From contig JACPNZ010000041.1 of assembly GCA_016185245.1 (NCBI GenBank), positions 1-64,000 on the forward strand: 64,000 nt of DNA. Reading direction: 5' to 3'. The position numbers and the translations under genes are program-made. Positions 1 to 64,000 of the stretch are shown in pieces (within the stretch, counting starts at the first letter, position 1; each line of letters starts with the position of its first letter). The stretch is from Hyphomicrobiales bacterium (GTDB taxonomy: Bacteria; Pseudomonadota; Alphaproteobacteria; Rhizobiales; Aestuariivirgaceae). The notes beneath the pieces are model-generated. The model was not told the DNA's origin and did no database searches. It saw only the letters and a list, made by a program, of their open reading frames with translations.

Positions 1-139
1 CAACAAAAGACGCCTGCTCGAACCCATCGGCCATATCCCGCCAGCCGAAGCCGAAGAAAAATACTATGCCATGATGGACAACACCAAAATGGCCGCCTAA
101 CTTAAACCAGCAAGCCTCCGGCAATCCCGGGGCGGTTCA
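1..139 (+). mobile_element. Right end of an IS3-family insertion sequence (partial)
   Basis: The window opens inside an insertion sequence. The transposase tail stops at 98-100. About 40 bases later comes a conserved-looking terminal segment (about 113-139) ending in GGGGCGGTTCA, which read from the other strand starts TGAACCGCCCC, the kind of terminal inverted repeat seen in IS3-family elements. The left part lies outside the window, so completeness, target duplication and exact subgroup cannot be judged. It lies beside a phage-type integrase, so it is probably cargo of the same integrated element. Confidence 0.72.
2..100 (+). CDS. IS3-family transposase OrfB, C-terminal fragment
   Basis: The last 32 codons of a reading frame that enters from the left edge. 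The peptide contains LLEPIGHIPPAEAEEKYYAM and ends in MAA, which matches from memory the usual C-terminus of IS3-family DDE transposases (rve integrase core, OrfB). The catalytic DDE residues would lie upstream, outside the window. Only the end is visible, so it cannot be said whether the gene is intact. Confidence 0.75.
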   Translation, partial: NKRRLLEPIGHIPPAEAEEKYYAMMDNTKMAA

Positions 140-208
140 GTGTAGGGTGAGGCGCTCCTTCACTGGCCACTCGGTCACCCGAACCGGGACCAAACATGCG
201 CGATGTAG

Positions 209-481
209 TCAGTCGCCATCGTGGCGCGGCGGCGCCCAGCCCATTTCCTTAAGCCGGTCGCGTAGCAAGTGCGCGAAGCCGATCTTGAGGGCGAGGTCTT
301 GCGGCGTGATGCCCGCCACCTTGGCAGCGTCTCGGTATGCGTCAAACGCGAAGTTAGACAGTGCCATGGTGGCGAGGTCATTGGCCTCCCACAGTCCGTC
401 CAAGGCGGCTTGGAGGCCATCCAACACAGTAGCGGCGGCCAAGAAATCGCGAGGCGAGTGCCGGTTGGGAAAATCGTTCAT
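209..481 (-). CDS. Small hypothetical protein downstream of the integrase (90 aa)
   Basis: The reading frame extends further upstream, but I choose the ATG at 481 because a GGAG sits about 6 bases before it and the upstream part would overlap the integrase gene. The product is about 90 residues, soluble, rich in alanine, leucine and charged residues, and probably mostly helical, with no motif I recognise. It starts about 40 bases after the integrase stop on the same strand, so the two may be co-transcribed. It belongs to the accessory element between the IS end and tRNA-Ser. Function unknown. Confidence 0.5.
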   Translation of the reverse strand: MNDFPNRHSPRDFLAAATVLDGLQAALDGLWEANDLATMALSNFAFDAYRDAAKVAGITPQDLALKIGFAHLLRDRLKEMGWAPPRHDGD

Positions 482-521
482 GCGTTGCTCCGCAGGTTGA
501 GGGTACCGAGGGGGACGCGGT

Positions 522-1733
522 TTAGGCCCGCTTCGGCAGTTGGACGATGTTGGCCCCCGGCGCACGAGTGGCGAATGCCGTCCATGCGTCCATGAGGTTG
601 CGACGTTTCTCAAAAAGGTCGCCACGCCGATAGGCGGCTTCGGTCTTGTTCCCGACAGTATGGGCCAATGCCATTTCAACTACTTCGCCGGGAAAGGGCG
701 TCGTCTCCGCCGCCCAATCGCGGAATGAGGACCGGAAACCATGCACGGTGGCATCGTCAACGCCCATACGCCTCAGGAGCATGGTCATCGCCATGTTGGA
801 CAGCGGCCCATTGAGCGATGGACCTGGGAAGACATGCACGGGGTGAAGCCCGCGCACCCTATCCAGGACGGCCAGGGCAGCGTCCGTGAGCGGCACACGG
901 TGGTCGCGCCCGGCCTTCATCCGTGCGGCGGGAACGGTCCAGACCCTGGCGTCCAGATCGAATTCAGCCCACGTCGCGCCCAGGGCTTCGGCCGTCCGTG
1001 CGGCGGTCAAGATGGTGAAACGCAACGCATGGGCGGCGGTGGCGTCTTGTTCGGCAAGGCGCAGCATGAATTCCGGCACCCTGGCAAAGGGAAGAGCAGC
1101 GTGATGCCCGCTCGCTGACTTGTTGTGCTTCCCTAGAAGGTGGTCCAAATGGCCGCGCCATCGCGCGGGATTGTCTCCGGCGAAAAGCCCCCGTGCCTTC
1201 GCGGCGTCCAAGACGCGCTCAAGCCTCATCCGCAACCGCCGCGCGGTTTCGGGCACCCGGCGCCAATGCGATTGCAGCACCGTCAGGATGTCTTCCGTCG
1301 TAATGCTGCCGATGGGTTTCGCGCGGATCGGGCGGCAGTATGCGTCACCGAGTGTCATGCGCCATTGCGCCCTGTGTTTGTCGTTGCTGAGACCCGGCGC
1401 GTGGCCGTCGCAATAGCTGTCGGCGAAATCCCCGAACGTGACCGAAGCGGCACGTTCGGCCCTCTGCCCGGCCGTGCGGGCTGCAATGGGGTCCACACCC
1501 GCCGCCAACTGGGTGCGGGCGGCAGCGGCCAACTCGCGGGCCTGTTTCAGCGAGACGGCGGGAAAGCCCCCAAGCCCCATCTCACGGCGCCTGCCGCCAG
1601 TGTGTAGGTAGAGCAGCCAGCGCCGCGCCCCCGAGGGGTCCACGATGAAGTACAACCCACCCCCGTCCGAATATCTTCCAGCGGGCAAATTGGGCAAGGA
1701 GATGGGTGACAGTTTCTTGAACGCCCGTGCCAT
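522..1733 (-). CDS. P4-type tyrosine recombinase/integrase
   Basis: A 403-residue site-specific recombinase of the P4-integrase type. The N-terminus (about 1-90) looks like the DUF4102 arm-binding domain (SDGGGLYFIVDPSGARRWLL), followed by a SAM-like core-binding domain (about 97-190) and the catalytic domain. The tyrosine recombinase residues are all visible: R246 (TAARTAEAL), a lysine near 273, H331-x-x-R334 (VHGFRSSFRDW), H358 and the nucleophile Y368 (EAAYRRGDL). It appears full length and intact. It is transcribed away from tRNA-Ser 190 bases upstream, the usual layout for an element integrated in the 3' end of that tRNA gene. The element itself extends left out of the window. Confidence 0.93.
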   Translation of the reverse strand: MARAFKKLSPISLPNLPAGRYSDGGGLYFIVDPSGARRWLLYLHTGGRRREMGLGGFPAVSLKQARELAAAARTQLAAGVDPIAARTAGQRAERAASVTFGDFADSYCDGHAPGLSNDKHRAQWRMTLGDAYCRPIRAKPIGSITTEDILTVLQSHWRRVPETARRLRMRLERVLDAAKARGLFAGDNPARWRGHLDHLLGKHNKSASGHHAALPFARVPEFMLRLAEQDATAAHALRFTILTAARTAEALGATWAEFDLDARVWTVPAARMKAGRDHRVPLTDAALAVLDRVRGLHPVHVFPGPSLNGPLSNMAMTMLLRRMGVDDATVHGFRSSFRDWAAETTPFPGEVVEMALAHTVGNKTEAAYRRGDLFEKRRNLMDAWTAFATRAPGANIVQLPKRA

Positions 1734-1765
1734 GTGTCCAACCTGCTTCCGTGGGGTGGGGGTTG

Positions 1766-1786
1766 TTTACCCCACGATTTACCCCA
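1766..1786. repeat. Tandem pair of TTTACCCCA upstream of the integrase
   Basis: The nonamer TTTACCCCA occurs at 1766-1774 and again at 1778-1786, a 12-base period, just upstream of the integrase start. Short direct repeats in this position are typical of arm-type binding sites for the N-terminal domain of phage-type integrases, which can also control the integrase promoter. The repeat is seen directly; the role is inference. Confidence 0.4.
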
Positions 1787-1891
1787 TGAATTTTGCCGGA
1801 TGCTACCGGACACGAGCGGACAGCACAATACACCGGCCGAGTAAACAACCCAGAATTTCAAGGCATTAGTTAACGCAAAAGGGACGTGAGG

Positions 1892-1909
1892 GTACTGGAG
1901 AGTACTGGA
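1892..1909. repeat. Direct repeat GTACTGGA x2 between integrase and tRNA-Ser
   Basis: GTACTGGA occurs at 1892-1899 and 1902-1909, a 10-base period, that is one helical turn, about 13 bases from the tRNA-Ser 3' end. Spacing on the same helix face next to the presumed attachment site fits binding sites for integrase or an excisionase. That function is inferred only from position. Confidence 0.4.
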
Positions 1910-1921
1910 AGGACAACGGGC

Positions 1922-1945
1922 TGGCGGAGGGGGAGGGATTCGAAC
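1922..1945. other. Candidate attachment-site core in the tRNA-Ser 3' end
   Basis: P4-type integrases usually recombine at the T-arm/acceptor end of a tRNA gene and leave a copy of that segment at the far end of the element. The integrase lies directly downstream of this tRNA 3' end, so the core should fall within these bases. The second copy would be left of the window and is not visible, so the limits are a guess. Confidence 0.35.
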
Positions 1946-2011
1946 CCCCGGAGGGCTTGCACCCTCAACGGTTTTCAAGACCGTCGCAATCGACCACTCT
2001 GCCACCCCTCC
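1922..2011 (-). tRNA. tRNA-Ser (anticodon UGA)
   Basis: A 90-base class II tRNA on the minus strand. The acceptor arm GGAGGGG pairs perfectly with CCCCTCC, followed by an encoded GCCA end. The anticodon loop reads CTTGAAA between the arms ACGGT and ACCGT, giving anticodon TGA. A long variable arm follows (GAGGGTGCAAGCCCTC), typical of serine tRNAs, and the T-arm contains GGTTCGAATCC. The 3' end abuts the integrase region, so it is the likely insertion target. The tRNA remains complete. Confidence 0.96.
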
Positions 2012-2028
2012 ACAGGGCGCTGCGGCGG

Positions 2029-2058
2029 GCTATGCCGCAGCCAGGCCTTCAGGGTCAA
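2029..2058 (-). promoter_or_regulatory. Candidate sigma70 promoter of tRNA-Ser
   Basis: Read on the minus strand, TTGACC (2058-2053) is followed after 18 bases by CATAGC (2034-2029), which would start transcription about 10 bases before the tRNA 5' end. The -35 is strong and the -10 is mediocre. It lies between the aldolase stop and the tRNA. Confidence 0.4.
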
Positions 2059-2063
2059 GCGCC

Positions 2064-2831
2064 TCAATCGGCGTAGCTCGGATCGCGGGCATCGAGGATC
2101 TGCTTCATCTCGTCGAAGTGGGCGACGAATTGCTGGCGGTCGGCCTGCCATTCCTGGGCGGTGCGTTCGGCGACCGCAGGGCTCATCACATGGAGCTTCT
2201 GACCGGTCTGATAAGCTAAGACCAGATTGCGGCAGGCCCGTTCCAGATAATAGGTGAGGTCGAAGGCCTCGGCCACGGTGGCGGCACAGACGAGAATTCC
2301 GTGGTTGCCCATCATCATGATCTGCTTGTTGCCCATGAGCCGGGCCAGCCGGTCGCCTTCGGCGTCGGAGTTGGCCATGCCGCCATAGTCGAGATCGAAG
2401 GCGATGCGGTTATAAAAGCGCGCCGTGTTCTGGTCGATCGGCGGGATGTCGGGATTGGCGAGCGAGGCGACCGCGGTTGCATGGGCGGGATGCAGATGGA
2501 CGATGCAACGCGCCGGGGGCAGGGCGGCATGGAGCCGCCCGTGCAGCGACCAGGCGGTCACGTCGGGGGCGTCGGGCCGGCTCATTGTCGCTTTGTCGTT
2601 GGCATCGAGGAGTTGCAGGTCCGAGGCCTTGATGCGCGAGAAATGCCGCCAGCGCGGGTTCATCAGGAATTTGGTGCCGTCGGGCGACACGGCGAGGCTA
2701 AGATGGTTGGCAACCGCTTCGTGCCAGTCGAACATGGCGGCCAATCGAAAAGCCGCCGCAAGATCGACACGCAATTGCCATTCGTCCGCGTCATGGCTGC
2801 GGGCGGAATTGAGGGCGGCGAGACTGGTCAT
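2064..2831 (-). CDS. Class II aldolase/adducin family protein
   Basis: A 255-residue protein of the class II aldolase/adducin N-terminal fold. Metal-binding histidines are visible as H112-x-H114 (IVHLHPAH) and H177 (MMGNHGIL), the usual zinc ligands of the family. Members include fuculose- and ribulose-phosphate aldolases or epimerases and also many uncharacterised proteins of this length, so the substrate cannot be assigned. The ATG at 2831 is preceded by a weak GGA. It stands alone, transcribed towards tRNA-Ser, and nothing around it indicates a sugar pathway. Confidence 0.85.
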   Translation of the reverse strand: MTSLAALNSARSHDADEWQLRVDLAAAFRLAAMFDWHEAVANHLSLAVSPDGTKFLMNPRWRHFSRIKASDLQLLDANDKATMSRPDAPDVTAWSLHGRLHAALPPARCIVHLHPAHATAVASLANPDIPPIDQNTARFYNRIAFDLDYGGMANSDAEGDRLARLMGNKQIMMMGNHGILVCAATVAEAFDLTYYLERACRNLVLAYQTGQKLHVMSPAVAERTAQEWQADRQQFVAHFDEMKQILDARDPSYAD

Positions 2832-2910
2832 GGCCGGGGTTCCTTGCGAGCCGGCAGCAAGCTATCTTAAACAGTGCCCCGGGACAATCGACGGCGAGGG
2901 AGGTGGAGCG

Positions 2911-3339
2911 ATGAAACGGGCATTCCTGGCAGCCGGCCTGCTGGCCTTCGGCACCGTTCAGGCGGAAACCAGCCAGGCCGGTGGTAGTGCCGTCGGCAAC
3001 TGGGTGATGGAAAACGGCAAGGTGACGATCAGAATCGCACCCTGCGGCGAAGCCCTGTGCGGCACCATCGTGGCCATGAAGAAGCCGCTCGACGGCAATG
3101 GCAGGCCGAAGCGCGACAAGCACAACCCCGATCCCGACAAGCGCGACCGTCCGGTCATCGGTCTCACCGTCCTGTCGGCAATGCGTCCCGACGGCGACGG
3201 CGGATGGGCGGGCCGCATCTACAATGCCGACGACGGCAACACCTATGTCTCCACCATGGAACTCGACGGCAATGTGATGCGAGTCAAGGGTTGCGTCGTC
3301 TTCTTTTGCAAGAACCTGCGCTTCGTACGGATCAACTGA
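2911..3339 (+). CDS. DUF2147 family exported protein
   Basis: A 142-residue protein starting at the ATG preceded by a strong GGGAGGTGGAG. A signal peptide is evident (MKRAFLAAGLLAFGTVQA, cleavage near 18). The mature part matches the DUF2147 pattern as I know it: GNWVMENGKVTIRIAPCGEA, then LCGTIV, a basic linker with RDRPVIGL, and GGWAGRIYNADDGNTY near the centre. A further cysteine pair (VKGCVVFFCKNLRF) closes the domain. DUF2147 proteins are small exported beta-rich proteins of unknown function. A Sel1-repeat protein follows 9 bases later and may be co-transcribed. Confidence 0.85.
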   Translation: MKRAFLAAGLLAFGTVQAETSQAGGSAVGNWVMENGKVTIRIAPCGEALCGTIVAMKKPLDGNGRPKRDKHNPDPDKRDRPVIGLTVLSAMRPDGDGGWAGRIYNADDGNTYVSTMELDGNVMRVKGCVVFFCKNLRFVRIN

Positions 3340-3348
3340 CCGACAGAC

Positions 3349-4065
3349 ATGCGCCGCATTCCGATCATCGCATTGGCCACCTTTCTCGCGGTTGCAACTT
3401 CTGCCCTGGGGCAGTCGGCATTGCAGGACCTGCCCTTCGCCAAAAAACTCAAGCTCGCCAAGGTGGGCGACGAGGAAGCCCAGCTGGCGGTTGCCGGAAG
3501 CTACGAAAGCGGCGTCGACGGCGCCGCACCCGATCTGGCGGAGGCGGCAAGATTTTACCGGTTGGCGGCGCTGCAGGGCAATGTCGAAGCCCAGTATCGG
3601 CTGGCCCGCATCGTGGCGCGCGGTGCCAAGGGTTTGAAGCAGGACCTCGCCACCGCCGCCAAGCTCTATCAGGATGCCGCCGCCAAGGGCAACGCCGCGG
3701 CGATGAACGCTCTGGGCCAACTTTATCAGAACGGCCAGGGAGTTACCGCCGATCCAGCCAAGGCGGCCGAATGGTATCGCAAGGGAGCCGATCTCAAGCT
3801 CGCCGATGCCCAGAACAATCTCGGCGTCCTCTATCTCAACGGCAAGGGAGTGGCCCGCGATTTCGGCGAGGCCTTCAAGCTGTTCGAGCTGGCCGCCGGC
3901 CAGGGCGACGGCTGGGGCCTCAACAATCTCGGCGGTATGTATGAGATGGGCTGGGGCACGACGAAGAACCGCGCCAAGGCCCTCGACCTCTACGGCCAGG
4001 CGGCAGCCAAGGGCAATACTGCGGCGGCCGACAATTTAAAGCGGCTGTCGTCAGCCGCGCCTTAA
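3349..4065 (+). CDS. Exported Sel1-repeat (SLR) protein
   Basis: A 238-residue protein with an N-terminal signal peptide (MRRIPIIALATFLAVATSA) followed by about five Sel1-like helical repeats from residue 40 to the end; examples are ARFYRLAALQGNVEAQYRLA, AMNALGQLYQNGQG and NNLGVLYLNGKGVARD. Such repeats form solenoids that bind partner proteins, often in the periplasm. No enzymatic domain is present, so it is likely an adaptor. It starts 9 bases after the DUF2147 gene without a clear Shine-Dalgarno, which suggests translational coupling. Confidence 0.88.
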   Translation: MRRIPIIALATFLAVATSALGQSALQDLPFAKKLKLAKVGDEEAQLAVAGSYESGVDGAAPDLAEAARFYRLAALQGNVEAQYRLARIVARGAKGLKQDLATAAKLYQDAAAKGNAAAMNALGQLYQNGQGVTADPAKAAEWYRKGADLKLADAQNNLGVLYLNGKGVARDFGEAFKLFELAAGQGDGWGLNNLGGMYEMGWGTTKNRAKALDLYGQAAAKGNTAAADNLKRLSSAAP

Positions 4066-4196
4066 CCGTGCTTCGGCGCACATCCTTCATTAACCATACC
4101 TGACAACCCGAAATTTACGGTCCTCGCGCAAAACAGAGGAGTGTGGATTTTTGGGCACGTTCCGGGACGGCTTTCCGCGGCGTGGAGTGGGTCAGT

Positions 4197-5180
4197 ATGC
4201 GCAAGCTTTCGTGGGTACCGATACTGCTGGTTGCGACCGGCCTGACGTTGTCGGGCTGTGCCTCGAGCGACCGCCACGCTTCGCTCAATCCTTTCGCCGG
4301 CAAGGGCAGCCCCTATTACAAGGGCAAGGGTCCGATCCCGATGGGCGGCGGCAAATACCTGGTTGGCGATTCCTATCAGGTGGCCGGCCGCTGGTTCACT
4401 CCGAAGGAACAACCCAATTACGACAAGACCGGCACCGCCTCGTGGTACGGCGAAGCGTTTCACCGCCGCATGACTTCGAATGGCGAATGGTTCGACATGG
4501 GCCAGCTCACCGCGGCGCATGCCACCCTGCCGCTGCCGTCCTATGTGAAGGTCACCAATCTGGAGAACGGCCGCGAGGTGGTGGTGCGGGTCAACGATCG
4601 CGGGCCCTTCGTCGGCACGCGGGTGATCGATCTCTCCAAGCGCGCCGCCGATGTTCTCGGCTACAGGGCCAATGGCACGGCGAAGGTCCGCGTCCGCTAT
4701 ATCGGACCGGCGCCGCTCGACGACAACGGCAGCCATCTCATGGCGATGAACCAGGAACTGAAACGTGGCACGCCGATGCGACGGATGATTGCCGCCGCCG
4801 ATGCCAGTCGCGGCGCGGTCCAGGTCGCCACCACCAAGCCATCGCAGACGACGGTGGTTGAGGAAACGCCGCAGCTTGCCGCCTATGAGCCGCCCAAGCC
4901 CACAGCACCGCAGCCACAGTCGGGCATCGAGGAATCCTATTACGTTCAGATCGGTTCCTATGCCAATCCGGCCAACGCCGAAAAGGCCCGGGCCGAGCTT
5001 GCCTCCACCTGGCCGGTGCAGGTGATCGAGGTGGCGGGCTCTGGCGGCACCCTTTACCGGGTCCGGCTCGGGCCGATCAGCGATCGCCGCGATGCCGATA
5101 CGGCGCTCGAGGAAGCCGTCTTCCTCGGCCATGCCGACGCCCGGGTGCTGGTGGCCCACGCCATGCAGGCGGCGCTATAG
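4197..5180 (+). CDS. rlpA: RlpA family septal ring lytic transglycosylase, lipoprotein with SPOR domain
   Basis: A 327-residue protein; the ATG at 4197 puts a lipoprotein signal (lipobox LSGC, Cys21) at the N-terminus, so I prefer it to an in-frame ATG 18 codons upstream. The double-psi beta-barrel domain carries TGTASWYGEAFHRRMTSNGE, AAHATLPLPS and VRVNDRGPF, which hold the Glu, His and Asp expected in RlpA. A low-complexity linker leads to a C-terminal SPOR domain (YYVQIGSYANPANAEKARAE) that binds denuded peptidoglycan at the septum. It probably cleaves naked glycan strands during division. It is followed, after the hairpin cluster, by the peptidoglycan carboxypeptidase gene. Confidence 0.93.
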   Translation: MRKLSWVPILLVATGLTLSGCASSDRHASLNPFAGKGSPYYKGKGPIPMGGGKYLVGDSYQVAGRWFTPKEQPNYDKTGTASWYGEAFHRRMTSNGEWFDMGQLTAAHATLPLPSYVKVTNLENGREVVVRVNDRGPFVGTRVIDLSKRAADVLGYRANGTAKVRVRYIGPAPLDDNGSHLMAMNQELKRGTPMRRMIAAADASRGAVQVATTKPSQTTVVEETPQLAAYEPPKPTAPQPQSGIEESYYVQIGSYANPANAEKARAELASTWPVQVIEVAGSGGTLYRVRLGPISDRRDADTALEEAVFLGHADARVLVAHAMQAAL

Positions 5181-5202
5181 ATTCCCGCCAAATCCCAGCG
5201 AT

Positions 5203-5226
5203 CGCCAAAGTATGTGCACTTTGGCG
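5203..5226. repeat. Hairpin 1 of the rlpA-dacA intergenic cluster
   Basis: The arms CGCCAAAGT (5203-5211) and ACTTTGGCG (5218-5226) are perfect inverted repeats around a 6-base loop, 22 bases after the rlpA stop. There is no T-run after it, so it is not a classical terminator. The same arm sequence recurs in hairpin 2, 50 bases on. Confidence 0.75.
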
Positions 5227-5251
5227 TGACATGATCTAGCTTCACAGCCAA

Positions 5252-5299
5252 GAGCATCATACGCCAAAGTGGAAACACTTTGGCGACAAGATGATGCTC
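5252..5299. repeat. Hairpin 2, nested, of the rlpA-dacA intergenic cluster
   Basis: An inner perfect stem CGCCAAAGTG / CACTTTGGCG (5262-5271 with 5276-5285) closes a GAAA tetraloop. It is flanked by a second inverted pair GAGCATCAT (5252-5260) and ATGATGCTC (5291-5299), giving a long two-part hairpin. The GAAA loop is a stable GNRA-type loop if transcribed. The inner arms match hairpin 1. Confidence 0.8.
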
Positions 5300-5324
5300 C
5301 AGGATATGGGCGACGATCACGTTC

Positions 5325-5354
5325 ATGACTTTTGATGGTTCCATCAAAAGTCAT
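5325..5354. repeat. Hairpin 3, dispersed repeat copy 1
   Basis: ATGACTTTTGATGG (5325-5338) and CCATCAAAAGTCAT (5341-5354) are perfect 14-base inverted arms with only TT between them. The reverse complement of 5291-5358 aligns with 14053-14097 in two blocks, so this is one copy of a dispersed repeat. In the other copy one hairpin arm and 7 more bases are missing. It ends 26 bases before the dacA start. Confidence 0.8.
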
Positions 5355-5380
5355 CGTGATCTCGTGAAGCTGGACGGCCG

Positions 5381-6547
5381 ATGACTCGCATTCTCTTCTC
5401 ATGGTTCCTGGTGATGGGCCTTTCGCTAATGGCCTGGGGCGGGCAGGCGCGCGGCGAGGACAGCCCGCCCTTCGAGACCAAGGCGCTGCAGGCGATTCTC
5501 ATCGATGCCCGCGGCGGACATGTGCTCTACGAAAAAGACGCCGACACGCCGATCCCGCCAGCCAGCATGAGCAAACTGATGACCATGATCATGGTATTCG
5601 AGGCGCTGAAGGCGGGGAGCCTCAAGATCGACCAGGAGATCGTCATCAGCGAGGATGCCTGGCGTCGGGGAGGGGCCTCGTCCGGCGGTTCCACCATGTA
5701 TGCGGTGCTCAATTCGCGGGTGAAGCTTTCCGATCTCATCCAGGGCGTCATCGTGCAGTCGGCCAACGACGCTTCCATCGCCATCGCCGAGGCGATGGCC
5801 GGCAGCGAAGCCGCCTTCGCCCAGAAGATGACGGCCAGAGCCCGCAAGCTCGGTCTTGCCAAGGCGGAATTCCGCAACGCCACGGGCCTTCCCGATCCCG
5901 GCCACCGGATCAGCGTGCGCGAGCTCTCGATTCTCGCCCGCTACATCATCCTGAATTTTCCCGACTACTACAAATACTATAGCGAGCCGTCGTTCACCTG
6001 GAACAACATCGCCCAGGATAACCGCAATCCGTTGCTCAAGGACTATCCCGGTGCCGACGGCATGAAGACCGGCTACACCAAGGAAGCGGGTTATGGGCTG
6101 GTCGGCTCGGCGGTGCGCAACAACCGTCGCCTGATCATGGTGATCGCCGGTCTGAAGAGCCCCGCCGATCGTAAGCAGGAGGCCCAGAAGCTGCTCGACT
6201 GGGGCTTCAGCCAGTTCCGCGAGATCGATGTCTACGCCAAGGGCGACCGCATCGGCCAGGCCACCGTGTGGGGCGGCAGCCAGCACTCGGTCGATCTGGT
6301 GACTGCCAACGATGTGAAGATTGCCCTGTCGCCCAACGAGCAGGAAACGGCCGAAGCGAAGCTCTCCTACACGGGTCCCTTGATGGCGCCGGTCAAAGCT
6401 GGCCAGAAGGTTGGCTCGATCCGCTTCCTGGTCGGCGGCGAAGTGGTCGCCGAGGAACCGGTCGTGGCGGCGGCCGACGTTCCGGCCAGTTCGTCGATGT
6501 GGAGCAAGGCACTGGACAGCGTTCTGATCATGGTGTTCGGCCGATGA
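5381..6547 (+). CDS. dacA: D-alanyl-D-alanine carboxypeptidase (PBP5/6 type)
   Basis: A 388-residue serine-type DD-carboxypeptidase that removes the terminal D-Ala of peptidoglycan pentapeptides in the periplasm. A signal peptide ends near residue 25. All active-site motifs are present: S62-x-x-K65 (ASMSKLMT), S127-A-N (QSANDAS) and K229-T-G (GMKTGYT). The C-terminal PBP5-associated beta domain follows, and the end (SSMWSKALDSVLIMVFGR) is an amphipathic or hydrophobic helix that anchors it to the membrane. The stop overlaps the start of tmk as ATGA, so tmk is probably translationally coupled. Peptidase family S11. Confidence 0.95.
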   Translation: MTRILFSWFLVMGLSLMAWGGQARGEDSPPFETKALQAILIDARGGHVLYEKDADTPIPPASMSKLMTMIMVFEALKAGSLKIDQEIVISEDAWRRGGASSGGSTMYAVLNSRVKLSDLIQGVIVQSANDASIAIAEAMAGSEAAFAQKMTARARKLGLAKAEFRNATGLPDPGHRISVRELSILARYIILNFPDYYKYYSEPSFTWNNIAQDNRNPLLKDYPGADGMKTGYTKEAGYGLVGSAVRNNRRLIMVIAGLKSPADRKQEAQKLLDWGFSQFREIDVYAKGDRIGQATVWGGSQHSVDLVTANDVKIALSPNEQETAEAKLSYTGPLMAPVKAGQKVGSIRFLVGGEVVAEEPVVAAADVPASSSMWSKALDSVLIMVFGR

Positions 6548-7179
6548 GCGGGCTGTTCATCAGTTTCGAGGGCGGCGAGGGGGCAGGCAAGTCGACGCAG
6601 ATCGGGCTATTGGCCGAAAGGCTCAAGGACTCGGGTCGCGAGATCGTCGTCACTCGCGAGCCCGGCGGCACGGCCGAGGCCGAGGCAATCCGCTCGCTGC
6701 TCGTTTCGGGCGATGTCGGCCGCTGGTCGGCGCCGGCCGAGGCGCTGCTCAATTCGGCGGCCCGCGACAGCCACCTGCGCGGCTCGATCCGCCCGGCACT
6801 CGAACGTGGCGCCATCGTGCTGTGCGACCGTTTCATGGATTCGACCCGCGCCTACCAGGGCTATGCCGGCGGCTGCGACATGGGCCTGATCGATGCTCTC
6901 GAGCAGGCAGTGGTCGGCGCCACAAGGCCGCACCTCACGTTGATCATCGACCTCGATCCGGAATTGGGCCTGGCCCGGACCAAGGGGCGGGCTGATGGGC
7001 TGGCCGAGGACCGCTACGAACGCAAGGGCCTCGACTTTCACCGGACCCTGCGCGAAGGGTTCTTGGCGATTGCCGCGCGCGAGCCGGAGCGCTGCCGCGT
7101 CATCGACGGCGGGCAGGAACCGCAGGCCGCCGCAGCGGCGATCTGGCAGCAGGTTTCGAGGGTGCTGCGACGTGGCTGA
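6544..7179 (+). CDS. tmk: Thymidylate kinase
   Basis: A 211-residue kinase phosphorylating dTMP to dTDP. The P-loop is FEGGEGAGKST (residues 9-18) and the DR-x motif is CDRFMDSTRAYQG near residue 97, with TREPGG near 38. Length is normal for the family. It overlaps dacA by 4 bases and holB by 8. The order dacA-tmk-holB-metG-tatD-MBL is a common alphaproteobacterial cluster. Confidence 0.96.
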   Translation: MSGLFISFEGGEGAGKSTQIGLLAERLKDSGREIVVTREPGGTAEAEAIRSLLVSGDVGRWSAPAEALLNSAARDSHLRGSIRPALERGAIVLCDRFMDSTRAYQGYAGGCDMGLIDALEQAVVGATRPHLTLIIDLDPELGLARTKGRADGLAEDRYERKGLDFHRTLREGFLAIAAREPERCRVIDGGQEPQAAAAAIWQQVSRVLRRG

Positions 7180-8182
7180 GGAAATTCCCGACCCGCGCGA
7201 GGTCGACTGGCATCCGCGGCGGCGAACGACGCTGCATGGCCATGGCGAGGCGGGCGAGAATTTCCTGCGTGCCTGGCGGTCGGGCAAGCTGCATCATGCC
7301 TGGCTCATATCGTGGCGGCGCGGCATCGGCAAGGCAACGCTGGCCTATCGTTTGGGGCGGTTTCTGCTGGCCCATCCCGCCGCCGATGCCACGTCTCTCC
7401 AGGTCGCGGCCGAGGACCGGGCGGCGCGGCAGGTCGAGGCGGCGACCCATCCAGACCTCTTCGTGCTGCAACGGGCCTTCGATGGCAAGAAGATCAAGTC
7501 CGAGATCGCCGTGGACGACGCCCGGGGGGCAAATGACTTCTTCGCCCACACGGCGGTGACCGGCGGCTGGCGGGTGGCGGTGGTCGATGCCGCCGACGAT
7601 CTCAACGTCGCGTCCGCCAATGCGCTCCTGAAGCTCATCGAGGAGCCGCCACGGCGGAGCATCATCCTGATCGTCACCCACCGGCCCGGCGCCCTGCTCA
7701 GGACCATAAGGTCGCGCTGCATCGAGCTGCCGCTGGCGCCGCTTTCGCTTTCCGATACTCTGGCGGTGCTGCGTGAAATTCCGCCCACCGCCACAACCGC
7801 CAGCGAAGCGTTGACCCGGGCGGCCGAATTGTCGGAAGGGAGCCCCGGACGGGCCCTCGATCTGGTCGAGTCCAAGGGTGCCAAGTTGTTCGCCGACCTG
7901 AAGGCGAAGCCGCAGCTGACGAAGGCTCGCTGCGTCGAACTGAGCCAGGCCTTCGGCGGCCGCGACAGTGCCGCGGACTACCAGGTGTTCGCGGAACTTC
8001 TGGTCGGCTGGATCGCCGACACGGCACGCCAGCGCGGGCTTTCCGGCGGCGGGGCAGGGCTCGCCAAGGCCCATGACGACATCGTCTATTCCCTTCGCCA
8101 AACGGATGCCCTAAACCTCGACCGCCGCCAGACGGTCGTCGATGCGCTTCTGCTGCTGGAGGCAGCACTCAAGGCCTCCTGA
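7172..8182 (+). CDS. holB: DNA polymerase III subunit delta prime
   Basis: A 336-residue clamp-loader subunit. The start is a GTG at 7172, inside the last codons of tmk, giving [11 protein letters not shown]. The AAA+ region shows [13 protein letters not shown] as a degenerate P-loop (typical of delta prime, which does not hydrolyse ATP), [11 protein letters not shown], and the sensor-1/SRC segment [11 protein letters not shown]. It loads the sliding clamp on DNA together with tau/gamma and delta. The C-terminal collar region is less conserved. Overlap with tmk suggests coupling. Confidence 0.94.
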
Positions 8183-8201
8183 TCCGCAACCGACTGAAAC
8201 G

Positions 8202-9755
8202 ATGAGCAAACCGAAGTTCTACATCACCACGGCGATTTCCTATCCCAACGGGGCGCCGCATATCGGGCACGCCTATGAGGTGCTGGCGACCGATGCGCTG
8301 GCCCGCTTCAAGCGGCTTGACGGCTATGACGTGTTCTTCCTCACCGGTACCGACGAGCACGGCCAGAAGATCCAGCAGACGGCGGCCAAACAGGGCAAGA
8401 CCGCGGCGGCCTTCGTCGACGAGATGGCGCCTTTGTTCCGCGCCATGGTCGGGGTGCTGGGCTGTTCCAACGACGACTTTATCCGCACCACCGAGGCCCG
8501 CCACAAGGCGACGGTCACCGCTCTTTGGAAAAAGATGCAGACGAACGGCGACATCTATCTGTCGAAATATGCCGGCTGGTATTCGGTGCGCGACGAGGCC
8601 TTCTATGGCGAGGACGAGCTCGAGGAGCAGCGCGACGGCAAGAAATTCGCGGTGAAGACCGGCACGCCGGTCGAGTGGGTCGAGGAGGAGAGCTACTTTT
8701 TCAAGCTCTCGGCCTATCAGGAGAAATTGCTCAGACTCTATGCCGATCAGCCCGACTTCATCGGCCCGCCGGAACGGCGCAATGAGGTCACGAGCTTCGT
8801 CAAGGGCGGGTTGCAGGATCTGTCGGTGTCGCGCACCACCTTCGACTGGGGCATTCCGGTGCCCGATGCGCCGGGCCACATCATGTATGTATGGGTCGAT
8901 GCGCTGACCAACTATCTCTCGGCCACTGGCTGGCCCGAGAAATCCCCGCGCAGCGGCTTCTGGCCGGCCGACGTTCACATCATCGGCAAGGATATCGTGC
9001 GCTTCCACGCGGTCTATTGGCCAGCCTTCCTGATGAGTGCCGGGTTGCCGCTGCCGAAGCGGGTGTTCGGCCACGGCTTCCTGTTCAACCGCGGCGAGAA
9101 GATGTCGAAGTCGGTGGGCAATGTGATCGCCCCCGCCGATCTGGTGGCGCGCTATGGCGTCGACCAGCTACGCTACTTCTTCCTGCGCGAAGTGCCCTTC
9201 GGCCAGGACGGCAACTACAGCCATGAGGCGATCGTCGCCCGCATCAATGCCGATCTCGCCAACGATCTCGGCAATCTCGCCCAGCGGTCCCTGTCGATGA
9301 TCGCCAAGAACTGCGGTGGCGTGGTTCCGGCCATGGGACCGATGAGCGCTGCCGACCGGGAGATTGTCGCTGCCGCCGATGGCTTGCTGGCCGAGGTGCG
9401 CGCCCACCACGAGACCCAGGCGATCAATAAAGCACTCGATGCGATCTGGAAGGTGGTGGCGGATGCCAACCGCTACTTCGCCGGCGAAGCCCCCTGGGCG
9501 CTGAAGAAGACCGATCCCGCCCGCATGGCGGCGGTGCTGCATGTGACGGCGGAAGTTCTGCGCATTGTCGGCATCATGGTGCAGCCCTACATGCCGCCGG
9601 CGGCGGCCAAACTGCTTGACAGCCTGGCGGTCCCGGTCGATCGGCGAAACTTCGCCGACCTCGGCGCAAGGCTGACGGCAGGCGTTGCGCTGCCGCCTCC
9701 CGCCGCCATATTCCCGCGCTATGTGGAGGAGGGGGAAACCCCGGCCAAGGTCTGA
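8202..9755 (+). CDS. metG: Methionyl-tRNA synthetase
   Basis: A 517-residue class I aminoacyl-tRNA synthetase. The HIGH signature is H20-I-G-H23 ([12 protein letters not shown]) and the KMSKS loop is K300-M-S-K-S304. The TGTDEHGQK segment and the tryptophan-rich DYxVWVDAL-like region ([16 protein letters not shown]) are as expected for MetRS. It is the short form without the C-terminal tRNA-binding domain, as is common in Rhizobiales. It starts 19 bases after holB. Confidence 0.97.
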
Positions 9756-9758
9756 GCC

Positions 9759-10541
9759 ATGCTGGTTGTCGATAGCCACTGCCACCTCGACTATGAGGGG
9801 CTCGCCGAGCGGCTGCCCGAGGTGATCGCGGCCGCCCATGGGGCCGGCGTCGGCTTGATGGTGTCGATCTCGACCCGAGTACGGAAATTTGACCGCCTGC
9901 TCCGTATAGCCGAAGAAAACGCAAGCGTTTACTGTACGATAGGGACCCATCCTCATAATGCTCATGAGGAGCTCGACGTGACCGTGGCGGAGCTGGTGCG
10001 GCTAGCCCAGCATCCCAAGGTGGTCGGCATCGGCGAGGCGGGACTCGACCATCATTACGACTTCTCGCCACGCGATGCCCAGGAGCAGGGCTTCCGCCGG
10101 CACATCGCTGCGGCTCGCGAAACCGGCCTGCCGCTCATTATCCACAGCCGCGAGGCCGAGGCTGACACGGCCCGCATCCTCGAGCAGGAAATGGCGAAGG
10201 GCGTGTTCAAGCCGCTGCTCCACTGCTTCACGTCGGATGTGTCGTTGGCCCGGGTCGGGCTGGCGCTCGGGGCCTATGTGTCGTTCTCCGGCATTCTCAC
10301 TTACAAGAGCGCGGAAAATCTGCGGCAGGTTGCTGCCGAGGTTCCGCTCGACCGGCTGCTGGTCGAGACCGATGCGCCTTACCTAGCGCCAGTGCCTTAT
10401 CGCGGCAAGACCAACGAGCCGGCCTTTGTGGTGAAGACGCTGGCCGCGCTGGCCCAGGTGAAAGGCCGGCCCGTCGAGGAGATGGCGCAGATCACCACCG
10501 ATAATTTCTTCCGGCTGTTCTCCAAGGTGCCGCGACCATGA
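9759..10541 (+). CDS. TatD family hydrolase (metal-dependent DNase)
   Basis: A 260-residue TIM-barrel metal hydrolase of the TatD/YcfH type. The ligands appear in order: H7-C-H9 (DSHCHLD), GEAGLDHHYD, HSREAEAD, LHCFTSD and VETDAPYLAP. Family members act as 3'-5' exonucleases or DNases, but the physiological substrate is usually unknown. The neighbouring MBL gene overlaps its stop as ATGA. The gene starts only 3 bases after metG. Confidence 0.93.
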   Translation: MLVVDSHCHLDYEGLAERLPEVIAAAHGAGVGLMVSISTRVRKFDRLLRIAEENASVYCTIGTHPHNAHEELDVTVAELVRLAQHPKVVGIGEAGLDHHYDFSPRDAQEQGFRRHIAAARETGLPLIIHSREAEADTARILEQEMAKGVFKPLLHCFTSDVSLARVGLALGAYVSFSGILTYKSAENLRQVAAEVPLDRLLVETDAPYLAPVPYRGKTNEPAFVVKTLAALAQVKGRPVEEMAQITTDNFFRLFSKVPRP

Positions 10542-11332
10542 CCGTGACCCTCACCATACTGGGCTGCGGTTCCTCGGGCGGGGTGCCGCGGATCGGCGGC
10601 GACTGGGGCCGCTGCGATCCGGCCGAACCGAAAAACCGTCGGCGGCGCTGCTCGGTGCTGCTGACCAAGGGGGCCGCCGCCAGCACCACCCGCGTCCTCA
10701 TCGATACTTCACCCGATATGCGCGAGCAGATGCTCGAGGCCAAGGTAGGCGATCTCGACGGCGTGCTCTATACCCACGAACATGCCGACCACACCCACGG
10801 CATTGACGAGCTTCGCGGCTACTTCCTCAGGCGTCGGGCCCGCATCCCGGTCTGGGCCGACGAACCCACCGGCCATATGCTGATGAGCCGTTTCAGCTAT
10901 TGCTTCTATACCGCGCCGGGCAGCGACTATCCGCCGATCTTGCATTTGAACCGGCTGGTGGCGGGCCACAAGGTGGCGGTCGGCGGTGCCGGCGGCGAGA
11001 TCGAGGCCCTGCCGATCCGGCTGCATCACGGCACCATCGAGGCCCTCGGGTTTCGCATTGGTTCCACGGCCTATTCGCCCGACCTCAACGGCATTCCCGA
11101 CGAAAGCCTGCCGCTGCTCGAAGGCCTCGACCTGTGGATCGTCGATGCCCTGAAACGCACACCGCATCCAAGCCATCTGAGCCTGCCCGAGACGCTGCGC
11201 TGGATCGAGCGCCTGGCGCCCAAGCGCGCCATCATCACCAACATGCACCTCGACATGGATTACGCCACCTTGCGACGCGAGCTGCCGGCCAACATCGAAC
11301 CGGCCTATGACGGGCTGACGTTGCAGATTTGA
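10538..11332 (+). CDS. MBL-fold metallohydrolase (PhnP-like)
   Basis: A 264-residue metallo-beta-lactamase fold protein. The metal motif T79-H-E-H-A-D-H85 (THEHADHTHGID) is intact, with further histidines at LRLHHG-like and NMHLDMD positions. The N-terminus LTILGCGSSGGVPRIG is typical of the PhnP/RNase Z-like branch. Possible roles are cyclic phosphodiesterase or nuclease; no phosphonate genes are nearby, so phnP is not assigned. It closes the dacA-to-MBL run of tightly packed genes. Confidence 0.9.
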   Translation: MTVTLTILGCGSSGGVPRIGGDWGRCDPAEPKNRRRRCSVLLTKGAAASTTRVLIDTSPDMREQMLEAKVGDLDGVLYTHEHADHTHGIDELRGYFLRRRARIPVWADEPTGHMLMSRFSYCFYTAPGSDYPPILHLNRLVAGHKVAVGGAGGEIEALPIRLHHGTIEALGFRIGSTAYSPDLNGIPDESLPLLEGLDLWIVDALKRTPHPSHLSLPETLRWIERLAPKRAIITNMHLDMDYATLRRELPANIEPAYDGLTLQI

Positions 11333-11453
11333 GGGCAGCATCGCTGGGGCAACGTGTCGTGAAACTCTGCGCCCGATGCTGTGGCTTTGAAACCCACCAC
11401 AATCAATTGAAATTCTTACAATATGAGGGAAATTTCACAATCAAAAAATATTC

Positions 11454-11469
11454 CATAATATATATTATG
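11454..11469. promoter_or_regulatory. AT-rich perfect 16-bp palindrome upstream of mazG
   Basis: CATAATATATATTATG is a perfect palindrome in a local AT-rich stretch (about 11390-11475) within otherwise GC-rich DNA, 68 bases before the mazG start. It could be an operator for a dimeric repressor, or a melting element. I do not recognise the regulator. The rest of 11333-11536 shows no gene. Confidence 0.45.
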
Positions 11470-11536
11470 CGAATGATAGACGGGAGGCGGCCGATAGCGG
11501 TTGGCGCAGGCACGACTGCCCCGCTATAGGAGCCCC

Positions 11537-12331
11537 ATGAGCTCCGACCCCTCCGCCATGGACCCGCGCCGCATCGAGACGTTACGTGCCATCATGAAGG
11601 CGCTGCGTCAGCCGCAGACCGGCTGCCCGTGGGACCTCGAGCAGGATTTCGCGACGATCGCGCCCTATACCATCGAGGAAGCCTATGAGGTGGCCGATGC
11701 CATCGCCCGGGGTTCGCGGGCCGATCTGTGCGAGGAGCTTGGCGATCTCCTGCTCCAGACCGTCTATCACGCCCAGATGGCCGAAGAGGAAGGCTCATTC
11801 TCCTTCGACGATGTGATCGAGGCTATCTGCCGCAAGATGATCCGCCGCCATCCCCATGTGTTCGGCGACGATGAGGCCCGGTCGGCAAAGCTCGCCAAGG
11901 GCTTCTGGGAAGAGATGAAGGCAAGGGAGCGCGATGGCAAACCGGCGGGTGGACTGCTCGACGCCGTGCCCGTCGCCCTCCCCGGCCTGACGCGAGCGGT
12001 GAAACTGCAGGCCAAGGCGGCAAAGGTCGGCTTCGACTGGCCGTCAGTCGACAATGTCTATGACAAGATCGCCGAAGAAGTGGCCGAGTTCCGCGCCGCA
12101 CCGGCGGAGAAGCGCCAGGAGGAATATGGCGACCTGCTCTTCGCCATAGCCAATGTCGCCCGCCATCTCGGTATCGATCCGGAAGCGGCACTGCGCGTCG
12201 CCAACCGCAAGTTCGAGCGCCGCTTCGCCCATATCGAGGAGCAACTCGCCTCGCGCGGCAAGACCCCGGCGCAATCGGATCTGACGGAGATGGACGCTCT
12301 CTGGGACGAGGCCAAGCGCGCCGGGAAGTAG
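11537..12331 (+). CDS. mazG: Nucleoside triphosphate pyrophosphohydrolase MazG
   Basis: A 264-residue all-alpha NTP pyrophosphatase that hydrolyses (d)NTPs to monophosphates and PPi. Two MazG domains are visible, each with acidic metal-binding helices: YTIEEAYEVADAI...DLCEELGDLLLQ in the first half and IAEEVAEFRAAP...EEYGDLLFA in the second. GCPWDLEQ near residue 30 is characteristic. The ATG at 11537 is preceded by AGGAG at the right distance; an upstream in-frame TTG at 11501 is less likely. It is convergent with hflX. Confidence 0.95.
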   Translation: MSSDPSAMDPRRIETLRAIMKALRQPQTGCPWDLEQDFATIAPYTIEEAYEVADAIARGSRADLCEELGDLLLQTVYHAQMAEEEGSFSFDDVIEAICRKMIRRHPHVFGDDEARSAKLAKGFWEEMKARERDGKPAGGLLDAVPVALPGLTRAVKLQAKAAKVGFDWPSVDNVYDKIAEEVAEFRAAPAEKRQEEYGDLLFAIANVARHLGIDPEAALRVANRKFERRFAHIEEQLASRGKTPAQSDLTEMDALWDEAKRAGK

Positions 12332-12342
12332 GAAGGGGTGCC

Positions 12343-13731
12343 CTACTCCGCCGCCGTACGCGTCGGCGTTGAGGCCTTGCGCATCATCTTGCCGAAGCGG
12401 GCGGCGGCCTGGCCGGCCACGTCGGCGGTCAGCCTGACATTGAAACGGATGCGGCCGTCGGCGAAATTCTTGCGGGCCAGCACTTCGCCGCGCCTGTGCA
12501 GCCAAGCCTGGCCCTTGCCGTCGCCGGCATCGAGATAGACCTCATAGATCGTGTCGCCGGCGCCGAGCCTTGCTTCGATCACGGCGAGGAGCCGGCCGAT
12601 GCCTTCACCGGTGACCGCCGAAAGCAGCACGCAGGCTTCCTTGCGGGCCGCCTGGGCCAGGCGGGCCGCCCGCGTTTCGGCATCGAGCAAATCGAGCTTG
12701 TTCCACACCTCGATGATGCGGCTGAGGCGGTCCTCGCCGAGGCCGAGCTCGGCAAGCACCCGGGAGACGTCGGCGGCCTGGGCCTCGGTCTCGGCGTGGC
12801 TCACGTCGCGCACATGCAGAATGACGTCGGCTTCGAGTACCTCCTCCAGCGTGGCGCGGAAGGCAGCGATCAGCGTGGTCGGCAGATCGGAGATGAAGCC
12901 CACCGTATCCGACAGGATCACCTTGCGGCCGTGCGGCAGATCGATCACCCGCATGGTGGGATCGAGAGTGGCGAAGAGCAGGTCCTTGGCCAGGACGGCA
13001 GCCCCGCTCAGCCGGTTGAACAGGGTCGACTTTCCGGCATTGGTGTAGCCGACGAAAGCCACGACCGGATAGGGCACCCGCGCCCTGCCCTTGCGATGTA
13101 GCGCCCGGGTCTTGACCACCGATTCCAGTTGCTTCTCGATGCGGGCGATGCGTTCCTCGATCAGGCGCCGGTCGGCTTCGAGCTGGCTTTCGCCGGGGCC
13201 GCCGAGGAAGCCGAAGCCGCCGCGCTGGCGTTCGAGATGGGTCCAGCTCCTGACCAGCCGGCTCTTCTGATACTGCAAGTGGGCGAGTTCGACCTGCAAT
13301 ATGCCTTCGCGGGTCGAGGCTCTCCGCCCGAAAATCTCGAGAATGAGGCCGGTGCGGTCGAGTACCTTGGTCTCCCAGGCCTTTTCCAGGTTGCGCTGCT
13401 GGATGGGCGAAAGCTGGGCATTGACGACGACCAGTTCGGCTTCCTTCTCCTTGGCCAGACCGGCGACTTCATCGACCTTGCCGGACCCAAGAAGGGTTGC
13501 CGGCCGCGCTGCGGCGAGCGGGGCAATGATCGTGGCGGCGATCTCGAGGTCGATTGCCTGGGCCAGGCCCACCGCCTCGGCCAGCCGGGTTTCGGCATTG
13601 CGCTCGCTCGTTGCCGCGGCCTTGTGCCGGCTGCGGCGTTCGACATGCACCACAATGGCACGGGTCGCGGACGGGCCCTCGATTTGGAAGGAAACCCCGC
13701 CGGCCGGGCCTGCCCGCCGCCTGGTTGTCAC
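12343..13731 (-). CDS. hflX: GTPase HflX
   Basis: A 462-residue ribosome-binding GTPase. The N-terminal HflX domain includes [20 protein letters not shown]. The G domain has the G1 motif [15 protein letters not shown]3 DTVGF and G4 WNKLDLLD. HflX rescues stalled ribosomes under stress. The start is a GTG at 13731 overlapping the hfq stop (GTGA), so hfq and hflX are translationally coupled, a widely conserved pair. Confidence 0.95.
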
Positions 13732-13973
13732 CCGTTTGCCGTTTCTTCGTCGAACAGGCTGATCGGGCCGCCCGGCATGATGGTCGAGATGGCGTGCTTG
13801 TAGACCAGCTGCGACATGCCATCGCGGCGCAAGAGGACGCAGAAATTGTCGAACCAGGTGATGACACCCTGCAGCTTCACGCCGTTCACCAGAAACACCG
13901 TGACCGGCACTTTCTGCTTGCGCACATGATTGAGGAACGTGTCCTGGAGGTTCTGCGGTTTTTCTTGGGCCAT
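13728..13973 (-). CDS. hfq: RNA chaperone Hfq
   Basis: An 81-residue Sm-like protein forming hexamers that pair small RNAs with mRNAs. Sm1 is the [19 protein letters not shown] region and Sm2 the characteristic YKHAIST motif. The C-terminal tail is short, as usual in alphaproteobacteria. Overlaps hflX by 4 bases. It lies directly downstream of ntrX on the same strand; from memory a trkA gene lies between them in Sinorhizobium, and none is seen here. Confidence 0.97.
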
Positions 13974-14052
13974 TGCTCTTCTCTTGCTGTTGGGCCGGTG
14001 TGGCGGGTCAAGGCTAGCACAATTCGCGGCCGCGGAAAATTACCCCCGGATG

Positions 14053-14097
14053 ACGATGACTTTTGACGGTATCGTCGTCCATATGCTGGCGCATGAT
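14053..14097. repeat. Dispersed repeat copy 2 (between ntrX and hfq)
   Basis: This segment matches the reverse complement of 5291-5358 in two blocks: ACGATGACTTTTGACGG (16 of 17 bases) and TATCGTCGTCCATATGCTGG onward (about 24 of 28). The part that would complete a hairpin in copy 1 is absent here. It directly abuts the ntrX stop codon. No function is apparent. Confidence 0.65.
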
Positions 14098-14100
14098 GCG

Positions 14101-15489
14101 CTATGCCACCTCCTCCTCACCCCGCCCGGGGAGGCCGAGGAGCTTGATCTTGCGATGCAGTGCCGAACGTTCCATGCCGATGAACAGGGCAGTGCGCGAA
14201 ATGTTGCCGCCGAAGCGGGAAAGCTGGGCGGTGATGTAGTCGCGCTCGAAGGCCTCGCGGGCATCGCGCAGCGGCATGACCAGGAGATTCTCGATGGTGA
14301 GACCGCCGCCGTTCATGCCGGAGGCGGTGACGTCCGAGGGCAGCATGGCGGCACTGATGTCGCTTGCCGGATCGCCGGCAGCGAGGATCATGATGCGCTC
14401 GACGTTGTTCTTGAGCTCGCGGACGTTGCCCGGCCAGTCCCTGGTCTGCAGGGTGGCAAGGGCATCCTCGGCAATGCGGCGCAAGGGCTGGCCGGCGGCC
14501 AGCGAGTAGCCGCGGGAAAAATGGCTGACCAGTTCGGGAATATCTTCTCGCCGGTCGGAGAGCGGCGGCACATAGACCGGCACGACGCCGAGGCGGTGAT
14601 AGAGGTCCTCGCGGAAGCGCCCCTCGGCGATCAGCAGGGGAAGGTCGCGGCTGGTCGAGGAAACGACCCGCACGTCGACCTTGACCTTCTTGGCCCCGCC
14701 CACCCGCTGGAAGGTCTGGTCGACAAGCACGCGTAGCACCTTGCCCTGGGTCTCGAGCGGCATATCGGCAAGCTCGTCGATGTAGAGGGTGCCGCCATGG
14801 GCCTCTTCCAGGGCGCCGACCCGGCGGGCGGCACCGCCGCCGTCCTCGACCCCGAAGAGCTCCTCCTCCATGCGGTCGGGCGCCATGGTGGCGGCACTCA
14901 ACGTCACGAACGGACCGTCCGCACGAGTCGACAGGGCATGCAGGCTGCGTGCCGCGAGCTCCTTGCCGGAGCCCATCGGACCGGTGATCAGCACTCGGCT
15001 GTTGGCCGGGGCAATCTTCTTGAGAAGATGGCGGAGCTGGCGCATGGCCGGCGAGGAGCCCATGAGTTCCGCATCGGCCCCGGCCCGGCCCTTCAATTCC
15101 TCGTTCTCGCGCTTCAGCCGCGAGGCTTCGAGTGCCCGGCCCACCACCAGGATAAGCTTGTCGGCCTTGAAGGGTTTTTCGAGATACTCGTAGGCGCCGC
15201 GCTTGATCGCCGCCACCGCCGTCTCGATGTTGCCATGGCCCGAGATGATCACCACCGGCACGTCCGGGTGCTTTTCCTTGATCACTACAAGAAGATCCAG
15301 GCCGTCGAGGCGCGAGCCCTGCAGCCAGATATCGAGGACGATGAGCGATGGGCGGCGCAGATTGACCTCGGCGAGGGCGGCATCGCTGTTGTGGGCCAGG
15401 CGGGTCTCGAAACCCTCGTCCTGAAGGATGCCGGCGATCAGCTCGCGGATGTCGGCCTCGTCGTCGACAATGAGAATGTCAGATGCCAT
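14101..15489 (-). CDS. ntrX: Nitrogen assimilation response regulator NtrX
   Basis: A 462-residue NtrC-family regulator. The receiver domain has D53 as phosphorylation site (SLIVLDIW). The AAA+ domain has a P-loop GPMGSGKELAARS and GGTLYIDELADMPLETQG, but the sigma54-contacting GAFTGA loop is missing (ELFGVEDGGGAARRVGALEE at that position), as I know it for NtrX. The C-terminal Fis-type helix-turn-helix is FGGNISRTALFIGMERSALH. I chose the ATG at 15489, 13 bases after the ntrY stop, because it gives the expected N-terminus MASDILIVDDEAD. Partner of NtrY. Confidence 0.95.
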   Translation of the reverse strand: MASDILIVDDEADIRELIAGILQDEGFETRLAHNSDAALAEVNLRRPSLIVLDIWLQGSRLDGLDLLVVIKEKHPDVPVVIISGHGNIETAVAAIKRGAYEYLEKPFKADKLILVVGRALEASRLKRENEELKGRAGADAELMGSSPAMRQLRHLLKKIAPANSRVLITGPMGSGKELAARSLHALSTRADGPFVTLSAATMAPDRMEEELFGVEDGGGAARRVGALEEAHGGTLYIDELADMPLETQGKVLRVLVDQTFQRVGGAKKVKVDVRVVSSTSRDLPLLIAEGRFREDLYHRLGVVPVYVPPLSDRREDIPELVSHFSRGYSLAAGQPLRRIAEDALATLQTRDWPGNVRELKNNVERIMILAAGDPASDISAAMLPSDVTASGMNGGGLTIENLLVMPLRDAREAFERDYITAQLSRFGGNISRTALFIGMERSALHRKIKLLGLPGRGEEEVA

Positions 15490-15502
15490 CGGGTTCACCC
15501 AT

Positions 15503-17719
15503 TCAGGCGGTTTGCGGAACGGTTTCGGCAAGGGCGTCGAACAGCAGCGTCACCCGGGCGCCGAGGCCCTGAGCGAAGTCGGCCGGCGCATCCTCGAGCA
15601 TCAGCCGGCCGCCGTGCTCCTCCATGATGCGCTTGACGATCGCCAGACCGAGGCCGGTGCCCTTCTCGCGCGTGGTCATGTAGGGCTCGGCCAGGCGGTG
15701 ACGGTTTTCCTCGGGCAGCCCGACGCCGTTGTCGGTGACGCGAATGAAAGGATGGCGGTCGGCGAGACCGGCTTCCACCAATATGCGGCCGCGCGGCTCG
15801 TGCGACTGCTGCTGGCGGCCTTCGATCGCCTCGCGGGCGTTTTTGACCAGGTTGGTCACCGCTTGGGTAACCAGGCGGCGGTCGAAGGGGAATTCGAACT
15901 CGCCGGGCTTGACGTCGAGCTCGATGTCGATGTCGGAGGTCGAGACCCGCTGCAAGACGGTTGCCTCGCGCACCACATTGGCCAGCTCGTGGCGCTCCGG
16001 CACCGCCTTCGGCATGCGGGCAAAGGAGGAAAATTCGTCGACCATGCGACCGATGTCGCCAACCTGGCGGATGATGGTGTCGGTGCACTGATCGAACACC
16101 TGCTTGTCGGTGGTGATCTGATTGCCGTACTTGCGCTTGAGCCGCTCGGCCGAAAGCTGGATGGGGGTCAGGGGATTCTTGATCTCGTGGGCGATGCGGC
16201 GGGCGATGTCGGCCCAGGCCGAGTTGCGCTGGGCCGAGACCAGATCGGTGATGTCGTCGAAGGTCAGCACATGGCCGTGGTTCTTGTCCTCGGCGCTTTC
16301 GGTGGTGAAGCGGGCGAAGTAGCTGCGACTGGCGCTGTGGCCGGCAACATCGATTTGACCTTCGGCGAAGCCCGACGGGCGCGCCGTCGCCTGGTCGTAG
16401 AGTGGGCCGAAGGCCGGCAGGGCCTCGGCCACGGAGCGCCCGATGAGATCGCTCTCCGACTTGCCAAGCAGATTGAGCGCCGAGCGGTTGACCAGCGAAA
16501 TTTCGCCGCCGGGATCGATGCCGATCACCCCGGCGCTGACCCCTGCCAGCATGGCTTCGGTGAAGCGCCGTCTAGTGTCGAGAGTCTCGTTGGTGGCGAC
16601 CAGTTCGTCGCGCTGCTTCTTGATATGGCCGGTCATCAAATTGAAGGTGCGCGACAGGTTCTGCAGGTCGTTGGGCCCTTCGATCACCTCGACCTTGGCC
16701 GCAAGCTCGCCATGCGACACCCGGCGGGCGGCATCGAGGAGCCGGACAATGGGGGCCACCAGCCGGTCGGAATACCACAGACCCGCCCAGATCGCGGCGA
16801 GCAGGAAGATGAAGCCGACGACGCCATACATGAGGGCGAAAGTGAGTTGCACGCCGAGCCGGGTTGACATCAGGCGGTCGTATTCGATCTTGGCCTCGCG
16901 GGTTTTCTCCAACTGGTCGATAACCGACGGGTTGATGGCCCGGTAGACGTAAAGATACTCGCTGGGAAAGGTCTGCAGTTTGATCAGTGCCCGGACGACA
17001 TTGCCGCCCGGCGCCGGCGGCATGACCACCAGGTCGCCGCCATCGGCCCGCTGCATGGCATCTTCGGCGGGCGGGCGGAACTCGACCTTGTTGTTGGCGG
17101 TGATCTGCACGTCGATGCGGTAAGCCTTGGGATCGAACACGAAGACACCGGCCAGGCCTCGCAGTGCCGCATGACGAGCCACCCGGCGGACGAAACCGGC
17201 TCGGTCACTGTCGAACATCGGTTTCTGCTGGGTGAGATCGGCGGAGATTGCCGCCACGTCGCCGCGAGTCGTCTCGGCCGTGTCGCGCAGATAAGCTTCG
17301 GCGACGTTCACGGCGGAATCGACGATGGCTCTGGTGCGCTCGGAAAACCAGGCATCGAGGCCGCGGTTGAGGGTGACCGAGGCGAACACCGCAACCAGGA
17401 TCGCCGGCACCACGGCGATGGCGCTAAACAAGAGCACCAGGCGCAAATGCAAGCCGGCGCCGGCCGTGCCCTTGCGCTTCTCGGCCAAGAGCAGGGAAAG
17501 CTGGCCCAGCACCGTGAGCGCCATCAGCAGGATCACCGCGCCGTTGCCGATCAAGAGCAGCCGGACACTTTCCGGTGTCGGGGTGATCGGGGTCAGCCCG
17601 GTCATGATGGCGAAGGTGCCGACACCGCTGACCACGCCCATAACCACCAGCCCGAATCCGGCCCAGCCGGTCAGCCGGCGCAAACGCTCGGATAGGCGAT
17701 TGTCGGATCGGTTCGGCAT
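15503..17719 (-). CDS. ntrY: Sensor histidine kinase NtrY
   Basis: A 738-residue membrane kinase. The N-terminus has several hydrophobic helices (about 12-110) flanking cytoplasmic loops, then a large extracytoplasmic part, a last membrane span near 290, HAMP, PAS (VSAGVIGIDPGGEISLVNRS), a HisKA box ([20 protein letters not shown] region) and a HATPase domain (NLVKNAREAIEG, TGLGLAIVKRIMEEHGG). I use the ATG at 17719 with GCGGGG upstream; an in-frame TTG 4 codons earlier is possible. It senses nitrogen or redox state in other alphaproteobacteria and phosphorylates NtrX. Confidence 0.95.
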   Translation of the reverse strand: MPNRSDNRLSERLRRLTGWAGFGLVVMGVVSGVGTFAIMTGLTPITPTPESVRLLLIGNGAVILLMALTVLGQLSLLLAEKRKGTAGAGLHLRLVLLFSAIAVVPAILVAVFASVTLNRGLDAWFSERTRAIVDSAVNVAEAYLRDTAETTRGDVAAISADLTQQKPMFDSDRAGFVRRVARHAALRGLAGVFVFDPKAYRIDVQITANNKVEFRPPAEDAMQRADGGDLVVMPPAPGGNVVRALIKLQTFPSEYLYVYRAINPSVIDQLEKTREAKIEYDRLMSTRLGVQLTFALMYGVVGFIFLLAAIWAGLWYSDRLVAPIVRLLDAARRVSHGELAAKVEVIEGPNDLQNLSRTFNLMTGHIKKQRDELVATNETLDTRRRFTEAMLAGVSAGVIGIDPGGEISLVNRSALNLLGKSESDLIGRSVAEALPAFGPLYDQATARPSGFAEGQIDVAGHSASRSYFARFTTESAEDKNHGHVLTFDDITDLVSAQRNSAWADIARRIAHEIKNPLTPIQLSAERLKRKYGNQITTDKQVFDQCTDTIIRQVGDIGRMVDEFSSFARMPKAVPERHELANVVREATVLQRVSTSDIDIELDVKPGEFEFPFDRRLVTQAVTNLVKNAREAIEGRQQQSHEPRGRILVEAGLADRHPFIRVTDNGVGLPEENRHRLAEPYMTTREKGTGLGLAIVKRIMEEHGGRLMLEDAPADFAQGLGARVTLLFDALAETVPQTA

Positions 17720-17792
17720 TCTACCCCGCAAGCCCCCTGTTGCACGAAATCAACAGCAAATGTGGCCGATTTGCGACAGTAGGCCGCGTGTC

Positions 17793-19234
<1,442 letters not shown>

Positions 19235-19238
<4 letters not shown>

Positions 19239-20374
19239 GTGGCGATTTCTCCATGGACGCCGTCGGAGCCCCGCAGCATGGGGAGCAGCACTCGGAAGGT
19301 GGTGCCGCGGCCGCGGCCGACGCATTCGACGACGCCGCCATGGTCGCGCACGATCTTGGCGACCAGCGCCAGGCCAAGTCCCCGGCCGCTCGGCTTGGTG
19401 GTGACGAAGGGATCGAAGATGTTGGGGCGAAGTTCCTCGGGCACACCCGGCCCGGTATCGTGGATGCAGACTTCGAGAGGCAGCGTGATGCGCTCGCCCG
19501 AACCCGGCACGGTGAGCCGGACGCCGGGGCGAAAGGCGGTGGTGAAGACGATCTCGCCGGCTTCGCCGCCCGCCTCGATCGCCTCGCTGGCGTTCTTGGC
19601 GAGGTTGAGGAAGACCTGGGTCAGCTGATCCTTGTTGCCGAGCACCGGCGGCAGCGACGGATCGTAGTCCTCGCGCACCGTGATGGCCCGCGACATGCCG
19701 GCAAGGGTGAGCTGCTTTACCCGCTCCAGCACCACATGGATGTTGACCGGGGCGCGGTCGAGGGGGCGTTCGTCGGAGAAGACTTCCATCTGGTCGACGA
19801 GATCGCGGATGCGGTCGGTCTCCTCGCAGATGAGTCTGGCGAACGCTCTGTCTTCCTCGCCGAGGCCGGGTTCGAGCAGTTGTGCTGCGCCGCGAATGCC
19901 GGCCAGTGGGTTCTTGATCTCGTGAGCGAGCATCGCCGCCATGCCGGAGACCGAGCGCGCGGCCCCGCGCGAGGTGAGCTGGCGATCGATCTTGTGGGCC
20001 ATCGAGCGCTCGAGCAGCATGACGATGACAAAGCGCGGATCGTCGCCCATCAGTGCCGTTTGCAGATCGACGATGCGCTCGCCGCCGAGCCGCGGAGTAC
20101 CCACACCGACGGCGTATTCATTGACTACGCCGGCGGTACCACGGGCCTGGGCCACGGCGTTGAAGACGGGACTCGAGAACGGCACCACATCGCCCAGCCG
20201 TTGGCGCAGCAGCACCGCGCTGCCGGTCTGGAAGAAGTTCTCGGCCGCGGCATTGACAAGACAGATGCGATCCTCGGCATCGACGATGATCAACGGATTG
20301 GGCAGCGAGTCGACGACGGCGCGCGGCAACGGCGCGTCGGGCGTGACGGTTCTCTCGACGGCGGCCGCGCTCAT
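19235..20374 (-). CDS. ntrB: Nitrogen regulation sensor kinase NtrB
   Basis: A 379-residue soluble histidine kinase/phosphatase. A PAS domain occupies about 20-130 ([20 protein letters not shown]), the HisKA box is [20 protein letters not shown], and the HATPase domain shows [14 protein letters not shown] and [18 protein letters not shown]. No membrane segments, as expected. Activity is normally set by PII protein. The start ATG shares one base with the dusB stop (TGATG), so dusB-ntrB-ntrC form one transcription unit. Confidence 0.96.
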
Positions 20375-21402
20375 CAGGCAGCCTCCCGTTCGGCGCAGGC
20401 GTCGTAAAGATCGGCAAGTCCCTGGGCCACGGCGTCGTTGCTGGAGGTGCGCAACAGCGTGTCGCGCCAGAGCTTCGCGGTATTGGCATCCAGCAGTCGG
20501 CGCTCGGCCAGCCGGTCGATGGTCCAGCCGACATGCTTGCGGGCCATGCGGTTGCCGTGTTCGGTGCCATAGTGCTCGACGATCGCCGCGTGGTGGCGAC
20601 CGACAATGGCGCTTTCGGCGGCAAGCGTAGGTTCGGCGATGCCGCTGCCGGGATCGAGCCTCTCGGCGAGGACGCCCGGCCACCAGGGCCGCCCATAGGC
20701 GCTGCGCCCAACCATGACGCCGTCGGCGCCAGAGGCTTCCAACATGGCGCGGACATTTTCGGCGGTTGCACAGTCGCCATTGGCGATGAGCGGAATGGAG
20801 ATCGCCTCACGCACCCGGCGAATCGCCGGCCAGTCGGCCTTGCCGCCATAGAACTGGCAGCGGGTGCGGCCGTGGACGGTGACTAGCGCCACGCCCGCTT
20901 GTTCGGCGCGGCGGGCAAGCTCGGGGGCGTTGAGGCTGCCGTGATCCCAGCCGAGCCGCATCTTCAAGGTGACCGGCACATTCACCGCTTCGACAGTGGC
21001 TTCGACCAGCGTCATGGCATGGTCGAGATCGCGCATCAGCGCCGAGCCCGACAGGCCGCCGGTCACCTGGCGGGCTGGGCACCCCATGTTGATGTCGATC
21101 ACTTCGGCCCCGAGATCAGCGGCCAATCTGGCTCCTTCCGCCATCCAGCGCGGCTCGCGGCCGGCCAACTGAATGACGAAGGGATTGACGCGGCCCGCTC
21201 CAGTGGCGCGACGCACCATGTCGGGCCGTGCCCTGACCAGTTCCTCGCTCGCCACCATCTCGGAGACGACGAGTCCGGCACCATGGTGGTGGGCGGCGAG
21301 GCGAAACGGCTCGTCGGTCACCCCCGACATGGGCGCCAGGAACACGCGGTTGCGGGCCCTCACCTTCCCGATCTCTATGCCTGTTTTTTGAGCTGCCATC
21401 AT
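20374..21402 (-). CDS. dusB: tRNA-dihydrouridine synthase DusB (NifR3)
   Basis: A 342-residue FMN-dependent TIM-barrel enzyme reducing uridines in the tRNA D-loop. VFLAPMSGVTDEPFR, the catalytic cysteine segment INMGCPARQVTGGLSGSALM and the TVHGRTRCQFYGG region are present. Start is one of two adjacent ATGs at 21402 or 21399. It leads the ntrBC operon, as nifR3 does in Rhodobacter and Rhizobiales, and is divergent from ispDF across 91 bases. Confidence 0.95.
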   Translation of the reverse strand: MMAAQKTGIEIGKVRARNRVFLAPMSGVTDEPFRLAAHHHGAGLVVSEMVASEELVRARPDMVRRATGAGRVNPFVIQLAGREPRWMAEGARLAADLGAEVIDINMGCPARQVTGGLSGSALMRDLDHAMTLVEATVEAVNVPVTLKMRLGWDHGSLNAPELARRAEQAGVALVTVHGRTRCQFYGGKADWPAIRRVREAISIPLIANGDCATAENVRAMLEASGADGVMVGRSAYGRPWWPGVLAERLDPGSGIAEPTLAAESAIVGRHHAAIVEHYGTEHGNRMARKHVGWTIDRLAERRLLDANTAKLWRDTLLRTSSNDAVAQGLADLYDACAEREAA

Positions 21403-21493
21403 GATTGTCTAATTAGGCGGCAGATTAGCCTTATGCTGCACTGCGTCAAGAGCCTTTCTTGCTCCACCCTTGCGAGGTTGCTACAGCACTTTC

Positions 21494-22663
21494 ATGACGG
21501 TGGCTGCAGTAATTGTCGCGGGCGGATCGGGCCTGCGCGCCGGAGGCGAGACTCCAAAGCAGTACCAGACGATCGGCGGCAGGCCGGTGCTCTGGTGGAC
21601 CCTCAAGGCTTTCGCCGAGCATCCCGGCATTGCCCGGGTCCAGACGGTGATCGGCGAGGGTCATGAAGCGATGTTCGCCGCCGCAACCGAGGGCCTCACG
21701 GTCGAGCCGGCGGTGACCGGCGGCGCCACCCGCCAAGACTCCTGCCGGGCCGGCCTCGAAGCGGTGGCCCGCCACCAGCCGGAGAAAGTGCTGATCCACG
21801 ATGCCGCCCGCCCCTTCGCCTCGCGCGACTTGATCAGCCACGTCATTGCCTGGCTCGACCGCCACCGTGCCGTGGTGCCGGGGCTCCCCGTTGCCGAGAC
21901 CCTGAAGCTCGCCCCCGGCGGCATTGTTACCGCCACGGTCGATCGCAGCGGCCTGTGGACGGCGCAGACGCCCCAGGGCTTTGGCTTCGAGGCGATCCTG
22001 ACGGCCCATCGCGCCGCCCATGCGGCGGGAGTTACCAACCTCACCGATGACGCCGCCGTCGCCGAACGCCTGGGGATCGAGATCGCCATGATTCCGGGGC
22101 GAGTGGAAAATCGCAAGCTCACCACGGCCGAGGACATCGAGACGGCCGACCGCGCCATGATGGCCGCACGTCTCGATCATCTACCCGATATCCGCGTCGG
22201 CCAGGGGATCGATGTTCATCCCTTCGCCGAAGGAAACGGTGTCACGCTGTGCGGCGTCAGCATTCCTCACGACCGGAGTCTTGCCGGCCATTCCGATGCC
22301 GATGTCGCCATGCATGCGCTGACCGATGCGATATTCGGGGCCATCGGCGATGGCGACATCGGGGTGCATTTCCCACCGACCGATCGGCGCTGGAAGGGGG
22401 CGGCCTCGGCGATCTTTCTGGCCAAGGCCGTTGAACTCGTGCACCGGCGCAGCGGGCTCATCGCCAATGCCGACCTGACCATCCTGGCCGAGGCGCCGCG
22501 CATCGCGCCGCACATTGCGGCGATGAAGGCGGTGCTGGCACCTCTCCTCGGCATCGCCGCCGAGCGCATCGCCATCAAGGCAACAACCGCCGAGAAACTC
22601 GGCGCCATCGGCCGTGGCGAGGGCATCGTGGCCTTCGCCACCGCCATGGTGCGCTTGCCATGA
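21494..22663 (+). CDS. ispDF: Bifunctional IspD/IspF isoprenoid enzyme
   Basis: A 389-residue fusion for the MEP pathway. Residues 1 to about 225 are MEP cytidylyltransferase (AAVIVAGGSGLRAGG, TPKQY, VLIHDAARPF); residues 230-389 are 2-C-methyl-D-erythritol 2,4-cyclodiphosphate synthase (RVGQGIDVHPFAEGN, LAGHSDADVAMHALTDAI, IHKV-like end). The fusion is common in alphaproteobacteria, where IspDF interacts with IspE. I use the ATG at 21494, 8 codons inside the longest frame, because it yields the expected N-terminus. Overlaps cinA as ATGA. Confidence 0.96.
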   Translation: MTVAAVIVAGGSGLRAGGETPKQYQTIGGRPVLWWTLKAFAEHPGIARVQTVIGEGHEAMFAAATEGLTVEPAVTGGATRQDSCRAGLEAVARHQPEKVLIHDAARPFASRDLISHVIAWLDRHRAVVPGLPVAETLKLAPGGIVTATVDRSGLWTAQTPQGFGFEAILTAHRAAHAAGVTNLTDDAAVAERLGIEIAMIPGRVENRKLTTAEDIETADRAMMAARLDHLPDIRVGQGIDVHPFAEGNGVTLCGVSIPHDRSLAGHSDADVAMHALTDAIFGAIGDGDIGVHFPPTDRRWKGAASAIFLAKAVELVHRRSGLIANADLTILAEAPRIAPHIAAMKAVLAPLLGIAAERIAIKATTAEKLGAIGRGEGIVAFATAMVRLP

Positions 22664-23163
22664 TGTTCGACCAGACGCTCCTCGCCAAGGCCGAGGCATT
22701 GCTTGCCGCCTGCCGGGCGCGGGGTCTCATCCTCGCCACGGCCGAAAGCTGCACCGGCGGGCTCGTTGCAGGCCTCGTCACCGCGATTGCCGGCGCCTCC
22801 GATGTGTTCGAGCGCGGCTACGTCACCTATTCCAATGCCGCCAAGATCGCCGAGATCGGCGTGCCGGAAGAAGCGATCGCCCGCCATGGCGCGGTGAGCG
22901 AGGAAGCCGCCCGGGCCATGGCCGAGGGCACGCTCGCCGCCTGCCCCGCCGATCTGGCGCTCGCCGTCACCGGCATCGCCGGGCCTTCCGGGGGAACGGC
23001 GGAAAAGCCGGTGGGCCTTGTCCACATTGCGGCGGCGCGGCGCGGGCACCGCACTTTGCATCGAAGGCTGAAGCTAGGTGCTCTGCCGCGCGAGACGATC
23101 AGGCTCGCTGCAGTATCAGCGGTTCTCGAACTCGGACTGGCTCAGGCGGTAACGCCGGAATAG
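22660..23163 (+). CDS. CinA C-terminal domain protein, NMN amidohydrolase (PncC) type
   Basis: A 167-residue stand-alone CinA C-terminal domain, which deamidates nicotinamide mononucleotide in NAD recycling. Conserved blocks: TAESCTGGLVAGLVTAIAGA, ERGYVTYSNAAK, AVTGIAGPSGGTAEKPVG. There is no N-terminal MoCF-like domain. Its stop lies 22 bases inside the 3' end of the convergent COQ10-like gene, so the two transcripts would be complementary at their ends. Confidence 0.92.
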   Translation: MMFDQTLLAKAEALLAACRARGLILATAESCTGGLVAGLVTAIAGASDVFERGYVTYSNAAKIAEIGVPEEAIARHGAVSEEAARAMAEGTLAACPADLALAVTGIAGPSGGTAEKPVGLVHIAAARRGHRTLHRRLKLGALPRETIRLAAVSAVLELGLAQAVTPE

Positions 23164-23609
23164 AGCTTGCGGGCCCGCTCTTCGAAGGACGACATGATGC
23201 GTCGCACCATCATGTCGAACATTCCGGACAGAAGGAACTGCAGGGCCCGGCTTTTCAATGTGTAGTCGACGGTGAAATGGATGTCGCAGCCGCCCTGGGG
23301 GGCAGGTGCTATGCGCCATTCCACATTGAGTGACTTGACCGGGCCTTCGCTGGCGGTCGAATTCACGGTGCGAGCGGCGGGATCGACGATCACCCGGCTT
23401 ACCAGGGTCTCGCTGATGCCGAGCTTCTTGTAGGTAAACACCAGTTCCGCCTCAAAATTCGTGCGGCCATCGGCCAAGGGCTCGATGCCGCGCACCGTGG
23501 ACTTGCGCACCAGCGGCAGGAACTCGCGGTAATTTGCCACGTCGCTGGCGATGGCGAAGACTTGATCGGCGGTGAAAGGGACATGCCGCGCCACGGAGAA
23601 CTTCGACAT
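23142..23609 (-). CDS. COQ10/RatA-like START-domain protein
   Basis: A 155-residue polyketide-cyclase/START fold protein of the COQ10/RatA type (HVPFTADQVFAIASDVANYR, EFLPLVRKSTV, FTVDYTLKSRALQFLLSGMF). In alphaproteobacteria this protein is usually thought to bind quinone and support respiration; despite database names, there is no antitoxin gene here and no sign of a toxin system. It starts 3 bases after lipA on the same strand. Its 3' end overlaps cinA. Confidence 0.9.
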   Translation of the reverse strand: MSKFSVARHVPFTADQVFAIASDVANYREFLPLVRKSTVRGIEPLADGRTNFEAELVFTYKKLGISETLVSRVIVDPAARTVNSTASEGPVKSLNVEWRIAPAPQGGCDIHFTVDYTLKSRALQFLLSGMFDMMVRRIMSSFEERARKLYSGVTA

Positions 23610-23612
23610 TGC

Positions 23613-24566
23613 TCAGTGTCCGGACTTCCGCGCCCTGGCGGCGCGCAGCCGGGCGAAATCGTCGCCGGCGTGATGCGAAGAACGGGTGAGCGGGCTCGCT
23701 GCCACCATGAGAAAGCCCTTGGCGTAGGCAATCGTCTCGTAGCCCTTGAATTCCTCAGGCGTCACGAAGCGGTCGATGGCGGCATGCTTGCGGCTGGGCT
23801 GCAGATACTGGCCGATGGTGATGAAATCGATGTCGGCCGTGCGCATGTCGTCCATCACCTGCATCACCTGCTCGCGGGTTTCGCCCAGGCCCACCATGAT
23901 GCCGGACTTGGTGAACATGGCGGGGTCGAGTTCCTTGACCCGCTGCAGAAGCCGCAGCGAATGGAAATAGCGCGCGCCCGGCCTTATCCGCAGATAGAGC
24001 GACGGCACGGTTTCGAGATTGTGGTTGAAGACGTCGGGCCGCGCTTCGACGACGATCTCCAGGGCCCCGTCTTTCTTGAGGAAGTCGGGGGTCAGCACCT
24101 CGATGGTGGTGGTTGGGGACGTTTGGCGGATCGCCCGGATGGTCCGGGCGAAGTGCATCGCACCGCCATCGTCGAGATCGTCCCGGTCGACCGAGGTGAT
24201 GACGGCGTGAGCGAGCCCCATGCGAGCCACCGCATCGGCCACCCGCTCGGGTTCGCTTGCCGAAAGGGCTTCGGGCAGGCCGGTTTTCACGTTGCAGAAG
24301 GCACAGGCCCTGGTGCAGGTATCGCCCATGATCATGAAGGTCGCGTGCTTCTTCGACCAGCATTCGCCGATATTGGGGCAACCCGCCTCCTGGCAGACGG
24401 TAACGAGCTTGTTGTCCTCGACGATCTTGCGGGTTTCGGCATAAGCGGGAGAGCCCGGGGCCTTGACCCTGATCCACTCGGGCTTGCGCAGCATCGGCAT
24501 GTCGGGCCGATGGGCCTTCTCCGGATGGCGCGGGCGCTCCTTGTCGATGACGGTGACCACGGGCAA
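23613..24566 (-). CDS. lipA: Lipoyl synthase
   Basis: A radical-SAM enzyme that inserts two sulfurs into octanoyl groups on lipoyl domains. The auxiliary cluster cysteines lie in [13 protein letters not shown] and the SAM cluster motif C-x3-C-x2-C is [11 protein letters not shown]; the C-terminal RSSHHAGD supplies the serine ligand. The start is not ATG: a TTG at 24566 with AGAAGG at good spacing, or a GTG at 24560 that gives the family N-terminus VVTVIDKE. It lies downstream of lpd and the pdh genes, whose products carry the lipoyl groups it makes. Confidence 0.94.
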
Positions 24567-24567
24567 A

Positions 24568-24825
24568 TCAGGCCTTCTGCCGGTTGAAGAGACGATAGAG
24601 ATAGATCAGCAGGCAGGCGCCGGCCACCGCGATGACCAGGCTGCGGATCAATCCGCCGCCCGGCCACAAGCCAAGGGTCCGGATGATGGCGTTGCCGACC
24701 ACCGATCCGGCAATGCCGAGCACCACGTTCATCGTGAGGCTGGTATCGAACTTCATCACCTTCTCGGCGATCCATCCGGCCAGGCCGCCGATGACGATCT
24801 GAGCAATCAGATTAAAGATGAACAT
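24568..24825 (-). CDS. GlsB/YeaQ/YmgE family membrane protein, copy 1
   Basis: An 85-residue protein with three hydrophobic helices (about 1-20, 30-50, 58-80). [20 protein letters not shown] and [14 protein letters not shown] match the transglycosylase-associated/GlsB family of small inner-membrane stress proteins. Biochemical function is unclear. It ends one base before the lipA start. It is the last of three tandem paralogues. Confidence 0.88.
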
Positions 24826-24835
24826 CGCTTGTCCC

Positions 24836-25126
24836 TCAGGCCCCCCGTCCCCTGATGGCCCGCACCACCCAGATGAGGATCACGGCACCGGCCACCGAGA
24901 CGATAAGGTTGCTCCAGAACCAGCCAGGCATCATTTCGCCGACGCGTATGTCGAACAGGCGGGTCAAGCGCTCGCCGATGAATGAGCCGATGATGCCGAC
25001 GATGATGTTCTTGATGAGACCCATGTCGGACTTGGTGATCTTCTCGGCAATCCAGCCGGCCAGACCGCCGATAACGATGATCCAGACGAAACTCACGCCG
25101 CCGCCGAAATCCATGAGGTTCTGCAT
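24836..25126 (-). CDS. GlsB/YeaQ/YmgE family membrane protein, copy 2
   Basis: A 96-residue paralogue of the neighbouring gene. [20 protein letters not shown] and NIIVGIIGSFIGERLTRLFD are the family blocks and are close to copy 1. Three membrane helices are likely. It lies 10 bases upstream of copy 1 and about 18 bases downstream of copy 3, all on the minus strand, so the three are probably co-transcribed with lipA. Confidence 0.88.
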   Translation of the reverse strand: MQNLMDFGGGVSFVWIIVIGGLAGWIAEKITKSDMGLIKNIIVGIIGSFIGERLTRLFDIRVGEMMPGWFWSNLIVSVAGAVILIWVVRAIRGRGA

Positions 25127-25144
25127 GTTGCCGTCCTCGAAGGG

Positions 25145-25393
25145 TTAGACCACCAGCCGGGCGATGATCACCACGATCACCGCGCCGATCGCCGCGGTGA
25201 GCGTGTCGCGCACATATTCATTGTCGATCCCCAGCCTTATGCCGAGCCGGTTCAGAATGTAGCTGCCGACGAAGGAGCCGAGCACGCCGCTCACCAGATA
25301 CTGGATGATGCCGTTGCCGCCCACCACCAGGCTGGCGATCCAGCCGGCGATCAGTCCCATCACCAGGGCAATGGCGATATTGCGTCCGTCCAT
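25145..25393 (-). CDS. GlsB/YeaQ/YmgE-like membrane protein, copy 3 (divergent)
   Basis: An 82-residue membrane protein starting MDGRNIAIALVMGLIAGWIA. The GLIAGWIASLVVGGNGIIQY and VSGVLGSFVGSYI segments resemble the GlsB family, but the AEK-like acidic/basic stretch of copies 1 and 2 is missing. It was therefore either acquired separately or has diverged. I start at the ATG at 25393 because the upstream extension lacks hydrophobic character. It is the first of the three tandem genes. Confidence 0.8.
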   Translation of the reverse strand: MDGRNIAIALVMGLIAGWIASLVVGGNGIIQYLVSGVLGSFVGSYILNRLGIRLGIDNEYVRDTLTAAIGAVIVVIIARLVV

Positions 25394-25473
25394 GGGAGCC
25401 CCCTCAGTCAGGTGAAGCGTCTCGGCCCAGATATGGCGCAGAGGGGTGGCCGTATCAAGGAAATTCCGGAAGC

Positions 25474-25737
25474 CTACTTGCTCCAGAATTTCAAGGTCTT
25501 GTCCTGTTGTTCCGGAGTCTGCTTGAGCTCCGGCACGGGAGTTGCGGCTATGAAGATGCCACCCACCACCAGGGTCAGAATCAGTGGTTTGACCAGACCG
25601 CCGACAAGAGCGCCCGACAGAATGCCGCCGACACTCTTGCCGCCGCCCCGCCACAGGGCGACGATGACGGCGCCGAAGACCGCGAGCACGATATCCAGCC
25701 GGTCAAAGGTGTCAACGAACTGGGACAACTGGTCCAT
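25474..25737 (-). CDS. Small hypothetical membrane protein (87 aa)
   Basis: Two hydrophobic helices (about 15-30 and 38-67) joined by a glycine-rich turn (RGGGKSVGGILSGALVGGLV), then a short charged tail with ELKQTPEQQDKTLKFWSK. No family is recognised. It lies 33 bases after lpd on the same strand, ahead of the GlsB genes, and its 5' end shows a clean ATG at 25737. A role in envelope stress is only a guess from the neighbours. Confidence 0.65.
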   Translation of the reverse strand: MDQLSQFVDTFDRLDIVLAVFGAVIVALWRGGGKSVGGILSGALVGGLVKPLILTLVVGGIFIAATPVPELKQTPEQQDKTLKFWSK

Positions 25738-25770
25738 GGCACGATCATGAACCGGGATCGTTAAGGCTTC

Positions 25771-27171
25771 CTACATGTGAATGACGCGGCCATAGGCATC
25801 GAGGACGCTCTCGTGCATCATCTCCGAGAGGGTGGGATGCGGGAAGACCGTGTGCATCAGCTCCTCTTCGGTGGTCTCCAGTCCCATGGCAATGACGAAG
25901 CCCTGGATCAGCTCGGTCACCTCGGCTCCCACCATATGGGCGCCGACGAGCCTGCCGGTCTTGGCATCGAAGATCGTTTTGATCAGGCCCTGGTCCTCGC
26001 CCAAGGCAATGGCCTTGCCATTGCCGAGGAAAGGAAAGCGGCCGATCCGTACTTCGCGCCCGGCCGCCTTGGCCCTCGCCTCGGTGAGACCGACGCTTGC
26101 CACCTGCGGGTGGCAATAGGTGCAGCCGGGGATGTGCTCCTTGTTCATCGGATGAGCATCGAGGCCCTTGATCTTTTCCACACAGATGACGCCCTCGTGC
26201 TCGGCCTTGTGGGCGAGCATGGGAGGGCCGGCGACATCGCCGATGGCGTAAATGCCGGGAACATTGGTGCGGGCGAAGCCATCGGTGAGGATGCAGCCCT
26301 TCTCGGTCTTGACCCCCAGAGCCTCGAGGCCAAGGTTCTCGATATTGCCCTGGACACCGACCGCCGAGATGACGCGGTCGACTGTGATCGTTTCGGTCTT
26401 GCCACCCTGTTCGATCGTCGCGGTGACGTTGTCGGCGCCCTTCTGGAGCTTCGTGACCTTGGCGCCCGTCCTGATCTTGAGGCCCTGCTTTTCCAGCTGC
26501 CTCTGGGCGATCCTGGCGATCTCGGCATCCTCCACCGGCATGATCTGGTCGACGATCGAGGCGAACTCGATGCCGATGGCGCCGGAGCCCACAACCAGCA
26601 GCGATTTCGGCATGGCCGGCGGCACCATCGCCTCGAAATAAGTCCAGATGAGCTTGCCGTCGGGCTCGAGGCCGGGGAGCACCCGGGGGCGGGCGCCGGT
26701 GGCAATGATCACATGCTTTGCCGTGTAGGCGCCGGGGCCCATGGTCCCCTTGGGCTCGGGATGCTGGGGCAGCATCGGCGATTTGAGCGGCTTCGATACG
26801 ACGACCGTGCCGGGCTTCGACAGCGTCGCCTCACCCCAGATGATAGTGACCTTGTTCTTCTTGAGGAGGCCGTTGACCCCCATGTTGAGCCGGCCCGAGA
26901 CACCGCGCGAGCGCTGCACCACGGCGGCTGCATCGAAAGACACATTGTCGGCCTTGAGGCCGTAGTTCGACGCATGCTTCATGTAGTGGTAGATTTCGGC
27001 CGAGCGTAAGAGCGCCTTGGTGGGGATGCAGCCCCAGTTGAGGCAAATGCCGCCCAGATGCTCGCGCTCGACGATCCCTACCTTGAAGCCCAGTTGTGCC
27101 GCCCTGATCGCCGTCACATAGCCGCCGGGGCCGGAGCCGATGATCAGGATGTCGAATTGCGTGTCGGACAT
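25771..27171 (-). CDS. lpdA: Dihydrolipoyl dehydrogenase
   Basis: A 466-residue FAD-dependent E3 component that reoxidises dihydrolipoyl groups with NAD. The FAD-binding motif is IIGSGPGGYVTAIRAAQLG, the redox disulfide is C43-x4-C48 (GGICLNWGCIPTKAL), and the C-terminal active-site histidine lies in TVFPHPTLSEMMHE. It is part of the pyruvate dehydrogenase cluster, downstream of pdhC and the SGNH hydrolase gene. Confidence 0.96.
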   Translation of the reverse strand: MSDTQFDILIIGSGPGGYVTAIRAAQLGFKVGIVEREHLGGICLNWGCIPTKALLRSAEIYHYMKHASNYGLKADNVSFDAAAVVQRSRGVSGRLNMGVNGLLKKNKVTIIWGEATLSKPGTVVVSKPLKSPMLPQHPEPKGTMGPGAYTAKHVIIATGARPRVLPGLEPDGKLIWTYFEAMVPPAMPKSLLVVGSGAIGIEFASIVDQIMPVEDAEIARIAQRQLEKQGLKIRTGAKVTKLQKGADNVTATIEQGGKTETITVDRVISAVGVQGNIENLGLEALGVKTEKGCILTDGFARTNVPGIYAIGDVAGPPMLAHKAEHEGVICVEKIKGLDAHPMNKEHIPGCTYCHPQVASVGLTEARAKAAGREVRIGRFPFLGNGKAIALGEDQGLIKTIFDAKTGRLVGAHMVGAEVTELIQGFVIAMGLETTEEELMHTVFPHPTLSEMMHESVLDAYGRVIHM

Positions 27172-27190
27172 GGGGTCGCTCCTTCGTCGC

Positions 27191-27250
27191 GGCGAATGGG
27201 GAGTGGCGAATGGCGAGTGGGGTTCCCCAATTCGCCATTCGCTATTCGCC
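27191..27250. repeat. Imperfect inverted repeat at the SGNH gene end
   Basis: GGCGAATGGCGAGTGGG (27205-27221) is nearly complementary to CCCAATTCGCCATTCGC (27226-27243) with a short loop. The left part also repeats GGCGAATGG/GAGTGGCGAATGG in tandem. The repeat supplies the stop codon and last codons of the SGNH hydrolase gene (the tag at 27242-27244 on the minus strand). The GAATGGCGAGTGG motif is a type of dispersed repeat often seen in rhizobial intergenic DNA. It could act as an mRNA 3' stabiliser or attenuator between the two genes. Confidence 0.6.
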
Positions 27251-27898
27251 CAATATCTTCCTTACCACCGGCACCAGTGCCTTGCCGATGGCGCGGGTAC
27301 TGGCGACGTCGAGATGGCCGCCGTCGATTGGATCGGTCTTGGCCACCTTGTTGGTGTCGTAGAACTGCACACCCATTGCCTTGGCAAGCCTTGCATAGTG
27401 CTGCGGCAGCTTCTTCGATTCAGCGATGGCGTGTTCCCACAGGTCGCTGAACCACGGGTCCCTCGTCTTGCAAATGGCGGGCGGCGCCATGATCAGGATC
27501 TTCGGCACCTGGTAGGTCGGCATGTAGGGGAATTTCTGCACGATCTCGATCAAGCGCCCCATGCCCAGTTCGGCATCGAAGGCGCGGCAGCGGCCGGCGA
27601 ATTTCAGATCGTTGGTGCCCAGCATGACGATGACGAGATCGAGCGGCTGATGGGTCTCGAGCACCATGGGGAGTGCCCGCGCCCCATTGAGCTCCGAGCC
27701 GTCGGTTAGATCGTCATAGGCGGTGGTGCGGCCGTTGGTACCTTCTTCGATAACGCGGAACCCCTGCCCCAACCCCGCCGTCAGCACATTCGGCCAGCGG
27801 ACATCGAACGGATGCCGGTCGAAGGCGTTGGGCACAAAACCCCAGGTCAACGAGTCACCGAATGCGAGGATGGTTTTGTTCATGTCAGTGTCTTTCAT
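27242..27898 (-). CDS. SGNH/GDSL-family hydrolase (arylesterase-like)
   Basis: A 218-residue SGNH hydrolase. Block I is FGDSLTWGF with the nucleophile serine, block III is GTNDLKF, and the Asp/His pair of block V is DPIDGGHLDVA. An ATG five codons in (27883, MNKTILAFGDS) gives the more usual N-terminus; neither start has a clear ribosome site. From memory Sinorhizobium also keeps a putative arylesterase gene between pdhC and lpd, so this position is conserved, not a local insertion. Substrate unknown. Confidence 0.88.
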   Translation of the reverse strand: MKDTDMNKTILAFGDSLTWGFVPNAFDRHPFDVRWPNVLTAGLGQGFRVIEEGTNGRTTAYDDLTDGSELNGARALPMVLETHQPLDLVIVMLGTNDLKFAGRCRAFDAELGMGRLIEIVQKFPYMPTYQVPKILIMAPPAICKTRDPWFSDLWEHAIAESKKLPQHYARLAKAMGVQFYDTNKVAKTDPIDGGHLDVASTRAIGKALVPVVRKILGE

Positions 27899-27916
27899 GT
27901 GCGTTGCGAGGATTAG

Positions 27917-28186
27917 TTACGGCCATGTCGTCAAATACCACCCTACCGCGTTAGGGATAAGCTGCAGAACAAATCCCAGTATCAAGAAAATTAGGCCGAC
28001 AAACCCCATTTTCCTATACAACCTTTCCCTCTGCGCTTGTGCATGATCTGTCTCCTCTAACAAGAGATATGAGGCACCACCCCGAGGCATCATTTCTGGC
28101 AAGCCAAACTTAAAAAGCAATATTGCACCAACAATGTCGCCAGTGACTCCAAGAGTCTGCAGTGCGTAGGAATACGAAGGTGACAT
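27917..28186 (-). CDS. Small AT-rich hypothetical membrane protein (89 aa)
   Basis: Two hydrophobic helices (about 8-30 and 65-88) flank a polar loop containing EETDHAQAQRERLYRK. No family is recognised. The DNA from about 27900 to 28180 is visibly AT-richer than the flanking pdh genes and uses codons such as AAA, ATA and TTA that the neighbours avoid, which suggests recent acquisition. It starts 3 bases after pdhC and precedes the SGNH gene by 18 bases, so it is embedded in the pdh transcription unit. Confidence 0.6.
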   Translation of the reverse strand: MSPSYSYALQTLGVTGDIVGAILLFKFGLPEMMPRGGASYLLLEETDHAQAQRERLYRKMGFVGLIFLILGFVLQLIPNAVGWYLTTWP

Positions 28187-28189
28187 GTG

Positions 28190-29515
28190 CTACACCAGCA
28201 TCAGTCCCGGTTCTTCGATGTAAGCCTTGAAGGCATTGATGAGTTCAGCGCCCAAGGCGCCGTCGACGCAGCGGTGGTCGGTGGAGAGGGTGACACTCAT
28301 CTGCTGCTCGATGACGATTTCCTGGCCACGTACCACCGGGCGGCGCTCGCCCATGCCGACGGCGAGGATCGAGGCGTGCGGCGGATTGATGACGGCGGCG
28401 AAATTCCTGATCTGCATCATGCCGAGGTTGGAGACCGCGGTCGAGCCGCCGGTATATTCCTCGGGCTTCAATTTGCGCACCCTGGCGCGGGCCGCATAGT
28501 CCTTCATCTCGGTTGATATCTGGGCCAGGCCCTTGGTCTCGACCTTGCGGACTACGGGCGTGATGAGGCCGCCGGGGATCGACACGGCAACGCCTACGTC
28601 GGCATATTTGTGCTTAACCATCGCCGTATCGGTCCACGAGACATTGGCTTCCGGCACCTTGATCAGGGCCATGCCCAGGGCCTTGATAATGAAGTCGTTG
28701 ACCGAGACCTTCCACAGGGCCTTGCCGTCCTTGTCCTTGGGCGCCTGCAAATTGAGGCGCTCGCGCAGATCGAGGAGCTTCTCCAGGACTATGTCGACGG
28801 TCAGATAGAAATGCGGAATGGTCTGCTTCGATTCCATCAGCCGGCGGGCGATCACCTTGCGCATGGTGTCGTGCGGCACGAGATCATAGGACCCGGGTTC
28901 GAAGAGTTTTAGCACCGCGTCGTCTGACGGCCCCCCTCCGGCGCTGCGCGCCACCTCCCCCACCTTCGGGGGAGAGGATGTTAGCGCGAGCGGCTTGGCG
29001 GTCTCCACATCCTTGAGAACGATGCGGCCATGGGGGCCGGAGCCCTTGAGGGCGGCGAGATCGAGGCCCTTTTCCTTGGCCACGCGGCGGGCGAGAGGGG
29101 AGGCGAAGAGGCGCGCGCCGTTCCCCCCTCCGGCTCCGCTGCGCGGAGCCACCTCCCCCGCCTTCGGGGGGGAGGATGACGTGGGTGCAGCACTTCCCTT
29201 ATCCTCCCCCTTCACGGGGGAGGTGGCGCGAAGCGCCGGAGGGGGAACTGCCTTGATATCCGCTGCCGTCTCGCCTTCGCCGAGAATGACAGCGATGGGC
29301 GTGTTGACGGCCACGTCGTCGGTGCCGTCGGCCACCAGAATTTTTCCCAGCGTGCCCTCGTCGACCGCTTCAACTTCCATGGTCGCCTTATCGGTCTCGA
29401 TCTCGGCCAGGATGTCGCCGGATTTGACCTTGTCGCCTTCCTTCTTGAGCCACTTGGCGAGCTTGCCCTTCTCCATGGTGGGAGAGAGAGCGGGCATCAG
29501 GATGTTGACGGGCAT
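28190..29515 (-). CDS. pdhC: Pyruvate dehydrogenase E2, dihydrolipoamide acetyltransferase
   Basis: A 441-residue E2 core component. The N-terminal lipoyl domain has the lipoylated K43 ([11 protein letters not shown]). A flexible linker follows, then the E3-binding domain ([28 protein letters not shown]) and the catalytic acetyltransferase domain ending in H414 of [10 protein letters not shown]. Both linkers contain in-frame copies of a palindromic repeat (28931-28979, 29123-29177 and 29202-29245). I start at the ATG at 29515, giving the normal N-terminus [17 protein letters not shown]. It follows pdhB and the DUF5076 gene. Confidence 0.96.
28931..28979. repeat. In-frame palindromic repeat in pdhC, second linker
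   Basis: CCCCTCCGGCGCTGCGCGCC followed by ACCTCCCCCACCTTCGGGGG forms two adjacent short hairpins. It encodes the low-complexity peptide [18 protein letters not shown] on the minus strand, in the linker between the E3-binding and catalytic domains of E2. Same repeat family as four other copies in this window. Confidence 0.85.
29123..29177. repeat. In-frame palindromic repeat in pdhC, first linker, copy A
   Basis: CCCCTCCGGCTCCGCTGCGC with GGAGCCACCTCCCCCGCC and a G-run forms two hairpins. On the minus strand it encodes [18 protein letters not shown] in the lipoyl-to-E3BD linker. It faces copy B, which lies 24 bases away in the opposite orientation. Confidence 0.85.
29202..29245. repeat. In-frame palindromic repeat in pdhC, first linker, copy B (inverted)
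   Basis: TCCTCCCCCTTCACGGGGGA then GGTGGCGCGAAGCGCCGGAG: the same repeat family in inverted orientation to copy A. On the minus strand it encodes [19 protein letters not shown] nearly identical unit sits at the corresponding place in pdhB. Confidence 0.85.
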
Positions 29516-29534
29516 GGGCGAGTCCCTTGCGTGA

Positions 29535-29879
29535 TTACGACGTCTTGCCGATGGCCGAAAGCTGGCCGGCGATCTTGCCGAGGTCTTCGTTGAGCTGCTT
29601 GCGGATGGCAGCGAAATTCTCCGCCGCCTTGCCGTGGCCCATCTCTTCGCAGGAAGCCGCCACCTGCTGGGCCATGGCGGCCAGCACATGGCCCCAGACC
29701 TCGGGCTTGCCGAAGGCCATGGCGTTGAGCGACAGGCTCAGGCCCCCGTTGGTGATCCAGGCCCTCGCCACCTCGCCGGCCTTGGGGTCGTGGAACACCT
29801 CATGCGGCGGCTGCAATTGGTGCGGATGGGTCTCGTGGCTGTGGTCGTGGTGGTGATGGCCGCGATCGTGGTCAGACAT
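29535..29879 (-). CDS. DUF5076 family protein, His-rich N-terminus
   Basis: A 114-residue protein starting with a histidine-rich segment ([20 protein letters not shown]) followed by a helical domain ending [20 protein letters not shown]. The latter matches, from memory, the DUF5076 family, which is found next to pyruvate dehydrogenase genes in alphaproteobacteria. The start overlaps the pdhB stop by 8 bases and pdhC follows 19 bases later, so it is translated within the pdh operon. The histidine cluster could bind zinc or nickel. Biochemical role unknown. Confidence 0.8.
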
Positions 29880-31254
29880 AGAGCACTCCCTTGGCGGCCG
29901 CCACGACTTCGTCGGCGTTGGGCAGCGCCAGCTTCTCGAGATTGGCGGCATAGGGCATGGGAACGTCCTTGCCGGCGACGCGGGCAACGGGTGCGTCGAG
30001 CCAGTCGAAAGCGTGGGTCATCACCTGGGCGGCGATCTCCGAAGTGACGGAGAATTGCGGGAAACCCTCCTCGACCGCCACGCAGCGGTTGGTCTTCTTC
30101 ACGCTCTCCACCACCGTGGCGATATCCATGGGGCGGATGGTGCGGAGATCGATCACTTCGGCTTCGATCCCTTCGGCGGCGAGTTTTTCGGCCGCGGCGA
30201 GCGCATAGGTCATGCCGATGCCGAAGGCGACGATGGTCACATCCTTGCCGGCGCGGGCCACCCGCGCCTTGCCGATCGGCACCACCCAGTCGTCGAGCTT
30301 CGGCACCTCGAAGCTCTTGCCGTAGAGGATTTCGTTCTCGAGGAAGATAACCGGATTGGGATCGCGGATCGCCGCCTTCATCAGGCCCTTCGCGTCGGCC
30401 GCCGAATAGGGCATCACCACCTTGAGGCCGGGAATTTGCGCATACCAGGCGGCATAGTCCTGGCTGTGCTGGGCGGCGACGCGGGCGGCCGCCCCATTGG
30501 GTCCGCGGAAGACGATGGGGCAGCCCATCTGGCCGCCCGACATGTAGAGCGTCTTGGCGGCCGAGTTGATAATGTGGTCCATCGCCTGCATGGCGAAGTT
30601 GAAGGTCATGAACTCGACGATGGGTCGGAGCCCGCCGAAGGCCGCTCCGACCGCGATGCCGGTAAAGCCATGCTCGGTGATCGGCGTGTCGACCACCCGC
30701 TCGGGGCCAAACTCGTCGAGCATGCCTTGCGAGATCTTGTAGGCGCCCTGGTACTGGCCGACCTCCTCGCCCATCAGGAAGACGTCCTTGTCGCGGCGCA
30801 TCTCTTCCACCATGGCCTCGCGGATCGCCTCGCGCACCGTCATCGACACCATCTCGGTGCCGGCGGGGATTTCGGGGTCGGTGGGAGTTGGACCCCCTCC
30901 GGCTCCGCTGCGCGAAGCCACCTCCCCCGCAAGGGGGGAGGATAGAGGAGGCGCCCCGCTTTTTTCCTCCCCCTTCACGGGGGAGGTGGCGCGCAGCGCT
31001 GGAGGGGATAGCGCATCGGCCTCGCCGATCACCGCGATCGGCGTGTTGACCTTCACGTTCTCGGTGCCTTCGGGGATGAGGATCGCGGTCAATGGGCCCT
31101 CGTCGACGGCTTCCACTTCCATGGTCGCCTTGTCGGTCTCGATCTCGGCGATGACGTCGCCGGACTTTACCGGGTCGCCGACTTTCTTGAGCCACTTGGC
31201 GATCTTGCCTTCTTCCATGGTCGGAGAAAGCGCCGGCATGAGGATGTTGGGCAT
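29872..31254 (-). CDS. pdhB: Pyruvate dehydrogenase E1 beta subunit with N-terminal lipoyl domain
   Basis: A 460-residue E1 beta. Residues 1-80 are a lipoyl domain with K42 ([11 protein letters not shown]), a feature of alphaproteobacterial PdhB. A linker of about 60 residues follows, largely made of palindromic-repeat peptide ([37 protein letters not shown]). The transketolase-type catalytic part starts near 136 ([17 protein letters not shown]) with VFLMGEEVG and the C-terminal domain ([11 protein letters not shown]). Forms the heterotetramer with PdhA. Overlaps the DUF5076 gene. Confidence 0.96.
30893..30943. repeat. In-frame palindromic repeat in pdhB linker, copy A
   Basis: CCCCCTCCGGCTCCGCTGCG then CGAAGCCACCTCCCCCGC and a G-run: two short hairpins, same family as in pdhC. 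On the minus strand it encodes [18 protein letters not shown] in the linker after the E1 beta lipoyl domain. It faces copy B 21 bases away. Confidence 0.85.
30965..31007. repeat. In-frame palindromic repeat in pdhB linker, copy B (inverted)
   Basis: TCCTCCCCCTTCACGGGGGA then GGTGGCGCGCAGCGCTGGAG. Near-identical to copy B in pdhC. On the minus strand it encodes [16 protein letters not shown]. The A/B pair in opposite orientation is the same arrangement as in pdhC. Confidence 0.85.
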
Positions 31255-31270
31255 CGGTTGTCTCCCGTCC

Positions 31271-32314
31271 TCAGGCCGTCACGTAGATATCGGTCCACAG
31301 CTCCGAGACATCGGGCTCCGGGTCGCCTTGGGCGAATTCGGCGGCCTCGGTGACGATCACCCGGATTTCGGCGTCGATCTTCTTGAGGTCGTCCTCACTG
31401 GCGATGTTGCCCTTGATGATGCGGGCCTTCACCTGCTCGATCGGATCGTGCTCCTCGCGCATCTTCTGGACCTCTTCCTTGGCCCGGTACTTGGCCGGGT
31501 CCGACATGGAATGGCCGCGATAGCGGTAGGTCATCATCTCGAGGATATAGGGGCCCTCGCCGGTGCGGCAGTGCTCGACGGCGCGATCGCCTGCCTCCTT
31601 GACGGCGTGGACATCCATGCCGTCGACCTGTTCGAAGGGAATGCCGAAGGCGCCGCCGCGGGCGCCCAGCTGGTCGGCCATGGCGGTCGAGCGCGGGGCG
31701 GCGGTGCCCATCGCGTAGCGGTTATTCTCGATCACGAAGACCACCGGCAGCTTCCAGATCGAGGCCATGTTGAAGGTCTCGTAGACCTGACCCTGGTTGG
31801 CCGCACCATCGCCGAAATAGGTGAAGGAGACGCGGCCGTTGTTCTTGTACTTGTCGGCAAAGGCGAGCCCTGCCCCCAGCGGCACCTGGGCGCCGACGAT
31901 GCCATGGCCGCCGAAGAACTGCTTCTCCCGGCTGAACATGTGCATGGAGCCGCCCTTGCCCTTGGAATAGCCGCCACGCCGGCCGGTGAGCTCAGCCATC
32001 ACCCCCTTGGGGTCCATGCCGCTCGCCAGCATGTGGCCATGGTCGCGGTAGGAGGTGATGACCTGGTCACCCTCCTCCTGGGCCATCTGCAGGCCGACCA
32101 CTACGGCTTCCTGGCCGATATAGAGATGGCAGAAGCCGCCGATGAAGCCCATGCCGTAGAGCTGGCCCGCCTTCTCCTCGAAGCGCCGGATCAGCAGCAT
32201 GTCGCTATAGGCCTGGATTTCCTCTTCCGGGGTAAAGCCGCTGTTTTTCAACTCGGACTTGTCGCGGGTCCCGGCCTTACGCGCCATGTAGGCTGACTTG
32301 ACCACCATGGACAT
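31271..32314 (-). CDS. pdhA: Pyruvate dehydrogenase E1 alpha subunit
   Basis: A 347-residue thiamine-diphosphate enzyme subunit that decarboxylates pyruvate. The TPP motif is [20 protein letters not shown] ending near ENN, and the phosphorylation-loop region is [24 protein letters not shown] near residue 70 is conserved. It begins the pdhA-pdhB-DUF5076-pdhC unit; pdhB starts 16 bases later. Start ATG at 32314 (MSMVVKSAY), with a second ATG two codons on. Confidence 0.96.
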
Positions 32315-32392
32315 CCCTCCCTGGTCCTGCCACGGAGGTTTTTCATAGCACTAGAACCTTGAGAATGCTCGCCGATTCGGCGATTAACCGGA

Positions 32393-32722
32393 TTATGGTT
32401 GAACGGCCGGATTTCCTTGGGGAATCTGCCCGTCACGCAACACCACAAATTCATTGGGGGCGGCCATTTCAAGTTGCGCCCGGGCGAGCTCATCGAGCAT
32501 GTCGGGATCGATGCTGTCGGGGCGCACCAGCGACACCCGGTGCTCGATCTTCTTGCGCCGGTCCTCGATCACCGCGTAACGGTCGGCGAGACCTTGGGCC
32601 TGGGCGGCAAGTCTGTCGCGATAGGGAAGCCCACGCTCACCGTAGTAGGCATGCCAGGCGAAGTAGCCGAGCAACGCCAGGCAGACAAAGGTGACGACGG
32701 CATCGAAACGGCGCTGGCGCAT
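32393..32722 (-). CDS. FtsB/DivIC family septum formation initiator
   Basis: A 109-residue bitopic protein: one membrane helix (about 9-26, VVTFVCLALLGYFAWHAYY) and a following coiled coil (about 36-66, LAAQAQGLADRYAVIEDRRK). This layout and the position directly upstream of pdhA are typical of the FtsB/DivIC family, which links FtsL and FtsQ in the divisome. I start at the ATG at 32722, because the longer frame upstream lacks conserved features. The usual upstream eno gene is absent. Confidence 0.87.
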   Translation of the reverse strand: MRQRRFDAVVTFVCLALLGYFAWHAYYGERGLPYRDRLAAQAQGLADRYAVIEDRRKKIEHRVSLVRPDSIDPDMLDELARAQLEMAAPNEFVVLRDGQIPQGNPAVQP

Positions 32723-32824
32723 GGCGGAGCCTTTGGAAAGTAGCCAGCATTCGACGGAGTCGGTTAACAATTTATGACAAATTTGCGCTATTGAGCCCTT
32801 GATCTTTGCGCCGGTCGAGCCGAT

Positions 32825-32841
32825 GTAACACTCGGAGTTAC
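32825..32841. promoter_or_regulatory. Inverted repeat in the ftsB-rrf2 intergenic region, candidate Rrf2 operator
   Basis: GTAAC (32825-32829) and GTTAC (32837-32841) form a 17-base inverted repeat ending 4 bases before the Rrf2 ATG. Position over the translation start region suggests autoregulation. It is a weak palindrome and could be chance. Confidence 0.35.
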
Positions 32842-32845
32842 CGTT

Positions 32846-33262
32846 ATGCTGTCGAGCAGCCGATTCATCGTCGCCGTCCACGCCCTGAGCGTTCTTGCCC
32901 GCTCCGCCGGCAGGGGTCCCGTGTGCTCGACGGCGGTGGCCGACAGCGTGCACACCAATCCGGTGGTGATCCGCCGTCTGATGACCGAACTTGAGCGGGC
33001 CCGGCTGGTGCGGTCGGTCGCCGGCCGTTCCGGCGGCTTCGAGCTCGACCGGCCGGCCGATGCAATCACACTGGCCGACGTCTACCGGGCGGTCGAGGAC
33101 GAGACCGTGTTTCGCATGCACAAGACCGATCCCCATGCCAAATGTCCGGTGGCGGCCCAGATCTGCAGGATCCTGAACGGGCCCCTGCGGGCCGCCGAGG
33201 GGGCACTCGCTTCTTCCTTGGCGCAAACCACCCTGCGCGATGTGGCCGCGGCCATCGTCTGA
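32846..33262 (+). CDS. Rrf2 family transcriptional regulator
   Basis: A 138-residue winged-helix regulator of the Rrf2 family (SRFIVAVHALSVLARSA, SVHTNPVVIRRLMTELERA as recognition helix, RSVAGRSGGFELDRPADAIT as wing). Only two cysteines lie in the usual cluster region (HAKCPVAAQICRIL), not the three spaced as in IscR/NsrR, so iron-sulfur sensing is uncertain; it looks closer to YwnA-like members. It faces away from ftsB. Its targets may be the metal-related genes nearby or itself. Confidence 0.9.
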   Translation: MLSSSRFIVAVHALSVLARSAGRGPVCSTAVADSVHTNPVVIRRLMTELERARLVRSVAGRSGGFELDRPADAITLADVYRAVEDETVFRMHKTDPHAKCPVAAQICRILNGPLRAAEGALASSLAQTTLRDVAAAIV

Positions 33263-33443
33263 GGCCTGACGGCGGGCAGTTCGCGGGCCCTTCTGGCGTG
33301 TGCTGTCTACGCGACCTCGTGCTACCTCGCCGGGCTCGGCGACGCCGCCGGGGAACAGGTTCCAAAGAAGATCGGTGACACCTCCTGTGCACTGGGTAAT
33401 GCGGTTCGTGCCTTCTTTCCGGTTGCAAAACTACCGGGCGCGA

Positions 33444-33797
33444 TCAGTGCCAGCGCCCGCCGAACAGCCGGCCGAACCTCGGCAGTATCACCGGCGCGGC
33501 GATAAGGGCGAGGGCGCCGATCGCCCAGAAAACAACAATCGCCGGCTTCACGACTATTCGCAGCAAGGCGATGGCCTGTCCCAGAAGGCCGCTAACGTCG
33601 AGATTGCCGACTACGCCGCCGACTTCCTTGCCGATTCCGGTCACAGTTGAGAGACCCTTCCCTGCGTCAACCAGGAGGCCGGCACTGGCCACAACCCAGC
33701 CGAGGACCGGATCGGCCAGCGCGTAACCGATCCAGGCGACCAGCGACCACGCCGCAAGACCGACGATCACGACGATCCAAGAGATCGGCCGCAACAT
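33444..33797 (-). CDS. Hypothetical membrane protein (117 aa)
   Basis: Two or three hydrophobic helices (about 3-30 and 78-108) around a glycine-rich middle containing TVTGIGKEVGGVVGNLDVSG. I start at the ATG at 33797 giving MLRPISWIVVIVGLAAWSLV; a longer TTG start is possible. No family recognised. It is convergent with Rrf2. The 251 bases upstream (33798-34048), before the CDF gene end, show no gene. Confidence 0.65.
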   Translation of the reverse strand: MLRPISWIVVIVGLAAWSLVAWIGYALADPVLGWVVASAGLLVDAGKGLSTVTGIGKEVGGVVGNLDVSGLLGQAIALLRIVVKPAIVVFWAIGALALIAAPVILPRFGRLFGGRWH

Positions 33798-34048
33798 GCG
33801 CGGCGGCCGGTCGCCGCCCAACGGATTGCCTGGCCACCGGCCAGAAATTCGTCCTCGCCGTGACTTCCGCGAGACCCGCGGCCATAACGCCTATGTCCAC
33901 CCATGTCTGTCTCCCTCATCCGATTTGGGCGCGATCCCGAACGGATCCCGCGTTACCATTGTAATTTGCCATTCTCACCGCCAGCGCTCGGCATGAGCGA
34001 CATGGGACTTGCACGGGCATTGCTTTCGAGCTCGCCATGTCGCTGCCG

Positions 34049-34966
34049 CTATCGCCTCAATTCGCCTTCGGCCTCGCGCAGGCGCTGATCCTCGATCTGG
34101 ATCGTCACATGCGTCAGCCCGAAGCTGACCCTCATCGCCTCACTGGCGCTGAGAAGTGTCGCCCGCGCCTCGGCCATGTCGGCCACGACAAGATGGCAGC
34201 TCATGGCGTCGACACCTGAAGTGATGGTCCAGACGTGCAGATCGTGGACGGCGGTTACGCCGGGGATGTCCCGCAGCCCGCGTTCCAGCAGCACCAGGTC
34301 GACCTCGGGTGGCGTACCCTCCATCAGGATGTGGATCGCCTGTTTGAGCAATATCCAGGTGCGCGGAACGATGAAAAGGCCGATTCCGGCGCCGATGATC
34401 GGATCGACCAGCGTCCAGCCGGTAAGCATGACGATAGCCGCGGCGGCAATGACGCCGAGGGAGCCGAGCATATCGCTGAGGACTTCAAAATAGGCACCTT
34501 TCACATTGAGGCTTTCCGACGACCCGGCGGAAAGGAGCTTCATGCTGATCAGATTGACCGCGAGGCCGACCACCGCCACCGCCAGCATCGGAGCGCCCAA
34601 GATTTCCGGCGGGTTCAGGAAGCGCCGGTAGGCCTCGTAGAATATATAGACCGTGAGCAACAGCAGAACGACGGCATTGGTCAGCGCCGACAACACCTCC
34701 ATGCGGACATAGCCATAGGTCTTCTGCGGTGTCGCGGGGCGTTCGGCGAAACGGATGGCGATCAGCGCCAGCACCAAGCCGCCGGCGTCGGTCAGCATGT
34801 GCGCCGCGTCCGCAAGAAGCGCGAGGCTCCCGGTGACGAGGCCACCAACCACCTCGACCGCCATGAACGTCGTGGTGAGAGCCAACGCCCCCACCAGCCT
34901 GCTCTTGTGCCGCCCGGCGGCGGTTCCGGGCGGCGCTGCCGTCCCATGTGAATGCCCAGCGCCCAT
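34049..34966 (-). CDS. CDF family cation efflux transporter
   Basis: A 305-residue cation diffusion facilitator, likely a Zn/Co/Cd/proton antiporter of the inner membrane. It begins with a His-containing segment (MGAGHSHG). Six membrane helices are visible, with the transport-site motif ADAAHMLTDAGG in the second (H56, D60) and YFEVLSDMLGSLGV in the fifth. The cytoplasmic C-terminal domain (IPGVTAVHDLHVWTITSG) is complete. The ATG at 34966 has GAGGGA upstream. It follows the zinc-ribbon gene and sits behind a MerR-type promoter. Confidence 0.94.
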   Translation of the reverse strand: MGAGHSHGTAAPPGTAAGRHKSRLVGALALTTTFMAVEVVGGLVTGSLALLADAAHMLTDAGGLVLALIAIRFAERPATPQKTYGYVRMEVLSALTNAVVLLLLTVYIFYEAYRRFLNPPEILGAPMLAVAVVGLAVNLISMKLLSAGSSESLNVKGAYFEVLSDMLGSLGVIAAAAIVMLTGWTLVDPIIGAGIGLFIVPRTWILLKQAIHILMEGTPPEVDLVLLERGLRDIPGVTAVHDLHVWTITSGVDAMSCHLVVADMAEARATLLSASEAMRVSFGLTHVTIQIEDQRLREAEGELRR

Positions 34967-35036
34967 GATTAATCCCTCATTGTCATCGAAGGGCGCAGCA
35001 CCGCAAAGGCTTACCCCTATCGTGGAATAGCCTTCG

Positions 35037-35387
35037 TCAGTCGAATAGCCGCCCGAGGAATGATCCGTGCCTACGGCTTTGACCGTGGCCGCCGCCATGT
35101 CCCGAACCATGACCGCCAGAGTAGCGACCCTGGGACGGATAAGGCTGCTCCTGCTGCGGCGCGGGTTGTGGCGCATTGGCTTGCGCCGGCGCGGATCGAG
35201 CCTCTTCGCTGGCGCTGCGCTCGATGATCTTGTCGAGTTCGCCGCGATCCAGCCAAACGCCGCGGCACTTGGGACAATAGTCGATCTCGATGCCCTGGCG
35301 TTCGCTCATGACCAGATCAACTTTGCAGGCAGGGCAAAGAAGCCCATGACCTTTGTTCTCGGCGACGGCATTTGCGGTTTCTACCAT
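35037..35387 (-). CDS. Zinc-ribbon (zf-TFIIB) protein with glycine/histidine-rich tail
   Basis: A 116-residue protein. Residues about 17-57 are a zf-TFIIB-type zinc ribbon: LLCPACKVDLVMSERQ, YCPKCRGVWLDRGELDKI. The rest is a proline/glutamine linker and a glycine-histidine-rich tail (SGGHGSGHGGGHGQ) that could bind metal. A strong AGGAGAGAGA precedes the ATG. It is the first gene after the MerR-type promoter and likely co-transcribed with the CDF gene 70 bases downstream. A metal-binding or metallochaperone role is inferred only. Confidence 0.85.
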   Translation of the reverse strand: MVETANAVAENKGHGLLCPACKVDLVMSERQGIEIDYCPKCRGVWLDRGELDKIIERSASEEARSAPAQANAPQPAPQQEQPYPSQGRYSGGHGSGHGGGHGQSRRHGSFLGRLFD

Positions 35388-35443
35388 TTCTCTCTCTCCT
35401 AGTTCCGAAGCGAAGCCGCGACCCAGAGGGGCTGCGAGGTACC

Positions 35444-35474
35444 TATATGGGTTCTCTAGCCACTAGAGATTCAA
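35444..35474 (-). promoter_or_regulatory. MerR-type promoter with 19-bp spacer and operator palindrome
   Basis: On the minus strand, TTGAAT (35474-35469) and CATATA (35449-35444) are separated by exactly 19 bases, too long for normal sigma70 promoters. The spacer contains the perfect palindrome CTCTAG-TGG-CTAGAG (35468-35454). This is the architecture of heavy-metal-responsive MerR promoters (ZntR, CadR, CueR), where the activator untwists the DNA. It drives the zinc-ribbon and CDF efflux genes, whose first ATG is about 57 bases downstream of the -10. No merR gene is seen in the window. Confidence 0.72.
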
Positions 35475-35721
35475 GGGGGTAACAATCTAAATTTTTTGCA
35501 AGGTCTGCGCGGAACGCCCAGACCATGGGAACTTGTGCGACGGAACCCTCATCATCCGCACTCGTGCAAGGCTGTCTCCAGTTCTTCAGAATTAAAAGCG
35601 GAAGACAATGCGACGGCAATCGTCCGAGGCCCGCTGACAGGCAGTCGTCGTCCTCGCCGCAGGCCCGCCTCGGGGTGGCTACACACAGGTTGCAGCTCAT
35701 ATGCTTGAGTATCGGATTGTC

Positions 35722-35745
35722 CCCAAAGTGTTAGCCACTTTTGGG
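35722..35745 (-). terminator. Hairpin after the WD40-caspase gene
   Basis: CCCAAAGTG (35722-35730) and CACTTTTGGG (35736-35745) pair with one bulged base around a short loop, about 20 bases after the caspase stop. There is no clear T-run, so termination is uncertain. The CCAAAGTG arm also resembles the hairpins at 5203-5285. Confidence 0.4.
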
Positions 35746-35764
35746 TCCGAGGCTCACATCTAGG

Positions 35765-38698
35765 CTACAAGGCCGCCAGGAAGAAGCGCTTGACCGCGCC
35801 CGGCTTGGTCATCACCGGGGTCTGCTTGTTGTCGGTCAGCTTTTCGACCCGGCTGGTCAGTTCCTCGTCGAGTTCGGAAATCGACAGTTTGCCGTCGCTG
35901 CCGTAGGCGGCAGGATCGGCCAGGATCGAAAGCAGTGCGGCGGTGAAGGCGCCATGGCCCCACTGGCTGCTTTCATAAGACACTTCGCGGCCGGTCGAAG
36001 AGGCGAACATCACCAGATTGGCTCCGTCGCTCAAGCTGTTGGCAAGCCCCGACATGTCGACCATGCTGGTGTTGCCCTGGATGCCGTTGCCCGAATAGCA
36101 GGCATCCATGAACAGGATCACCTTGCCAGGAATGCGGGCCAGGCCCTTGCGGATGATGTCGCCGTCGATGGCGGTCGCGGCCAGCATGTCGGGTGCGAGA
36201 TCGACACCGGTCGGCAGGAAATAGAAATCCTGGGCGGCGTCGGTGTAGCCGTGGCCGGCCATGAACACGATCACATTGTCGTCGGGGGTCGATTTCTTGC
36301 GAAGCCGGGCCAGCTCCACCTGGATCGCCAAGGCGGTTGCCTCAGCGTCTACCAGCAGCTTCACATCGACCTCGTCGTAATAGACGCCTTGCTGCTTCTT
36401 GAGCGCTGCAGCAAAATCCTCCGCATCCTTGGCGGGAAAGCCGAGCTTCAGGTCCTTGTTCTGGTAATTGCTAACGCCGACCAGGAGCGCGAAGAGCCGG
36501 GGCTTTTTCTGGGCGATACTTGCTCCCTTCCACTTGATCGGCATGGAGACCGGAACGCCAGCCTGATCGCCGATGAAGGCGACGAGGGTCACATCGCTAT
36601 CGCGCGGCGGCACGTTGAGTGCCAGCGTTTTCGCATCGCTCGTATCATCGACGGCTACGGCGGCGCGGCTGGTGACAGGGCGGCCGTCGATCAGCACCTC
36701 GACCCGGGTGATCGGCCGGCCTGACGGCGAGCGCAGCCGGTAATGCAGGACAATGTCGGACTTGTCGGTCTCGATCACCAGACTGTCTTCGGCAAATTCG
36801 ACGATCCCGGGGAGCAGGCCGCGGATGCCGGTGTCGCCCTCCTTCGGCGGCTCGCTGGCGCTGCTACTCTGACCCGCTTCCTGCAGCTTCTCGCTCACCA
36901 GGTTATTGGCGGTTTCGATGGCCGAGGCCTCGTCGTGGAGCTTCAGCACCAGCTGTACAATGTCGGGCCGGTAGAACTGCTTGCGAAACCGCGATACCGG
37001 GAAGAAGTCCGGCACATCGTCCCAGCTCTTGCCGTTGAAGTGCCAGCCGATCAGGTCCTCGCCGCCGGCCGAGGCGGCATAGTAGCCGGTGGGCGTCCAG
37101 GCGATCCATTTGTTGTGGTCGCCGGTGTTGACGAAAAAGCCGAGAAGCTCAGCCCCGTCCGACATGCGATACCAGCGGATGGTGCCGTCGCCGAGCGCTG
37201 CGAGCGCGATCTGGCCATCGACCGAGAGCGATACGCCCCAGACGAAAGACTGCACATAGTCGCGCCAGACTTGGCGGCCGTCGGCGCCGTAGCGGGTGAG
37301 CGACCAGTCGGTGCCGAGCAGGAAACTCTGCTTGTCGGGGGCGATCGCCAGGCTGCGCGACAGTTCGGCGGTTCCCATCGGCAGCACCTGGCCGTCGACG
37401 GTGGGCTGATACTCGTTGGTCCAATGTTCGACCGGCAGGGTGTTGACGGTGGGCTCAACGAACCCCGCCGGCACCTGCGGGCTCGGCGCGAAGGTCAGAT
37501 GGCTGGCATCGAACAGCCAGGGATCGACCGACCCCATCTTCAGGCCGAACCACACCTTGGTCGCATCGGCGGAATTAAAGAAGCGCCCGCCGTACTTGTT
37601 GCGCATGTCGGCGGTGATCTGGTTGCGCACCATGCGCAGGCTGCCGCCGCTATCGAAGATGCCGAAGGACGGATCGAAGGCGACATAGGCGACGGAACCG
37701 TCGGGCAGCACCTTGATGTCGTTGATGCCGCCGGCGGGGCCGCGCTCGCGGTCGACCAGGCGACGGGTCTGGCCATCGTTCCAGGCGATGATCGGATAGG
37801 ACCAGTTGGCATCGGTATAGCCGCCGGCGAAGTACAGGGTCTTGCCGTCGGGACTCCAGGCGACGGCGCGCAAATCCGTGTTGTTGAATTCAGTGGTGTC
37901 AATCTTGACCAGCGGCGCGAGTGTCTTCGCCGACAGGATGTCGAGCCCGACGCGGTAGATCTGGCCGACCGCCAGGCGTTCGCCGTCGGGCGAAAACGCC
38001 ACCCCGCGCGGCGATGGCCCGCCGGGTACCATAACTTTCGCCAGCCGGCGCATGGCGGGATCGTAGAGGCGCACATAGCCATCGTCGGAACTGGCGGCGA
38101 GCGATCCGTCGGGTGCGAAATCGACATCGAAGGCACTGTCGGCATAGTCGGTGTCATAGGCGGGCTTCGCCTCGAACGGCGCCGTCCAGACGCGAATTCC
38201 CGCCGCCCCGGCCAGTGCCGCGGCGAGCCTGGTGCCATCGCGGGAAAACTTGAGGTCGTAGATGACGCTCGGCACCGGCCCCAGGCGGCGGAGCAGTTTG
38301 CCGTTGGTGGCATCGAACAGATAGACATAGTGGCCAGCATAGGTCGAATAGTAATTCCGCCAGTAATAGGCATCCCAGCCGCCCGCCGCGATCAGCTTGC
38401 CGTCGGGCGACAGAGCCACCGAATAAAGCCTGCCTTCGCTGGCCGAGCCCACCGGCACGCGCAAGGTGCGCAGGAGCCGGCCGTCGTCGGTCGACCACAG
38501 GCGGATGGTCTTGTCGTCGGAGGCGGTGACCATCAGCTTGCCGTCGGCGCTGAGACTCAGATGCCAGATGCCGGCGGTGTGCATGCCGGTCTCGAATCGG
38601 AGCTGCGGATCGGGAAGCGGCTGCAGTTCGGCCCGCGCCGGCAGTGCCGCCGCCAGGAGCAGCGTGATCGCCAAAAATACATTGGCTAGCCGGGGCAT
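35765..38698 (-). CDS. Exported WD40-repeat protein with C-terminal caspase domain
   Basis: A 977-residue protein. A signal peptide (MPRLANVFLAITLLLAAALP, cleavage near 23) sends it to the periplasm. Residues about 35-560 form a WD40-type beta-propeller (HLSLSADGKLMVTASDDKTI, VALSPDGKLIAAGG, VAFSPDGERLAVG, VSLSVDGQIALAALGDG). A linker and a beta domain lead to a C14/caspase p20 domain from about 733 (RLFALLVGVSNYQNKDLKLG). The catalytic dyad is intact: H816 (FMAGHGYTD) and C867 (FMDACYSGNG). This is an orthocaspase-type protease with sensor propeller. Target and trigger are unknown; it follows kdsA after 81 bases. Confidence 0.92.
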   Translation of the reverse strand: MPRLANVFLAITLLLAAALPARAELQPLPDPQLRFETGMHTAGIWHLSLSADGKLMVTASDDKTIRLWSTDDGRLLRTLRVPVGSASEGRLYSVALSPDGKLIAAGGWDAYYWRNYYSTYAGHYVYLFDATNGKLLRRLGPVPSVIYDLKFSRDGTRLAAALAGAAGIRVWTAPFEAKPAYDTDYADSAFDVDFAPDGSLAASSDDGYVRLYDPAMRRLAKVMVPGGPSPRGVAFSPDGERLAVGQIYRVGLDILSAKTLAPLVKIDTTEFNNTDLRAVAWSPDGKTLYFAGGYTDANWSYPIIAWNDGQTRRLVDRERGPAGGINDIKVLPDGSVAYVAFDPSFGIFDSGGSLRMVRNQITADMRNKYGGRFFNSADATKVWFGLKMGSVDPWLFDASHLTFAPSPQVPAGFVEPTVNTLPVEHWTNEYQPTVDGQVLPMGTAELSRSLAIAPDKQSFLLGTDWSLTRYGADGRQVWRDYVQSFVWGVSLSVDGQIALAALGDGTIRWYRMSDGAELLGFFVNTGDHNKWIAWTPTGYYAASAGGEDLIGWHFNGKSWDDVPDFFPVSRFRKQFYRPDIVQLVLKLHDEASAIETANNLVSEKLQEAGQSSSASEPPKEGDTGIRGLLPGIVEFAEDSLVIETDKSDIVLHYRLRSPSGRPITRVEVLIDGRPVTSRAAVAVDDTSDAKTLALNVPPRDSDVTLVAFIGDQAGVPVSMPIKWKGASIAQKKPRLFALLVGVSNYQNKDLKLGFPAKDAEDFAAALKKQQGVYYDEVDVKLLVDAEATALAIQVELARLRKKSTPDDNVIVFMAGHGYTDAAQDFYFLPTGVDLAPDMLAATAIDGDIIRKGLARIPGKVILFMDACYSGNGIQGNTSMVDMSGLANSLSDGANLVMFASSTGREVSYESSQWGHGAFTAALLSILADPAAYGSDGKLSISELDEELTSRVEKLTDNKQTPVMTKPGAVKRFFLAAL

Positions 38699-38779
38699 CG
38701 GAGGACCATAGGCATTGGCATCGGTTGCCGCCCGAGCTTAGTCGGCACCCGGGCAATTGCAAGTTACCGCTTGCGGCGA

Positions 38780-39607
38780 TCAGGTCTTGACCACGCGGTC
38801 AAGTGCCAAGAGCCGGGTGAGCAGTCCCTCGAGCTGATCGAGCGGCACCATGTTGGGACCGTCGGAGGGCGCATGGTCGGGATCCTCATGGGTTTCGATG
38901 AAGACGCCGGCCACGCCCACCGCCACGGCGGCCCGGGCCAGCACCGGCACCATGCGGCGGTCACCACCCGAGGCCGTACCCTGACCGCCCGGCTGCTGCA
39001 CCGAATGGGTGGCATCGAAAATGACCGGCGCGCCCATCTCGGCCATGATCGGCAGGGCGCGCATGTCGGAAACCAGCGTGTTGTAGCCGAAGGACGCGCC
39101 GCGCTCGGTCAACAGCACATTGGGATTGCCGCTGTCGACGATCTTGGCCAGCACGTTTTGCATGTCCCACGGCGCCAGGAACTGGCCTTTCTTGACATTA
39201 ACCACCCGGCCGGTCGCCGCGGCAGCGACCAGGAGATCGGTCTGACGGCACAGGAAAGCCGGAATCTGCAGGATGTCGACGACCGGGGCAAGTTCCGCGC
39301 ACTGAGGAATTTCGTGAACGTCGGTCAAGACCGGCAGGCCGAACTCGCGGCGAATGTCGGCGAAGACGGCGAGCGACCTGGCAAGACCCAGTCCGCGCCT
39401 TCCCGAGAGGCTGGTGCGGTTGGCCTTGTCGAAGCTCGACTTGTAAACGAGCCCGATGCCGAGCTTGGCGCAGATCTCCTTGAGGCGGCCGGCCATCATC
39501 ATGGCATGGTCGCGGCTTTCCATCTGGCAGGGGCCGGCGATCAGCGCCAGCGGCAGGCGATTGCCGAACGCCACATTGCCGACGCTGACGACGCTGTTGG
39601 CCCTCAT
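38780..39607 (-). CDS. kdsA: 2-dehydro-3-deoxyphosphooctonate aldolase (KDO-8-P synthase)
   Basis: A 275-residue enzyme condensing phosphoenolpyruvate and arabinose 5-phosphate for lipopolysaccharide KDO. Conserved segments: [69 protein letters not shown]. Start ATG at 39607 overlaps the thioesterase stop. In related genomes eno follows kdsA; here the caspase gene follows. Confidence 0.95.
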
Positions 39608-40050
39608 TGCGGATAGACCAGGAAGGTGCCGGTGCCGTGGGCATAGAGCCTGGCCTTCTCGTCCACCACCTTGGCCTCGGCGGTGAACATGCTGCGGCCG
39701 GCGTGCAGCACCGTGCCGGTACACAGAAGCCGGCCCGATTCGACCACGATCTTGCGGACATATTTGACCGACAGATCGATGGTGCCGTAGCCGACGCCGG
39801 CGGCCACCTTGGTCTGCACCGCACAGCCCATGGCGCTGTCGATGAGGGTCGCCGCATAGCCGCCATGGACCCGCATCTGCGGATTGTAGAAATCCGGCGA
39901 CGGCCGGGCCTCGAAGGTCGCCTCGCCGTCGGCGACCGCAATCAGGCGCATGTGTAGCATGTCGGCAAGGGCCGAGCCCTGGCGCTCGGCGATGCGCCGC
40001 CGCAAGTATTCGAGGCCCGAAAGGTGTGGTGTGTCGTGGTGAATATTCAT
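39604..40050 (-). CDS. PaaI-type hotdog thioesterase
   Basis: A 148-residue single hotdog domain ([40 protein letters not shown]). The HGG-x-x-x-x-x-D signature is that of PaaI/YigI-type acyl-CoA thioesterases. Substrate unknown. It overlaps kdsA by 4 bases and follows the MscS-like gene by 13 bases, so it shares their transcript. Confidence 0.87.
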
Positions 40051-40063
40051 CGGTCCGCTGGGG

Positions 40064-42424
40064 TCAATTCTTTGTCGGCTGGATTAGCGCAAGTGGCCGG
40101 GCGATGGATATGGTTTTTTCACCGAAGGTTTTGAGGATGGCGTGGCGGAGATCGTTGGCGACGATGGCGCCCTCGAAGATGTCGGCGACCGCCGCCTTGA
40201 TCTCGAAATCGAGGCCATAGGCGCCGAAACGCACCAGCAGCGCCTGGGGCTCGGGAAAGGTCAGGACCTTGGGGTGCGACCGGGCGCAGTCCAGCAACAG
40301 GTCGCGAACCTTTGCCGCGTCGCTGCCATATTCGACACTCACCGCCACGGTGAAACGGCCGAAATTGTCGCCGTGAGTCCAGTTCCTGACCACCCCGGTC
40401 ACCAGGCTGGAGTTGGGCACGATGATCGAACAGGAATCGAAGGTCTCGATCTCGGTCGAACGGACGTTGATGCGCTTGACCAGGCCCTCGCCGACATCGA
40501 GCACCACCCAATCGCCGACCCTGATCGGGCGCTCGATCAGCAGGATCAGGCCCGACACGAAATTGTTGACGATCGACTGCAGGCCGAAGCCGATACCGAC
40601 GCCAAGGGCGCCGGCGACGATGGCGATAGTGGAAAAATTCAGGCCGGCGGCACTGAACGCCATGCCGAGGGCGAGGATGTATCCGGCATAGCTCGCACCC
40701 TTCTTAAGCGAATCCTGTACGCCCTTGTCGACCCGGGTCTGCGCCAGGATGCGACGGTCGAGCCAGCGCACCATCAGATTGGTGGCGACAATGCCGCCGG
40801 CCAGGACCAGGATAACCAGCAGCATGGTGGACGGTGACACTGTCACGTCGCCGATGCGGAACCCCGAGAAGGCGGTATTGGCCAGGCTGCGGAAATCGAC
40901 CCAGGTAAGCGTCCAGAGGGCCAGGAGAAGCGGCAGGCCGGCGAGCAGCAGAACGATATCAGCAGCAGTGCGGAAAACGATTCCAAGGCGTTCGACGCCG
41001 CGTTCCCCGAGCCCGGTAACACGGCGAAGCGTGCGCCCTAAACCGCTTTGCGGATCGATGCTGGAATTGACCGCGGCATCGCTCAAATGATGCAGGAGGA
41101 AGAGAACGGCGATAAGGACGGCGGTTTCGAAAATCTGCTCGGCGATATAGCTTGCCAGCGCCACATAGCCCGCCAGCAACGCCCCGACGCCGACGGCGAT
41201 CGCCAGCCACAGCGCCGGCACGAAGCGCCGGGCCCAGCCGAAATAGAGCCGGCGGCCCGGTGATTTCTCCGCCAACCCCTGTTGATGGCGCAGGCTGTAC
41301 AGGGTCAGCGCCAGCAGCAGCAGAATGATGGCGGCCGAAACTGCCGACTGGCCCACCGTATACGAGACCGGCAGAAACAGCCCGTCGGCCACAGTGCCCA
41401 AGGCCCGCGCCATGGCGACGACAAGGGCGGTCAGCCCCACCAGCAGCGGGAACCTCGCGGCGGCCACGGCGTCCAGATCGACAAGCCGCCACCTGGGCTG
41501 GCCGGGTGCGGCCAGCCGGCGGGCCAGGGTCCAGTAGACTGCCGTCATGAAAACCACATCGATCAGCGGATTCACCACCAGGGCGAGTCGCGGGGTCATC
41601 AGGCTCGCCGCATCGAGCGCCGCATAGACCGGCAGGACCAGGGCAGCCAGGCCGGCAAAGACCGATGTCACCACGCGGGCCAGGCGCCACAACCTGGCGA
41701 TGTCGTTGGGCGCCAATCCGCTGTCGCTGTAAGCCAGGAACCGGCGGCGCAAGGAACGACGCAACAGAACCAAGGCACCGAGAAAGATGATGAGATAGGC
41801 AGGGATGACGACGAGGCCAATGATATTTGCCAGATGGCCCGCCCCGCTCAACCACTCGGAGAACAGGCCGATCAATCGCGTATTGAGTAGCGCAAGGCCC
41901 TTCGCGGTTTCCACCCACAGATAGGGATTGAAGACCGAGCGCCCGCCCTGGAAGATGCGCTTGACGAACTGGTCGCGCTGGATGGCGGAAATGCGGCCCG
42001 ACAGCTGTTCGGCGCCGACCACGATGAGATCGAGCTGGGATTTGGGACCGACCAGCCGGCTCAGTTCGTCGTTGAGCAGCTTGCGCTGGGCGGCAACCGA
42101 TTCCGGCTCGCTGGTCCCTTCCGCCGGCGCCGGACCGAGCTTGGTGATCTGCTGGGTGATTTCGGCGATCGGGTCCGCCAGGGTGGCGACAGTCGCCGTT
42201 GCCTTGGTTCGGATATCCTCCACCTGGTTACGGAACAGTTGCAGCTGCTCGTCGCTGACGCCGGCCGAATTGACTCCGGCATCGAGCGTCCGGAGATCGA
42301 GCGTCAGGCTGGAAACGGCCTGCTCGGCCTTGCTGACGATCGCCTCGTTATAGGCTTGGGCGGCAGCCGTTAGCAGCCAGGAGGCGGCAAGGATGGCAAG
42401 CATCAGACGGACGCGCCGCGCCAC
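40064..42424 (-). CDS. Large MscS-family mechanosensitive channel with DUF3772
   Basis: A 786-residue protein. With the GTG at 42424 the N-terminus (VARRVRLMLAILAASWLLTAAAQA) has a proper signal peptide; an ATG at 42403 is the alternative. An extracytoplasmic coiled region with the DUF3772-like segment (residues about 100-180) precedes about ten membrane helices. The C-terminal MscS domain is evident: AGALGVGIGFGLQSIVNNFV, GLILLIERPIRVGDWVVL and the beta domain with IVPNSSLVTGVVRNWT. It likely releases osmolytes on hypo-osmotic shock. Start uncertain by 7 codons. Confidence 0.9.
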   Translation of the reverse strand: MARRVRLMLAILAASWLLTAAAQAYNEAIVSKAEQAVSSLTLDLRTLDAGVNSAGVSDEQLQLFRNQVEDIRTKATATVATLADPIAEITQQITKLGPAPAEGTSEPESVAAQRKLLNDELSRLVGPKSQLDLIVVGAEQLSGRISAIQRDQFVKRIFQGGRSVFNPYLWVETAKGLALLNTRLIGLFSEWLSGAGHLANIIGLVVIPAYLIIFLGALVLLRRSLRRRFLAYSDSGLAPNDIARLWRLARVVTSVFAGLAALVLPVYAALDAASLMTPRLALVVNPLIDVVFMTAVYWTLARRLAAPGQPRWRLVDLDAVAAARFPLLVGLTALVVAMARALGTVADGLFLPVSYTVGQSAVSAAIILLLLALTLYSLRHQQGLAEKSPGRRLYFGWARRFVPALWLAIAVGVGALLAGYVALASYIAEQIFETAVLIAVLFLLHHLSDAAVNSSIDPQSGLGRTLRRVTGLGERGVERLGIVFRTAADIVLLLAGLPLLLALWTLTWVDFRSLANTAFSGFRIGDVTVSPSTMLLVILVLAGGIVATNLMVRWLDRRILAQTRVDKGVQDSLKKGASYAGYILALGMAFSAAGLNFSTIAIVAGALGVGIGFGLQSIVNNFVSGLILLIERPIRVGDWVVLDVGEGLVKRINVRSTEIETFDSCSIIVPNSSLVTGVVRNWTHGDNFGRFTVAVSVEYGSDAAKVRDLLLDCARSHPKVLTFPEPQALLVRFGAYGLDFEIKAAVADIFEGAIVANDLRHAILKTFGEKTISIARPLALIQPTKN

Positions 42425-42525
42425 GGTCTCCGGTCCTGGCCAAATTCCCCGCCGCCTGTGCACCTGACGATTCCTCCTGAGCGCGCAAAACTGGGCCATT
42501 CGCATGGGAAGTCAATGGCGGCCGG

Positions 42526-44160
<1,635 letters not shown>

Positions 44161-44239
44161 TCACCCTACCTCTTTCACCACGTGATTCGTAGCCCGCCGA
44201 AACATCTTTCGCGGGGACATGTAGAAAACGGCTAAGTCC

Positions 44240-44611
44240 TTACGGGGTAACCGGAACCTTGGGGGTTCCGTCGGAAGCCGGAAGCTGCGGCAAGACCGAT
44301 TTGCCGGTATCGGTGCCGGTCGCGCCGGTGGCAGGTGCCGTCTGCTGGCCGGCGGGTGCGGTCTCGAAGGGCGACACGGTACTACCACGGCGGGTGGCGA
44401 GGACGGTCAGCAGGATCGAGGTGGCGAAGAAGGCAACCGCCAGAATGGCGGTGGTGCGGGTGAGCGTATTGCCGACGCCGCGCGAGGAGAACAGGTTGCC
44501 GCCACCACCGCCGCCGATTCCCAGGGCGCCGCCTTCCGAGCGCTGCATCAGCACGAGGCCAATGAGGAAGATGGCGACGATCAGGTGGATGACGAGAAGG
44601 ACTTCTTGCAT
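44240..44611 (-). CDS. secG: Preprotein translocase subunit SecG
   Basis: A 123-residue inner-membrane protein: first helix EVLLVIHLIVAIFLIGLVLM, the conserved QRSEGGALGIGGGGGGNLFS loop with SSRGVGNTLTRTT, and a second helix (AILAVAFFATSILLTVLA). The alanine/proline/threonine-rich C-terminal tail is typical of alphaproteobacterial SecG. Start at the ATG at 44611. It is upstream of pyrG on the same strand with 85 bases between. Confidence 0.94.
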   Translation of the reverse strand: MQEVLLVIHLIVAIFLIGLVLMQRSEGGALGIGGGGGGNLFSSRGVGNTLTRTTAILAVAFFATSILLTVLATRRGSTVSPFETAPAGQQTAPATGATGTDTGKSVLPQLPASDGTPKVPVTP

Positions 44612-44824
44612 GGCTGCTCCGGCTGGATTTGGCGGTGCCTTTAGCCGGTATGTGGTAAATGTGCAACCGGCCGGCAAGGCCAAGGGCTATTCGGGACCCC
44701 CACCACCTGCCCAAGCGGTGGCCGGCCTCGCGGCGGATGTCGTGGACCACCATGTCGAAACCCGCCCAGCGCAGGAGCGCCGGGCTGGCAATCTAAACGA
44801 AGTTCAAGCTTGGCTTGAGCCTGG

Positions 44825-45295
44825 CTATTCGCTGCGGCGGTAGCGGAAGGTGCAGCGCGCGGCACCGGCCATGATGGTGTGGCGGCGTTCCAGGGTGATT
44901 TTGGGATCGTAGCCCTGGCAGAACGTGCCGTCGCGGTTGCACGACATCAAATGGCCGATATGGCCGAGGCCCATCTCCTTGTAGGTCTCGGCATATTTGC
45001 AGCGAGTGACGTCGAAATCGAAGACCGTGTCGCTCGCTTCCAGCACTTCGACCTCAAGGGCCCCGTCCTTCATCCACAACTCATAGAGCTTGATAAAGCC
45101 GGCAAGCGAGGTGACCCCGCCTGGGGCCTTCGCGGCAAACGACTTTCCTTCGGCGATTGCCGCCTTCCTGACCGCCGCATCGAGAATGGCGTCGGCCTTC
45201 TCCTTGCCGATCGCCGCCACCATCTCGGCATGGATGGGCCCGATCACCTGGGCCTGCAGCCGGCGCTTCAAGAGGACGGGAAGTTCTTCGCTCAC
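44825..45295 (-). CDS. L-2-amino-thiazoline-4-carboxylic acid hydrolase family protein
   Basis: A 156-residue protein whose second half ([59 protein letters not shown]) matches the ATC hydrolase family as I remember it, enzymes that open 2-aminothiazoline-4-carboxylate towards cysteine. The start is the GTG at 45295, which overlaps the tpiA stop as GTGA, so it is translated with tpiA. The upstream frame, which would overlap tpiA widely, looks non-coding. Function in this organism is not certain. Confidence 0.78.
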
Positions 45296-46056
45296 GTGTA
45301 AGCCTTGATGATGCCAAGGAAGTCGGCGGCCTTGAGGCTGGCGCCGCCGACCAGGGCACCGTTGACGTTGGCCGCCGCCATCAGCTCGGCGGCGTTGGAG
45401 GGCTTGACCGACCCACCATAGAGAATGCGGACCTCTTCGCTCGCCGCACCCACGAGCTTTGCCAGTTCGGCGCGGATGTGGCCGTGGACTTCGGCCACCT
45501 CGGCGGTGGTGGGGGTGAGCCCCGTGCCGATGGCCCACACCGGCTCATAGGCGATGACCGTGTTGGCGGCGGTTGAGCCCTCGGGCAGCGAACCCTTGAG
45601 CTGGCGCGAAACGACTTCCAGGGTCTGGCCGGCCTTGCGCTCATCCAGCGTCTCGCCGATGCAGACGATTGCCGTGATACCGGCCCGGTGGGCGGCGGTG
45701 GCCTTTTTGGCCGCCACGGCATCGGTTTCGCCATGGTTGGTGCGGCGCTCGCTGTGGCCGACAATCACCGCCGTACAGCCCGCCTCCTTGAGCATTTCGG
45801 CGGAAACATCACCCGTGTGGGCGCCCGACGGCGACCAATGGCAGTCCTGGCCGCCGACCTTGATGCGGCTGCCCTTCAGCACAGACTTTACTCTGCGCAG
45901 CAGAACCGCCGGCGGGCAGATCATCACGTCGCATTTGAGCTTCACGTCCTTGAGCATACCGGCCAGGAGCCGCGGTTCTTTCAGCATGGCCACACTGCCG
46001 TTCATCTTCCAGTTTCCGGCGACCAGCGCGCGCGGTGCGATCGGTCCCATTGCCAT
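45292..46056 (-). CDS. tpiA: Triose-phosphate isomerase
   Basis: A 254-residue TIM-barrel enzyme of glycolysis/gluconeogenesis. Active-site residues: the Lys in GNWKMNGS, His in VIVGHSERR and Glu in [10 protein letters not shown]; the phosphate loop is [12 protein letters not shown]. Start ATG at 46056, with a second ATG two codons on. Divergent from ppiD; the 118 bases between them hold no gene. Confidence 0.97.
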
Positions 46057-46174
46057 TCTCCAACCCCTTGAATCACCTGCGTCATAGCAGACGCATCCCG
46101 CACTTGCGAGGGGGGGATCACCTACCTATTATGCGCCGCGCCCGACAAGGGTCCGGCGCGAAAGGAATGCCCCT

Positions 46175-48061
46175 ATGATGGATTCGATGCGCAACGCGGC
46201 AAAGAGCTGGGTTGCAAAAGTGCTCCTCGGCCTTCTGGCCTTGAGCTTCGGCGTCTGGGGCATTGCCGACGTATTCCGCGGCTTTCGGGCCGGTTCCCTG
46301 GCGACCGTCGGCGGCCAAGAGATTTCCGCCGACCAGTTCACCCGGGCCTTCAACCGCGCCTTGCAGAATCTGTCCAACCAGACCGGCCAGGCGCTCTCGC
46401 CGGACGAAGCGCGGAAGCTCGGCGTCGACCGCGAGGTGCTCAACGGCCTCATCCGCGATGCCGCCTTGGACAATCAGGGAAAGGGACTGAAGCTCGCAAT
46501 CTCGGAGGAACAGATATTGGGTGAGGTTCGGGCCAATCCGGCCTACCAGGATTCCCAGGGCAAATTCGATCCACGGCTGTTCAATCGCATTCTCGAACAA
46601 AACGGCGTCAGCTGGCCGTTGTTCGCCGCCTTGCAGCGGCAGGATCATCTGCGCAACGCCATCACCCAGAGCGTCTCGGGCGGAGGGACCGCCTCGCCGA
46701 CGCTCACCGAGGCCTTCTATCGCTACCGCAACGAGCAGCGCGATGCCCGTTACTTCATCGTCAAGACGCAGGATAGCGAGGTGGCGGAGCCGACCGAGGC
46801 CGAGATCAAGGCCGAATACGACAATCATCCAGCCACCTACACGGCACCCGAGTATCGTAGCTTCGCCATCATGCGGGTGGGAACCGCCGATGTGATGGCC
46901 CGCGTCAACCTCAGCGACGAAGAGTTGAAGGCCGGATACCAGAAGTACAAGGCCGACTACTACAGCCCGGAAAAGCGCACCTTCTTGCAGATATCGTTTG
47001 CCAGCGTCGAAGAGGCCCAGAAAGCCAAGGACCGTATCGCCGCTGGGACCGATTTCCTGGCGATCGCCAAGGAGCGCGGAATCACCGAGAAGGACGCGAC
47101 CTTCTCCGACAAGACCAAGAGCGATCTTCTCGACCCGGTGATCGTCGAGGCGGCGTTCAAGCTGCCGGAAGGAGCCGTGAGCGATCCGATCAAGGGTGGG
47201 CTCGCCACGGTTCTGGTCAAGATCGTCAAGGTTGCGCCCGAGCACCAGGGAAGCCTCGATGAGGTAAAGGCGAACCTCAGCAATCGGCTTAAGCAGGAAA
47301 AGGCCAAGGACGAGATCGACACGGTCTATGGCATGGTCGAGGATGGACGCGGCGCTGGCAACAGCTTCGAGGACATCGCCAAGAAGGCGGCAATTCCTTT
47401 CCAGCTGCTCGGACCTTCCGATGCCGAGGGCCGCGGCAAAGACGGCAAGGATCTTGGGCTGCCCCAGGCGGCGGAACTGGTAAAGGCCGTTTTCGCCAGC
47501 GATGTCCGTATTGACAACGCACCACTGCAGACCGAGGACGGCTATATCTGGTACGATGTGCGAGAGGTGGTGCCGTCAGCGGTCAAGCCTCTCGCGGCGG
47601 TGCACGATCAGGCCAAGGCGAACCTCATGGCCTTGCGGGTCAAGGCGCTCGCCCTCGACAAGGCGAAGAAACTGGTGGAACGCGCCGCGGGCGGTGCGAG
47701 CTTCGATTCGCTTGCCCAGGAAACCGGAGCGACCATCAAGACCGCGCTTGGACTGAAGCGCAGCGACGCCACCGCCGAGTTCGACGCCGGCGCCGTGGAC
47801 GCCCTGTTCTCGGTGCGGCCGAATGGTTTTGCCGCCGCCCTCGAGGCCAACGGCAAGGGCGCGCGGGTGATCCAGTCGCAGCCGGTTCTGCTGCCGCCCT
47901 ACGACCCCAAGTCGGGGGAGGCGAAGGCCATTGCCAAGTCGCTCGAACAGAGTGCCGCCAACGACCTCAACCGCGCCTATGCGGCAGCTCTCGAGGCCGA
48001 GACCGGCGTCAGCGTCAACGAAACTCTCTGGCGACAGATCGCGGGAACCAAAACGCCCTAG
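46175..48061 (+). CDS. ppiD: PpiD-like periplasmic peptidyl-prolyl isomerase
   Basis: A 628-residue membrane-anchored foldase. One N-terminal helix (SWVAKVLLGLLALSFGVWGI) follows a basic start; the SurA_N-like chaperone region (VGGQEISADQFTRAFNRALQ) and a parvulin domain near 250-350 follow (PEKRTFLQISFASVEEAQKA, DPVIVEAAFKLPEGAVSDPI). It assists outer-membrane and exported protein folding near the Sec translocon. It lies upstream of trpE by 32 bases. Confidence 0.9.
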   Translation: MMDSMRNAAKSWVAKVLLGLLALSFGVWGIADVFRGFRAGSLATVGGQEISADQFTRAFNRALQNLSNQTGQALSPDEARKLGVDREVLNGLIRDAALDNQGKGLKLAISEEQILGEVRANPAYQDSQGKFDPRLFNRILEQNGVSWPLFAALQRQDHLRNAITQSVSGGGTASPTLTEAFYRYRNEQRDARYFIVKTQDSEVAEPTEAEIKAEYDNHPATYTAPEYRSFAIMRVGTADVMARVNLSDEELKAGYQKYKADYYSPEKRTFLQISFASVEEAQKAKDRIAAGTDFLAIAKERGITEKDATFSDKTKSDLLDPVIVEAAFKLPEGAVSDPIKGGLATVLVKIVKVAPEHQGSLDEVKANLSNRLKQEKAKDEIDTVYGMVEDGRGAGNSFEDIAKKAAIPFQLLGPSDAEGRGKDGKDLGLPQAAELVKAVFASDVRIDNAPLQTEDGYIWYDVREVVPSAVKPLAAVHDQAKANLMALRVKALALDKAKKLVERAAGGASFDSLAQETGATIKTALGLKRSDATAEFDAGAVDALFSVRPNGFAAALEANGKGARVIQSQPVLLPPYDPKSGEAKAIAKSLEQSAANDLNRAYAAALEAETGVSVNETLWRQIAGTKTP

Positions 48062-48093
48062 CCCCGATCAATCTACGTCCAGAGAAACTTCCC

Positions 48094-49614
48094 ATGGCCA
48101 CTTCCCCCTCCTACGACGACTTCGCCCGCGCCTATGAGCGAGGCGAGGCCCAGATCGTGCTTGCCCGCCTGGTTGCCGACCTCGAAACGCCGGTTTCGGC
48201 GATGCTCAAGCTCGCCCGCAACGCCCGTTACTCCTTCCTTCTCGAATCGGTCGAAGGTGGCGCGGTGCGCGGCCGCTATTCGATCATCGGCATGAATCCC
48301 GATCTGATCTGGAAGGTCGACGGCGGCAAGGCTTCGATCAACCGCCGGGCCAGCACCGATCCCGCCAGTCCCTTCGAGGCGCTGGACCTGCCGCCGCTCG
48401 CGGCACTGCGGGCGCTCCTGGCCGAAAGCCGCATCGGATTGCCCGAGGATGCCCCGCCCATGGCGGCCGGCGTCTTCGGCTACATGGGCTATGACATGGT
48501 GCGGCTAATGGAAGAATTGCCAGCACCCAATGAGGATGTGCTGGGGCTTCCCGACGGCATGCTGATCCGCCCGACGGTGATGGCGATCTTCGACAGCGTG
48601 CGCGACGAGGTGACGGTCACCTCACCGGTCTATGTCGAGAACGGCATTTCCCCGCGCGCCGCCTATGCCAGGGCCCAGGAGCGAGTGAACGAAATCGTCG
48701 ACGCCCTCGACCGGCCGCTCGACCATCTGGCGCTGAAGGGCGAGGATGCGCCACCTATCGCCGCGCCGAAATCCAACACCACCCCCGGCGACTACCAGGC
48801 GATGGTACTCAAGGCCAAGGACTACATCGCGGCGGGCGACATTTTCCAGGTGGTGCTGTCGCAGCGTTTCGAAACCGATTTCATCTTGCCGCCGTTTGCG
48901 CTCTATCGCAGCTTGCGGCGGGTGAACCCCTCGCCGTTCCTCTATTATCTCGACTTCGATTCCTTCGCGGTGATCGGCTCGAGCCCGGAAATCCTGGTCC
49001 GGGTGCGCGATGGCAAGGTGACGATAAGGCCGATCGCCGGCACCCGCCGGCGCGGGGCTACACCCGCGGAAGATCGAGCCTTAGCCGCCGAACTTCTGGC
49101 CGATCCCAAGGAGCGGGCCGAACATCTGATGCTGCTCGATCTCGGGCGGAACGACGTGGGGCGCGTCGCCGACATCGGTTCGATCAAGGTCACCGACCAG
49201 TTCATTCTCGAATATTATTCGCAGGTGATGCACATCGTTTCCAACGTCGAAGGCCGGCTCGCCAAGAAATACGACGCCATCGACGCGCTGGTTGCGGGTT
49301 TCCCGGCCGGTACGGTTTCGGGTGCCCCCAAGGTTCGGGCGATGCAGATCATCGACGAGCTCGAACACGAAAAGCGCGGCGTTTATGCCGGCTGTGTCGG
49401 CTATTTCTCGGCCGACGGCGAAATGGACACCTGCATCGTGCTCCGGACAGCGATCGTCAAGAACGGCAAGATGTATGTGCAGGCCGGCGCCGGCATCGTC
49501 GCCGACAGCGTGCCCGAAAGCGAGCAGCAGGAGTGCGTCAGCAAGGCCAGGGCGCTCTTCCGCGCCGCCGAGGATGCAGTGCGCTTCGCCGGCCGCGCCG
49601 GGAGGGCACAATGA
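48094..49614 (+). CDS. trpE: Anthranilate synthase component I
   Basis: A 506-residue chorismate-binding enzyme. The catalytic domain shows DIFQVVLSQRFETDF, GSSPEILVR, IRPIAGTRRRGAT, DLGRNDVGRVAD, VMHIVSNVEGRL and GTVSGAPKVRAMQIIDELE, all characteristic of TrpE. It acts with TrpG to form anthranilate. It overlaps trpG as ATGA. There is no leader peptide or attenuator in the short gap after ppiD. Confidence 0.97.
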   Translation: MATSPSYDDFARAYERGEAQIVLARLVADLETPVSAMLKLARNARYSFLLESVEGGAVRGRYSIIGMNPDLIWKVDGGKASINRRASTDPASPFEALDLPPLAALRALLAESRIGLPEDAPPMAAGVFGYMGYDMVRLMEELPAPNEDVLGLPDGMLIRPTVMAIFDSVRDEVTVTSPVYVENGISPRAAYARAQERVNEIVDALDRPLDHLALKGEDAPPIAAPKSNTTPGDYQAMVLKAKDYIAAGDIFQVVLSQRFETDFILPPFALYRSLRRVNPSPFLYYLDFDSFAVIGSSPEILVRVRDGKVTIRPIAGTRRRGATPAEDRALAAELLADPKERAEHLMLLDLGRNDVGRVADIGSIKVTDQFILEYYSQVMHIVSNVEGRLAKKYDAIDALVAGFPAGTVSGAPKVRAMQIIDELEHEKRGVYAGCVGYFSADGEMDTCIVLRTAIVKNGKMYVQAGAGIVADSVPESEQQECVSKARALFRAAEDAVRFAGRAGRAQ

Positions 49615-50183
49615 TCGTGCTCATCGACAATTACGACAGCTTCACCTGGAACCTCTATCACTTCCTCGGCGATCTAGGCTGCGAGACGGTGGTTCACCGC
49701 AACGACAAGATCGGCGTCGGGCAGGTCATTTCGGCGAAACCGCAAGCCATCGTCATTTCGCCCGGCCCTGCCACCCCCAATGAGGCCGGCATCTGTCTTG
49801 AACTGATCGACAAGGCGAGCGCCACAATCCCAATCTTCGGTGTCTGCCTGGGGCTGCAGGCCATGGGCCAGGCCTTCGGCGGCAAGGTGGTACGGGCGCC
49901 GCAACTGATGCACGGCAAGGTTTCGGCCATCCATCACAATGGCCAGGGCGTGTTCAAGGGCGTGCCGCAGGATTTCATCGCGACCCGCTATCACTCGCTG
50001 ATCGTCGAGCGCTCGAGCCTGCCGGGAGCGCTCGAAATCACCGCCGAGGCGGACGGTCTGGTCATGGGCCTCAGGCATAAGAGTCGCAACGTCCATGGCG
50101 TGCAGTTCCACCCGGAAAGCATCGCCTCCGAACACGGCCACACCATCCTCAGGAACTTCCTCGAACTGGCGGGGGCGCACTGA
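49611..50183 (+). CDS. trpG: Anthranilate synthase component II (glutamine amidotransferase)
   Basis: A 190-residue class I glutaminase. Conserved: [30 protein letters not shown], the nucleophile C79 in [11 protein letters not shown] and the His-x-Glu in [12 protein letters not shown] start at the ATG at 49611, which overlaps trpE. It may also serve PabA function. Its stop shares a base with trpD. Confidence 0.96.
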
Positions 50184-51196
50184 TGTCCGATCTCAAGGCG
50201 ATCATCGGCAAGGTGGCAAACGGCGCTGCCCTCAGCCGCGAGGAGGCGCGAGCCGCTTTCAATATCATGATGTCGGGCGAGGCGACGCCATCGCAGGTGG
50301 GGGGTTTTCTGATGGCGCTCCGGGTGCGCGGCGAAACCGTGGACGAGATCACCGGCGCTGTCGAGGTGATGCGCGAGAAGATGACGCGCGTGGTGGCTCC
50401 CGCCGACGCCATCGACATCGTCGGCACCGGTGGCGATGCCTCGGGCTCCTACAATATCTCGACCTGCGCTGCCTTCGTGGCGGCGGGTGCCGGGCTGAAG
50501 GTCGCCAAGCACGGCAACCGGGCGCTGTCGTCGCGTTCGGGTGCCGCCGACGTGCTGACCGCGCTTGGCGTCAGGATCGACCTGACGCCGGAACAGATAA
50601 CCATCTGCATCGGCGCCGCCAGGCTCGGCTTCATGTTTGCGCCCGCCCATCATTCCTCGATGAAGCATGTGGGGCCGACGCGGGTCGAACTCGGCACCCG
50701 CACCATCTTCAATCTGCTCGGGCCGCTGTCCAATCCGGCGGGGGTAAAACGTCAGGTAACTGGCGTCTTTTCAAAAGCTTGGGTAGAACCCCTCGCCCAA
50801 GTCTTAAAGAACCTCGGCGGCGAGGCTTGCTGGATCTGCCATGGCGAGGGCGGCTTCGACGAGATCGTGTCCTGCGGCACCACATGGATTTCCGAACTGC
50901 GTGGCGGCAAGATTTCGTGCTTCGAGATCACCCCGGAAGCCGTCGGTTTGAAGCGTAGCGAGGCCGCCGCCCTCAAGGGCGGCGATGCAGCGCACAATGC
51001 CGAGGCCTTGCGCAGCGTGCTGATGGGCGAGGCGTCGGCCTTTCGCGATGCGGCGGTGATGACGGCGGGGGCGGCGCTCCTGGTGGCCGGCCGCGCCCGC
51101 GATCTCAAAGAGGGTGTGAAGGCAGCGCAGGCCGCCATCGATTCGGGCGCTGCCTTCAAGGCGCTGGAGACACTGGTCAAGGTGTCGAATGGCTGA
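50183..51196 (+). CDS. trpD: Anthranilate phosphoribosyltransferase
   Basis: A 337-residue enzyme transferring phosphoribose to anthranilate. The PRPP loop is D78-I-V-G-T-G-G-D-A-S (residues about 78-87), with [17 protein letters not shown] and [12 protein letters not shown]-like ([15 protein letters not shown]) segments. Start shares one base with trpG stop (TGATG). Overlaps trpC by 8 bases. Confidence 0.97.
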
Positions 51197-51992
51197 CCGG
51201 GCCACCATTCTTGACAAGATCGCCGCCTACAAGCGCGCCGAGGTGGCGGCGGCAAAGGCGCTCCTGCCACAAGGCGAGATCGAGGTTCGGGCCAAGGCCG
51301 CTCCCCCGGTGCACGGCTTTGCGGCAGCGCTCAAGGCGAAGATCGCCGCCGGACAATGGGCGCTCATTGCCGAGATCAAAAAGGCGAGTCCCTCCAAGGG
51401 CCTGATCCGCCTGGATTTCGATCCGCCGGCGCTGGCCCGGGCCTATGCGGCGGGTGGGGCCGCCTGTCTCTCGGTCCTGACCGACACGCCGTCGTTTCAG
51501 GGTGCGCCCGGGTTTCTCACGGCGGCGCGGGGCGCCACCGCCCTTCCCATACTGCGCAAGGATTTCATGATCGATCCCTACCAGGTGGCGGAAGCCCGCG
51601 CCTGGGGAGCTGACTGCATTCTGATCATCATGGCGATGGTCGACGACGGATTGGCCCATGAACTCGAGGCGGCGGCTTTGGCCTTCGGCCTCGACGTGCT
51701 GGCCGAGGTGCACGATGGGGCCGAGCTCGAGCGCGCCGTAAAGCTCCGCACCCGGATGATCGGCATCAACAACCGCAATCTCCACAGCTTCGAGACCAGC
51801 CTTGCCGTGACCGAGGCGCTGGCGCCCAGGGTGCCGAAGGACCGCTTCGTGGTAGGCGAAAGCGGGCTCCTTACTCCCGCCGATCTGGCCCGGCTGTCAC
51901 GGGTCGGAGTCAACGCCTTCCTGATCGGCGAGAGCCTGATGCGGGTCAAGGACGTGACCGCCGCAACCCGTGCTATATTGGTAAAACCATGA
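51189..51992 (+). CDS. trpC: Indole-3-glycerol phosphate synthase
   Basis: A 267-residue TIM-barrel enzyme. Catalytic lysine and surroundings: [17 protein letters not shown]; also [44 protein letters not shown] and [19 protein letters not shown]. Monofunctional, no TrpF fusion. Overlaps moaC by 4 bases. Confidence 0.97.
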
Positions 51993-52465
51993 GCAGGCTT
52001 TCCCATCTCGACGCCACCGGCAACGCCCAAATGGTGGACGTGTCGGAGAAGGATGTGACCAGCCGCAGTGCTACCGCGAAGGCACGGGTGCTAATGCAAC
52101 GGGAGACACTCCACACAATTCTCGAAGGCACGGCCAAGAAGGGTGACGTTCTGGCCACCGCCCGCATCGCCGGCATCATGGCGGCCAAGAGGACCCATGA
52201 ACTCATCCCGCTCTGCCATCCGCTGATGATTTCCAAGGTGTCGGTCGCTTTCACGCCCGACGAGGCTGTCTCGGCCATCGAGGTGACGGCAACCGTCAAG
52301 GTCGAGGGCAAGACGGGGGTGGAGATGGAAGCGCTCACCGCCTGCTCCGTCGCCTGCCTGACGCTTTACGACATGGTGAAGGCGGTCGACCGCGGGATGC
52401 GCATCACCGACCTCCGTCTCATCGAGAAATCCGGCGGCAAGTCCGGCCATTATACGGCGGATTGA
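51989..52465 (+). CDS. moaC: Cyclic pyranopterin monophosphate synthase MoaC
   Basis: A 158-residue molybdenum cofactor enzyme. Typical blocks: [52 protein letters not shown] and [20 protein letters not shown]. It converts the MoaA product to cyclic pyranopterin. It is coupled to trpC; the trpDC-moaC-moeA-lexA order is conserved in Rhizobiales. Confidence 0.97.
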
Positions 52466-52466
52466 C

Positions 52467-53672
52467 ATGGGGCTCATTCCCGTCGCCGAGGCCCGGGCCC
52501 GCATCCTCGCCAAGGCAAGGCCGCTTGCAGCCGAACAGGTCGAGCTTGCCGAGGCCATGGGACGCGTGCTGGCCGCCGCCGCCACCGCCAGGCGCGACCA
52601 GCCGCCCTTCGCGGCCTCGGCCATGGATGGCTATGCGGTGCGGGCAGCCGACGTCGCGAAAGTGCCGACAAGGCTCGAGGTCATCGGGGTTTCGGCCGCG
52701 GGCCATGGGCTCGCCCGCGCCGTGAGGCCTGGCGAAGCGGCGCGGATTTTCACCGGCGCTCCGATGCCAAGGGGCGCGGACACGGTGGTCATTCAGGAGA
52801 ACACCGAAGCCGGATCGCCCTCCTCCATCACGGTGCTCGAACCGGCGCGGGCGGGCCGGAATGTGCGCGGACGCGGACTCGATTTCGCCCGGGGCGATCT
52901 CCTTCTGCCCGCCGGAATCAGGCTCAATGCCCGCGACATTGGGCTGGCGGCGGCGGCCAATGTGGCGCTCCTCCGTGTACGGAGGAAGCCGCGGGTTGCC
53001 ATCTTTGTCACCGGCGACGAGCTGGTAGAACCGGGCGAGCGCCTTGGCCCCGGCCAGGTCGTCTCTTCCAACCGCCACGGACTCGCCCTCCTCGCCCGCC
53101 ATTGCGGCGCCGAGGTCGTCAATCTCGGCATTGTCCGCGACAGTCTTGCCGCGACCCGGCGCGCCATCGCCAGGGCCGCCGGCGCCGATATCCTGGTGAC
53201 CACCGGTGGGGCCTCGGTGGGCGATCATGATTTCGTCCAGGAGGGGCTCAAGCAATCGGGGGTGAAGCTCGATTTCTGGAAGATCGCCATGCGTCCGGGC
53301 AAGCCATTCATGTATGGTAGGAAAGGCCGCCAGCATGTCTTGGGCCTTCCCGGCAATCCGGTGTCGGCGATGGTCTGCGCCAGGCTGTTTCTCAAGCCGC
53401 TGCTCGATGCCCTGCAAGGACTTGCGACCGAAGAGCCCGAAACCACGGCGAGGCTTGGCGCAGGGATGAAAGCCAATGACGGGCGCCAGGACCATGTCCG
53501 CGCCCGGCTGGCGGTGGCGGCCGACGGCAGCCGCGTGGCGACACCTTTTGCCCACCAGGACAGCTCGATGCAGCGCACCTTCCGTGAGGCCCAGTGTCTG
53601 ATCATCCGCCCGCCCCAGGCGCCGGAAGCCCCGGAAGGAACGCCGGTTCCCATTCTGATCCTTGATTTCTGA
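52467..53672 (+). CDS. moeA: Molybdopterin molybdenumtransferase MoeA
   Basis: A 401-residue enzyme inserting molybdate into adenylated molybdopterin. The MoeA N-terminal domain has [12 protein letters not shown] and [18 protein letters not shown]; the MoCF-like domain has [24 protein letters not shown] and [14 protein letters not shown]. Starts one base after moaC. Confidence 0.96.
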
Positions 53673-53697
53673 CGGTTACGAAGAGGAAACGCTTGCA

Positions 53698-53712
53698 GAA
53701 CCAAATGGCAAC
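53698..53712. promoter_or_regulatory. Candidate LexA box upstream of lexA
   Basis: GAAC-N7-CAAC at 53698-53712 differs by one base from the alphaproteobacterial SOS box consensus GAAC-N7-GAAC/GTTC-N7-GTTC, and lies 58 bases upstream of lexA. Overlapping inverted pairs (GCAAC...GTTGC and AACCTG...CAGGTT) lie just downstream at 53709-53732. Autoregulation is expected for lexA, but the match is imperfect. Confidence 0.35.
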
Positions 53713-53770
53713 CTGTATGAATGTTGCAGGTTTGTTCCGATTCCGCTGGTTTCAAGGACAGGATGTCGCC

Positions 53771-54475
53771 ATGCTCACCCGCAAACAGCTCGAACTTCTG
53801 CTCTTCATCAACGAGCGCCTGAAGGAGGAAGGGGTGCCACCCTCCTTCGAAGAAATGAAGGAAGCGCTCAATCTGCAATCCAAATCGGGCGTGCACCGGC
53901 TGATCGTAGCCCTGGAAGAGCGGGGCTTCCTCAAACGCATGCCGAACCGGGCCCGGGCACTGGAAGTGATAAAGCTGCCCGAGAGTCATTCGCCCAGCCT
54001 CGCCCCCAAGAAATCCGGCTTCTCACCCAATGTCATCCAGGGCAATCTCGGCCGGGTGAAGCCGGTGACCGCCGCCAACGACGGCATTCCGCGTGCGGTC
54101 ATCGTGCCGCTGATGGGCCGTATCGCCGCCGGCGTACCGATCGCCGCTATCCAGGACCATTCCAACAATATTTCGGTACCACCCGAAATGCTGGGACCGG
54201 GCGAGCATTTCGCCCTCGAGGTCAAGGGCGACTCGATGATCGACGCCGGCATCTTCGATGGCGACACGGTGCTGATCCGCAAGGGCGATGTGGCCCACAA
54301 CGGTGAGATCGTGGTGGCCCTCGTCGACGAGGAGGAGGCTACCCTCAAGCGCCTGCGCCGCAAGGGCGACTCGATTGCCCTTGAGGCCGCCAATCCCTCC
54401 TACGAAACCCGCATCTTCGGCCCCGACCGGATCCGGGTCCAGGGTCGGCTGGTGGGACTTCTCAGGAAATACTGA
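53771..54475 (+). CDS. lexA: LexA repressor
   Basis: A 234-residue SOS repressor/autoprotease. The N-terminal winged helix ([40 protein letters not shown]) is normal. The self-cleavage bond is A120-G121 ([11 protein letters not shown]), with S155 (KGDSMID) and K193 (ATLKRLRR) as the catalytic dyad. I start at the ATG at 53771; a longer frame upstream would run through the operator region. Confidence 0.96.
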
Positions 54476-54557
54476 GCGGGGGCTCCGCTTCGCCATTTGT
54501 TTCCGGTTTTCCATCGGCTAGACTTGCCCGCACAGGACAGGTTTCGAGGGAACGCGC

Positions 54558-55172
54558 ATGAAACTCTACGGCGACACGCTTTCACCTTTCGTGCGCATGG
54601 CGCTGGTGACGGCCCATGAGGTGGGCTTGGGCGCCCGGATCACCCAGGTCGGCGAATTGGTGAAGCCCACCGAAGCCAATCCAAAGCTTACCGCCCTTTC
54701 GCCCATCGGCAAGGTGCCGGTGCTGGAGACCGATCACGCCCATGCGGTCTATGACAGCCGGGTCATCATCGAGTATCTCTGCCATGTGGCCGGCAACTCG
54801 ACGCTGATCCCCGACGATGGCGTCAAGCGCTTCCGGGTCCTGACCCTTCAGGCGCTGGGCCAGGGTATCGCCGAGGCGGCGGTGGCCTATCGCTACGAGA
54901 CGGCAGCCAGGCCCCAGGGCCTGCAGTGGACCGACTGGATGAACCGCACTAGGCTGCGCATCAATGCCTCTCTCGACGAACTCGAGGCCAAATGGCGGGC
55001 GTGCCTCGCGGACGTGAATGTCGGGTCGATTGCCGTGGCGGTTGCTCTCTCCTACCTGGATTTTCGCCTGACGGATTTCGCCTGGCGCAACGGCCGGCCG
55101 CAGCTTGCCGCCTTCCACCAGCGCTTCTCGGCTCGCGACAGCATGACGAAGACGGTGATCGGCAAGCCATGA
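54558..55172 (+). CDS. Glutathione S-transferase family protein
   Basis: A 204-residue GST fold: thioredoxin-like domain (KLYGDTLSPFVRMALVTAHE, NPKLTALSPIGKVPVLETD, YDSRVIIEYLC) and an all-helical C-terminal domain. The catalytic position (SPF) is of the Ser/Pro type. Substrate unknown. Overlaps the UbiH-type gene as ATGA, so the two may be functionally linked. Confidence 0.9.
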   Translation: MKLYGDTLSPFVRMALVTAHEVGLGARITQVGELVKPTEANPKLTALSPIGKVPVLETDHAHAVYDSRVIIEYLCHVAGNSTLIPDDGVKRFRVLTLQALGQGIAEAAVAYRYETAARPQGLQWTDWMNRTRLRINASLDELEAKWRACLADVNVGSIAVAVALSYLDFRLTDFAWRNGRPQLAAFHQRFSARDSMTKTVIGKP

Positions 55173-56374
55173 CCGCTGCCGCCATCCTGGTGGCGGGTGG
55201 TGGGCCCGCGGGCCTCGCGGCGGCCGCTTTGCTGGCGCTTGACGGTGCAAGGGTAACGCTGGTTACCGGCGGAGCGCCGGCAACGCCCGACCCGCGCACC
55301 GTGGCGATCATGCAGCCGCAGATGCGGCTTCTCGCCCATCTCGGCATTTGGACGCCAGACCTTCGGGTCCAGGTGGCACCGCTCAAGCGCCTGCGTCTGG
55401 TCGACGACACCGGTGCGCTGTTGCGCGCCCCGACCGTCACCTTCGATGCCGATGAAATTGCCGAAAGCGAGTTTGGCTGGAACCTGCCGCTCGCCCTGCT
55501 GGTGCCGGCCCTTGCGGCGCGGGCTCGCGATCTGGGTGTCACCATCATCGAGGCCGATGTGACGGCGGCTAAATGCTCCGACTCCGAGATCGAAGTCGAG
55601 ACCACGGCCGGCAGGTTTTCGGCAGCCCTCGCCATCGCCGCCGACGGACGCAAGTCGGTGCTTCGCGAGGCGGCGGCGATCCGCTGCGATAGCTGGAACT
55701 ACGACCAGGTGGCCATCGCCACCAGCTTCGATCACAGTGCCGCCCATCTCGGCATCTCGACCGAATATCACCGTGGCTCCGGTCCCTGCACCACCGTGCC
55801 GCTCTCCGGCAATCGCTCGAGCCTCGTTTGGATGGAGCGTCCGGCGCGGGTCGACGAACTGATGGCGCTCCCCGATGCCGCCCTTGCCGCTGAAATCCAG
55901 CTCGCCATCCATGGCGATCTGGGCCGCGTCTCCGGTATCGGTCCGCGCCGGGCCTTCGCCATGCAGGGGCTGATCGCCCAACAGTTCGCTCGAAATCGCA
56001 CCCTGCTGGTCGGCGAAGCGGGCCACGTGGTGCCGCCGATCGGTGCCCAGGGCCTCAACATGTCGCTGCGCGATGCGGCGGATGCTGCCGAACTGGTGGC
56101 CGGCGTGCCTGATCCCGGTGCGGCCGAGGTGCTCGCCGCCTATGACCGGCACCGGCGCCGCGACGTGGGCCCGCGCCAGCAGATGATCGACCTGATGAAC
56201 CGGTCCCTGCTTTCCGGCCTCATGCCGCTTGAAGTCGGTCGCGCCATCGCCCTCGAGATGATTTCCAGGTTCGGGCCGTTGCGGCGCTTTGTCATGCGCC
56301 AGGGGTTGGGACCCCAGACGCTACTACCCCGCGCCATGCGCGAAGCCGACAGTAGCCCCGCCCCGGTGGCATAG
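55169..56374 (+). CDS. UbiH/UbiF/VisC-family FAD monooxygenase
   Basis: A 401-residue flavoprotein hydroxylase. FAD motif AAILVAGGGPAGLAAAALLA near the N-terminus and the second nucleotide motif TLLVGEAGHVVPPIGAQGLN. This is the COQ6/UbiH family, which hydroxylates the ubiquinone ring or related aromatics; which position cannot be told from the sequence. Start ATG at 55169 overlaps the GST stop. Confidence 0.92.
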   Translation: MTAAAILVAGGGPAGLAAAALLALDGARVTLVTGGAPATPDPRTVAIMQPQMRLLAHLGIWTPDLRVQVAPLKRLRLVDDTGALLRAPTVTFDADEIAESEFGWNLPLALLVPALAARARDLGVTIIEADVTAAKCSDSEIEVETTAGRFSAALAIAADGRKSVLREAAAIRCDSWNYDQVAIATSFDHSAAHLGISTEYHRGSGPCTTVPLSGNRSSLVWMERPARVDELMALPDAALAAEIQLAIHGDLGRVSGIGPRRAFAMQGLIAQQFARNRTLLVGEAGHVVPPIGAQGLNMSLRDAADAAELVAGVPDPGAAEVLAAYDRHRRRDVGPRQQMIDLMNRSLLSGLMPLEVGRAIALEMISRFGPLRRFVMRQGLGPQTLLPRAMREADSSPAPVA

Positions 56375-56487
56375 ATCGCGGGAGCGTGCCCATCGCAATT
56401 AAGGTTATCGCCGCGTGTCAGCGGGAAGCCTTCACATTGCCGGGCCAACCTCTTGCCTTCCGGCCCCTGTCTTGGCAATCAGTAGGC

Positions 56488-56826
56488 ATGCCAAACCTTC
56501 CAGCCGCGAAATTCGCCATTGGCCAGTTGGTCAAGCACCGCCTGTTTCCGTTCCGCAGGGTCATCTTCGATGTCGACCCGATTTTCAACAACACCGAGGA
56601 ATGGTGGCAGTCGATCCCCGAGGAAGTGCGGCCGCGCAAGGACCAGCCGTTCTACCATCTGCTCGCCGAGAACGACGAGACCGAGTATGTGGCCTACGTG
56701 TCGGAGCAGAACCTCCTGGTCGACGAGACCGGCGAGCCGGTGCGCCATCCGCAGGTACGCGAATATTTCGAGAGCTTCGATCCGCGCCGCAAATCCTATC
56801 GCCCACGCGGGCGGCGCAGCCACTAG
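56488..56826 (+). CDS. hspQ: Heat shock protein HspQ
   Basis: A 112-residue HspQ family protein (AKFAIGQLVKHRLFPFRRVI, VDPIFNNTEEWWQSIPEEVR, PFYHLLAENDETEYVAYVSE). In enterobacteria HspQ binds hemimethylated oriC and is a Lon specificity factor. I start at the ATG at 56488 because the frame upstream lacks conserved residues. Convergent with glmS. Confidence 0.92.
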   Translation: MPNLPAAKFAIGQLVKHRLFPFRRVIFDVDPIFNNTEEWWQSIPEEVRPRKDQPFYHLLAENDETEYVAYVSEQNLLVDETGEPVRHPQVREYFESFDPRRKSYRPRGRRSH

Positions 56827-56838
56827 GCAGCCAGCGCC

Positions 56839-58665
56839 CTACTCCACCGTTACCGACTTGGCGAGGTTGCGCGGCTGGTCGACGTCGGTGCCGATGAATA
56901 CGGCGGCATGATAGGCGATGAGCTGCACCGGGATTGCATAGAGCAGCGGGCTGATGAAGGCATGGGCGGCCGGCACGCGGATGGTCTGGAAGCTTCGCGC
57001 CCCGTTGGCGGCCAGCCCCTGGTCGTCGGTCAACAGCACGATCTTGCCGCCGCGGGCTGCCACCTCCTCCATGTTCGACAGGGTCTTTTCGTAAAGCTCG
57101 TCGCGGGGGGCGATGACGATCACCGGCACGGTCTCGTCGATCAGCGCGATCGGCCCGTGCTTCAATTCGCCCGCCGCATAGCCTTCGGCGTGAATATAAG
57201 AAATTTCCTTGAGCTTAAGGGCGCCCTCGAGCGCTATCGGATAGTTGATGCCGCGGCCCAGATAGAGCACGTCGCGGGCGTGGGCGATTTCGCGGGCGAC
57301 CGCTCCGATGTGTTTTTCGTCCTTGAGGATCTCGGCCATATGGCGCGGCGCCTCGATTAGCGCGCCGACGAGCTCACGTTCCTTGTCGCGCGGCAGGAGG
57401 CCACGCGCCTTGGCGGCCATCAGCGCCAGGCAGGCAAGAGCGGTGAGCTGGCAGGTGAAGGCCTTGGTCGAGGCAACACCTATTTCCGGTCCGGCATAGG
57501 TGCGGAAGACGATTTCGCTTTCGCGGGCAATCGTCGATTCCGGCACGTTGACGATGGCCAGCGTGTGCTGGCCCTGCTGCTTGCAGTAGCGCAGGGCTGC
57601 CAGCGTATCCGCCGTCTCGCCCGATTGCGAGACGACAACCGCCAGACCGTTCTTCGGCAAGGGCGCCTCGCGGTAGCGAAACTCCGAGGCGATGTCGACA
57701 TCGGTCGGCAGCCTGGCCACCCGCTCGAACCAGTATTTGGCGGCAAGCCCGGCATAGGAGGCCGTGCCACAGGCGGTGATGGTGAGGCGGTCGAGGGTGG
57801 CGAAATCGAAGGGCAGTTTCTCCGGCAGCCTGATGCTGCGCTCGGAGAAATCGACATATTCGGCGAGCGTGTGGCCGACCACCTCGGGCTGTTCGGCGAT
57901 TTCCTTGGCCATGAAGTGGCGATGGTTGCCCTTGTCGACCAGCATGGAGGAGGCTTGCGAAAAACTCATCGGCCGAATCACCTGGCGATTCTCGGCATCG
58001 AAAATCTCCAGCGTCCGGTGGGTGAGCGCTACCCAGTCGCCGTCCTCGAGATAGGTGATGCGGTTGGTGAAGGGCGACAGCGCTATGGCATCGGAGCCCA
58101 GATACATTTCGCCCTCACCATGACCGACCGCCAGCGGCGGGCCGTTGCGGGCGCCGATCATCAGGTCGTTCTCGCCCTTGAACAGGATGGCAAGCGCAAA
58201 GGCGCCCTCGAGCCTTTTCAGCACATTGCGCACCGCCTCCCGGGGCGGCTTGCCGCGCGAACGCTCGCGGGCGATGAGCTGGGCCACCACTTCGGTATCG
58301 GTCTGGGTGGTGAAGGTGACGCCCTCCGCCACCAGCTCGTCCTTCAGGGTCCGGAAGTTCTCGATGATGCCGTTGTGCACCACCACCACGTCGCCCACCA
58401 CATGGGGATGGGCATTGGTTTCGGTCACCCCGCCATGGGTGGCCCAGCGGGTGTGGCCGATGCCGCTGGTGCCCTTGAGTGGTTCCACAGCGAGGCGCTC
58501 GGCCAGATTGCGCAGCTTGCCGACGGCGCGCCGCCGGCCGATCGTTCCGTTCTCCAACGTTGCCACGCCGGCTGAATCATAGCCGCGGTATTCGAGCCGC
58601 TTGAGCGCCTCGACGATGCCGCCCGCCACCGGTTCCTTGCCGAGAATGCCGACGATGCCACACAT
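56839..58665 (-). CDS. glmS: Glutamine-fructose-6-phosphate aminotransferase (isomerizing)
   Basis: A 608-residue enzyme making glucosamine 6-phosphate. The glutaminase nucleophile is C2 (MCGIVGILGKE), with GHTRWATHG and TDTEVVAQL. The sugar isomerase half has two SIS domains (ITACGTASYAGLAAKY, VSQSGETADTLAALR, LGRGINYPIALEGALKLKE). Ends in SVTVE as usual. It follows glmU by 12 bases; both feed UDP-N-acetylglucosamine for wall and LPS. Confidence 0.97.
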   Translation of the reverse strand: MCGIVGILGKEPVAGGIVEALKRLEYRGYDSAGVATLENGTIGRRRAVGKLRNLAERLAVEPLKGTSGIGHTRWATHGGVTETNAHPHVVGDVVVVHNGIIENFRTLKDELVAEGVTFTTQTDTEVVAQLIARERSRGKPPREAVRNVLKRLEGAFALAILFKGENDLMIGARNGPPLAVGHGEGEMYLGSDAIALSPFTNRITYLEDGDWVALTHRTLEIFDAENRQVIRPMSFSQASSMLVDKGNHRHFMAKEIAEQPEVVGHTLAEYVDFSERSIRLPEKLPFDFATLDRLTITACGTASYAGLAAKYWFERVARLPTDVDIASEFRYREAPLPKNGLAVVVSQSGETADTLAALRYCKQQGQHTLAIVNVPESTIARESEIVFRTYAGPEIGVASTKAFTCQLTALACLALMAAKARGLLPRDKERELVGALIEAPRHMAEILKDEKHIGAVAREIAHARDVLYLGRGINYPIALEGALKLKEISYIHAEGYAAGELKHGPIALIDETVPVIVIAPRDELYEKTLSNMEEVAARGGKIVLLTDDQGLAANGARSFQTIRVPAAHAFISPLLYAIPVQLIAYHAAVFIGTDVDQPRNLAKSVTVE

Positions 58666-58677
58666 CTTTTCGCTCCT

Positions 58678-60036
58678 TCAGGCCTTGGTCCTGGCCGCCT
58701 TGCGGGCCCGTTTCAATTGGCGATAGCGGGCAGCAGCCCCTTCGCGCACCACCTGTTCGGCCCGGGCAATGGCGAGTGCATCGGCGGGAATGTCCCGGGT
58801 GATGACGCTGCCGGCGGCGATGTTGACCCCGTCGCCCACCTTGACGGGAGCGACGAGCGCGGTGTTGGAACCCACGAACACATTGGCGCCGATATCGGTC
58901 GGATGCTTGTCGAAGCCGTCGTAATTGCAGGTGATGGTGCCGGCACCGATGTTGCTTTTCGCCCCCACCTTGGCATCGCCGATGTAGGAGAGGTGATTGA
59001 CCTTGGCGCCCTCGCCGATCATTGCCTTTTTCACCTCGACATAGTTGCCGACATGGGCGTTTGCACCGATCTCGGCGCCGGGCCTGAGCCTGGCAAAGGG
59101 GCCGATGCGGGCGCCCTCGGCAATCACCGCACCTTCGATATGGGAAAAACCCAGGATTTCGACGCCGGAGGCCACCCGCACGCCGGGGCCAAAGACCACA
59201 TGGGGTTCGATCAGTACGTCGGCGGCGATTTCCGTATCGGCGGAGAAATGGACGGTGGCGGGATCGGTGAGAGTTACGCCGGCAAGCATGTGCTTCAACC
59301 GGTAGCGTTCCTGGAAGGCGCGCTCGACGGCGGCCAGCTGCGCCCGGTCGTTGACGCCCATGACCTCGCTTTCGGGACATTGCGCCAATGCCGCCGGTTG
59401 GCCAGCAGCGGCGGCCAGATGAACGATGTCGGTCAAATAATATTCGCCCTTGGCATTGGCCTTGCCGAGGTTCGGCAGAAGGCGCCACAGCAAACCAGAA
59501 TCAATTGCAATAATGCCGGAATTACAGAGCTTTATGTTTCTTTCCGCAGGCGTTGCATCAAGCTCCTCGCGGATCACCACGATGTGGCGGGAGGCATCAG
59601 TGATGAGCCTGCCGTAGCCATGCGGGTTGTGGGCCTCGAAGCCGAGAACGGCGAGGCTTCCCGCCGCGGCCTGACGGGCACACAGATCTTTTAGCGTTTC
59701 CGGCCTGACCAGCGGCGCATCGCCATAGAGAACCAGGATCGTTCCGGAGAAGCCAGCCAGCCGGTCCTTGGCCATCATCACCGCGTGGCCGGTGCCGAGA
59801 CGCTGCTCCTGCACCACCGCTGCGGCGGCAGGAAATACGGCGCGGGCGGCATCGGCGACCGCATTCATCGCCGGACCCATCACCACCACGACACGCGCGG
59901 GATCGAGATCCCGTGCCGCCATCAGCACATGGTCGAAAAGCGAGCGTCCGGCCGCCCGGTGCAGGACCTTGGGCAGGTCCGAGCGCATCCTTGTACCCAT
60001 CCCCGCCGCCAGCACGACGATTGCGATATTGTTCAT
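58678..60036 (-). CDS. glmU: Bifunctional GlmU (uridyltransferase/acetyltransferase)
   Basis: A 452-residue enzyme. The N-terminal uridyltransferase has VLAAGMGTRMRSDLPKVLH and the C-terminal left-handed beta-helix carries repeats (HVGNYVEVKKAMIGEGAKVN, HLSYIGDAKVGAKSNIGAG) and IARAEQVVREG. I start at the ATG at 60036. It makes UDP-GlcNAc from GlcN-1-P. Upstream of glmS in one unit. Confidence 0.96.
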   Translation of the reverse strand: MNNIAIVVLAAGMGTRMRSDLPKVLHRAAGRSLFDHVLMAARDLDPARVVVVMGPAMNAVADAARAVFPAAAAVVQEQRLGTGHAVMMAKDRLAGFSGTILVLYGDAPLVRPETLKDLCARQAAAGSLAVLGFEAHNPHGYGRLITDASRHIVVIREELDATPAERNIKLCNSGIIAIDSGLLWRLLPNLGKANAKGEYYLTDIVHLAAAAGQPAALAQCPESEVMGVNDRAQLAAVERAFQERYRLKHMLAGVTLTDPATVHFSADTEIAADVLIEPHVVFGPGVRVASGVEILGFSHIEGAVIAEGARIGPFARLRPGAEIGANAHVGNYVEVKKAMIGEGAKVNHLSYIGDAKVGAKSNIGAGTITCNYDGFDKHPTDIGANVFVGSNTALVAPVKVGDGVNIAAGSVITRDIPADALAIARAEQVVREGAAARYRQLKRARKAARTKA

Positions 60037-60143
60037 GGTTACTGCTTCATTACGGCAAATCCCCGCCATGCGAAGCATGGAACGGACCAGCGGGGCGATA
60101 ATGTGGCGGCAGCGTTAACCCCTGGTTTCCGACTGTGGCGCTA

Positions 60144-60172
60144 TTGACCCCACTTGCCCCCACCCCTATGGT
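60144..60172 (+). promoter_or_regulatory. Sigma70-type promoter of tRNA-Lys
   Basis: TTGACC (60144-60149) and TATGGT (60167-60172) have a perfect 17-base spacer and would start transcription about 28 bases before the tRNA 5' end. A GC-rich hairpin (CACCGCCCTTTCGGCGGCG at about 60186-60204) lies in the leader. Confidence 0.6.
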
Positions 60173-60206
60173 CCGGCCGCAATTTCCACCGCCCTTTCGG
60201 CGGCGT

Positions 60207-60281
60207 GGGCCCGTAGCTCAGTGGTAGAGCATCTGACTTTTAATCAGAGGGTCGCGGGTTCGATCCCCGCCGGGCTCACCA
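60207..60281 (+). tRNA. tRNA-Lys (anticodon UUU)
   Basis: A 75-base tRNA. The acceptor stem GGGCCCG pairs with CGGGCTC (one G-U) and the CCA end is encoded. D-arm TAGCTCAGTGGTAGAGC, anticodon loop CTTTTAA between TCTGA and TCAGA giving TTT, and T-arm GCGGGTTCGATCCCCGC. It marks the start of the accessory cluster at the right end. Confidence 0.97.
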
Positions 60282-60411
60282 GGGATTTCAAAGCGCCGCC
60301 AATTCCTGCTCAGTTCGCCACCCCGTCTTTGGGAGGACCATGGTGTTATTCGCCCAAGTTCCGTTGCTGGCCGCCGCTCGATCACTGGGACCGCCCGGCC
60401 GATCCTCGCGT

Positions 60412-61167
60412 TCAGGCCTCGGGCGGCCGGTCCATCAATATGCGACGCATGCGGGCCAGGATGAGGTCGCGGCCCTTGCTGCCGAGGCTGGCGGAGGCCT
60501 GCGGCGCATCGCGGACATACCACTCCCGCGAAGAAAATTTCGCCATATCCACGGCTTCCGGGCACAGCGCCAGCATCAGCGAGGTCTCGCCCTTCCCGGC
60601 ATGGTCGAAAGGATACTGCGCGATGATCTCCGGGCTCATCAGCGGGTGGACCTTGATCCAGTTGAAGGGATCGCCGCCCTTGGCCTGTTGGGCATAATAG
60701 TCCGCCATCCCTTCGCTGCCCCACCAGCCTTCGCCGCGCTCGCGCTCGAGAAAGCCGAAGATCGCCTGACGCCCGGCGAACCGGAAGGCGAGGTCGGTCG
60801 GCATGCCGGCGGCAAAATTTTCCGTCTGATGATGAATGAAAGCATGAATGTTGCGAAATCCCACGCGCAGCAGGCCATTGAACATGTCCTTGGCTAGCGG
60901 CAGCAGGTTTTCGGCATCGACATGGACCGAACCCTTGCCTTCCGGTGCCTCGACGACATAGCTGCTGGCGCCATAGTAGAAGGCCGGCAGGATCACCAGC
61001 TGGGTTTCAGCCTCGATGAGTTCCAGGCACTTGACCACCGCCAGGGTGTCCATGCCGACCGCCATGTGTTCGCCATGGTATTCGAGAACGCCGAGCGGCA
61101 GGACGACCGGCCAATTCTCCGCTATGGCGCTGCGAATCTGCTGCGGCAACATCATTTCATAGCGCAT
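60412..61167 (-). CDS. Creatininase-family amidohydrolase
   Basis: A 251-residue metal hydrolase of the creatininase fold. The metal ligands are in E29-Y-H31-G-E-H34 and D40 ([15 protein letters not shown]), with the same spacing as creatininase E34/H36/D45. Family members act on creatinine, formamide-like or sugar-derived amides; the substrate here is not known. It faces the ABC gene across 84 bases and ends 130 bases from tRNA-Lys. The ATG at 61167 has GAGGGGC before it. Confidence 0.85.
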
Positions 61168-61251
61168 TGTGCCCCTCTCGACCGCCGGCCGACGATGCAA
61201 TATCATCCCACAATCGGGCAACTATCAAAAGGCCCATGGGGAAGCAGGGAC

Positions 61252-62316
61252 ATGGCCTCAGTCGGAGTCGTCGATGCGCGCAAATCCTATGGCACGCAGG
61301 AAGTCATTCATGGCGTGTCGATCGGCATCGATGATGGCGAGTTCGTCATTCTCGTCGGCCCTTCCGGCTGCGGCAAGTCGACCCTGCTGCGGATGATCGC
61401 CGGCCTGGAGCCGATCACCTCGGGCCAAATCAAGATCGGCGAGAAGGTGGTCAATCACCTGCCGCCGAAGGACCGCGATATCGCCATGGTGTTTCAGACC
61501 TATGCGCTCTATCCGCACAAAACGGTGGCGCAGAACATGGGCTTCGCCCTCATGCTGCGCGGCACCCCCAAAACCGAGATCGATATAAGGGTGAAGCGCG
61601 CCGCCGAAATCCTCGATCTGATGCCCTATCTTTCGCGCTATCCCCGCCAGTTGTCCGGCGGCCAGCGCCAGAGGGTCGCCATGGGCCGGGCGATCGTGCG
61701 CGACCCCGCCGTGTTCCTGTTCGACGAGCCGCTGTCCAATCTCGATGCCAAGCTCCGGGTGCAGATGCGGGCCGAGATCAAGGAGCTACATCAGCGACTG
61801 AAGACCACTACTATCTACGTGACCCACGATCAAGTGGAAGCCATGACCATGGCCGACCGCATCGTCGTCATGCGCGACGGCGTGGTCGAGCAAACCGGTT
61901 CGCCGCTCGACCTCTATGATCGACCTGCCAATATTTTCGTGGCCGGCTTCATCGGCTCGCCTTCGATGAACCTGATCAAGGGCTCGATCCGCGGCGGCAC
62001 CAGGCCGGGCTTTGTCACCGAGGACGGTGTATTTCTGGCGCTGGCCAAGGCGCCGGCGGCGTCTGAGGGCAGGCCGGCGATCTATGGCATCCGGCCTGAG
62101 CATTTTTCCCTAGGTAGAGGGGGTATCGATGCCGATGTCGTGGTGATCGAACCGACCGGATCGGAAACCCAGGTCTTCGCCCGGCTCGGCAAGCAGAAAC
62201 TGGTGGGTGTGTTCCGCGAACGCATCGCGACGCGGCCGGGAGACAAGCTTCCGCTGCTACCCAACCCGGAACTCGCCCATCTTTTCGACGAGAACACCGG
62301 GCTGCGCCTGAACTGA
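61252..62316 (+). CDS. ABC transporter ATP-binding protein (UgpC/MsmK sugar type)
   Basis: A 354-residue ATPase. Walker A is GPSGCGKST (36-44), signature [15 protein letters not shown], Walker [16 protein letters not shown]-loop [12 protein letters not shown]-terminal TOBE/MOP-type domain ([12 protein letters not shown]) marks the subfamily that powers carbohydrate importers. The permease and binding-protein genes are not in the window. I start at the ATG at 61252 within a longer frame. It is followed 17 bases later by the broken BtpA/SgcQ gene. Confidence 0.94.
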
Positions 62317-62333
62317 CTGGAGTGCCACAACCG

Positions 62334-63145
62334 ATGACGACAAAATTCAGGGCGGTGTTCGACACCAGGAAGTCGGTGATCGCGATGGTTCACTTCGGCG
62401 CCCTGCCCGGCTCGCCGCTTCATGATGCAATGGCAGATGTCGGCGGGATCGTCGAAGCCGCCCGCAAGGGTCTACTGGCCCTCCAGACCGCCGGTTTCGA
62501 TGCGGTGATGTTCGGCAACGAAAACACCGGCCCTATGAATTCGCCGTCGATGCCGCGTCGACCGCCACCATGGCTCATGCTATCGGCGCACTCCGTTCCG
62601 AGATCACTGTGCCATTCGGTGTCAATGTTCTGTGGGATGCCAAAAGTTCCATGGCGTTCGCGGTGGCCACCGGTGTTTCATTCGTGCGCGAAATCATGAC
62701 CGGCACCTATGCCTCCGACATGGGTTTGTGGAACCCGGATGCCGGGGCGGCCTTGCGCTATGGCGACCGGCTCGGGCGCAGCGACGTGGCGGTGCTTTAC
62801 AATATCAGCGCCGAATTCACCCATTCGCTGGACCGCCGCAGCCTCGCCGACCGAGCCCGCAGCGCGGCGTTCTCAAGCATCCCCGGCGCCATTCTGGTTT
62901 CCGGCACAATCACCGGCGAGGCCGCAGCGATGTCGGATCTCGAGGAGGTCAAGAAAGCCCTTCCCGACACGCCGGTCTTGGCCAACACCGGTGTCACGCA
63001 TGCCACCGTCGCCGATACGCTGAAGATCGCCGATGGGGTGATCGTCGGCTCGCCACTCAAGTACGACGGCCACACCTGGAAAGCCGTCGATCCCGATCGG
63101 GCCGCCGAGTTCATGCGGATCGTCAGAAAGGCGCACAAGGACTGA
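62334..63145 (+). pseudogene. BtpA/SgcQ family protein, broken by a one-base deletion
   Basis: Two frames together encode one protein. The first part (FRAVFDTRKSVIAMVHFGAL, ...GFDAVMFGNEN) ends the recognisable sequence at about 62525; the second continues in another frame from there (RPYEFAVDAASTATMAHAIG, ITVPFGVNVLWDAKSSMAFA, LANTGVTHATVADTL) to 63145. Restoring a G after AAC at 62525 would give the family sequence GNENDRPY. The family is a TIM-barrel related to SgcQ/BtpA. Sequencing error or real inactivation cannot be told apart here. An ATG at 62334 is 11 bases after GGAG. Confidence 0.85.
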
Positions 63146-63149
63146 TCTT

Positions 63150-64000
63150 ATGGCACAAGCAAAGGCCGAACTTGCAGCGCTGGCAAAGCGATTGGGCACG
63201 GTGACTGCCGAGCTCATGCTCATTCCCGGCCTGAGCGGCCATGAGGACCGAGTGCGCCGGGCCATCGCACGATTGCTCGCCAAGCTCGGAATTACCGCAC
63301 GATCTGACCGGCTCGGCAATCTGATCGCAACACTCGACGGCGATCCGAAACTGCCCAGCGTCATGCTGTTTGCCCACATGGACCAGCTTGGATTTATCGT
63401 CCGCAAGATCGAGGCGAACGGTCTGGTCCGCGTCGAGCGGTTGGGCGGCGTGCCGGAACGGGCGCTGGCGTCACAGGCCGTGCTGCTTTGCGTCGGGGAA
63501 GGCAAAGACATCCCCGGCCTCATCGCCAACAAGAGCCACCATGCGACGATGCCTGACGAGAAATACAAGGTGTTGCCGTATCAGGAGATCGCCATCGACG
63601 CAGGATTCGCCAGCGCGGCGGAGGTTGTGGCGGCAGGCATTGATATCGGAACCCCGGTGGTCTATCGGCCGAGCGTGACACCTCTTGGCGGGGGCCGCCT
63701 GGCCGGCACGTCGATCGACGATCGCGCCGCCTGTGCGGCGATGATCGAAGTGGCCGCCGCGCTCGGCAAGGACAAGCGACGGCCGACGACGCATCTGGTG
63801 TTCTCGGTTCTCGAGGAATTCAATCTGCAAGGGGCGGTGACGGCCGCCCGGGCGCTTGCACCCGATATCGCCATTCAGCTCGATCTCATTCTGGCAACCG
63901 ACACGCCCGACATGGCCGCCCGCGGCGACGTGCGCCTGGGAGGCGGCCCCGCCATGAGCCTCTACAGCTTTCATGGCCGCGGCACTTTGAACGGAACCAT
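63150..64000 (+). CDS. M42 family metallo-aminopeptidase (partial, runs off window)
   Basis: At least 283 residues, no stop inside the window. The start ATG at 63150 is 5 bases after the BtpA/SgcQ stop. Dinuclear zinc ligands of the M42 family appear: His in MLFAHMDQLGF, Asp in GTSIDDRAACAAMIE, the Glu pair in VFSVLEEFNLQG, and Asp in LATDTPDMA. E. coli SgcX is an M42-type protein next to SgcQ in the sgc locus, so this gene and the one upstream resemble that pair. Substrate could be a peptide or glycan-derived molecule. Confidence 0.88.
   Translation, partial: MAQAKAELAALAKRLGTVTAELMLIPGLSGHEDRVRRAIARLLAKLGITARSDRLGNLIATLDGDPKLPSVMLFAHMDQLGFIVRKIEANGLVRVERLGGVPERALASQAVLLCVGEGKDIPGLIANKSHHATMPDEKYKVLPYQEIAIDAGFASAAEVVAAGIDIGTPVVYRPSVTPLGGGRLAGTSIDDRAACAAMIEVAAALGKDKRRPTTHLVFSVLEEFNLQGAVTAARALAPDIAIQLDLILATDTPDMAARGDVRLGGGPAMSLYSFHGRGTLNGT

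Follow-up and report, generated by a model that had tools for sequence, protein, structure and literature searches.

Five copies of one palindromic repeat are read in frame within the linkers of two pyruvate dehydrogenase (PDH) subunits, and in other species of the genus these linkers hold different repeat types, a recurrence that the initial annotation of this DNA had missed. The best explanation, which we regard as probable, is that a REP-like family repeatedly overwrites these sequence-tolerant linkers in the genus, filtered by frame and length. The five copies are members of a REP-like superfamily of short palindromes, often inverted pairs and mostly intergenic. Such elements would time and again have come to lie in, or written over, the disordered linkers through which PdhB and PdhC tether their lipoyl domain, and the surviving copies would be those leaving a near-normal linker length and a register that gives a Pro/Ser/Gly/Ala/Glu peptide.

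Repeat copies in the linkers of PdhB and PdhC

The window, i.e. the whole analysed stretch of 64,000 nucleotides, is part of contig C38 of a 3.5 Mb draft genome in 58 contigs (G000). Coordinates, Pfam domains and pattern counts confirmed the proposal of the initial annotation that five copies of one palindromic family lie in frame in linkers of the two genes, two in pdhB and three in pdhC (Table 1), and the linker peptides that it had named are present in the PdhB and PdhC translations. On its own strand, the element consists of hairpin 1 (CCTCCCCC-loop-GGGGGAGG or a close variant), TG, hairpin 2 (GGCGC..GCGCC or longer) and a G-rich tail, GGAGGGG. An inverted pair, with the hairpins 1 facing each other, follows the lipoyl domain in PdhB and in PdhC, and the second pdhC linker, between the E3-binding and catalytic domains, holds one lone copy.

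Table 1. PDH genes of the window and the repeat copies within them.
Feature	Position	Strand	Basis
pdhC, dihydrolipoamide acetyltransferase (E2)	28190..29515	-	Pfam PF00364, PF02817, PF00198 (lipoyl, E3-binding, catalytic domains)
pdhB, pyruvate dehydrogenase E1 beta with N-terminal lipoyl domain	29872..31254	-	Pfam PF00364, PF02779, PF02780
Single repeat copy, second pdhC linker	28931..28978	-	pattern match and in-frame reading
Repeat copy B of inverted pair, first pdhC linker	29123..29176	-	pattern match and in-frame reading
Repeat copy A of inverted pair, first pdhC linker	29202..29245	+	translated from - strand
Repeat copy B of inverted pair, pdhB linker	30893..30942	-	pattern match and in-frame reading
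Repeat copy A of inverted pair, pdhB linker	30965..31007	+	translated from - strand

According to Pfam, the lipoyl, E3-binding and catalytic domains of PdhC span residues 5-77, 137-171 and 210-440, and in PdhB the lipoyl domain spans residues 4-76 and the transketolase domain starts at 138. From the coordinates, the repeats code for residues ~90-131 and ~180-195 of PdhC and ~83-121 of PdhB. An AlphaFold2 model of PdhC (17-row alignment) has a mean pLDDT of 75.8, with values below 50 at residues 89-136 and 176-193 only. Based on both the Pfam borders and these low-confidence segments, the PdhC copies sit in linkers between domains.

Compared with codon shuffles, the fold z was -5.4 for the pdhB linker and -3.9 for the first pdhC linker; that of the second pdhC linker, with its single copy, was not significant (-0.6). 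At gathering score, Rfam found two tRNAs across the window and nothing more. Between pdhB and pdhC lies a DUF5076 gene (PF16826, 29535-29879, - strand) with a His-rich start; the DNA behind one of its peptides matches part of the repeat at 82% over 22 nt, probably by chance. Elsewhere in the window, three GGCGAGTGGCGAATGG-like units (at most two mismatches, 0.12 expected) occur at 27198-27250, directly upstream of a lipoamide dehydrogenase-like gene at 25771-27171.

The repeat family in the genome and genus

A strict pattern gave nine matches in the G000 genome against none for a reversed-pattern control, in support of the earlier view that a family of DNA repeats occupies disordered linkers; five of the nine lie in PDH linkers. 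A looser 12-mer with one mismatch gave 56 matches (nine of them exact) versus 26 in the control. Across the genus, the strict pattern of repeat type t1 matched 98 times across 20 of the 37 genomes, versus 14 control matches in 12, and outside the genus there was no excess (14 matches versus 49 for the control in 24 genomes of other families). Types t2 and t3 occur in 30 and 33 of the 37 genus genomes, with zero and one control matches, respectively, and t4 in G002 and G020 only (2/37, one control match), where three of three and two of seven strict copies are inside pdh genes. In G001, t2 reaches 109 strict copies and no Y1 transposase was matched; several genus genomes have no copy of this type.

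Hairpin 2 differs in sequence from copy to copy but retains its pairing. When distinct inserts, chance matches included, were compared with half-swapped controls, perfect stems of up to 6 bp were formed by 30/56 for t1 (versus 6%), 8/20 for t2 (versus 14%), 5/36 for t3 (versus 1%), 7/10 for t5 (versus 12%) and 1/6 for t6 (versus 3%). The family is therefore REP-like in the general sense of many copies whose stem is kept through compensating changes.

The same repeat DNA is found between genes, on both strands. A codon-score test for clusters that are open and coding on both sides was passed by 10/15 pdh clusters, a sensitivity of about two thirds, versus 2/104 other clusters, which are places listed for a few genomes and not a random sample. 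One of these 104 is clearly intragenic: in G006, a DNA polymerase III alpha-like gene (L214:1-2052) carries an in-frame t1 repeat inside an HHH_6 match stretched over 120 residues. We take its product for DnaE2. The second cluster (L297) passed only weakly, and L201 was rejected as an intragenic copy, a stop preceding the element. Apart from those in pdh, nearly all of the copies sampled thus lie between genes.

RAYT as the mover of the repeats is not supported. PF01797 had eight matches, in 7/37 genus genomes, and at the seven of these eight places that were examined the hp1 motif was absent at the gene, with a single copy 1.1 kb off in G015; the arrangement expected of RAYT-driven REPs, with repeats on either side of a RAYT or Y1 transposase gene, was not found. 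In G000, a Y1 transposase that we take to be RAYT-like (L382:1372-2091, contig C11) has GTCACCGTAATT-like repeats beside it, which are distinct from the PDH-linker elements. MITEs are marked by terminal inverted repeats together with a target-site duplication; the repeat pairs have inverted arms, and neither an empty site nor a target-site duplication came to light, the latter being hard to judge where the old linker is replaced.

Among known systems, Rickettsia palindromic elements (~105-150 bp) are described as lying between genes and fused in frame in conserved proteins (PMC2229807, PMC10969869). The PDH-linker repeats are likewise found in intergenic DNA as well as in frame in coding sequence, which upholds the likeness in principle suggested by the initial annotation. 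They differ in belonging to another lineage, in the scarcity of intragenic copies among those sampled outside pdh, and in that their intragenic copies gather in homologous linkers of two PDH subunits, in several species and with different types. The resemblance would appear to be one of manner only.

GTAG- and CGTC-tagged REPs are short palindromes, often inverted dimers and mostly intergenic, with in-frame copies in genes, many of them for DNA synthesis and repair and DnaE2 included; the G006 copy fits this published list, and the part of the source available names no PDH gene among the REP-bearing genes (PMC3733652). The same text defines them by GTAG, CGTC, TGTC or CCTC at one end of an 8-9 bp stem, CGTC stems starting with A-T pairs. 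In contrast, t1-t4 have, by eye, neither a GTAG or CGTC end nor a stem starting with A-T, and no close link to RAYT-like genes is seen here. Copies of t1 begin with TCCTC, so that the tag alone is arguable, but their stems differ, and the type found in Beijerinckiaceae ends in CGTCTCGAA and may be CGTC-like. Other alphaproteobacterial palindromes include Br-REP1/2 of Bradyrhizobium, whose printed consensus differs by eye (PMC5082802), CIR of Caulobacter and Brucella, reported as not found intragenically (PMC2229807), and Bru-RS; the known context also takes in PMC2267715. Among the matches listed by a search of a partial literature collection, none dealt with palindromic repeats in PDH linkers.

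Distribution, length and register of the linker repeats

Full-length pdhC was obtained from 27 genus genomes, many of them drafts, and 11 of these carry repeats in their PDH linkers. Ten have hp1 hairpins, of type t1 (G000, G029), t2 (G015, G036), t3 (G034, G004, G011, G006) or t4 (G020, G002). The eleventh, G012, has a different palindrome, detected by an inverted-repeat test and known from its linker alone. No such repeat was found in the remaining 16 genomes, G009 and G005 being read for pdhC only; the pdhB linkers of these two and of G036 run off contigs and were left out. Linkers were extracted from domain borders, as regular expressions had lost 123 of them, and 15 extractions were left out. 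The hp1 motif was present in 20 of 480 linkers (80 from the genus, 400 from outside) versus a mean of 1.27 and a maximum of 4 in 200 codon-shuffled sets. This motif test was added because the inverted-repeat test, in which the pdhB linker of G000 stands out, missed the first pdhC linker of that genome and several outside loci.

On a tree of the catalytic domain, the linker trait requires six changes, three of them being forced by well supported branches, and is clustered (17/500 shuffles as low). G020, G002 and G036 form a 100/100 group in which the first pdhC linker is of type t2 in G036 and t4 in the two others. The catalytic DNA of G036 is 87% and 86% identical to that of G020 and G002, and its first pdhC linker 57% and 60%; however, a similarly low identity (61%) separates two plain linkers, those of G004 and G016, with 81% for catalytic DNA, so the evidence for a switch in G036 is the change of type and not the percent identity. 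The linker peptides are not common to relatives, as they would be if protein sequence had been conserved over diverged DNA, and the sister genomes G020 and G036 differ in the repeat type of their first pdhC linker; the reading of the initial annotation as a DNA repeat stands. We infer that the repeats arrived repeatedly and independently.

Outside the genus, 7/139 loci have PDH-linker repeats. The set comprises 79 named loci, taken as outside the genus, and 60 evenly sampled from the order, and the two may share species. Carriers are Mesorhizobium sp. AR07 (both genes), Mesorhizobium sp. M8A, Nitratireductor soli, a Beijerinckiaceae MAG, Rhodopseudomonas pentothenatexigens (L123) and an alphaproteobacterial MAG (L074), the last two counted on the hp1 motif alone, and G168, the only one among the 60 order loci. 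Four rows of the order sample were flagged, and one of them, flagged for a stop alone, was kept; second-linker hits in L338 and L381 showed no element by eye and were not counted. The pdhC linkers of L142 and L150, whose catalytic domain is off the contig, were read directly. Genome-wide, matching repeats number 177 in AR07, 92 in M8A, 33 in N. soli and 76 in the Beijerinckiaceae MAG, two of the latter being in its pdhC linker by position. Mesorhizobium erdmanii (66 copies) and Nitratireductor pacificus (59) have PDH linkers without the repeat.

Linkers with repeats are slightly longer. In the genus, the median for pdhB is 57 residues with (n=6) versus 46 without the repeat (n=18), and for the first pdhC linker 53.5 (n=8) versus 46 (n=19), with p about 0.001 each, kinship ignored. 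The longer swinging arm envisaged by the initial annotation thus holds for medians of +11 and +7.5 residues, but not as a simple lengthening, the effect being just modest and most of the repeat replacing old linker. A repeat pair codes for ~40 residues, yet linkers gain ~8-11; plain insertion would predict ~85 residues, a length that is absent. Since the gain is far below what the pair encodes, the repeat largely replaced the old linker, hence by replacement, or by insertion and then deletion, under a length limit; of these, replacement seems the better reading. Other families of the order have higher medians (59-60 for pdhB, 57-60.5 for the first pdhC linker) than these repeat-bearing linkers, though single pdhB repeat linkers reach 60 and 62 residues.

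One register (register 0, giving ...SPxxGE...) is used in 34/39 hairpin readings, or 33/37 without two overlapping second readings (G004, L142). Under our own grouping, it is used by 16/18 when one arm is taken per separate linker event (p = 2e-6), and it has a clear majority in 10/13 when each genome or sister group has one vote (p = 0.002). Stop codons were rejected as its cause, as free hairpins have stops in 47, 40 and 51 of 198 cases in registers 0, 1 and 2. Free elements are stop-free, depending on the frame, in 45 to 58 of 61 cases for t1, 19 to 34 of 34 for t2 and 12 to 20 of 21 for t3. The favoured register has the lowest share of Arg+Lys (0.13 versus 0.15 and 0.22) and the highest of Asp+Glu (0.11 versus 0.08 and 0.06), both modest differences. 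This strong bias, also missed by the initial annotation, points to protein-level selection too, which may have filtered the arriving copies.

Alternative explanations and significance

Several results weigh against repeated overwriting: linker repeats are scarce outside the genus, where t1 shows no excess either, the repeat-rich genomes of Mesorhizobium erdmanii and Nitratireductor pacificus have plain PDH linkers, and target-site duplications and empty sites are lacking among the results. Moreover, both the register bias and the reuse of the same linkers could stem from a small number of old insertions that conversion has since rewritten. On this account, which we consider rather unlikely, a few ancient in-frame insertions per linker were followed by concerted evolution, where free copies of the active type convert linker copies and keep their register and place. 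The dominance of one register, the restriction to the same linkers and the clustering of the trait on the tree agree with it, as does the fact that the G000 pairs in pdhB and pdhC have their own common hairpin-2 type, GGCT[C/T]CGCGCAGCGGAGCC, which the four remaining strict copies lack, and that the pairs in pdhB resemble those in pdhC in both G020 and G002. In G020, though, the spacers of free pairs begin much like those in the linkers. The account fits poorly with the lack of a repeat in 16/27 genomes and the six changes on the tree, with the prevalence of the same register in Mesorhizobium and Nitratireductor soli, and with the orientation of the pdhC pair, tail-to-tail in Mesorhizobium versus head-to-head in G000. 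Nor do the adjoining lipoyl domains show conversion, those of pdhB and pdhC staying apart and those of pdhC forming one group (100/99 support); the gene conversion between pdhB and pdhC linkers that the initial annotation had found plausible is unproven.

It is still less probable that the hairpin is kept for a role in mRNA or DNA, e.g. slowing ribosomes between the lipoyl and catalytic domains or tuning pdhB and pdhC levels. The predicted folds are very stable (-94 and -100 kcal/mol), and a hairpin 1 in pdhB shows a compensating difference between G020 and G002, both in favour of such a role. Nevertheless, the repeat was not found in 16/27 genus genomes and 132/139 other loci, and stems are also kept in free copies, so their conservation need not be local. 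That selection acts on the linker peptide as such, the DNA likeness having arisen by convergence, is hardly credible in spite of the dominant register, given the same DNA between genes on both strands and peptides that differ among relatives, and an assembly artefact, which a 58-contig draft might suggest, is equally implausible as the same situation recurs in other assemblies, including the complete genome of Mesorhizobium sp. AR07, on its chromosome.

We therefore retain repeated overwriting by a REP-like family. The initial interpretation was right in kind and is partly supported, with corrections as to the slight lengthening, the unproven conversion, and the recurrence with varied types and register bias.

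In-frame REPs are already known from Rickettsia and DnaE2, to which the PDH linkers add recurrence in core metabolism with varied types. More broadly, we lean towards seeing the lipoyl linkers as a recurrent landing site in the genus, where whichever palindromic family is active rewrites the linker within limits of length and register, so that mobile palindromes may keep supplying core metabolism with new disordered protein sequence. Related species with different repeat types in the same three linkers, and others without, provide a replicated natural experiment, a system for asking which length, charge and register a disordered linker requires, and how palindromes arrive in coding DNA.
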